The translations under genes and the position numbers were made by a program. A stretch of 32,775 nucleotides of DNA from a candidate division FCPU426 bacterium (GTDB lineage Bacteria > Oederibacteriota > Muellerivitia > Muellerivitales > Muellerivitaceae): contig PLZG01000021.1 of the NCBI GenBank assembly GCA_003152075.1, forward strand, positions 45,073-77,847. The letters run 5' to 3'. The stretch's first letter is position 1. Each line of letters starts with the position of its first letter. The notes below the pieces were generated by a model, which was not told the origin of the DNA, searched no databases, and saw only the letters and a program-made list of their open reading frames with translations. This document shows, one piece after another, positions 1 through 32,775 of the stretch.

Positions 1-2
1 CA

Positions 3-683
3 GAAGTTCATCCGCTCCTGACCGTTCGTTCAGAGGGTAAGACCGCCTTGATGGTTATCACGGCGGACCGGGGCCTTTGCGGAAGCTTCAATACCAACGT
101 CCTACGGCAAGCCCAGGGATACTTAAGGGAGAATCCGGGTGCGGTCCTGTTGACGGTGGGCAAGAAGGGCCGGGATTTTTTCAAGCGGCGCGGATTCACG
201 ATCCGCCGGGAATGGCTGAGCGTATTCCCCCAAATTCCCTATGAGACGGTTCTGGAAATGAGGGATGAAATCGAGACGCTTTTCACCGCTGAAAAATACA
301 AGTCAATCCTGGTGCTTTTTACGGATTTCAAGAGCGTCATGACCCAGAAAGTGACCCTGGACACCCTGCTGCCCTTGAGGGTGCAGGCCATCCAGGAAGG
401 TGAAAAACTAAGTGCCGGCCCGGCTGGCGACTACGAGTTCGAGCCAACTGTTGAGGCGATTTTGGAAAAGTTGATTTCCCAATACTTGGCCACTCAGATC
501 CACCGCTTCCTTTTGGAGAGCTTTTCCTCCGAGATGGCGGCCAAACGGAATGCCATGGAATCGGCCAGTAAGAACGCCTCGGAAATGATCGGTCGGCTGA
601 CCCTGGAGTTCAACCGGGCCCGCCAGGCCATGATCACCAAGGAACTGGCGGAAATCGTGGGAGGGGCCGCGGCCCTTCAATGA
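3..683 (+). CDS. atpG: ATP synthase F1 gamma subunit (5' end missing)
   Basis: This is the central stalk subunit of F1, which rotates inside the alpha3beta3 hexamer and couples proton flow to ATP synthesis. The reading frame is open to the window edge, so the N-terminal helix lies upstream. The visible start (HPLLTVRSEGKTALMVITADRGLCGSFN) contains the conserved D-R-G-L-C-G-x-F-N gamma signature. The C-terminal helix is also typical: S-E-x-x-A-R/K-x-x-A-M-x-x-A-x-x-N-A, ending in ELAEIVGGAAAL. An internal ATG at position 48 is not the true start, because the signature block begins before it. It is followed by atpD and atpC in the standard order, separated by a 127-bp gap filled with repeats. 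Identification is secure; only the 5' boundary is unknown. Confidence 0.96.
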   Translation, partial: EVHPLLTVRSEGKTALMVITADRGLCGSFNTNVLRQAQGYLRENPGAVLLTVGKKGRDFFKRRGFTIRREWLSVFPQIPYETVLEMRDEIETLFTAEKYKSILVLFTDFKSVMTQKVTLDTLLPLRVQAIQEGEKLSAGPAGDYEFEPTVEAILEKLISQYLATQIHRFLLESFSSEMAAKRNAMESASKNASEMIGRLTLEFNRARQAMITKELAEIVGGAAALQ

Positions 684-690
684 CGGCAAT

Positions 691-2229
<1,539 letters not shown>

Positions 2230-2232
2230 TAA

Positions 2233-2267
2233 GGCAGATGACAGTCGACAGTTCACAGTCGATAGCT
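2233..2267. repeat. Heptamer tract in the atpD-atpC gap
   Basis: Five consecutive 7-base units start four bases after the atpD stop codon. Two of them are GACAGTC (2240-2246) and GACAGTT (2247-2253); the unit CACAGTC (2254-2260) differs from GACAGTC by one base. The 7-base period is the same as in the atpG-atpD gap but the unit sequence differs. The tract lies upstream of the true atpC start and is probably transcribed within the atp mRNA. Confidence 0.65.
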
Positions 2268-2285
2268 AAGCATTTGGAAAAGGCC

Positions 2286-2705
2286 ATGTCGAATACATTC
2301 CAATTTCAAGTTGTCGCCCCGGACAAGCCCGCGCTCGCGGAGGAAGCCACCTTGGTGGTTCTTCCGGGCGAGATGGGTGAATTTGGCGTGATGGCCCAGC
2401 ACATGGCTTTTATCTCCACCCTGAAGCCGGGAACTTTACGTATCGTGAAGGACCAAAGCCGGGAGCTTTATTTCGTGGCGGGGGGCTTCGCCGAGGTCAA
2501 TCAGAAGTCCGTCATCGTCCTGGCCGAGGATTACGAGAAGGCCGAGGAGATCGACGCGGAGGCCGCCCAAAAGGCCAAAAGCCACGCCCAAGAACAGCTG
2601 GCCGAGAAAAAAGAAGGGGTCGATTTAGAGCCCATTCGACATGCCCTGGCCCGCGCCGAGGCCCGTTTAAAAACCGTGGAAGAAGCCAAGTCCCTCAGAA
2701 AGTAA
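2286..2705 (+). CDS. atpC: ATP synthase F1 epsilon subunit
   Basis: This is the regulatory epsilon subunit at the foot of the F1 central stalk. It joins gamma to the c-ring and can inhibit ATP hydrolysis. The ATG at 2286 gives 139 aa starting MSNTFQFQVVAPDK, which matches the family N-terminus. An upstream in-frame ATG at 2238 would add 16 residues translated from the heptamer repeat, so it was rejected. The N-terminal beta-sandwich contains the typical VLPGEMGEFGVMAQHMAFISTLKPG and the FVAGGFAEV block. The C-terminal two-helix hairpin (about residues 88-139) is charged and Ala/Lys/Glu-rich, as expected. This is the last gene of the atp operon in the window. Confidence 0.95.
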   Translation: MSNTFQFQVVAPDKPALAEEATLVVLPGEMGEFGVMAQHMAFISTLKPGTLRIVKDQSRELYFVAGGFAEVNQKSVIVLAEDYEKAEEIDAEAAQKAKSHAQEQLAEKKEGVDLEPIRHALARAEARLKTVEEAKSLRK

Positions 2706-2733
2706 TTTTAAATTTCTTCCCTGTGGAGTTACC

Positions 2734-3063
2734 GTGAGCTCCGATAGTCCCAACCCCGTTTTTCACGCAATCCTCGATGAATGCTCTCTTGCCGATAACA
2801 CGATGGAAATCGTTGAGCTTCAAGGTGAGAAAATCGCGGTTATCAAACGCCTTGGAAAGATTTACGCTCTCGACAATAACTGTCCCCATTTGGGCGGGTC
2901 CTTGGGGCGGGGAACTCTCAAGGATAATTGCGTGATTTGTCCTCTCCACCATTGGACCTTTGACCTTTCGACTGGGAAATGCGTGAATGGTGTCCCGGAT
3001 GAAAAGGTCGCTACTTACGAAACAAAAGTCGAAAATGGGAAAATCATGCTGAAATTAAGCTGA
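2734..3063 (+). CDS. Rieske [2Fe-2S] ferredoxin-like protein (first copy)
   Basis: A small soluble Rieske-type iron-sulfur protein of 109 aa. The cluster ligands are C50-x-H52 (in CPHLGGSL) and C69-x-x-H72 (in CPLHHWTFD), with the usual 16-residue spacing and a following Gly-rich loop. It resembles the stand-alone Rieske ferredoxins of ring-hydroxylating dioxygenases and the NirD-like small subunits. No partner oxygenase or reductase lies nearby, so the electron-transfer partner is unknown. The start is a GTG, preceded by GGAG about six bases upstream. It lies 28 bp after atpC and could be cotranscribed with it. A second Rieske protein of almost the same size is encoded at 27866-28183. Confidence 0.88.
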   Translation: MSSDSPNPVFHAILDECSLADNTMEIVELQGEKIAVIKRLGKIYALDNNCPHLGGSLGRGTLKDNCVICPLHHWTFDLSTGKCVNGVPDEKVATYETKVENGKIMLKLS

Positions 3064-3074
3064 AAAGCTACGTC

Positions 3075-3104
3075 TTGTTTTAGGACCTTTCCTGAAGATA
3101 AAAT
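3075..3104 (+). promoter_or_regulatory. Weak candidate sigma70 promoter upstream of acpS
   Basis: TTGTTT at 3075-3080 and TAAAAT at 3099-3104 are separated by 18 bases, in the 74-bp gap before acpS. The -10 matches 5 of 6 consensus bases but the -35 only 3 of 6. It is plausible as the start of the acpS transcript but weak. Confidence 0.28.
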
Positions 3105-3137
3105 GATTCCGGTATATTCGTAAGCGAGGGTGTGGAC

Positions 3138-3536
3138 ATGATCGTGGGCCTGGGTGTGGATTTAATTGAAATTGAACGGGTGAAGCAGGCGCATCTCAAG
3201 CATGGGAAGCGTTTTATCGACCGCCTTTTTACCCCCGCCGAAGCCAAGTATTGCCTCAGGAAAAAAGACCCCTATCCATCCCTCGCCGGGCGTTTCGCCG
3301 CCAAGGAAGCCGTCATCAAGGCATTCAGCCATGGTTTCGGCGGTCGCTGGAAATGGACCCACATTGAGGTGGTCCGGGAATTGAGCGGCAAGCCCAGTTT
3401 GAAGTTCACCGGAATCATGGAAAAGCTCCGCGTCCAGCGCAAGATCAAGCATGTCCACCTGACTATCGCCCATAGCAAGCGGGACGCCACTGCCACCGTG
3501 ATTTTCGAATCCTCACCTGCCAGGAAAGAAAAATGA
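3138..3536 (+). CDS. acpS: Holo-[acyl-carrier-protein] synthase
   Basis: Transfers the 4'-phosphopantetheine group from coenzyme A to the serine of acyl carrier protein, activating it for fatty acid synthesis. With the ATG at 3138 the protein is 132 aa and begins MIVGLGVDLIEIERV, the family N-terminus. The Mg2+-binding D8 and E57 (in GRFAAKEAVIKAF) are present. The GTG at 3132 would add two residues but would leave only one base between it and the GAGGG ribosome binding site, while the ATG has a normal seven-base spacing. The stop overlaps the next start in an ATGA (3533-3536), so acpS and the downstream membrane protein are translationally coupled. acpS near nnr is a common bacterial arrangement. 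Confidence 0.95.
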   Translation: MIVGLGVDLIEIERVKQAHLKHGKRFIDRLFTPAEAKYCLRKKDPYPSLAGRFAAKEAVIKAFSHGFGGRWKWTHIEVVRELSGKPSLKFTGIMEKLRVQRKIKHVHLTIAHSKRDATATVIFESSPARKEK

Positions 3537-5035
3537 TAAGCCAAAGAGTCTTCCGGGAAAAACCCGTCAGCGAAAAACAATGGTTTTGGTTTTTGGTTTT
3601 TATGGGATTGATAACCCGGTTTCCGTTGCTGAAGGTATTCGCCGCCGAAACGACCGATGGGGTTTTTTGTCAGACCTATTTCACGACAGGTTGGTCCCAA
3701 ACCCATCATTTTGGAATCCTCCCCGGATTTCCTTTGTTGTTGAGGTTGGGTCAAATGGCGGGCCTGCCCATCGGGCTCTGGGGGAGGTTTCTCACGGCTA
3801 CGGCCGGATTGCTTTTTTTGATCCCCCTCTGGAAATTCTCGCGTCGGTGGTTGTCCGTCGACATGACCGGAATTATCTGTTTGATGGCCCTCTTTTCTCC
3901 CCTCCTGTGGCAATGGTCCCTGAGGATAACCATGGACACGCTTTTCCTCCTTCTTTTCTGGTGGTGCCTGGAACGTCTCACGGCGGTTTTTGTCGACAAA
4001 AGCGAACCCGCCTGGATTCAAGGTTGCCTGGCCGGCGCGATGGCCGCCTCTGTGCGGCCAGAAGGATTCATCTTATTTCCGTGGATCTGGTACTTGGGTG
4101 AGAAAACATTCGTGAAAGGCCGCTGGAAAAGAAGGGATATTCTTTTGCTTGCTTGGTTAACCCCGGTTTATTTCATCAAAGATCGTTTCCTGGACATCCT
4201 TTTCGCCTATCGGGAAGGAGCGGGAATGACCGGGGGCGCGAGCCAGGTTCAGCTTCCGTTCCTAAATTTTATCGACCATCTCTATGTTTATTTATCCCAA
4301 CCACTCTATGTTTTCACACCTTTGGTTTATTGGTTCTCGGTATTGGGTTTGGCTAAAATGTGCCGACGGAATGACCCGGTGGGATCGGCTTTTAAGCAAA
4401 TCACGATCCAAGTTTATATCCTGGTACTTCTTTCCCGGCTCATCCCTACCATTTACCAGGATCGCCATATGCTTCCTTTTTTGCCCCTGTTGCTGGTGGC
4501 CGCCGGTTATCACCTGGAAACCTTTTTTGCAAGCTTGGACAAGGGAAAGAACCCCATCTTCTTGATGTTTTGGAAAAATGGGCTGATTACCTTTTGTATC
4601 GCCTGGCTCGCTTTATTCTCGGCGGCTTCTTTGATCAGTCAAAAGGATTCCTTTGGTGACATCAAACGCTCTTCTGAATTTTTGACAGGATTGCCCGAAA
4701 ACGCGGTGATCTATTCGGACGAAGTGCCTAAGACCCAGTATTGGTCTGGCCGAAAAGTAATGCTGATGCCTTACTTGGCCGAAAATACACAGTTTGTTCC
4801 CCGGCCCGATGACTATATCGTGCTCCACAGTTTTTACATACCAAGGATCGGGTACGTGGAACGTAATTTAATGGGAAAATACGGCGCGGAGATGATCCGT
4901 GACGACCAAAGCATGGTGGTGCCCTTGTTGACTGATGTTATGGAAGACCCCAATCTGCAAAACCGGACCGCCTCGACCGCTTTCCGTTTCGCACCTCAAT
5001 TTTTCAAAAGCCGGGTTTACCACATCCCGCGATAA
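3533..5035 (+). CDS. GT39/ArnT-like polytopic membrane glycosyltransferase
   Basis: An integral membrane protein of 500 aa with about ten hydrophobic segments, resembling the GT-C fold families (PMT/ArnT, glycosyltransferase family 39). These use polyprenyl-phosphate sugars as donors on the outer face of the inner membrane. Supporting features are an acidic residue in the first periplasmic loop (ETTDGVF, residues 39-45), the block RITMDTLFLLLFWW at about 142-155 and the A-x-x-R-P-E-G motif near 180. The C-terminal part after about residue 390 is soluble (EFLTGLPENAVIYSDE), as in many GT39 proteins. It starts inside the acpS stop codon. The acceptor is unknown; no carrier-lipid genes are adjacent. 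Confidence 0.72.
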   Translation: MISQRVFREKPVSEKQWFWFLVFMGLITRFPLLKVFAAETTDGVFCQTYFTTGWSQTHHFGILPGFPLLLRLGQMAGLPIGLWGRFLTATAGLLFLIPLWKFSRRWLSVDMTGIICLMALFSPLLWQWSLRITMDTLFLLLFWWCLERLTAVFVDKSEPAWIQGCLAGAMAASVRPEGFILFPWIWYLGEKTFVKGRWKRRDILLLAWLTPVYFIKDRFLDILFAYREGAGMTGGASQVQLPFLNFIDHLYVYLSQPLYVFTPLVYWFSVLGLAKMCRRNDPVGSAFKQITIQVYILVLLSRLIPTIYQDRHMLPFLPLLLVAAGYHLETFFASLDKGKNPIFLMFWKNGLITFCIAWLALFSAASLISQKDSFGDIKRSSEFLTGLPENAVIYSDEVPKTQYWSGRKVMLMPYLAENTQFVPRPDDYIVLHSFYIPRIGYVERNLMGKYGAEMIRDDQSMVVPLLTDVMEDPNLQNRTASTAFRFAPQFFKSRVYHIPR

Positions 5036-5052
5036 GCGCGAGAGGAGAATTC

Positions 5053-6705
5053 ATGAAACTAGTCATGTCTCAAGATATGAAAAAAATCGATGAGATGGCC
5101 GTCAATGCCCACGGGTTAAGTCTCGAAAAATTGATGGAGGCCGCAGGGGAAGCGGTGGCTCAAGCCGTGGAGGAGCGGGACGGAAACCTTTCCAAGAAAA
5201 CCATCGCCGTGCTTTGCGGCAAAGGACACAACGGGGGGGACGGGCTGGTGGCCGCCCGATTTTTGAAGGATAAAAAAGCCAGCGTGGTGGCGGTGGCGGT
5301 GGGGGAACCCGAAAACCTGGCCGAGGAAACCTTGAAACAATTCCTCAAAACCAAAGCCGCCAAGGTGCCGATTCTGGTGCTGGCCAACTCGGACGGACTG
5401 AAATCCATCCAAGTCGCTTTAGATGAATGTGATCTTATCGTGGACGCTCTCCTGGGAACGGGTCTTTCCCGTCCTCCGGATGGTTTATATCGCGAATTAA
5501 TCCGAATGGCCAAAAACCTTGGTAAACCCGTCGTGGCGGTGGACATCCCCTCCGGCATGTCGGCGGATTCGGGAAGCCCGCTGGGGGAAGTCCTGCCCGC
5601 TCAAATGACGGTCACATTTGGACTTCCCAAACTAGGTTTTTACTCTCCAGTGGGGTCTTCCTTAACGGGGACCGTGAAAATAGCCCCCATCGGATTTCCC
5701 GAGGAGCTTTTAAACGCTTCCTTCATCAAACAAGAGATTTCGGACGCGGCTATGGTTCAGAAATTCATGCCGAAGTACGATGAGAATACTCACAAGGGGA
5801 CCCGGGGTCGGGTTTTGATCGTGGCCGGTGCCACGGGGTTGACAGGAGCGGCCACTCTTTGCGCTTACGGGGCCCAACGGATTGGCGCGGGCTTGGTAAC
5901 GGTTGCTTGTCCCGAGAGTTTGAACTCGATTTTAGAAGTTAAACTGACCGAACCCATGACAGCCCCTGTTCCCGAAGTGGAAGGAGGATTTCTATCCCTG
6001 CGGGCCACGGGGAGAATTCTCAATTTAGCAACCAACGTGAACGCAGCCATCATCGGGCCGGGGATCGGGCGTCACCGGGAAACGGGGCAATTGTTGCGGG
6101 ACCTCTTGACCAAACTTACCGTTCCTATGGTAGTGGACGCGGACGCCCTCAACCTGTTGGGGGGGCAATTGGATATTTTCAGGGCCGCGAAGGCGCCAGT
6201 GGTGATAACGCCTCACCCGGGGGAAGCGGCATGGCTTTTAAAAACGACGATAAACGAGGTGGAACAAAACCGCGTTAAAGTTGCGCAGCAAATAGCCGAG
6301 GGCTATAATGTGACAGTTGTTTTAAAAGGACGTTTCACCGTTATTGCCAATCCTCAGGGAGAAATTCGAATTAATCCTACTGGAAACCGGGCTTTGGCCA
6401 CCGCCGGCACGGGGGATGTTTTGTCCGGGATCATTGGCGGACTCATTGCGCAGCGCCTGTCAACGTTTGAGGCGGCTACCGCGGGATGTTACCTGCACGG
6501 ACTTGCTGGTGAGAGGGCGGGCCGCCGATTTGGCCTTGATGGAGTTATGGCCGGAGATTTGTTGCCCATTCTGCCACGATTGTTAAGACGGTTGAAAGAA
6601 AGTCAGCGGGAGCCCCTATGGCCGTCGCAACTGAACTCCAAAACCAATGGGACGCGTTCCTCAAGCTCCTCCAAGTCCGGGAGCCGCGCCTCTTCGACCA
6701 CTTAA
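5053..6705 (+). CDS. nnr: Bifunctional NAD(P)H-hydrate epimerase / ADP-dependent NAD(P)H-hydrate dehydratase
   Basis: Repairs damaged hydrated NAD(P)H. The N-terminal YjeF domain (about 1-215) interconverts the R and S epimers, and the C-terminal kinase-like domain (about 225-515) dehydrates the S form. Motifs seen are GKGHNGGDGLVAARFL in the N-domain, then GTRGRVLIVAGA, GPGIG, VVDADALNLL, ITPHPGEAAWLL and GTGDVLSGIIGG in the C-domain. The ATG follows AGAGGAGAATTC, a good ribosome binding site. The family normally ends soon after the residues near 6600. Here the frame runs on for about 30 Ser/Arg/Thr-rich residues that overlap the start of the next gene (6618) by 88 nt. That tail looks like out-of-frame translation of the next gene, so the functional C-terminus may be shorter. 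Confidence 0.95.
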   Translation: MKLVMSQDMKKIDEMAVNAHGLSLEKLMEAAGEAVAQAVEERDGNLSKKTIAVLCGKGHNGGDGLVAARFLKDKKASVVAVAVGEPENLAEETLKQFLKTKAAKVPILVLANSDGLKSIQVALDECDLIVDALLGTGLSRPPDGLYRELIRMAKNLGKPVVAVDIPSGMSADSGSPLGEVLPAQMTVTFGLPKLGFYSPVGSSLTGTVKIAPIGFPEELLNASFIKQEISDAAMVQKFMPKYDENTHKGTRGRVLIVAGATGLTGAATLCAYGAQRIGAGLVTVACPESLNSILEVKLTEPMTAPVPEVEGGFLSLRATGRILNLATNVNAAIIGPGIGRHRETGQLLRDLLTKLTVPMVVDADALNLLGGQLDIFRAAKAPVVITPHPGEAAWLLKTTINEVEQNRVKVAQQIAEGYNVTVVLKGRFTVIANPQGEIRINPTGNRALATAGTGDVLSGIIGGLIAQRLSTFEAATAGCYLHGLAGERAGRRFGLDGVMAGDLLPILPRLLRRLKESQREPLWPSQLNSKTNGTRSSSSSKSGSRASSTT

Positions 6706-7292
6706 AAACCGCCCGCGCCAAGGAGTCGACCAAACACAATATCGTTGTTTACGCCCAAACACCCGATGATTTGAAAGAAATGGAAGTGGGGCTCAAGGTT
6801 TATCATGATAAAATAATCGAGTTTATGCCCATGATTTTTGGGGACGCCAAGGGCGTTAAGACGGAATTGGCTTCGGAGGAGGATTGGCAGGAAGTGACGC
6901 CCAAGGGCGCTCCCCCGGCCGCCGCTCCCATCCCAACCTCGCCCCTTCTTAACATGTCGACGGATCAAAACGAGTTGTTAAAGGTTCTCGAATCTTCCAT
7001 CCGGCAAAAGGTGGAAACCGAGATTAGGGCAACGATTCAAGCGGAGGCGGCCAGCCCTGAAAACCAAAACCAGGTTTTTCAGAAAATAAAGGAAGATTAC
7101 GAACAAGAAGAGGGAAATCGGCGATTGGCCGTGCGCATGACCCAAATTGCTGAGGGGGACAAAATTCTCACCCAACTGGTCATGGCCTGGCAGCAAGCGA
7201 AACAAAACGGGGACGGCGGGTCGCAGTGGAACGAGGTCAAGCAGCGTTTGCTGGAGCTTTTGGACGCGACGGTCCAATTGACCCAATCTTAA
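6618..7292 (+). CDS. Unknown protein; N-terminal half resembles a DnaX (tau) C-terminal domain
   Basis: A soluble 224-aa protein with no certain family. The first ~90 residues read W-x-x-F-L-K-L-L-Q-x-x-x-P-x-L-x-x-x-L-x-x-A, followed by a hydrophobic strand (NIVVYAQ) and a helix. This is the pattern of the C-terminal domain of DNA polymerase III gamma/tau subunits. The match is pattern-level inference only. A Pro/Ala linker (about 95-110) leads to a helical, Glu/Gln-rich C-terminal half. The ATG at 6618 has GGGAG five bases upstream, which supports this start despite the 88-nt overlap with nnr. There are no AAA+ motifs, so it is not a clamp loader itself. Confidence 0.7.
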   Translation: MAVATELQNQWDAFLKLLQVREPRLFDHLKTARAKESTKHNIVVYAQTPDDLKEMEVGLKVYHDKIIEFMPMIFGDAKGVKTELASEEDWQEVTPKGAPPAAAPIPTSPLLNMSTDQNELLKVLESSIRQKVETEIRATIQAEAASPENQNQVFQKIKEDYEQEEGNRRLAVRMTQIAEGDKILTQLVMAWQQAKQNGDGGSQWNEVKQRLLELLDATVQLTQS

Positions 7293-7314
7293 CCCAATCA
7301 GAAAGGAAGAGAAA

Positions 7315-7908
7315 ATGAGCTATCACACGATGGGGTCGGCCTTAGGGTTTATCCTATTATCCTTCTTGACCTGGTCCGTCACTTTCGCGGTACTAGTGTT
7401 CGGGGTAATGCTGCGGCGGAAAATCCTTTTATGGGATGACCAATGGAAAGAAACCGTTGAGCAAAGCGGTTTATCCCTCAGCGAGTTCGCCGAGGATCTG
7501 GAAAGAACTTACGAAAAAATCCGTGAGACTTTCCGCTTGTTGGGCTTCTTTTTATTATTGATCGTCGTCATGATGGGTTTTGTGGCTTATTTGGGCTTGA
7601 TTGAAAAGCCCATCCTAGGGTATCCCCAAGTCATGAGCAGCCTTTGGCTATTATCCCTTGTTGCCCTGTCCGTCATCCTGCCAGCCTTTGTAAATTTTGC
7701 GGTCGGGGCCTATTTTACCGAAACCATGTTGTTGAAAGCCAACGCCTTTGTTTTCAGGGATGCCAGGGAGGATGCCCGGGAAAAGAAAGCCAAAATGAAG
7801 ATGATGGAGAAAGCCAGGGAGATTAAGGCCCAGCGTGAAGCCACCCGTGCGGCCGCCCGGACCGCACCCACACCCGAGCCCGAAGCCGCCCCCGCGGGGA
7901 AAAAATAG
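7315..7908 (+). CDS. Unknown membrane protein with charged C-terminal tail
   Basis: I do not recognise the family. The 197-aa protein has a hydrophobic segment near residues 9-33, a cytoplasmic-looking acidic helix (about 40-72), then two more membrane segments (about 74-96 and 105-132). The last 60 residues are a Lys/Arg/Glu/Ala-rich helix, likely a coiled coil, ending in a low-complexity Ala/Pro/Glu tail. It follows gene 6618 by 22 bp with a good AAGGAAGAG ribosome binding site, so the two are probably cotranscribed. No enzymatic motif is visible. Confidence 0.7.
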   Translation: MSYHTMGSALGFILLSFLTWSVTFAVLVFGVMLRRKILLWDDQWKETVEQSGLSLSEFAEDLERTYEKIRETFRLLGFFLLLIVVMMGFVAYLGLIEKPILGYPQVMSSLWLLSLVALSVILPAFVNFAVGAYFTETMLLKANAFVFRDAREDAREKKAKMKMMEKAREIKAQREATRAAARTAPTPEPEAAPAGKK

Positions 7909-7989
7909 CTTCCATTTCATAATGGATATGTTTTTCACTCTTGGGCTCAACTTAAGTTTTTCATTTCACTCCTAAACCCAGGAAAAATC

Positions 7990-8343
7990 ATGCGATTATT
8001 TTTAATGGTTGGTTTGACTTTAGGGTTTGTCGGCTGCGCCACTTTGGGAATCAAGGATTCCAATTTGGCCTTGCAGATAACCCCCCAGCCTGTTTTGAGG
8101 GGACAGCCAGCCCTGGCAAAAATCAACGCGCCCATGGATGCGAACAGTGTCGTCGGAACGGTGCAAGTCTTCGGGAGTCCCCAACTCATCTTCCGTAAGA
8201 ATTCAGAAAAAGGAATTTGGTATTTCTCTGGCGTCATTCCCTTTTCACCTTGGGTGAAACCGGGGGCTTACCAGGTTAGGGTGATCGCCCATTTATCCAA
8301 GGGGCAACCCCATTACACGGAAATGAGAGTTGAGCTTAAATGA
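7990..8343 (+). CDS. Small predicted lipoprotein
   Basis: A 117-aa protein with a short hydrophobic signal peptide and a lipobox-like F-V-G-C at residues 13-16, so it is probably a lipoprotein whose mature part starts at Cys16. The rest has alternating beta-strand character and resembles a single immunoglobulin-like domain (TPQPVLRGQPALAKI ... WVKPGAYQVRVIAHL). No family was recognised. Its stop codon overlaps the start of the GT2 gene in an ATGA (8340-8343), which implies translational coupling and a role with the following envelope genes. Confidence 0.72.
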   Translation: MRLFLMVGLTLGFVGCATLGIKDSNLALQITPQPVLRGQPALAKINAPMDANSVVGTVQVFGSPQLIFRKNSEKGIWYFSGVIPFSPWVKPGAYQVRVIAHLSKGQPHYTEMRVELK

Positions 8344-9215
8344 AAATCCATGAGCCGGTTTCTGTCCTGATTCCCGCCTACAATGAGGAAAAAGCTGTTG
8401 GCCCTGTGGTGAAACAGGTTAGCCAAGTGTTGCGCGCGGCGAAAATTCAGCATCAAATATTCGTGGTGGATGATGGAAGCAAAGACCAAACCGCCCTGAA
8501 AGCCCGCCAGGCGGGAGCGCAGGTTATTTCCATGGGGGAAAACAGGGGATATGGGGCCTCCCTCAAAGCCGGGATGAGACAGGCCAAGTTTAATCTGATT
8601 GCTATCCTGGACGCGGATGGAACCTATTCCCCCGAGGAGTTGCCAATACTCATTGAACTTGTTCAGGACGCGGATATGGTGGTGGGAGCCCGGGTCAAGC
8701 CCAACGCGGCCATCCCCTTGCTCAGGCGGTTCCCCAAGTGGCTTTTGGGGAAATGGGCCAACTACCTTGCGGACCGGAAAATTCCTGATTTGAACTCGGG
8801 CTTGCGTGTTTTCCGGAAAAATATCGCGGCCCGCTATGAGGGCCTTTTTCCCAACGGATTTTCCTTCACCACGACCATCACCTTGGCCCTGGAATGCCAT
8901 GGGTATATTGTCAAATATCATCCTATTTCTTACGCCCGGAGGATCGGAAACTCCAAGATCAGGCCCATTCAGGACACCATCAACTTCTTCTCGCTGGTTT
9001 TAAGGATTGTTATGTATTTCAAGCCTTTGAAGATTTTTATCCCCTTAAGCGGTATCATATTTATGAGTGGATTGGCCTTGGGAATGACCACCTGGTTTTA
9101 CGGCCTGCCGTTCAATAGCACCACTTTATTTCTCCTGGTCGCCAGCCTCCAAATTGCCCTCTGGATTGCCATCACTGGACTTTTAGCTGACTTGCTCGTC
9201 AAAAGAGGAAGGTAA
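8340..9215 (+). CDS. Family 2 glycosyltransferase (dolichol-phosphate mannosyltransferase-like)
   Basis: Transfers a sugar from a nucleotide donor to a lipid carrier on the cytoplasmic face of the membrane. The GT-A domain has VLIPAYNEEKAV (about 8-20), VVDDGSKDQT (42-51), ENRGYGASLKAGM (66-78) and the DADGTYSPEEL metal-binding block (about 90-100). The LNSGLRVF and SFTTTITLALE blocks are typical of DPM1-like enzymes. Two transmembrane segments occupy the C-terminus (about 232-252 and 260-285). This is the small-membrane-anchored layout seen in polyprenyl-phosphate sugar synthases. Such an enzyme could supply donor to the GT39-like proteins elsewhere in the window; that link is inference. It overlaps the lipoprotein gene by 4 bp. 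Confidence 0.9.
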   Translation: MKIHEPVSVLIPAYNEEKAVGPVVKQVSQVLRAAKIQHQIFVVDDGSKDQTALKARQAGAQVISMGENRGYGASLKAGMRQAKFNLIAILDADGTYSPEELPILIELVQDADMVVGARVKPNAAIPLLRRFPKWLLGKWANYLADRKIPDLNSGLRVFRKNIAARYEGLFPNGFSFTTTITLALECHGYIVKYHPISYARRIGNSKIRPIQDTINFFSLVLRIVMYFKPLKIFIPLSGIIFMSGLALGMTTWFYGLPFNSTTLFLLVASLQIALWIAITGLLADLLVKRGR

Positions 9216-9219
9216 TTCC

Positions 9220-10638
9220 ATGAAAGTTTTACTCGTCAATCCACCCTCCGAAAATATGATCACCACCAACATTCCCTCGGTGATCGATGAGGAGCGCGGT
9301 TACAACCCGCCCCTGGGGCTTCTTTATGTCGCGGGATACGCGAAAGCCAAAACCAACCACGAAATCCTGGTGCTGGACTGCCAAGTCGAGGAAATCTCCC
9401 ACGAGGAAATCGAGGACCGCATCAAGGCCATTAATCCAGACGTGGTCGGTATACAGGCCCTAACCTTCACCATCATTGACGCGCGGATGGTTGCCCTGGC
9501 CGCAAAACGGGCCAATCCGAAATGCAAAGTTGTCATGGGGGGTCCCCATGTCCATATATTCGCCCGAGAAACCCTCGCCATCCCCGAAGTTGATTTCGCC
9601 ATTAAGGGCGAGGGGGAATTGGCATTCACCCAGCTTCTCTCGGCCTTGGAAGGGGTCATGCCCTATGACAAGGTTTTTGGACTGGCCTACCGGGATGGTG
9701 TTACAGGTCAAATCAAAGACAACCCACCAGCCCCGCCAGTGGAGGACTTGGACAGCCTGCCTTACCCTGCCCGAGAATTAACCCCCATTAACAAGTATTA
9801 TTCCCTCATCGCCAAACATAATCCCATCACCACCATGTTCACCAGCCGGGGATGCCCTTACCGTTGCTTGTTTTGCGACCGTCCCACAATGGGGCGGAGA
9901 TTCCGCAGCCATTCAGCGGACTGCGTGGTCAACGAGATGGAAGCCTGCGTCAAGATGGGCATCCGAGAATTTTTTATCTATGACGACACTTTCAACGTGA
10001 ACCGCAAAAGGGTTTTCGATATTTGCGGAGAAATCAAAAAGCGAAAATTGGAAATCGCGTTTGATATCCGCGCCAGGGCCGACCGGATGGACGAGGAAAT
10101 GCTCAAGGAACTTGCTTCCGCTGGTTGCGATCGGATTCATTACGGTGTGGAATCAGGGAACGCGGAGATCCTGGAATTGCTGTTAAAAGATTTGGATCTG
10201 GACCATGTCCGGAAGATGTTTAAGGCTACCCGCGCGCACGGAATGAAAACACTCGCCTATTTCATGATTGGGAACCCGACCGAAACCAGGGAAATGGCTT
10301 TGAAGACCATCGAGTTTGCCAAGGAGTTGGACCCCGATTTCGTCCACTTTTCCGTTTTAACTCCCTTTCCGGCGACCGCGATTTATTACAAAGCTCTCGA
10401 GGACGGCCGGTTTGACCATGATTATTGGGCGGAATTTGCCAAAAATCCAACCCCGGATTTCAAGCCGCAGCTTTGGGAAGAACACATGAACCGCGAGGAA
10501 TTGATCGAACTTTTAAAGTACGCCTACAAATCCTTTTACTTGCGTCCCAAGATGGTAATGAAAAACATGGCTTATACCCACTCTCCGAAGGATTTTTTCC
10601 GCAAAGCTCGTGTCGGATTGAAGATGCTTCGGATATAA
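9220..10638 (+). CDS. B12-binding-domain radical SAM protein
   Basis: A class B-like radical SAM enzyme of 472 aa. The N-terminal cobalamin-binding-like domain (about 1-150) starts VLLVNPPSE and has PPLGLLYVAGYA, VVGIQALTFT and VMGGPHVHI. The radical SAM core carries the [4Fe-4S] ligands C212, C216 and C219 in SRGCPYRCLFCD. Further typical blocks are FFIYDDTF, the Cys-Asp-Arg-Ile-x-Tyr-Gly-Val-Glu-Ser-Gly strand and the YFMIGNPTET block. Relatives include lipid or hopanoid methylases and bacteriochlorophyll enzymes, but the substrate cannot be read from sequence. It starts 4 bp after the GT2 stop with an AGAGGAAGG ribosome binding site. It is flanked by GT2 and flippase-like genes, which suggests a lipid or glycolipid substrate. 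Confidence 0.92.
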   Translation: MKVLLVNPPSENMITTNIPSVIDEERGYNPPLGLLYVAGYAKAKTNHEILVLDCQVEEISHEEIEDRIKAINPDVVGIQALTFTIIDARMVALAAKRANPKCKVVMGGPHVHIFARETLAIPEVDFAIKGEGELAFTQLLSALEGVMPYDKVFGLAYRDGVTGQIKDNPPAPPVEDLDSLPYPARELTPINKYYSLIAKHNPITTMFTSRGCPYRCLFCDRPTMGRRFRSHSADCVVNEMEACVKMGIREFFIYDDTFNVNRKRVFDICGEIKKRKLEIAFDIRARADRMDEEMLKELASAGCDRIHYGVESGNAEILELLLKDLDLDHVRKMFKATRAHGMKTLAYFMIGNPTETREMALKTIEFAKELDPDFVHFSVLTPFPATAIYYKALEDGRFDHDYWAEFAKNPTPDFKPQLWEEHMNREELIELLKYAYKSFYLRPKMVMKNMAYTHSPKDFFRKARVGLKMLRI

Positions 10639-10698
10639 TGCCGCCTTAGAAAATCTTGTCTTATTTGCCTGTTTAAAATTTTCCCAAAGGGACTCCGT

Positions 10699-11652
10699 AT
10701 GTGGAAACGATTCCTTGTTATCGTTGTTGGAATTCTTTTGTTTCTTTTGGTTCTTCGAAGCGTTGACCTGGCCAAAACCTGGGACATTCTGAAACAAGCG
10801 GATGGGAAGCTCTGCCTCCTTTCCCTTATTGCATTGGTATCGATGATCTACCTTAAGGGTCTTCGGTGGAGCCTTCTTTTGAAAATGCAAGGCCAACTCT
10901 ATTCGGTTTGGAATTGCTTCCTGGTGTATATGGTCAGCATGTATTGGGGCAATATCACCCCTGGGAGGGCCGGGGATTTTATTAAAGTTCTCTATCTCAA
11001 GGAAGATTTGAATGTTTCCACGGGAGCCGGGATGGCTAGTGTATTAGTGGACCGAGTGCTTGATCTATATTTACTGCTTGTTTTGGGGGGCGCCGGCATT
11101 CTGATGTACTCCATGCCCGCTGATCCGGCATCCCTAAAAATGGTTCTGGCCGTGAAAGTTCTTTTCGCTATTTTAATTGCTCTCACGCTGCTGGCCTTCA
11201 ATAAAAAAATAGGCGGGCTGCTTCTCAAGGCGGCCTTTCAACGCCTGATGAAGCAGGAACACCGAGAAAAAACCGATAAACTTTTTGAGGATTTTCACCA
11301 AGGTATGGAGGCTTTTTATAAACCTTCCATTTTCGCGCCGATTCTTCTTTCGCTGGCGGCCTACGCATTGGCATTTTGGGCCTGTTTTCTTTTGGTCCAA
11401 AGCCTTGGGTTAACCATCAGCATTTTCTATGTGACTTTCACCATTTCAGTGGTCAACATCGTCTCTCTTTTCACCCTGTTGGGTTTGGGAACGAGAGACA
11501 TGGCCCTTCAAATACTGTTCGGCCTCATTTCAATCACAAAGGAACAAGCCGAGGCCTATTCGCTCCTGCTTTTTTTCGTGGGGACCATCCTTTTTACTCT
11601 CATCTGTTTTTTGTTTTCCCTGCTAAAGCCCATCCGATTTAAAAATTCTTGA
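10699..11652 (+). CDS. Lysylphosphatidylglycerol synthase-type / UPF0104 flippase-like membrane protein
   Basis: A polytopic 317-aa membrane protein of the family that includes the MprF flippase domain and AglD-like proteins. About eight hydrophobic segments span the length. Family-typical blocks are GLRWSLLLKMQG after the second segment, YWGNITPGRAGDFIKVLYL, the DRVLDLYLLL motif and the late SLFTLLGLGTRDMALQ block. It is thought to move lipids or lipid-linked sugars across the membrane, but many members are untested. The ATG has AAAGGGA eight bases upstream. Together with the GT2 and radical SAM genes it forms a plausible lipid-modification module. Confidence 0.87.
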   Translation: MWKRFLVIVVGILLFLLVLRSVDLAKTWDILKQADGKLCLLSLIALVSMIYLKGLRWSLLLKMQGQLYSVWNCFLVYMVSMYWGNITPGRAGDFIKVLYLKEDLNVSTGAGMASVLVDRVLDLYLLLVLGGAGILMYSMPADPASLKMVLAVKVLFAILIALTLLAFNKKIGGLLLKAAFQRLMKQEHREKTDKLFEDFHQGMEAFYKPSIFAPILLSLAAYALAFWACFLLVQSLGLTISIFYVTFTISVVNIVSLFTLLGLGTRDMALQILFGLISITKEQAEAYSLLLFFVGTILFTLICFLFSLLKPIRFKNS

Positions 11653-11693
11653 GAATTTTGCGGGCTTCCCGAATTTCTTGAAATGAACTAGCA

Positions 11694-11722
11694 TTGCCGG
11701 GTCCCAAAGCAAATGGTATAGT
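11694..11722 (+). promoter_or_regulatory. Candidate sigma70 promoter upstream of the TPR-parA-parB genes
   Basis: TTGCCG at 11694-11699 and TATAGT at 11717-11722 are 17 bases apart, the optimal spacing. The -10 matches 5 of 6 and the -35 matches 4 of 6 consensus bases. A transcript starting near 11729 would cover the TPR coding region and parA-parB. It follows the flippase-like gene by 41 bp. Confidence 0.42.
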
Positions 11723-11790
11723 GACGACCCTTGACCTATTAACCCGATTCCGCCCGGGTTTATAATAATCTTGGTTTAGTTTATATCCAG

Positions 11791-12042
11791 ATGAAGAAGT
11801 GGCCCGAAGCGGAAACCCTGCTTAAAAAAGCCATTGAAGCCGACCCGGAGAACGCCGTGGCCCACAACAATTTGGGCGTGGTTTTAAACCAAAAAAAGAA
11901 ATATGAAATGGCTTTAAAGAAATTTCAACTGGCCCATTCCCTGGATCCCCAGTATCAAAAAGCTTCCCAGAACATAATGGACACCCAAAAATTGATGGAA
12001 CGAGCAAAAAAGACGATCAAAAATAAGGACGGGAATGGCTAG
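11791..12042 (+). CDS. TPR-repeat protein, start uncertain and possibly frameshifted
   Basis: From this ATG the frame gives 83 aa with a second full TPR (NAVAHNNLGVVLNQKKKYEMALKKFQ). However, the same frame is open back to 11743 and encodes ARVYNNLGLVYIQ, the missing first helix of TPR 1. There is no ATG, GTG or TTG in that upstream stretch, and an in-frame stop sits at 11740-11742. The ATG at 11791 lies in the middle of a TPR and has no ribosome binding site, so it is a poor start. A GTG at 11721 in a different frame would join after skipping one base near 11742. The gene may be a frameshifted or decayed remnant, or the sequence may contain an error. It overlaps parA by 8 bp. Confidence 0.55.
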   Translation: MKKWPEAETLLKKAIEADPENAVAHNNLGVVLNQKKKYEMALKKFQLAHSLDPQYQKASQNIMDTQKLMERAKKTIKNKDGNG

Positions 12043-12796
12043 AATCATTTGTATCACCAACCAAAAGGGCGGGGTAGGTAAAACCACGACTACGGTCAAC
12101 CTGGCTTCCTGCCTGGCCGCCATTGAAAAAAAAACCCTTCTCGTGGACCTGGACCCCCAAGGTAACTCGACTAGCGGGGTGGGGCTCAATAAGCATGAAT
12201 GCGAGCCTAATATTTACCAGGTCATCATGAGGGAGGCGGACATCCCTGAAACGATGCGACCAACCGAACTGAAAAAGCTATTTTGTGTTCCCTCGAACGG
12301 GCATTTGACGGGCGCGGAGGTGGAGCTGGTGAACGCCGAGGAGAGGGAATTTCGTTTAAAAAGCGCGCTTGCCACGGTCGAGGATGATTTTGACTACATC
12401 TTGATTGATTGCCCGCCTTCGTTGGGTTTTCTCACCCTGAACGCCCTGACGGCAGCCCATTCGGTGCTCATTCCGGTTCAAACCGAGTACTTCGCATTGG
12501 AGGGGTTAAGTTCCCTCATGGAAACGGTGGACCGGGTCCGGGAAAGCTTGAATCCTGGGTTGGAAATCGAGGGAGCCCTCCTTACCATGCATGATTCCCG
12601 AACGCGTCTAGCCGCCCAGGTCTCGGAAGAAGTGAGGAAGTTTTTTGGTGAAAAAGTGTACAATACGGTCATCCCAAGAAACGTCCAACTTTCCGAATCG
12701 CCCTCTTTTGGGAAACCTATTATTCTTTACGACATTCGTTCCAGTGGGGCCCAGGCTTACTTAAATCTCACCAAGGAGATAGTCGCCCATGACTAA
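12035..12796 (+). CDS. parA: Chromosome partitioning ATPase ParA (Soj)
   Basis: A Walker-type ATPase that binds DNA non-specifically and moves ParB-bound origin DNA; 253 aa, the size of chromosomal Soj proteins. The deviant Walker A motif is KGGVGKTTT at residues 11-19, with the signature lysine K11. DLDPQGNSTSG (about 39-49) and ILIDCPPSLGFLTLNAL (Walker B) follow. There is no N-terminal helix-turn-helix, which separates it from plasmid type Ia ParA. The ATG is preceded by GGACGGGA within the TPR coding end. It overlaps parB by 8 bp, so the pair is translationally coupled. A chromosomal parAB pair often lies near the origin, but no dnaA, gidAB or parS site was seen here. Confidence 0.97.
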   Translation: MARIICITNQKGGVGKTTTTVNLASCLAAIEKKTLLVDLDPQGNSTSGVGLNKHECEPNIYQVIMREADIPETMRPTELKKLFCVPSNGHLTGAEVELVNAEEREFRLKSALATVEDDFDYILIDCPPSLGFLTLNALTAAHSVLIPVQTEYFALEGLSSLMETVDRVRESLNPGLEIEGALLTMHDSRTRLAAQVSEEVRKFFGEKVYNTVIPRNVQLSESPSFGKPIILYDIRSSGAQAYLNLTKEIVAHD

Positions 12797-13649
12797 AAAG
12801 GCGCTCGGACGGGGCTTGGAAGCCCTCATTCCCAAAAAAATAATCGAGGAAAAAAAGGGAACCTCCCAGCAGGTTCCCCTCTCAAAAATCAAGCCCAATC
12901 CCTTCCAACCCCGCAAGGTTTTTAGGGCGGAAGACCTCCAAGACTTGGTTCAGTCGGTAAAAGAAAGGGGAATTCTCCAGCCGATCGTCCTGCGTAAAAA
13001 AGGGGATGGGTGGGAAATTATCGCTGGTGAGCGCCGTTACCGTGCCGCCCAAAAACTGGGGATGTTAACCGTTCCTGCCGTCGAGGTCGTGGCCTCGGAT
13101 GTGGAAGCCCTTGAACTGGCTTTAGTCGAAAACCTCCAGAGAACCGATCTTTCCCCCTTGGAAGAAGCAGAGGGTTACCACCGCCTTCAAGAAGAATTCA
13201 ACATGACGCAGGAGCAAATCGCCCTGAAGGTTGGAAAGGACAGGGCAACGGTGGCCAACGCCATCCGTCTTTTACGGTTGGCCCCGGAGGTCAAAGGCCT
13301 CCTTGCCTCCAACCAGCTTACAGCGGGTCATGCCCGGGTCTTAGCCGCCCTGCAGACGCCAGGTGAACAGCGGAAACTGGCGGAAAAAATCATTAACCAA
13401 GGGTTCACGGTCCGCGACGCTGAAAGGTGGCTGCAAAACCAAAAGGGGCCCACCAAAAAAAATAAGTCAGGGGTCAAGTCGAAGGATCCTAATATCGCCA
13501 AGCTGGAGGAAAATCTCCGCAATTGGCTAGGGACCAAGGTCACGGTCAAAACCCAAGGTAAGCAAAAGGGAACGATTTGCTTTGAATATTATTCCCTGGA
13601 TGATTTAGACCGAGTCCTTAATCTTTTTCGCAAAGCCGGGTATCGTTGA
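12789..13649 (+). CDS. parB: Chromosome partitioning protein ParB (Spo0J)
   Basis: A CTP-dependent DNA clamp that loads at parS sites; 286 aa. The N-terminal KKALGRGLEALIP box is typical of chromosomal ParB and contacts ParA. The CTP-binding catalytic region holds NPFQPRK (37-43) and GERRYRAAQ (80-88), followed by ENLQRTDLSPLEEAEGY. A helix-turn-helix (about 137-162, MTQEQIALKVGKDRATVANAI) recognises parS. The C-terminal ~60 residues form the dimerisation domain after a Lys-rich linker. The gene starts inside the end of parA. Confidence 0.97.
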   Translation: MTKKALGRGLEALIPKKIIEEKKGTSQQVPLSKIKPNPFQPRKVFRAEDLQDLVQSVKERGILQPIVLRKKGDGWEIIAGERRYRAAQKLGMLTVPAVEVVASDVEALELALVENLQRTDLSPLEEAEGYHRLQEEFNMTQEQIALKVGKDRATVANAIRLLRLAPEVKGLLASNQLTAGHARVLAALQTPGEQRKLAEKIINQGFTVRDAERWLQNQKGPTKKNKSGVKSKDPNIAKLEENLRNWLGTKVTVKTQGKQKGTICFEYYSLDDLDRVLNLFRKAGYR

Positions 13650-13673
13650 CAATCAAAGTGGATATGATAAATT
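13646..13673 (+). promoter_or_regulatory. Candidate sigma70 promoter for gene 13731
   Basis: A perfect TTGACA (13646-13651) overlaps the parB stop codon. TAAATT (13668-13673, 4 of 6) follows after 16 bases. Transcription would start about 50 bases before the GTG at 13731. Confidence 0.45.
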
Positions 13674-13730
13674 AACCATCGACCCAAGTTTTGACCCGGG
13701 CGACAGTGATCAACCCTGAAGGAGAGAATC

Positions 13731-14015
13731 GTGGCACAAACCGGAGCCGAACAGCTTGCGAAAAAGATGGAAACGGAAGTCAAGCGGCTTGCGCCCCAAG
13801 CCGTCATTCGCAACGACTATACGAGTTACAAGGACGATGGCGTGGATATTTACGTTTACGCTCCCCGAAAGGTCGCGGACATGCTTCGTGGTCGGCTCAA
13901 GGGAACCTTGGACACCGAATTAAGGCGGGTGAAGGGGATTCGAGCCCGTTTATTGATGGAAGATATCGAGAATATGACGCCGGAAGCCAAGAAAAAATAC
14001 GGAATTCCCGTTTAA
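13731..14015 (+). CDS. Unknown short conserved-looking protein
   Basis: A soluble 94-aa protein I do not recognise. It has a charged N-terminal helix (GAEQLAKKMETEVKRLAPQ), a beta-hairpin-like centre (AVIRNDYTSYKDDGVDIYVYAP) and a basic helical stretch (RKVADMLRGRLKGTLDTELRRVKGIRARLLMEDI), ending KKKYGIPV. The alternation of strands and helices suggests one small alpha/beta domain. The GTG start has GGAGAG about five bases upstream. It is likely a single-gene unit between the promoter at 13646 and the terminator at 14054. Confidence 0.72.
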   Translation: MAQTGAEQLAKKMETEVKRLAPQAVIRNDYTSYKDDGVDIYVYAPRKVADMLRGRLKGTLDTELRRVKGIRARLLMEDIENMTPEAKKKYGIPV

Positions 14016-14053
14016 TTTAGCCGTTCCTTTAAAACGTTATCTGCTGTTAAAGT

Positions 14054-14088
14054 AAAGCCCCTCTCCCTGAATCGGAGAGGGGCTTTTT
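14054..14088 (+). terminator. Strong Rho-independent terminator
   Basis: Positions 14054-14066 pair perfectly with 14074-14086 (13 bp, GC-rich centre AGCCCCTCTCC) around a 7-base loop. The A-run at the left base of the stem is complemented by the T-run that forms the tail. It ends the 13731 gene, and it lies only 27 bases before the next start codon. Confidence 0.9.
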
Positions 14089-14115
14089 CATTTTCATCTT
14101 GTTGAAAGGCGAACC

Positions 14116-14688
14116 ATGCCTTTTGCCATCGCGCTTTTTTTCGACACCAAATCCGATATGGCGGTCCAAAAACTGGGCCAGTTTTTGGAAAAGGAAAAAA
14201 TTCCTTCCATTTTTTCCACCCAGGGCGCCACCCCCCATGTGAGTCTGGCCGTGTTCGAGCAATACGACCCCCGGAAACTCCATTCGGTTATGAAAAATTT
14301 GGCTTCCAGCTTTTCCCCAGTATCTTTTTACCTTTCGAGCTTGGGGACTTTTCCGGGAAAGGAAGGGGTCCTTTTCCTCGCGCCGGTGGTAACCACGGGT
14401 TTGTTGGAAATCCATTCACGGCTTCAAAACATGCTGAACAATGTTATTGAGGGTAATTGGATTTATTATTTTCCTGATGTTTGGGTTCCCCATTGCACAC
14501 TTTCCATGCATTTGACGGCCCGGAAACTAACGAAAGGAATGGAACTGTTAAGAAAAAGCGCTTTTTCAATCCGGGGACGATACAATCGTCTGGCGTTGGT
14601 TGAGTTCCACACCGCTCCCGCTGCTCCCGTCCGGCTAATTTATTCAGTGCCATTTTCCGGAAAAAATAACGAGGTAAAACATGCCTAA
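14116..14688 (+). CDS. 2H phosphoesterase / 2'-5' RNA ligase-like (LigT) protein
   Basis: A 190-aa protein with the two H-x-S/T motifs that define the 2H phosphoesterase superfamily: H41-V-S43 in TPHVSL and H126-C-T128 in PHCTLSM. The spacing of about 85 residues and the overall length fit LigT/ThpR and related cyclic phosphodiesterases, which act on 2',3'-cyclic or 2'-5' phosphodiester bonds in RNA. The exact substrate is unknown. The ATG has AAAGG seven bases upstream. Its 3' end overlaps polA by 8 bp, so it is translationally coupled to DNA polymerase I. Confidence 0.85.
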   Translation: MPFAIALFFDTKSDMAVQKLGQFLEKEKIPSIFSTQGATPHVSLAVFEQYDPRKLHSVMKNLASSFSPVSFYLSSLGTFPGKEGVLFLAPVVTTGLLEIHSRLQNMLNNVIEGNWIYYFPDVWVPHCTLSMHLTARKLTKGMELLRKSAFSIRGRYNRLALVEFHTAPAAPVRLIYSVPFSGKNNEVKHA

Positions 14689-17491
14689 ACCCAGGCTTTT
14701 TCTTTTGGATGGAGCCGCGGTGGCTTACCGCGCCCATTTTGCTTTCATCAAGAATCCCCGGGTCACCTCCAAGGGTTTTGATACCTCCGCGATCTACGGG
14801 TTCATGGACACCTTGTTGATGATTTTGAGGAAACAAAAACCTGATCTTTTTGCCGTGGTATTTGATTCCAGGGAGCCAACCTTTCGGCACAAGCTCTATA
14901 AAGAATACAAGGCTAACCGTGAGGAAATGCCAGAAGACCTTTCCAAGGGGTTTCCTTATATCCACAAAATGGTCAAGGCCCTGAACCTGCCCATCCTGGT
15001 CAAACCGGGTTTTGAGGCCGATGACTTAATCGGAACGATGGTGACCAGGGCGAAAAAAGAGAAGATCGATAGTGTCATTGTGTCCGGCGACAAGGATTTC
15101 ATGCAGCTCATCGGACCCGGGGTCCAGATGTACAAGCCCAAATGGCCGAATGACTGGTCTATGGCGGACGAAAAAGACGTGATGGAAAAGTTCGGGGTAA
15201 AGCCTGAGCAGGTCATCGACGTGCTAGCCCTGATGGGGGACGCCTCCGACAACGTTCCAGGGGTGCCCGGTATCGGGGAAAAAACAGCCACGGTTCTTAT
15301 CCAGGAATACGGGACTCTGGACAATCTCTTTAAAAACGCGGAGAAGATCCAAAAACCAAAATTGAAGGAATCCCTCCTCAAGAACAAGGCCTTGGCAGAC
15401 TTGTCCAAGGAGTTGGTGACCATTGAATGCGACGCCCCCATCCCGGACAGGCCCAAGGATATGGTTCTTGGAAAACCCGATATGGAGGAGCTTCGCGAAC
15501 TTTGCCATGAATTGGAATTCAACCGGATGATGTCCCGGATTGAGGAATACGCGGGGGTGGATTCCAAGATCGCTTCCCCTGAGTTTAAATTGGAAAGTCC
15601 GGAAAAACCGAAGGAAAAAAAGAAAAGGGGAAAAAAGGAAACTGGGAAAGAAACCGAAGAGGCGGCGCCAGTCCAGGCCACCTTTAAAATGGTCTCGGAC
15701 AAGTACCGAGCTCTGGTGACGGTTCCCGAAATCGAGAGGGCCTTAGTGGAGGCGACAAAAGCGGGTCTGGTGGCAGTGGATACGGAAACTACCGGTCTGG
15801 ACGCCCTCACCGTGGATATTGTCGGGGTGTCCCTGGCCTGGAAAGAGAAGGAAGCGGTTTTTATCCCCTTCAATCAGGAGTTGAAAAAAGAAAAACTGAT
15901 TAAACTGCTGAAACCTTTTTTAGAAAATCCAAAAGTGAAAAAAGGGGGCCAAAACAGTAAATACGACTGGGCGGTTTTCAAAACCCACGGCATCGAGCCA
16001 TTGGGCTTTTCTTTCGATACCATGGTGGAAAGCTATCTGCTGGATTCTTCCAGCCGTCAACACAACCTTGACGCCATAGCCCTCAAGCATTTCGGTTATT
16101 CCAAAATCCCCACCGAGGCCCTGATCGGCAGTGGCAAGAAACAGATCACCATGGATTTGGTCCCGTTGGAAGTTATCACCCAATACGCTTGCGAGGACGC
16201 TGATTTCACCCTGAGGTCCCATGATTACTTCGCCCCCCGGTTGAAGAAAGAGGGGTTGGAAAAACTTTACCACGAGGTGGAACTGCCCCTGGTGATGGTT
16301 CTGGAGGACATGGAGCGAAAGGGTATTTGCGTCGATGAGAAACTTCTCAAGAAACTGTCCGACGAGGCGGGGGAAGAGTTGAAGAAACTCACGAAGAGGA
16401 TTTTCAAGGAAGCGGGTGAGGAATTTAACATCGGTTCCCCCTTGCAATTAGGGAAGATCCTTTTCGAAAAAATGCAGGTTCAAAAAATCGCGGGTACCAG
16501 GGTTAAAAAAACAAAGACGGGCTACGCTACCGACGTGGACGTACTGGAATCCCTCAAGGGCGTCCCCATCGCCGACATGATGTTGGATTTTCGAATGCTT
16601 TCCAAGCTGAAGAACACCTATCTTGATGTCCTGCCCACGATGGTGCATCCCAAGGACGGCCGAATTCATACTTCCTATAGTCAGGTGGTGGCGGCTACGG
16701 GAAGGCTCAGCTCCACCGACCCGAATCTCCAAAACATCCCCATCCGTTCCGAGTTCGGTCGGCGGATACGCGGGGCTTTCGTGCCCGAAGATTCTAAGCA
16801 CGTCCTGATCTCCGCCGACTATTCCCAGATCGAGCTAAGGGTTCTAGCCCATATCACTGAAGACCCGAACCTGATCGAGACCTTTAAAAATGACGAAGAT
16901 GTCCACCGCCGGACGGCTTCCCTTATCTTCGGGGTACCCATGGATAAAGTGACTTCTACCCAAAGAAACCAGGCCAAGACCATCAACTTTGGCGTCATCT
17001 ACGGTATGGGACCTATGCGCCTGGCGCGGGAAAACGGAGTTTCCGTGGCCGAGGCAAAGAAATTCATCGAGGATTACTTCGCCAAATATCCGGGTATCCA
17101 AAAATTCACCACAGAGATGGTAGAGCTGGCCCGCAAACAGGGTTATGTCTCCACTATCCTGGGCCGCAAGCGATTGATCCCCGAGATCCATTCCGCGAAC
17201 ATCGGCTTGAAGATCAATGGCGAGCACATGGCTGTTAACACGCCCATCCAGGGCTCGGCGGCTGACTTGATCAAGGTTGCCATGGTGCGGCTCCATGAGA
17301 AGCTGAAGGCCAAGAAGATGGAAACCGCCATGCTTCTCCAAGTGCATGATGAATTGGTTTTCGAGGCGCCCAAGGGCGAGGTTGAGGTCGCAAAGAAAAT
17401 GATCGTCCATGAGATGGAAAATGCCATGAAGCTCAAAGTGCCGCTTAAGGTGGACGTAGGAGTCGGAAGGAATTGGCTTGAGGCTCATTAA
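14681..17491 (+). CDS. polA: DNA polymerase I
   Basis: Fills gaps and removes RNA primers during replication and repair; 936 aa, the usual size. The 5'-3' exonuclease domain (about 1-290) has DGAAVAYRAHFAF, FDSREPTFRH, EADDLIG and SGDKDFMQLI. A Lys/Glu-rich linker (about 308-330) precedes the 3'-5' exonuclease domain, whose metal ligands are intact: D367-x-E369 in VDTETTGLD, NSKYDW and YACEDADF. So proofreading is probably active. The polymerase domain has TGRLSSTDPNLQNIP, motif A DYSQIEL (713-719), motif B RNQAKTINFGVIYGM and motif C HDE (889-891). The gene starts 8 bp inside the upstream LigT-like gene. Confidence 0.98.
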   Translation: MPKPRLFLLDGAAVAYRAHFAFIKNPRVTSKGFDTSAIYGFMDTLLMILRKQKPDLFAVVFDSREPTFRHKLYKEYKANREEMPEDLSKGFPYIHKMVKALNLPILVKPGFEADDLIGTMVTRAKKEKIDSVIVSGDKDFMQLIGPGVQMYKPKWPNDWSMADEKDVMEKFGVKPEQVIDVLALMGDASDNVPGVPGIGEKTATVLIQEYGTLDNLFKNAEKIQKPKLKESLLKNKALADLSKELVTIECDAPIPDRPKDMVLGKPDMEELRELCHELEFNRMMSRIEEYAGVDSKIASPEFKLESPEKPKEKKKRGKKETGKETEEAAPVQATFKMVSDKYRALVTVPEIERALVEATKAGLVAVDTETTGLDALTVDIVGVSLAWKEKEAVFIPFNQELKKEKLIKLLKPFLENPKVKKGGQNSKYDWAVFKTHGIEPLGFSFDTMVESYLLDSSSRQHNLDAIALKHFGYSKIPTEALIGSGKKQITMDLVPLEVITQYACEDADFTLRSHDYFAPRLKKEGLEKLYHEVELPLVMVLEDMERKGICVDEKLLKKLSDEAGEELKKLTKRIFKEAGEEFNIGSPLQLGKILFEKMQVQKIAGTRVKKTKTGYATDVDVLESLKGVPIADMMLDFRMLSKLKNTYLDVLPTMVHPKDGRIHTSYSQVVAATGRLSSTDPNLQNIPIRSEFGRRIRGAFVPEDSKHVLISADYSQIELRVLAHITEDPNLIETFKNDEDVHRRTASLIFGVPMDKVTSTQRNQAKTINFGVIYGMGPMRLARENGVSVAEAKKFIEDYFAKYPGIQKFTTEMVELARKQGYVSTILGRKRLIPEIHSANIGLKINGEHMAVNTPIQGSAADLIKVAMVRLHEKLKAKKMETAMLLQVHDELVFEAPKGEVEVAKKMIVHEMENAMKLKVPLKVDVGVGRNWLEAH

Positions 17492-17527
17492 GACAAAATC
17501 ATTCGAAAGGGGGATCGTTTTTTTTTA

Positions 17528-19642
17528 TTGCTCTTGGGGACGAACGTTCTGGCCGTTTGTCCTTTTTTTTCGTTGGGGGTAAGACAATGGGTTTGGGTGG
17601 CTGGAATTGTGGGGTCTTGGATTTGGGTTATTAAGGATGGGAAAGGAAAGACGAGGAGCCCAGGTTCCGTTTCTTTGAAAATGCCGTTGCTTCAGAGCAA
17701 AGTTCTTTGGTCGATCGTCGCCCTTTTAGCAATTCTCATGAGGGTATTGCGATTTTTCATTACCAAATCCTGGCCTAATTTTGATGAGGTTGAAACCGCA
17801 CAGGCGGCCATTCAATTAAGCCATCATTGGGAATGGAAAATTTTTTATGGCATAGGCCAAGCGCCGGCCCTCTATGTCTGGATTGAAGGCCTGTTTTTTA
17901 AAATTTCAAGTCATTATTTTTTTAACCTGTATTTTCCTTCGGCAGCGCTTTCCCTTGTTACGGTAATTGTAGGTTACCTGGCGACACGATTTTTTTTTTC
18001 GAAGACAACCGCACTTCTCGCCACTCTCTTTCTGGCCCTCAGCTATTGGCCGACCTTCACGGGAAACTTTTGCTTCCTGGGGATATTGTTACTTCCCTTC
18101 TGGGAATCCGTGGCCTTTATTCTGCTGGGCGTTTTTTTTAAGGCCCCATCAAAGACCAGACTATTTTGGGGGGCGGTACTGGGGCTTTGGACCGGGTTTG
18201 GTTTTTGGACCTACTTAGCCTGGCCGGTAGTGATGGTCGTAGTTGTTTTGGCGGTGTTTTTTTCAAGCGATAATCAAGAAACACACCAGAGCCGAAAAGC
18301 TAGAATCGCTTTTACTGCGGCCCTCCTGTTGGCGTTCCTTCCCTTTGGGCTTGCCATTTTTCATGAGGACCTGTTCCATCATCTTTTGGGTTTTTCGGTC
18401 TTCAATCCTTGGTTCTCCATTCAGCAAAGATTATTCATGGCATTGGATTATCTCAACAGCCTCTTCTGGGGTTTTTGGAGTGAACGGACACTTTACGTTC
18501 CCGTTGGAGGTGGTTTGCTGAATCCCCTGCTAGCTTCTTTTTTTTTCATGGGCCTTCGGCAACTTTGGATTCGAAAACCGTCTCGTTTTAAAAGCTGGAT
18601 GATCCTAAGTTCGTTGCTTTTCTTGATGCCCGGGTTCCTGTCCCAGAATCTTCAGGTCTTGAGGATTAACCAGTTCTCTCTCCTGATTTTTGTCTTCGCG
18701 GCTTGGGGTTTGGAAGAATTTTTGGCTTTTTTTACTCTGGAACGGACTCGGGCGGCGGCCATGGTTTTGATTCTTATGATAACTATTTTTTGGGATGGTT
18801 CTCGCCTGGTGCAGGGTTTCAAGGAGGATGAGGCCAGGGGCCAAGGTTTTCGGGTAGCCTTTCAGGCTTTGTGTCAGATAGCGTCCGATGCCGGTCCAGG
18901 CTACATTTGGCTGGAATTTGGATCAGAACCGGTGGATGCAGACCCCGAAATCCAAGGTTTGGAAGCGGCTTCGGACTCTTTCAATGTCGTAGAAAATCCT
19001 AAAGAGGACCATCAGCCGGTCCGGTGGGCAGCCGTGATCACCAATTTCCATTTTCAACCATTCCTACAACGGCGTTTTCCCTCATACCATTGGCGGAGGC
19101 TTGTGGGAAATGAGTCCCGATGGGATGGGGGATTAGTTTTGGGGTGGACGAATCTTGATCTATCCCAAAGCGTCGACCTGCGGGTGATCGGGAATTGGAC
19201 CCGGGCGCATAACTGGTTTCACCACATCTCCCTTGAAATGAATGACATTTATAATGCACGCACGCATGAGAAAACCTTGCATGATTTTTTGCGCCCCGAT
19301 CCGGTTATCTTAGAGGACCGGTTTCTCGCCGCTTGTTATTGGGAAAAGTTGTCGGATTTCTACTATCTTTATGGCTTTGATAAGAATTTTTCCCTCGTGA
19401 CGCAGAACCTCCAAAAAGCCATAGAAGAAGGATATCCGGCCGCTCATCTTTATTACAAACTCGGGAGTCTTTTCTTGCGGAAACATCGATACTCTGAGGC
19501 GAGAGAAGCTTTTCAAAAGGCTTTTGCATCCCCCGACAACCAAACGCCCGCTAGGCAGGCCTTGGAGCTTTTATCCCGGCTTGAATCCAAAGGTGCCGGA
19601 ATGGGAAGTGAAGACTGGCATCAAAGGGTTGCGTCCCAGTAA
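17528..19642 (+). CDS. GT39-like membrane protein with C-terminal TPR region
   Basis: A 704-aa protein with about 12 hydrophobic segments in the first ~420 residues, then a soluble domain. The block PNFDEVETAQ (about 77-86), with acidic residues in the first periplasmic loop, and the following SHHWEWKIFYG resemble GT39/PMT-type glycosyltransferases. The last ~90 residues contain at least one TPR (AAHLYYKLGSLFLRKHRYSEAREAFQKAF). There is no ATG near the 5' end; TTG at 17528 is the best candidate, but the GGGGG upstream is about 13 bases away across a run of nine T, so the start is uncertain. Long T runs (up to about ten) occur inside the coding sequence. Confidence 0.7.
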   Translation: MLLGTNVLAVCPFFSLGVRQWVWVAGIVGSWIWVIKDGKGKTRSPGSVSLKMPLLQSKVLWSIVALLAILMRVLRFFITKSWPNFDEVETAQAAIQLSHHWEWKIFYGIGQAPALYVWIEGLFFKISSHYFFNLYFPSAALSLVTVIVGYLATRFFFSKTTALLATLFLALSYWPTFTGNFCFLGILLLPFWESVAFILLGVFFKAPSKTRLFWGAVLGLWTGFGFWTYLAWPVVMVVVVLAVFFSSDNQETHQSRKARIAFTAALLLAFLPFGLAIFHEDLFHHLLGFSVFNPWFSIQQRLFMALDYLNSLFWGFWSERTLYVPVGGGLLNPLLASFFFMGLRQLWIRKPSRFKSWMILSSLLFLMPGFLSQNLQVLRINQFSLLIFVFAAWGLEEFLAFFTLERTRAAAMVLILMITIFWDGSRLVQGFKEDEARGQGFRVAFQALCQIASDAGPGYIWLEFGSEPVDADPEIQGLEAASDSFNVVENPKEDHQPVRWAAVITNFHFQPFLQRRFPSYHWRRLVGNESRWDGGLVLGWTNLDLSQSVDLRVIGNWTRAHNWFHHISLEMNDIYNARTHEKTLHDFLRPDPVILEDRFLAACYWEKLSDFYYLYGFDKNFSLVTQNLQKAIEEGYPAAHLYYKLGSLFLRKHRYSEAREAFQKAFASPDNQTPARQALELLSRLESKGAGMGSEDWHQRVASQ

Positions 19643-19662
19643 CAGTCCGTTAAAATAAACCC

Positions 19663-20037
19663 ATGGATTATTTGATTTTCGCCTTGGTCAATGAAATTAT
19701 TTTTCAGGAAATGATAGTGAAAGCCTCTCAAGAGGCGAACGTTGAATGTTTATTTGCCGTTGAGGAAGATACTTTGCTAATTTCCTTGCAGGAAGAAACG
19801 CCCTTCCTGTTGTTCATTGATATTGGCTTATCAAGCTTGGACGGGCCGTCCTTAATCCAAAAACTAAAACAAAATCCGGCTACCAGATCCATTCCTATCG
19901 TGGCCTTTGGAAACAGTTTGCGGTCTGATCTTCTTCAAGACGCCAAAGAAATGGGGGCCGATTTAGTTCTGCCTAAATCGGCCTTTCGGGAGCAATTACC
20001 TAAAATTATCCGGCATTATGACAAACAACATAAATGA
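19663..20037 (+). CDS. Degenerate response-regulator receiver domain
   Basis: A 124-aa single-domain protein with the CheY-like fold. The phosphoacceptor position is D53 in LLFIDIGLSSLDG and the conserved lysine is in VLPKSAF. The N-terminal acidic pair that binds Mg2+ is missing (IFALVNEI replaces the usual I-V-D-D), and the Thr/Ser switch region reads IVAFGNSL. It may therefore not be phosphorylated in the classical way and could act by protein contact only. It starts 20 bp after the GT39-TPR gene without a clear ribosome binding site. No histidine kinase is nearby. Confidence 0.78.
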   Translation: MDYLIFALVNEIIFQEMIVKASQEANVECLFAVEEDTLLISLQEETPFLLFIDIGLSSLDGPSLIQKLKQNPATRSIPIVAFGNSLRSDLLQDAKEMGADLVLPKSAFREQLPKIIRHYDKQHK

Positions 20038-20098
20038 AATCCGATATCCACGGTAATTTGGGCTTGTGGGTGAAAGCTATTGAAAAACCAATTGGAAA

Positions 20099-20160
20099 GA
20101 TGCATTCTTATCAAAGGGTTAAGGCTGAAAGCCTCGCTTGCCGGGGAGCCTTAAAGCATC
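20099..20160 (+). promoter_or_regulatory. Structured leader upstream of tatA
   Basis: The 147-bp gap before tatA contains nested complementary arms. GATGC (20099-20103) pairs with GCATC (20156-20160), and AAGGCT (20121-20126) can pair with AGCCTT (20147-20152). AAGGCT could instead pair with the nearer AGCC at 20130-20133, so two folds compete. I could not match it to a known riboswitch. It may be regulatory or only a chance fold. Confidence 0.3.
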
Positions 20161-20184
20161 CTAATTTTTTTGAGGAGTTGTGAC

Positions 20185-20397
20185 ATGGGTGGACGTTTTG
20201 GAGAACTATTACTTATCTTGATCATCGCCCTTTTGCTTTTTGGGCCCAACAAGCTTCCCAGCCTGGCCAAGGCTTTGGGAGAAGCGTTAAAGGAATTCAA
20301 AAAGGCCGCCGATCCGAACAGCCAGGAAAGCGCGAAACCTTCCGCGACAGCCGCTTTGCCGCCTGAAGCCCATAGCGCCGATAAAAAAGAGGGTTAA
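20185..20397 (+). CDS. tatA: Sec-independent translocase protein TatA/TatE
   Basis: The pore-forming subunit of the twin-arginine translocase, which exports folded proteins; 70 aa. The ATG at 20185 gives [25 protein letters not shown], the classic single N-terminal membrane helix ending in F-G-P. An amphipathic helix ([16 protein letters not shown]) and an acidic low-complexity tail follow. GAGGAG lies eight bases before this ATG; a TTG at 20170 was rejected because it would add a polar stretch with no ribosome binding site. TatC is not in the window. A strong terminator follows. Confidence 0.95.
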
Positions 20398-20428
20398 ATC
20401 ATTTTCTAATCGCTGGGGAGATCCATAA

Positions 20429-20469
20429 AACAAAAAAAGCTAGGGTCATCGACCTTGGCTTTTTTTGTT
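20429..20469 (+). terminator. Rho-independent terminator after tatA
   Basis: A long stem built from an A-run plus GC core (AAAAAAAGCTAGGGTC, 20433-20448) pairs with GACCTTGGCTTTTTTT (20452-20467), with G-T pairs only, around the loop ATC. The T-run serves as the tail. The A/T symmetry means it may also work for minus-strand transcripts of the zinc operon. Confidence 0.85.
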
Positions 20470-20480
20470 TGCGCATTTGA

Positions 20481-20631
20481 TGTCATTGCGAGGAGTGTCC
20501 CGCGAATAGCGGGACGCTTACGACGCGGCAACCCCAGGTTAAATAAGCCTTTTGTCATCCCACCAAACCCACTACCAAACCACCCATGAACTGGGGTTGC
20601 TTCGTCGCTTAATTCGCTCCTCGCAATGACA
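20481..20631. repeat. 150-bp palindromic repeat, copy A
   Basis: The element has a perfect 14-bp terminal inverted repeat (TGTCATTGCGAGGA and its complement) and an inner pair GCAACCCC / GGGGTTGC. A 7-bp stem (20497-20503 with 20509-20515) closes a GAATA loop. The same element occurs at 22450-22599 in the same orientation with high identity. It lies between the tatA terminator and the 3' end of znuB. The TCATTGCGAGG ends are typical of a widespread family of intergenic palindromes. No transposase is present. Confidence 0.88.
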
Positions 20632-20643
20632 CCTCAAAATTAT

Positions 20644-21465
20644 TTAATCCGCATTTTTCATGCGGGTCATGCTGGAAACCAGGATGACGGCCAGCCCAAA
20701 GATGCAAACGATGGTCGCCCCCATGGGCCAGTCTTTCATGTAAGAAAGCACCGACCCCAGCACCGAGACCACCAGGCCGATCCCCCAGGCCCAAGCCAGG
20801 CGGTTTTGCTTATGCCCCAACAAGTTCGCGCAAACGATGGGAACAATCAAAAAGGAAAAAACCGCCAAGACCCCAGCCACACGAACGGCGCTGGTCACTA
20901 CCAGGCCAAAGGCCGTATAAAAGAAGAAATCCCACAGCTTTAAGGACAGGCCCCGGCGCTGGGCCTCCTTCGGATCGGCCGAGCAAAGCATCAGGGTTTT
21001 GTGCTTCTTAAAAAGAAAAGCCCCGACCAAGGCGTAAAAAACCCCCATGATCACGATGTCCTTCCAATTCACCCAACCCAGGGCCTCCCCGCTCAAGGTT
21101 CCCTGGACGTGCTCCGCCCCATGGGGCGAATTGGCCAGCAGAAGCAAGGTGGTGGCCGTCGCGAAGGCGAAGGCGATGCCGATGAAGGCCTCCTGTAATA
21201 CCGAGTGGTCCCTATCCCACAGAAAACTAAAGAGCGCGGCGCCCAAAAGGGTGAAGGCGAAGGACCAATAGTAGGTGCTGGGGTCATGGGACTCGGCGCC
21301 CAGCAAAAAGGCCACGCTTTGGCCCAAGGCGGCGATTTGCGCCAGGGCCAGGTCCACGAAAATGACCCCCCGGGCCAGCACATGCTGGCCCAAGGAGGGG
21401 AGAATCAAAACTAAAAGAAGGCAGGCCAGCATGGGCAATGCCATTACCGCGATGAAATTCGACAT
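20644..21465 (-). CDS. znuB: Zinc/manganese ABC transporter permease (ZnuB-like)
   Basis: The membrane subunit of an ABC-3 family metal importer; 273 aa with about eight hydrophobic segments. Family blocks are GVIFVDLALAQIAALGQSVAFLLG and the SPHGAEHVQGTLSGEAL loop. SAVRVAGVLAVFSFLIVPIVCANLL corresponds to the conserved G-x-L-L-x-x-A-L-L-x-x-P region that contacts the ATPase. It begins 8 bp after the znuA stop, so the two are one transcript. No cognate ATPase (ZnuC) is encoded in the window; either it is elsewhere or a shared ATPase is used. Confidence 0.9.
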   Translation of the reverse strand: MSNFIAVMALPMLACLLLVLILPSLGQHVLARGVIFVDLALAQIAALGQSVAFLLGAESHDPSTYYWSFAFTLLGAALFSFLWDRDHSVLQEAFIGIAFAFATATTLLLLANSPHGAEHVQGTLSGEALGWVNWKDIVIMGVFYALVGAFLFKKHKTLMLCSADPKEAQRRGLSLKLWDFFFYTAFGLVVTSAVRVAGVLAVFSFLIVPIVCANLLGHKQNRLAWAWGIGLVVSVLGSVLSYMKDWPMGATIVCIFGLAVILVSSMTRMKNAD

Positions 21466-21473
21466 GGTTTAAC

Positions 21474-22388
21474 TCACTTTCCCGAGAATGCTTTTACTAA
21501 CGTTGAAACAATGAAGTCGAATTTTGAAAAGACGTCCTTGGCTTTTGGCACCCCCCCGACCTCGGTGGGAATTTCGTAGGCCGTTCCCTCCGCTTTTTTC
21601 GCTAATTGCTGGGCCGCGTCGGCATCATAGTAGGGCTGATAAAGGACCACTTTCACGCCGGCGGCTTTCATGGCCTCGGCGGTTTCGGTCAGGTACCTTG
21701 GGTTTGGCGGAATACCGGGCTTGGGTTCCACCGTCCCGAAAAGTTTTAGTCCGAAACGGGTTGAGAAATAAACAAAATTCTCGTGGTAAACCACGATTGA
21801 AGTTCCTTTATAGGGTTTCAAATCCGCCTCCCAACCCTTGAGGGCCTTTTCCATCTTTTCGTCAAAGGCCTTGGCGTTGGCCGTGTAATCATCCGCATTG
21901 GTTGGGTCCAGTTCACCGAAGACCCGGGCCAAATGGTCCGCCACCACTTCCAGGTTGGCCGGATCCACGTAGTAATGAGGATTTCCTAGTGGATGGATGT
22001 CGCCCTCGGCCCGGCTCACCGTTCCCACGGGCTTCTCGAGCACATTTATTTCCTCGGAGGCGTCGATGAAGCCCTTGGCTCCCGGCTGGATCTTCGGGTT
22101 GCGGCTTCCCGGTATCACCAGGGGTAGCCAGCCCCCGTCCAGTTCTAATCCCACGGAAATAAACACGTCGGCGTTTTGGATGGCCTTCATCAGGCTGGGT
22201 TTGGCCGGCACGAAGTGCGGGTCCTGGTAGCCTTTACATAAGCTGGTGGCCGTCACGTGCTTGCCGCCCACGAATTGGGCCACCGAGGCCAGGTCTTCCA
22301 GCGCGGTCGCCACCTTTAAGTCCGCGAAGGCCGGCAGGGTGGAAAAAGCCAACGCAAATCCCAAAAGTATTTTGACTAACGATTTCAT
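21474..22388 (-). CDS. znuA: Periplasmic zinc-binding protein (ZnuA/AdcA-like)
   Basis: The substrate-binding protein of a metal ABC importer, 304 aa with the start at 22388. That ATG follows AAGGAGG at a good distance and gives the signal peptide MKSLVKILLGFALAFSTLPAFA; a start 45 bases further upstream would put 15 extra residues before the signal peptide and was rejected. Metal-binding histidines are seen in DPHFVPAKPS, GNPHYYVDP (the usual N-P-H-x-W-x-D-P) and YHENFVYFSTRFGL. The usual long His-rich loop is almost absent. The operon context with an outer-membrane barrel and a His/Cys protein supports zinc. Confidence 0.93.
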   Translation of the reverse strand: MKSLVKILLGFALAFSTLPAFADLKVATALEDLASVAQFVGGKHVTATSLCKGYQDPHFVPAKPSLMKAIQNADVFISVGLELDGGWLPLVIPGSRNPKIQPGAKGFIDASEEINVLEKPVGTVSRAEGDIHPLGNPHYYVDPANLEVVADHLARVFGELDPTNADDYTANAKAFDEKMEKALKGWEADLKPYKGTSIVVYHENFVYFSTRFGLKLFGTVEPKPGIPPNPRYLTETAEAMKAAGVKVVLYQPYYDADAAQQLAKKAEGTAYEIPTEVGGVPKAKDVFSKFDFIVSTLVKAFSGK

Positions 22389-22449
22389 AAAATCCTCCTT
22401 GAAGTTTGACCTACTTAAGACGTTTGAAACCATGGTTTAGTATTCCTCA

Positions 22450-22599
22450 TGTCATTGCGAGGAATGGCCGCCGAATAGGCGGCCGTTTATGACGAAGCAA
22501 CCCCTGTTTAAATAAGCCTTTTGCCATCAACCAAACCCACTGCCAAACCACCCATGAACTTGGGTTGCTTCGCTTCAAAATTCGAAGCTCGCAATGACA
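22450..22599. repeat. 150-bp palindromic repeat, copy B
   Basis: This is the second copy of the element at 20481-20631, in the same orientation. The ends TGTCATTGCGAGGA and GCTCGCAATGACA, the central AATAAGCCTTTTG and the CCACCCATGAACT segment are shared. Its 7-bp stem (22466-22472 with 22478-22484) has three base pairs that differ from copy A, all compensated, and the same GAATA loop. It lies between the stop of the outer-membrane gene and the znuA ribosome binding site, so it is transcribed within the zinc operon on the minus strand. Confidence 0.88.
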
Positions 22600-22617
22600 A
22601 ATTGATGCATTACTCCT

Positions 22618-23715
22618 TTAGTACGCGTGCGGCGGATGGAATCCGATGATGTAGTTGAATTGAAGCATCACCCGGTTGTCCACCTGGGCCGGACCGCCAT
22701 TGGCCGTTTGGGCCAGTCCATATTCCAGCTTCAGCTCCGAAAACTCTGAGGGGAGCCAGGCAACATTGATGGAAGCCCTTTGGACATGGCCCGAAAGGGA
22801 AGTGTCCGTCGGATTGTCCGAAATGTCCGAAACGCTATTGAAAGCCTCCTCAGCTCTGATGCCGCTCCACCATTCCTGGCTCAAGCGATATTGGAAAGAG
22901 GCGTACCACCCGTCGGATTCGTGGTTGTAAATATCGCCGACGTTGGAAACTTTCCGGATGTATTCGCCTTGGAGAATCCAGCCCCGCTGGTTGGACTGCC
23001 TCAGGGGCACGTTCCTTAAAGTGAAGTCGGCCCCGAAAACGAAATGGTGCCGGCCGTCGTCGCCCATGCCGGTCAAATCCGACCCCCCCAGTTCCATCGT
23101 GGTGTCCTCGTCCACGTCGATAAGATTCTTCAGGTGGATCAAATAAGGGATATTGTCCATGGAACCGCCGTTGAAATTTAAAGGGTGGTCCGGCGTCACG
23201 GCGACCTGGCGGTATCCACCCAAAGTCAACTCGCAATACCAGGGCAAGGGAGTCATCCAAGCGGCCTCGATTCCCGCGTCCTTAAAACCTTCCTCGCCGA
23301 TCGTGTTCGACATGACGATGGGCGCCTGGATAAAGGGGAAAGCGTGGGTATGAAGGGTCCCGTGTTTCCCGAAGGCCGCGCGAAATTCCCCAACCTTGAT
23401 TTGAATATTGGGGATGCTGTCGGTAATGGCGTAGGCCTCTTCCGCCAAGCCGGAACCGGCATCGAAGGTGAAGTTGCCCGCTAAGGTCCATAAGGGGTCC
23501 ACGGTGGAAATCACGCTGATTTCCGCCTCCTGGAAGCTCGGGCCGGTGGAGCCAGGCGCCGTCAGGTTGGGCGCGGCTTGCCCCAAGAAAAGGGCGCTCA
23601 TGCCGATGGCGGGGTTGGCCAGGTTGGAAATGATGGAACGGGTCTGGGCGTTGGAAAGCCCGGGCCCGTAGAGTAAGGCACCAATGAATATGAATAATTT
23701 AAAACGTTTGGACAT
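22618..23715 (-). CDS. Outer-membrane beta-barrel (porin-like), zinc-operon associated
   Basis: A 365-aa secreted protein with the signal peptide MSKRFKLFIFIGALLYGPGLSNA. The mature part alternates aromatic and polar residues in strand-sized stretches (WTLAGNFTFDAG, GWYASFQYRLSQEWWSG), typical of an outer-membrane barrel. The C-terminus is MLQFNYIIGFHPPHAY, ending in an aromatic residue as barrels do, with extra histidines. Loops are rich in His and Asp (GKHGTLHTHAF, DDGRHHFVFGAD). Its position just upstream of znuA suggests passage of metal across the outer membrane. AGGAGG lies about six bases before the ATG. Confidence 0.8.
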   Translation of the reverse strand: MSKRFKLFIFIGALLYGPGLSNAQTRSIISNLANPAIGMSALFLGQAAPNLTAPGSTGPSFQEAEISVISTVDPLWTLAGNFTFDAGSGLAEEAYAITDSIPNIQIKVGEFRAAFGKHGTLHTHAFPFIQAPIVMSNTIGEEGFKDAGIEAAWMTPLPWYCELTLGGYRQVAVTPDHPLNFNGGSMDNIPYLIHLKNLIDVDEDTTMELGGSDLTGMGDDGRHHFVFGADFTLRNVPLRQSNQRGWILQGEYIRKVSNVGDIYNHESDGWYASFQYRLSQEWWSGIRAEEAFNSVSDISDNPTDTSLSGHVQRASINVAWLPSEFSELKLEYGLAQTANGGPAQVDNRVMLQFNYIIGFHPPHAY

Positions 23716-23732
23716 AATTCCTCCTGTGTAAT

Positions 23733-23748
23733 CGGCTTTTGAAAGCCG
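23733..23748. promoter_or_regulatory. 7-bp inverted repeat before the outer-membrane gene
   Basis: CGGCTTT (23733-23739) and AAAGCCG (23742-23748) are perfect complements around TG. They lie between the His/Cys protein stop and the ribosome binding site of the barrel gene on the minus strand. This could be an operator half or an mRNA hairpin; there is no T-run, so it is not a terminator. Confidence 0.35.
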
Positions 23749-23765
23749 TTATTGGCAACTGCAAA

Positions 23766-24053
23766 TTACAGGAGGATTGCCGGGGGGGACCTGCCACGAG
23801 GTGAGATGGAATTGAACGAGAAGAAAAACGACTCGGAAAAAAGTAAAAGAAAAACCAATAACGTGGGGAAAAGCATGGGCGCGGTGGGAAGGGCAGGGGA
23901 TTGGGAGCCCGTCTGCTGCCAACTGCAAACCGAACAGTCGTCCTTGCTTTCCCAATTCCCGTGGTGATGGGCCCCTTCGGTGATGAGAACCGAGGAGAAA
24001 GCCAGGAAGACGATGGCGGCCAAAGGCAAAAGATTTTTTCGGAACAAGCTCAT
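23766..24053 (-). CDS. Small His/Cys membrane protein (DUF2946-like)
   Basis: A 95-aa protein with an N-terminal hydrophobic signal (LLPLAAIVFLAFSSVLI). A short His-rich loop (GAHHHGNWESKDDCSVCSW) with a C-x-x-C follows, then a second hydrophobic segment (MLFPTLLVFLLLFSESFFF) and a C-terminal S-P-R-G-R-S-P-P. This is the layout of the DUF2946-type proteins found in metal-uptake clusters: a Cys pair, a single membrane segment and a final R-x-P-P. The overlapping frame at 23749-24060 has no such signature. AGGAG lies about 12 bases before the ATG. It is probably the first gene of the zinc operon. Confidence 0.68.
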   Translation of the reverse strand: MSLFRKNLLPLAAIVFLAFSSVLITEGAHHHGNWESKDDCSVCSWQQTGSQSPALPTAPMLFPTLLVFLLLFSESFFFSFNSISPRGRSPPAILL

Positions 24054-24080
24054 TCTTCAAAGGCTCCTTGGATGCGTCAC

Positions 24081-24110
24081 ATTATTGGAAAAGGGTTCCC
24101 CGATTGTCAA
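24081..24110 (-). promoter_or_regulatory. Candidate sigma70 promoter of the zinc operon
   Basis: Read on the minus strand, a perfect TTGACA (24110-24105) and AATAAT (24086-24081, 5 of 6) are separated by 18 bases. Transcription would start near 24074, about 20 bases before the ATG at 24053. I could not see a clear Zur-type palindrome around it. Confidence 0.55.
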
Positions 24111-24264
24111 TGGGCTCCGCCGGGGGAACGGTTCGCGGGTTTTCGGGACGACTCCTTCCGGAAAAGGGTTTTATCCCGGAACCGGGATTAAAAGGTAAAA
24201 TGCCGGTTGGAACCCTCCGGGGTGGAGGGCCCAAAAGGTCCAAGACGCCGATCGCACGGGGCGC

Positions 24265-24280
24265 TTGTCCACGACGGGGA
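24265..24280 (+). repeat. Palindrome family, left arm only
   Basis: TTGTCCACGACGGGGA is identical to the left arm of the palindromes at 26231 and 30979 (apart from the first base of the 26231 copy). The right arm is missing; AGTGTATTGG follows. It lies in the divergent gap 24054-24383, which otherwise holds the minus-strand promoter and no gene I can support. Confidence 0.6.
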
Positions 24281-24383
24281 AGTGTATTGGAAAAAACGAG
24301 CCTGGCGTCAAATTGGTTTGGCCAGGTTGCCGGCTTTTAAATCGAATGGATGGTGAGAATCGCGTGAAAGGTCCCGGAAAAAA

Positions 24384-25112
24384 ATGAGCGTGGTTATTTA
24401 TACCCTTTCGCTTTCATTATTCGACAGCCTGTCGACGACGATTCAAATCATCGTCTTTGTACTGCTGTTGACGACGGAAAAGCCCCTGCGGAACGCGTTT
24501 TTCTACCTAGCCGGATTGGGTGGGGCCTATTTTGTTTGCGGTTTCGCGGGATACCTGGCGCTGGACCAGTTGCGCCCCTTCCTGGACAGGCTGTTGCCAT
24601 CCCATGCCGCCATACCCAACCCGGTTTATTATGAATCGGAATTCCTGATGGGCGTCATGGTAACGGCCCTGGGTATTTGGTATTACTACTGGAAGAAAAA
24701 ACGGGGTTGGTCGAGGAAACAAAATTGGATTATTTCAAAATTGAGGACAATGAACGGCTGGTTCGCCTTTTGCCTCGGCGCGTTCATTTCCATAACGTCT
24801 TTTCCCGCTTCCCCCCCTTATCTGCTCGCCCTTGTCAGGTACTCGGGGCTTCACCTCGCGCTTCCCGCGGTGACCGGATTTATTTTGTTTTATAACGTTG
24901 TCTATGCTTTGCCGATGATCCTTATCCTGTTGGTGTACTTGGCGGTTCGGCGGGACACCGATGACTACCACGATTCACTGCATGAAAAGGCGAAAATCTT
25001 GAATCTCCACCTGACGGCATGGACCATGGTTGGTTTCGGGCTCTTTTCAATGCTGGACGCGGGGTGCTACTTCGCGATAGGACACGCTTTGTTCAAGGAA
25101 AGATATTTTTAG
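24384..25112 (+). CDS. GAP/LysE-like integral membrane protein
   Basis: A 242-aa protein with six hydrophobic segments. The N-terminus SLFDSLSTTIQIIVFVLLLTTEKPLRNAFFYLAGLGGAYFVCGF matches the pattern of the GAP (Sap, sulfolipid-addressing) family within the LysE/CcdA-like transporters. That pattern is a Asp-Ser-Leu-Ser/Asn motif in helix 1 and a Gly-rich helix 2. A basic cytoplasmic loop (YYYWKKKRGWSRK) splits the protein into two three-helix halves. The substrate is unknown. The ribosome binding site (GAAAGG) is weak and about 12 bases away. Confidence 0.72.
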   Translation: MSVVIYTLSLSLFDSLSTTIQIIVFVLLLTTEKPLRNAFFYLAGLGGAYFVCGFAGYLALDQLRPFLDRLLPSHAAIPNPVYYESEFLMGVMVTALGIWYYYWKKKRGWSRKQNWIISKLRTMNGWFAFCLGAFISITSFPASPPYLLALVRYSGLHLALPAVTGFILFYNVVYALPMILILLVYLAVRRDTDDYHDSLHEKAKILNLHLTAWTMVGFGLFSMLDAGCYFAIGHALFKERYF

Positions 25113-25130
25113 TTAGAAAAAAGTTGGAAA

Positions 25131-25157
25131 TTGCCCCGACGGGGCGCGTCGTGGTGG
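25131..25157 (+). repeat. Palindrome family, diverged copy
   Basis: TTGCCCCGACGGGGC followed by GCGTCGTGG aligns to the TTGTCCACGACGGGGA family with one missing base in each arm. It also contains a perfect GCCCCG-A-CGGGGC hairpin. It lies between the convergent genes ending at 25112 and 25189. Confidence 0.45.
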
Positions 25158-25188
25158 TGAATATTTTGTTTTGGGATTTTCGGGTTCG

Positions 25189-25857
25189 TTAGGAAGCCCC
25201 TCGTTCAGCGATCTTATCCGAGGGCCAAACATGAACCCCCTTCAGCCCCGCCTGGGCCGTCCGCACCATGGCCTTCGCGATGACGGAAGCGGCGATGGGC
25301 CTATAGGGCTTGAGGGGCCCGGCGAATAAAAAGCCAAGGGGGGAGAGCATCCCCTCCAGCAGCCGCTCCATCGGCCGCCTTTCCTTTCGGTCCCTTTCCC
25401 CCGTGATGTAGGAGGGCCGGAAGAGATGGACGGCCTCAAAAGCCTCCTGGGCGACCATCCTTTCCATTTCCCCCTTCCGGCGGCTGTAGAGCACGCCCGA
25501 ATCGGGGTCGGCCCCCATGGAAGAAACCACCAGGAATTGCCGGGCCTTGTTTTTGCGGGCGTAATGGGCCAGCTGAACCGGGTAGGTGGTGTCGATTTTC
25601 CGGTAGGCTTCCGGGTCGGGGTTTTTTTTGCGGGTCGTGCCCAGGGCGCAGAAGATGTCATCCGCCCGGATGCCCTTGAGGGCGTCCTTGAGGTGGTCGA
25701 AATTCACGATCCTTTCGGTGAGTTTGGGGTGTTTCACGCCCAGGGCGTTCCGCGCCAGGATCGTGACATGGGAATAGGCCGGATCCTCCAATAATTCCCT
25801 CAGGCAGAAGCCTCCCACCAGGCCGCTGGCCCCGACCAATAACGCGGTTCGTTTCAT
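25189..25857 (-). CDS. NAD(P)H-binding SDR-type oxidoreductase (HTATIP2-like)
   Basis: An atypical short-chain dehydrogenase of 222 aa. The nucleotide-binding motif GASGLVGGF is at residues 8-16, followed by ARNALG. IFCALGTTRKK and FLVVSSMGADPDSGVLYSRRKGEMER (Y and K in the expected catalytic Y-x-x-x-K position) match the TIP30/HTATIP2-like group of NAD(P)H-binding proteins. The natural substrate is unknown. The gene is oriented opposite to its left neighbour and has no clear operon partner. Confidence 0.88.
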   Translation of the reverse strand: MKRTALLVGASGLVGGFCLRELLEDPAYSHVTILARNALGVKHPKLTERIVNFDHLKDALKGIRADDIFCALGTTRKKNPDPEAYRKIDTTYPVQLAHYARKNKARQFLVVSSMGADPDSGVLYSRRKGEMERMVAQEAFEAVHLFRPSYITGERDRKERRPMERLLEGMLSPLGFLFAGPLKPYRPIAASVIAKAMVRTAQAGLKGVHVWPSDKIAERGAS

Positions 25858-26042
25858 GGATTTCCTTCCAGGTGTTTTTTGAAAACGCTCCCATCTTAAG
25901 ACGGGATGGTTTTGGAAGCTACGCGCGGATGAGGATCAAGACTCTTATGGCTTTATAATGGGTCCATGGATGGCACCGGATTCCGAAGTGGGGGAGATGC
26001 GGATTCAGGGAACCAGTAATGGACAATCAAATCGGAGGTTAC

Positions 26043-26222
26043 ATGATGAATCAATTCGTAAGTTGGGGGATCGCGGTGGCCATCGTTATGGCCGTCGTTC
26101 TCGGCCTATTTTGGCTCAAGGGCGGTAAGGAACAAGCCAAGCCCGTCGCTATATTTTTCGCGGGCTGGATTGTCGGGGCCATCGCCATGTACATCAAAGC
26201 GACGCTTGTCTATAAACCTTAA
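26043..26222 (+). CDS. Small unknown membrane protein
   Basis: A 59-aa protein with two hydrophobic segments (FVSWGIAVAIVMAVVLGLFWL and PVAIFFAGWIVGAIAMYI) joined by a short Gly/Lys-rich loop. The ATG at 26043 is preceded by GGAGG four to five bases upstream. An in-frame ATG at 26019 would add eight residues but has no ribosome binding site, so it was rejected. A TATAAT at 25954-25959 could be its -10, without a recognisable -35. Confidence 0.6.
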   Translation: MMNQFVSWGIAVAIVMAVVLGLFWLKGGKEQAKPVAIFFAGWIVGAIAMYIKATLVYKP

Positions 26223-26230
26223 GCCGTTAC

Positions 26231-26260
26231 CTGTCCACGACGGGGACCCGTCGTGGACAA
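26231..26260 (+). repeat. Palindrome family, full copy
   Basis: TGTCCACGACGGG (26232-26244) and CCCGTCGTGGACA (26247-26259) are perfect complements around GA. It lies between the convergent ends of the small membrane gene and the DUF2867 gene and could act as a terminator in either direction, although no T-run follows. Confidence 0.8.
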
Positions 26261-26299
26261 TGGGAGTACCCCGGCCTTTGTTATGGGCCCTTCGAAAAG

Positions 26300-27745
26300 C
26301 TAGGGTCCGCTCAAAATCGATTGGCTCAGGCCCCTTAACATCCCGTTGAAAATGAGGTGATGGATGGGATAGAGCAGGTACCAGTAAAGCTGGCCGGCCA
26401 AACCGGAAGGATCGAAGATGGCCGTTTGACGGATCAATGAACCTGAACCCTCGGGCGTGACCTCGAACTGAAGCCAGGCCCGGCCAGGCAAGACCATCTC
26501 AGCCTTGAGGCGCAGCAAACGGGGCGGTTCCACCTGTTCTACCCGCCAAAAGTCCACTGTGTCGCCCGCCTGAAGTTTTTCCGGATTTTTGCGGCCCCGC
26601 CTCATGCCCACGCCGCCGACCCAAAGGTCCATGAAGCCCCTCAAACGCCAGAGAAAATTGGCGTAGTACCATCCCCTGGCCCCCCCGATGCGCTCAATGG
26701 GGACGAAGGCGAGGTCGGGAGGGGCATCTACGTGGAGGATTCGGGAATCCACAATGCGGTTACCGTAGGTCGATGCCTCCGTCCTGGTGGGATTGGAAGA
26801 GAAGGCGTCGGACCATCGGGTTTGGACGAAATCATTATCCTCGTTTCTCAACGCCTGTCGGATCGCTTCCTCGACCCCCAAGGGCCTCACGGAAAAAACC
26901 GACAGGGCCGAGGGATCGTCCACTACCGTTTCATACCGAAGTCCCTCGATCAACTGACGGCCCACCTGGGCGTAAACGGGGGTAACAAGCCCCAACCAAA
27001 GGCTGGACAAACGGGGAGTTAAAAAAGGAACGGGTATCATGAAGCGCCTCAGGCCCCTTTGGCGGGCGTATTCACGCATTAGGTTTCCATAGGAAACGGC
27101 TTTCATCCCCCCGATGGGGAAAACCCGGCTTTGGGAGAAATCTTTATCCAAGGCCTCGGACAAATAGGAAATGACATCATTGATGGCGATGGGCTGGCAG
27201 AGAGTCTGGACCCAACGGGGCGTCACCATGACCGGAAGGCGTTCCACCAGGGCCCGGATCATCTCGAAGGAAAAACTCCCTGACCCGATGATGATGGAGG
27301 CCTGAAACTCCACCGTGGGGACGCCGCTGGCCCGGAGGATTTGCCCCACTTCCTGGCGGCTCCGCAAATGGGGGGAAAGGTTTCCGGCGGAGCCCAGGCC
27401 GCCCAGGTAAATGATCTTTTGGACTCCCGCGGCCTTGGCCACCCGCCCAAAATTTTCCCCCGCGCGACGGTCCGCTTCCTCATAGTCAGGGTTGTTGTTC
27501 ATGGAGTGAACCAGGTAGTAGGCGGTTTGAACGCCTTCCAAAGCGGGACCAAGGGAATCGGGTTGCCCCACGTCTCCCGCGACCACCTCGACCAAGGGGG
27601 GGAGTTTGGCCCTTAAATATTCCGGTTTGCGGGCCATACAGCGTACCCGGCATGATTTTTCCAGGAGGACTTTCAGCAGGCGGCCGCCCACATAGCCGGT
27701 GGCGCCTGTTAAAAGTATGAGGTTTTTCAAAGGGTTGGGGTTCAT
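26300..27745 (-). CDS. SDR/NmrA-type protein with C-terminal DUF2867 domain
   Basis: A 481-aa two-domain protein. The N-terminal NAD(P)-binding domain has LLTGATGYVGGRLL at about 10-23, AGDVGQPDSL, YYLVHSMNNN and IIYLGGLG (about 110-120). The C-terminal ~150 residues (from about 330, ILHVDAPPDLAFVPIERIGGARGWYYANFLWRLRG onward) match the DUF2867 domain fused to such SDRs in many bacteria (YbjT-like). It is likely membrane-associated through the hydrophobic end. Function is unknown. It starts at an ATG about 120 bp from the divergent second Rieske gene. Confidence 0.9.
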   Translation of the reverse strand: MNPNPLKNLILLTGATGYVGGRLLKVLLEKSCRVRCMARKPEYLRAKLPPLVEVVAGDVGQPDSLGPALEGVQTAYYLVHSMNNNPDYEEADRRAGENFGRVAKAAGVQKIIYLGGLGSAGNLSPHLRSRQEVGQILRASGVPTVEFQASIIIGSGSFSFEMIRALVERLPVMVTPRWVQTLCQPIAINDVISYLSEALDKDFSQSRVFPIGGMKAVSYGNLMREYARQRGLRRFMIPVPFLTPRLSSLWLGLVTPVYAQVGRQLIEGLRYETVVDDPSALSVFSVRPLGVEEAIRQALRNEDNDFVQTRWSDAFSSNPTRTEASTYGNRIVDSRILHVDAPPDLAFVPIERIGGARGWYYANFLWRLRGFMDLWVGGVGMRRGRKNPEKLQAGDTVDFWRVEQVEPPRLLRLKAEMVLPGRAWLQFEVTPEGSGSLIRQTAIFDPSGLAGQLYWYLLYPIHHLIFNGMLRGLSQSILSGP

Positions 27746-27865
27746 GATTTTATACTACGCCCAAAGGACCGGCTTGTCCGATAAGATTGGTTCTAGTTGT
27801 GGCGGCGGGCGAAAGGATTTCGTGGCCGCGGTAGGCTGTCTAAGACGGGGAGGTATTAAATAAAA

Positions 27866-28183
27866 ATGAACCGTGATAACCAACCTTTCTTCGATGTGCT
27901 GGACGAGAAGGCCCTGCCCGAGGGTGGGATGGCCATCGTGAAGGTCAAGGGGCGAAGGATTGCGGTCATTCGCCGGTCCGGGAACCTCCATGCCATCGAC
28001 AACGACTGTTCCCACGTGGGCGGGTACCTGGGCCAGGGCACCCTGGAAGGGAATAATGTGGTCTGCCCGCTCCACCAAATGGCGTTTGACCTTGAAACAG
28101 GGAAGGCCGTCAATCGAACCGGCGGTTATTCCGTGGCAGTCCATGAGGTGAAGGTCGAAAATGGAAGGATCTGGGTCCGCTAA
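27866..28183 (+). CDS. Rieske [2Fe-2S] ferredoxin-like protein (second copy)
   Basis: A 105-aa paralogue of the protein at 2734. Cluster ligands are C48-x-H50 (CSHVGGYL) and C67-x-x-H70 (CPLHQMAFD), with the same 16-residue spacing. The N-terminal half contains IAVIRRSGNLHAIDNDC, parallel to the first copy. The two are clearly related, but the second has QM in place of HW after the last ligand. GGGAGG lies about 12 bases before the ATG. It is divergent from the DUF2867 gene and alone downstream. Confidence 0.9.
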   Translation: MNRDNQPFFDVLDEKALPEGGMAIVKVKGRRIAVIRRSGNLHAIDNDCSHVGGYLGQGTLEGNNVVCPLHQMAFDLETGKAVNRTGGYSVAVHEVKVENGRIWVR

Positions 28184-28251
28184 CCTACTTGCCCGGCAGC
28201 ATGACTTGAAAAAAGGCTCTGACCACCATTAACCATTTTGAACTGAATTAC

Positions 28252-28281
28252 TTGTCCACGACGGGGAGCCTCCGTTGGCAA
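28252..28281 (+). repeat. Palindrome family, copy with diverged right arm
   Basis: TTGTCCACGACGGGGA is identical to the family left arm. The right arm (GCCTCCGTTGGCAA) has several changes and pairs poorly. It lies just upstream of the SBBP gene promoter. Confidence 0.65.
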
Positions 28282-28283
28282 GG

Positions 28284-28310
28284 ATCACTTGAAATAACAA
28301 GTGATATAAT
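28284..28310 (+). promoter_or_regulatory. Extended -10 promoter with overlapping 8-bp inverted repeat
   Basis: TGATATAAT (28302-28310) is a perfect extended -10 (TGN-TATAAT). Overlapping it, ATCACTTG (28284-28291) and CAAGTGAT (28298-28305) are perfect complements around a 6-base AT-rich spacer, the form of a dimeric repressor operator. A repressor bound there would cover the -10. No regulator gene is adjacent. Confidence 0.55.
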
Positions 28311-28360
28311 TGGATCTTTATTTGGTTCTCTTTTAAGTTGGAAAGAACCGGGTTGACCTT

Positions 28361-30967
28361 ATGAAACGCCGAATTACGATTATCCTTTTTATCGCCCTGG
28401 GGCTCCCTTTATTATTTGGCTTTGGCCCCATCCATTCCACGGCTTCGAAACTTTCGTCCACTTCTACCGGCGGGCAACTACATCCCAATACCGCTTACGG
28501 CAAACTGCCTTTAGCCTTTGAGTCGAACCAGGGCCAGACCGATGCCCAGGTACAGTTTCTTTGCCGAGGCCAAGGTTATGAGATGTTTTTGACCTCTACC
28601 CAAGCCACCCTCGTCCTACGATATCCCATTTCGCCGGCCACATCGAAGCTCCGACAACCCCATGGGCCGAAATTCCCCAAAGGGGAAATGCCTTCTTTTA
28701 CCACTGACGTCATCCAAATGAAGCTCAAGAGCGCCAACGAGGAGGCGCCGGTGGACTTCCAAGACCTCCTCCCCGGCATCAGCAATTATTTTATTGGCAA
28801 GGATCCTTCCAAATGGCGCACGAATATCCCCCATTATGGGAAAGTCAGGGCCACCAACGTCTATGACCGGATCAACCTGGAATATTACGGACACTCCTTC
28901 GATGGGGCCCCGGACGGGGCCCAAGATCGGTTGGAGCATGACTTCGTGGTCTCGCCCGGCGCCGACCCACGGGTGATTCAATGGGTGATCTCGGGCGCCG
29001 ACTTGGAAATCGACGGGCAGGGGAATTTAGTGCTCACCAGCCCGGGGGGGAAGGTGGTCTTGAGGCCGCCGTTATGTTACCAGGGGCTGGAAAGCGGGCG
29101 ACGGACGATCGAGTGCCGTTACGTCTTTGCCGCCAAGGACCTTGTCGGTTTCGATGTTGGGACTTATGACCACAGCCGGACCCTCGTCATCGACCCCATT
29201 TTGGTTTATTCGACCTACGTGGGGGGGAACTACGGCGACGGGGCCAATGGGATCGCCGTGGATGCCTCGGGCAACGCCTATGTGACGGGTTTTACCTCTT
29301 CCGCTAATTATCCGACCACTGCGGGAACTTACCAAGCCGCTTTGGGGGGAGTCAATAACGCCTTCGTGACCAAGCTTGATCCTACCGGAACGGCCTTGGT
29401 TTATTCCACTTACCTGGGGGGAAGCAGCAGGGACTGGGGCCAGGGAATCGCGGTGGATGCCTCGGGCAACGTGTATGTGACGGGTTTTAGTTATTCAACC
29501 GATTTCCCCACCACGGCGGGAGCCTTTCAAACGGCCTTCGGGGCGATCTCGAACGCCTTTATCACGAAGCTGAACCCCACTGGAACAGCTTTGGTTTATT
29601 CCACCTACCTGGGCGGAACCGGCGGGGACTGGGGTTATGGGATTGCGGTGAACCCGGTAGGGAACGCTTACGTGACGGGTTACAGCCAATCTCCCAATTT
29701 TCCCATTACCCCTGGGGTTTACCAAACCGTTTTAAAAGGGGCCAATGCCTATATCACCGAATTGAAAATCGATGGATCGGGTTTGGTTTATTCCACCTTT
29801 TTGGGCGGGAGCGTGGCCGACAGTGGAACCGGCATTGCCTTGGACAGCGGCGGCAACGCCTACGTGACTGGTTACACGGACTCCAACAATTTTCCCACGA
29901 CGCCGGGCGCTTTTCAGGCTGTTTACAACTGCCCTGGACTCTGGTGTGACACCGGCTTTGCCGCCAAGCTTAATCCCACTGGGACAGGTTTGGTTTATTC
30001 CACTTACTTGGGTGGATCCATGGGCACCGGCGGTTCCGGAATCGCTGTGGATGGAAGCGGGAACGCCTACGTGACGGGTAATACAGTGTCGTCCGATTTC
30101 CCCACAACCCTGGGTGCCTATCAAACTATTAAGCCGGGACCTTTGAACGCCTTCATGACGGAACTGAGCGCCGCTGGTTCCGCCCTGGTTTATTCAACTT
30201 ATTTAGGCGGGAATAGCGGTGACGAAGGTAATGGGATTGCCTTGGACCCCTCCGGGAATATCGATGTGACCGGTTCCACCTCTTCTTCGAATTTCCCAAC
30301 GACGGCCGGGGCCTACCAAGCCAATTTCGGGGGGACCCAGGACGCCTTTATGGCCCAATTCAGCCCCAGCGGCGCGGCATTGGTTTATTCCACTTACTTG
30401 GGCGGGAGCGGCGATGACATTGGTTATGGAATCGCCTCGGACCCGTCCGGAAACATTTATGTGGCCGGCTTAACTGGTTCCACCAACTTTCCCACCACGG
30501 CCGGGGTTTTTCAGCCTGTTTACGGGAACGCCACCAACGGGAATGCCTTCGTGGCGAAGTTCGCCAGTGCCGCACTGACGGATACACCGACGGCCACACC
30601 CGCCCTCACGGCAACCCTGACTCCTTCTTTGACACCGACTTTAACTTTCACCATTACACCTACTTTCACGCCAACCCAAACCTATACGCCGACCTGCCAA
30701 ACCCACGCCTGGCCTGATCCCTACAACCCTAATTACGCGATAGGGGGTACCATGAAAATGAGCTGCCTTCCGGCCGGGACGACGGTGTCTTTCTACACGG
30801 TCTCGGGGGAACTGGTCCGGACGGTCCCCGAAAACGGTGGGATGTCGCTATGGGACGGCCACAACCAATCGGGTGCCTGGGTTTCCCCGGGGGTTTATTA
30901 TTACGTGATCCAGAAGGGGAACCAGGTCTTGGCGACGGGGAAGTTTTTGGTGATTAATAATCACTGA
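28361..30967 (+). CDS. Secreted SBBP-repeat (seven-bladed propeller) protein with T/P linker and FlgD-like domain
   Basis: An 868-aa surface or secreted protein. A signal peptide (about 1-28) is followed by the domain that usually precedes SBBP repeats (KLPLAFESNQGQTDAQVQF, then VIDPILVYSTYVGG). Seven SBBP repeats of about 62-69 residues follow (about 283-740). Each has STYLGG-x-x-x-D-x-G-x-G-I-A-V-D, G-N-x-Y-V-T-G, F-P-T-T-x-G and a closing F-x-x-K-L-x-x-x-G-x-x-L-V-Y. A Thr/Pro-rich linker (about 740-785) leads to a FlgD-like beta domain (FYTVSGELVRT ... GVYYYVIQKG) typical of cell-surface sorting. A role in adhesion or binding is inferred only. The likely promoter is at 28284-28310. Confidence 0.88.
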   Translation: MKRRITIILFIALGLPLLFGFGPIHSTASKLSSTSTGGQLHPNTAYGKLPLAFESNQGQTDAQVQFLCRGQGYEMFLTSTQATLVLRYPISPATSKLRQPHGPKFPKGEMPSFTTDVIQMKLKSANEEAPVDFQDLLPGISNYFIGKDPSKWRTNIPHYGKVRATNVYDRINLEYYGHSFDGAPDGAQDRLEHDFVVSPGADPRVIQWVISGADLEIDGQGNLVLTSPGGKVVLRPPLCYQGLESGRRTIECRYVFAAKDLVGFDVGTYDHSRTLVIDPILVYSTYVGGNYGDGANGIAVDASGNAYVTGFTSSANYPTTAGTYQAALGGVNNAFVTKLDPTGTALVYSTYLGGSSRDWGQGIAVDASGNVYVTGFSYSTDFPTTAGAFQTAFGAISNAFITKLNPTGTALVYSTYLGGTGGDWGYGIAVNPVGNAYVTGYSQSPNFPITPGVYQTVLKGANAYITELKIDGSGLVYSTFLGGSVADSGTGIALDSGGNAYVTGYTDSNNFPTTPGAFQAVYNCPGLWCDTGFAAKLNPTGTGLVYSTYLGGSMGTGGSGIAVDGSGNAYVTGNTVSSDFPTTLGAYQTIKPGPLNAFMTELSAAGSALVYSTYLGGNSGDEGNGIALDPSGNIDVTGSTSSSNFPTTAGAYQANFGGTQDAFMAQFSPSGAALVYSTYLGGSGDDIGYGIASDPSGNIYVAGLTGSTNFPTTAGVFQPVYGNATNGNAFVAKFASAALTDTPTATPALTATLTPSLTPTLTFTITPTFTPTQTYTPTCQTHAWPDPYNPNYAIGGTMKMSCLPAGTTVSFYTVSGELVRTVPENGGMSLWDGHNQSGAWVSPGVYYYVIQKGNQVLATGKFLVINNH

Positions 30968-30978
30968 GGGCAGAAAAG

Positions 30979-31010
30979 GTTGTCCACGACGGGGACCCGT
31001 CGTGGACAAC
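30979..31010 (+). repeat. Palindrome family, perfect copy
   Basis: GTTGTCCACGACGGG (30979-30993) pairs perfectly over 15 bp with CCCGTCGTGGACAAC (30996-31010) around GA. It follows the SBBP stop codon by 11 bp and probably serves as its transcript end or stabilising hairpin. Confidence 0.85.
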
Positions 31011-31226
31011 CACTTTCGTTTTATTGATTCTCCTCTACATTAAATTTCTTGTTTCTTTTTCACCAAACCCATTTTCCCGCCATCTGTCATGCGTTGGAAA
31101 GACAGAATTTTTTCGTTTTCCTAGAATTTTTAGTTTTAGTCCTAAAGTTAATTTTTGGCAGGAATTTTCTGTTATCATCCGCTTCAACAAATCGATTTCT
31201 AATTGCTGTTTAGGGGGGGTTTTCAG

Positions 31227-32270
31227 ATGAAACAAAATTCAATGAAATTTGGGACAGTTGGCGCTTTTTCCATAGGCCTGGTTTTGCTTCTCGTAATGGC
31301 TGCCTCAACTTTTACTACCTCCTGCAGTAATCCTCCGGCCGCTCCTGTAACCGTCACTCAAATTGTGTTGGCGGTGCCGACAAAAACAGCGACACCCCTA
31401 CCAGGAACGGGTTCGTCTTGGACGGCCCAAACCCTCCCCAGGTCGCAACACTGGATCTCAGTAACCTACGGGAATGGGGTGTTTGTGGCAGTTGGCTATG
31501 GCAGCAATGTGGCAGCGACTTCACCCGACGGAATCAATTGGACGGAGCGCAGCCTCCCTAGTTCACAGCCCTGGTATTCAGTGACCTACGGGAATGGGGT
31601 GTTTGTCGCGATTGCTAATAGTACTGCGGTGGCAGCGACTTCACTCGACGGGATCACTTGGACGGCCCAAACCCTCCCCAGCTTATCGAATTGGATTTCA
31701 GTAACCTACGGGAATGGTGTGTTTGTCGCGGTTGCTTATGCTGATACGGCGGCGGCGACTTCACCCGACGGGATCACCTGGACGGCCCGCACCCTCCCCA
31801 GCGCACAGAGCTGGTATTCAGTGACTTACGGGAATGGGGTATTTGTGGCGGTTGTTCGAGGGCCTAGTAATGTGGCGGCGACTTCACCCAACGGGATCAC
31901 TTGGACGGCCCGCACCCTTCCTAGTTCACAGTACTGGTATTCAGTGATCTACGGGAATGGGGTGTTTGTGGCAGTTTCTGAAGGTGGTAGTGCGGTAGCA
32001 GTGACATCACCGGACGGGATCACTTGGACGGCCCGCACCCTCCCTAGTCCACAGTACTGGTGGTCAGTGACCTACGGGAATGGGGTTTTTGTGGCGGTTG
32101 CCGCTGATCCTAGTGCGGTGGCAGCGACTTCACTCGACGGGATCACGTGGACGCCCCGAACCCTTCCTAGCTCACAGGTCTGGGCTTCAGCAACCTATGG
32201 GAATGGGGTGTTTGTGGCGGTTGCTGGTGGCGCTAATAGTGTTAGTGCGGTGGCAGCAACTTCACCTTGA
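31227..32270 (+). CDS. Lipoprotein-like secreted propeller with seven near-identical repeats
   Basis: A 347-aa protein starting at the ATG with AGGGGGGG upstream; an earlier TTG at 31203 was rejected. The signal region ends TFTTSC, so C33 is a possible but atypical lipobox. After a Thr/Pro stretch come seven repeats of about 40 residues: W-T-A-x-T-L-P-S-x-Q-x-W-x-S-V-T-Y-G-N-G-V-F-V-A-V, then a variable loop and A-A-T-S-P-D-G-I. The nucleotide repeats are also nearly identical. The N-terminus begins with the WTAQTLP half-unit and the C-terminus ends at AATSP, as expected when the two ends close one blade of a seven-bladed propeller. Ligand unknown. Confidence 0.75.
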   Translation: MKQNSMKFGTVGAFSIGLVLLLVMAASTFTTSCSNPPAAPVTVTQIVLAVPTKTATPLPGTGSSWTAQTLPRSQHWISVTYGNGVFVAVGYGSNVAATSPDGINWTERSLPSSQPWYSVTYGNGVFVAIANSTAVAATSLDGITWTAQTLPSLSNWISVTYGNGVFVAVAYADTAAATSPDGITWTARTLPSAQSWYSVTYGNGVFVAVVRGPSNVAATSPNGITWTARTLPSSQYWYSVIYGNGVFVAVSEGGSAVAVTSPDGITWTARTLPSPQYWWSVTYGNGVFVAVAADPSAVAATSLDGITWTPRTLPSSQVWASATYGNGVFVAVAGGANSVSAVAATSP

Positions 32271-32301
32271 GGGCATTTATTTTCGGTTAAACCGGTCGAA
32301 G

Positions 32302-32328
32302 CCGGGCTCCTATGTGCCCGGTTTTTTT
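32302..32328 (+). terminator. Rho-independent terminator after the second propeller
   Basis: CCGGGC (32302-32307) pairs with GCCCGG (32316-32321) around an 8-base loop, followed by seven T. Confidence 0.7.
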
Positions 32329-32352
32329 CGCGTCCTTTTGATTCTTCCCGAC

Positions 32353-32385
32353 AAAAGCCTTTTCTCTAAAGAGAAAAGGCTTTTT
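32353..32385. terminator. Second strong terminator, symmetric
   Basis: A perfect 14-bp stem (32353-32366 with 32371-32384) closes a TAAA loop. A run of four A on the left and five T on the right makes it usable in both directions. It follows the first terminator by 24 bases. Confidence 0.82.
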
Positions 32386-32439
32386 GCTTTTAAGATATGA
32401 TCGATGTTGTTCATTGAATGCGGTTTTTGAAGCGGTGTC

Positions 32440-32468
32440 TTGTCCACGACGGGGACCCTTCGTGGAAA
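32440..32468 (+). repeat. Palindrome family, copy with partly diverged right arm
   Basis: TTGTCCACGACGGGGA (32440-32455) is identical to the family left arm; CCCTTCGTGGAAA on the right has two or three changes. It lies in the 505-bp terminal gap, between the terminators and a candidate small ORF. Confidence 0.65.
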
Positions 32469-32536
32469 GCCACCTGCCGTGAGGTTACGAAGGCCCCGGT
32501 GGGGCCGCCCTGTGACGAGCCCACAAGGCGAGGAAC

Positions 32537-32626
32537 ATGCTTTGGTCGTATCCATTCCATGAGAACGGACGCAAGCCGAACGGCGAGTATTGGTTGCGCC
32601 AACTGTTGAATAAACAGTTGGCGTAA
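32537..32626 (+). CDS. Candidate 29-aa small ORF
   Basis: An ATG preceded by AAGGCGAGGA opens a 29-codon frame ending at TAA 32624-32626. The peptide is Trp/Tyr/Asn/Lys-rich (MLWSYPFHENGRK at the start, WLRQLLNKQLA at the end). The last 11 codons overlap a perfect hairpin, so the sequence could be RNA structure rather than protein. The frame has a stop codon just upstream, so it does not extend further. No family was recognised; confidence is low. Confidence 0.3.
   Translation: MLWSYPFHENGRKPNGEYWLRQLLNKQLA
32597..32623. other. Perfect 11-bp hairpin with GAATA loop
   Basis: CGCCAACTGTT (32597-32607) pairs fully with AACAGTTGGCG (32613-32623) around GAATA. The same pentaloop closes the stems in both 150-bp repeats. 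An A-run follows, not a T-run, so on the plus strand it is not a terminator. Confidence 0.6.
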
Positions 32627-32670
32627 AAAGTTCAAAAAATTTTTGGCCCTGAGTAAGCATCAGCGTTTCG

Positions 32671-32702
32671 AAGCCCTGCCACTCGCCGCGGGGCGAGGGG
32701 CT
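32671..32702. other. GC-rich hairpin near the window end
   Basis: AGCCC (32672-32676) pairs with GGGCT (32698-32702), and CTCGCC (32682-32687) with GGCGAG (32692-32697), with a 5-base bulge and a GCGG loop. The flanks to 32725 are also very GC-rich. Nothing coding was found from 32627 to 32775; this could be part of a structured RNA or a repeat cut by the window edge. Confidence 0.45.
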
Positions 32703-32775
32703 GGCCGCCTCGCCCGCCGCCGCGCACAGGGTTTTGGCGCTTCCATCCTTAACTAACTTCCACTTTCCCGGGTTA

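Follow-up and report, generated by a model that had tools for sequence, protein, structure and literature searches.

Two palindromic repeats of about 150 bp lie, in the same orientation, on either side of the znuA-znuB gene pair in the analyzed window, a stretch of 32,775 nucleotides from a candidate division FCPU426 bacterium (contig PLZG01000021.1 of assembly GCA_003152075.1, forward strand). Their sequences were found to be as given in a preliminary description of the locus, and the stems closed by a GAATA loop, which differ at three base pairs, are indeed compensated at all three in both copies, referred to here as A and B. Palindromic repeats ending in TCATTGCGAGG occur in many bacterial genomes, and for such repeats it may be asked whether the fold or the sequence is kept, and whether the fold acts as DNA or as RNA. 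Both questions are directly testable here: a single lineage features more than 100 hairpins, in which the loop is mostly constant and the stem takes 78 different forms, as well as empty sites in relatives.

The two copies, 151 and 150 nt long respectively, are 83% identical over their length and contain no transposase gene (Table 1). Their terminal repeats match at 15 of 15 nt in copy A and at 12 of 12 nt in copy B. Both GAATA hairpins have a perfect 7-bp stem, in which three of the seven pairs differ (T-A/G-C, C-G/G-C and G-C/C-G), every one with its partner; just outside the stem of copy A, the G20495-C20521 pair is swapped between G-C and A-T among copies. Both copies fold far more stably than shuffled sequence, z being about -9 for the + strand and about -7 for the - strand. 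The products of znuA and znuB feature the Pfam domains PF01297 and PF00950. The strong terminator-like hairpin adjoining copy A is probably a bidirectional terminator, and probably predates the insertion of the copy, since similar hairpins are found in the orthologous gap of two relatives (G006 and G005).

Table 1. Features of the two copies and their surroundings in the window, and of units with GGTAGTGTCTCAGTTTG boundaries elsewhere in the same genome (G000)
Feature	Position	Strand	Remark
Terminator-like hairpin, strong, adjoining copy A (context, outside the element)	20428-20470	.	
Palindromic element, copy A (X half leading)	20481-20631	+	150.8 bits with model R1
Copy A, left terminal inverted repeat TGTCATTGCGAGGAG	20481-20495	+	15/15 complementary to 20617-20631
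Copy A, outer pairs	20495-20521	+	G20495-C20521, T20496-A20520
Copy A, X hairpin	20497-20515	+	stem GTCCCGC/GCGGGAC, loop GAATA (20504-20508)
Copy A, central stem	20524-20604	+	arms 20524-20539 and 20589-20604, variable centre between
Copy A, Y hairpin, short form	20605-20619	+	two inner G-C pairs, loop TTAATTC
Copy A, right terminal inverted repeat	20617-20631	+	
znuB-like ABC-3 permease gene (context)	20644-21465	-	Pfam
znuA (context)	21474-22388	-	Pfam
Palindromic element, copy B (X half leading)	22450-22599	+	162.5 bits with model R1
Copy B, left terminal inverted repeat TGTCATTGCGAG	22450-22461	+	
Copy B, X hairpin	22466-22484	+	stem GGCCGCC/GGCGGCC, loop GAATA (22473-22477)
Copy B, central stem and variable centre	22493-22572	+	arms 22493-22508 and 22557-22572
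Copy B, Y hairpin, long form, 4 bp	22573-22587	+	CTTC-AAAATTC-GAAG
Copy B, right terminal inverted repeat CTCGCAATGACA	22588-22599	+	
GGTAGTGTCTCAGTTTG-bounded units, G000	L160 1501-1709; L162 1353-1518; L163 1363-1517; L164 1501-1673; L167 1363-1517		

A BLAST search with copy A of the genome containing the window (G000, 99.97% complete) returned dozens of separate places, many of them matching at full length (73-83% identity) and others over one half. TGTCATTGCGAG occurs 94 times in this genome, its reversed control never. A covariance model built on 21 copies (R1), whose matches are counted on both strands, gave 105 hits in G000 and between 9 and 104 per genome in seven members of the family, all of which carry further copies. 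The stem is kept throughout these dozens of copies, and an origin of A and B by local duplication, considered in the preliminary description, is ruled out by the copy number and by their 83% identity.

Exact heads are found, with a patchy distribution and in 1 to 108 copies, in 30 of the 59 genomes searched. The genomes are drafts, and the loci compared were selected by similarity to copy A. Beyond the bacterial family, DNA matches mostly cover one element end only. The palindrome centre had been described as foreign to the common palindromes; as a refinement, the AATAAGCC...CCACCCATGAAC centre is found in the family of the window, while genomes of other families mostly match the ends alone; the heterodimer carrying this centre was detected in the family and in one more MAG (L049), which may belong to it. 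Other families of the phylum also have the TCATTGCGAGG terminal motif and the GACGAAGCAA inner motif. No autonomous copy, with element ends placed around an open reading frame, is evident among the exact sites listed, and no element match was found in phages, plasmids and viral contigs.

The full element, dispersed, intergenic and about 130-220 bp in size, is an inverted dimer of two TGTCATTGCGAGG halves with unlike inner hairpins: X, with a variable stem and a GAATA loop, and Y, with a GAATTTT-type loop. The single stem first described is thus confirmed as X, and the picture is refined by the second, unlike hairpin in the other half. The X half has the consensus TGTCATTGCGAGGA(A/G)TG-stem-GAATA-stem-CGnTTA(T/C)GACGAAGCAACC; starting from its own terminus, the Y half comprises TGTCATTGCGAG, a 2-4 bp stem with a GAATTTT-type loop, and CGAAGCAACCC, in that order. 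At their junction a central stem, CGAAGCAACCCCAGTT/AACTTGGGTTGCTTCG (CGAAGCAACCCC/GGGGTTGCTTCG type), encloses a variable spacer. The element ends in TGTC, with CGTC variants and a weak extension to TAGC-TGTC; ATTGC is paired across the element or else to a GCAAC farther away, and the 7-bp inner hairpin starts about 16 nt in. XY is the commonest type among the best matches, XX elements and longer copies with additional mid palindromes being also found. Seven loci (L022, L023, L071, L081, L106, L108 and L111) feature a subfamily of about 190-215 bp with inserted palindromes, such as GGTTGTAGTTGGCC...GGCCAACTACAACC in L023. Within the Y half (for example at 20586-20631 of the window) the conserved CCCATGAAC opens a short frame running through that half; the frame, kept because indels are rare there, is probably due to chance.

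Maintenance of the fold, proposed from the two copies, is borne out by covariation in three sets of sequences. The first consists of 113 X hairpins picked by head and loop alone, and therefore free of structure-model bias: 732 of their 791 stem positions pair (93%), against 530 (67%) after shuffling of the 3' arms (at most 560 over 1000 rounds), and 71 stems are fully paired, against 8 after shuffling; the stems are of 78 distinct kinds. In the alignment of 21 copies, changes on both sides of a pair occur in 37 cells, compared with 12 when the 3' letters are shuffled, and the signal is lost when the partner is shifted by 1-3 columns. In 29 copies that took no part in model building, mostly from other genomes, the corresponding figures are 74 and 28, from an alignment fitted to the model and hence biased towards structure. 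Double changes in this last set involve all seven X-stem pairs, four central-stem pairs, one terminal pair and one Y pair, as well as the A-T/G-C pair outside X. In a scan blind to the loop, GAATA is the dominant loop, and the inverted TATTC was never seen. The hairpins stay paired while the letters of their stems keep changing.

Comparison with relatives indicates that the copies are insertions. In four family members (G003, G004, G005 and G006) znuA-znuB keeps its neighbour gene; site B lacks the element in all four, as does site A in all three in which that side is covered. Since these orthologous loci hold the genes but no element, A and B are insertions, and a link of the two copies to znuAB is not supported. 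Their bracketing of the gene pair has no detectable meaning and is probably accidental, a coincidence of two independent insertions; palindromes flanking an operon need not carry regulatory meaning. At a second site (L003), the element is found in G000 and G007 and is absent in five relatives. The right flanks of the G000 and G007 copies resemble each other, so that a single shared insertion is likely; the X stems of these two copies differ by two adjacent double changes. Many copies, covarying stems and element-free orthologous loci together support the structured mobile element that had been envisaged.

Other palindromes occupy some of the same gaps. In two relatives (L154 and L155) an unrelated AATT-rich palindrome of the GAATTATGAATTTTTAATTTTGAATT type lies in the gap before znuA, at site B; the same type is found at about 1400-1500 of L190, another gap which holds a TCATTGCGAGG element in G000. 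G002, one of the five relatives without the element at L003, bears an unrelated palindrome there. The number of sites shared across genera is, by a rough estimate, about that expected by chance for the sample, and hotspots are not claimed.

No direct repeat exceeding shuffled pairing, as expected of a target-site duplication, was found in 126 copies, of which old ones may have lost any; the case for mobility therefore rests on presence and absence at orthologous sites. Among the G002 contigs C110, C111, C112 and C5 (loci L203, L202, L205 and L104), three, with unlike left flanks, share an identical terminal element and a common right flank. These identical copies may reflect recent copying, strain rearrangement or an assembly effect; located at contig ends, they are ambiguous and were rejected as proof of recent movement.

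The reading that we favour, with a probability of roughly 0.6, is that of a non-autonomous REP/MITE-like mobile element, for whose spread the folded DNA is important, A and B being independent insertions. Such an element would be spread by an enzyme supplied in trans, as is a REP dimer or a MITE. The inner hairpins would be kept because the folded single strand, with its terminal pairing and loops, is recognized by the enzyme or by the copying process, a role of the fold that we infer. Insertions would survive chiefly in gaps between genes, and those beside znuAB would represent neither a composite transposon nor a paired regulator.

One candidate for such an enzyme, a RAYT-like transposase with matching ends as suggested in the preliminary description, is not supported. 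The near-complete G000 contains no match to Y1/RAYT transposases, the number of heads shows no significant correlation with the number of Y1 genes over the 59 genomes, and 20 Y1 loci yielded weak partial matches to the element ends, none of them convincing. It may tentatively be imagined that an enzyme other than Y1/RAYT moves the folded single-stranded DNA, reading the GAATA loop and the terminal pairing and ignoring the stem sequence, in which case the four-armed, freely varying fold would be the unit of selection.

Longer inverted repeats, of several unrelated kinds, are found outside the element in 11 of 137 copies. GGTAGTGTCTCAGTTTG, which is one of these kinds, is also found at the boundaries of other palindromes in G000, in units of roughly 150-210 bp with differing interiors (TCATTGCGAGG, TCATTCCGAGG, CCCTCACCCTACCCTCTCCC and CCCCCTTTGAAAAAAGGGG), as though unlike palindromes were carried in a common mobile shell. 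In genus g2 (L062, L068 and L094) and in the MAG L049, copies lie within longer inverted repeats such as AAAGGGACTTATATACTTGAGTTC and adjoin CCCCCTTTGAAAAGGG-type palindromes. Because the outer repeats are of several kinds, and GGTAGTGTCTCAGTTTG is not restricted to the element, the palindromes seem to travel in or beside different mobile shells. No transposase was recognized in three GGTAGTGTCTCAGTTTG loci read by eye, and no parent insertion sequence with the element ends was seen near the Y1 loci or the GGTAGTGTCTCAGTTTG sites.

The fold might alternatively act in RNA, transcribed copies in operon gaps forming hairpins that set mRNA processing or stability, as RNase III/E sites or by protection of 3' ends, with selection on the RNA keeping the stems paired. 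The genomic localization is, at first sight, in agreement. By simple, codon-scored, approximate gene calls, 120 copies have an identified gene on each side, and not one of them is located within a gene; 98 separate genes of the same direction, 14 divergent and 8 convergent ones, and the median distances are 18 nt from the stop codon and 27 nt to the start codon that follows. With about 80% of copies placed in this way, most are probably transcribed. The same-direction share, however, equals that of neighbouring element-free gaps (p = 0.23), so that the position looks like tolerated insertion rather than targeted placement; both orientations occur (20 vs 13), and relatives with an identical gene order have empty sites. 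Selection on a transcript would favour G-T mismatches in sense copies and A-C mismatches in antisense ones, but the GT/AC ratio is independent of the direction of host transcription (11:5 vs 12:6). X stems of sense copies do contain fewer mismatches (0.31 per stem vs 0.63, permutation p = 0.03, one-sided), a weak hint of an RNA role on which we do not rely. No Rfam model matches in the window, and a terminator role was rejected, terminator-like sites in the scan never falling on elements. On the whole we consider an RNA function unlikely; the direction-independent mismatch ratio and the background orientation of neighbouring genes make us lean, weakly, to a fold acting as DNA.

Paired stems could also arise by mutation, both arms being rewritten by template switching within the hairpin (quasi-palindrome correction) or by conversion between copies, with no selection on the fold. 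It is known that template switching can both generate hairpins and mend them, with several compensated changes (PMC8794818), and one comparison speaks for it: at what is likely a shared site, the X stems of L003 and L050 differ by two adjacent double changes, being of the CCCGC/GCGGG and CCGCC/GGCGG types. Yet the closest copies also differ by changes to one side of a pair (for example CG to TG, or TG to CG); template switching alone does not explain why GAATA is conserved and never appears as TATTC, and covariation extends to the central stem, the Y hairpin and the outer A-T/G-C pair. A purely mutational origin appears rather improbable, though template switching is still a serious alternative for the matching of the stems. 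That A and B mobilise or jointly regulate znuA-znuB as one composite unit, as their equal orientation and their placement at either end of the pair might suggest, is largely refuted by the syntenic, element-free znuA-znuB of the four relatives, which excludes a composite transposon, and by the fact that they are only 83% identical and two among dozens.

The non-autonomous mobile element which we favour can be compared with several known systems. A search of the open-access literature by sequence and by encoded peptide returned nothing relevant, and no paper describing TCATTGCGAGG-ended palindromes. The widespread palindromes with these ends in other bacteria share the terminal motif and the GACGAAGCAA inner motif with the element, but differ from it in the X/Y heterodimer with the AATAAGCC...CCACCCATGAAC centre, found in the family and in L049. 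Rickettsia palindromic elements are inserted in frame within protein genes, whereas no copy of the element was found within a called gene.

The closest described class is that of the CGTC-tagged REPs, which include the Rickettsia RPE-4 and Neisseria dRS3 repeats (Di Nocera et al. 2013, PMC3733652). Common features are the CGTC/TGTC head, palindromic units located mostly in intergenic regions, no known dedicated transposase, and the formation of dimers and heterodimers with a different stem or loop, here the inverted XY and XX types. A CGTC-tagged unit is, however, a simple hairpin, with an 8-9 bp stem that follows the head and starts with AT, a loop of 4-5 and a tail near CCA (PMC3733652); in the element the head is followed by GCGAGGA, the inner hairpin with its 5-nt GAATA loop, and GACGAAGCAA, with neither such a stem nor the CCA tail. 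GTAG REPs and REPINs, associated with TnpA-REP/RAYT, likewise consist of two inverted palindromic units with a spacer, in many copies, and in the cases studied their structure matters for recognition of single-stranded DNA (PMC3116915, PMC2817692, PMC8266576); the element differs in ending in TGTC/CGTC, with no GTAG head, and in residing in a genome with no Y1. Bacterial MITEs (PMC10969869) are similarly short, non-coding and bounded by terminal inverted repeats, with many intergenic copies and presence/absence at orthologous sites, but for the element no target duplication was found, nor any parent insertion sequence near the Y1 loci or GGTAGTGTCTCAGTTTG sites, and covarying inner hairpins are not a defining feature of MITEs. 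The element would work like CGTC REPs, GTAG REPs and MITEs, and appears to resemble each of them rather than strictly to join any one.
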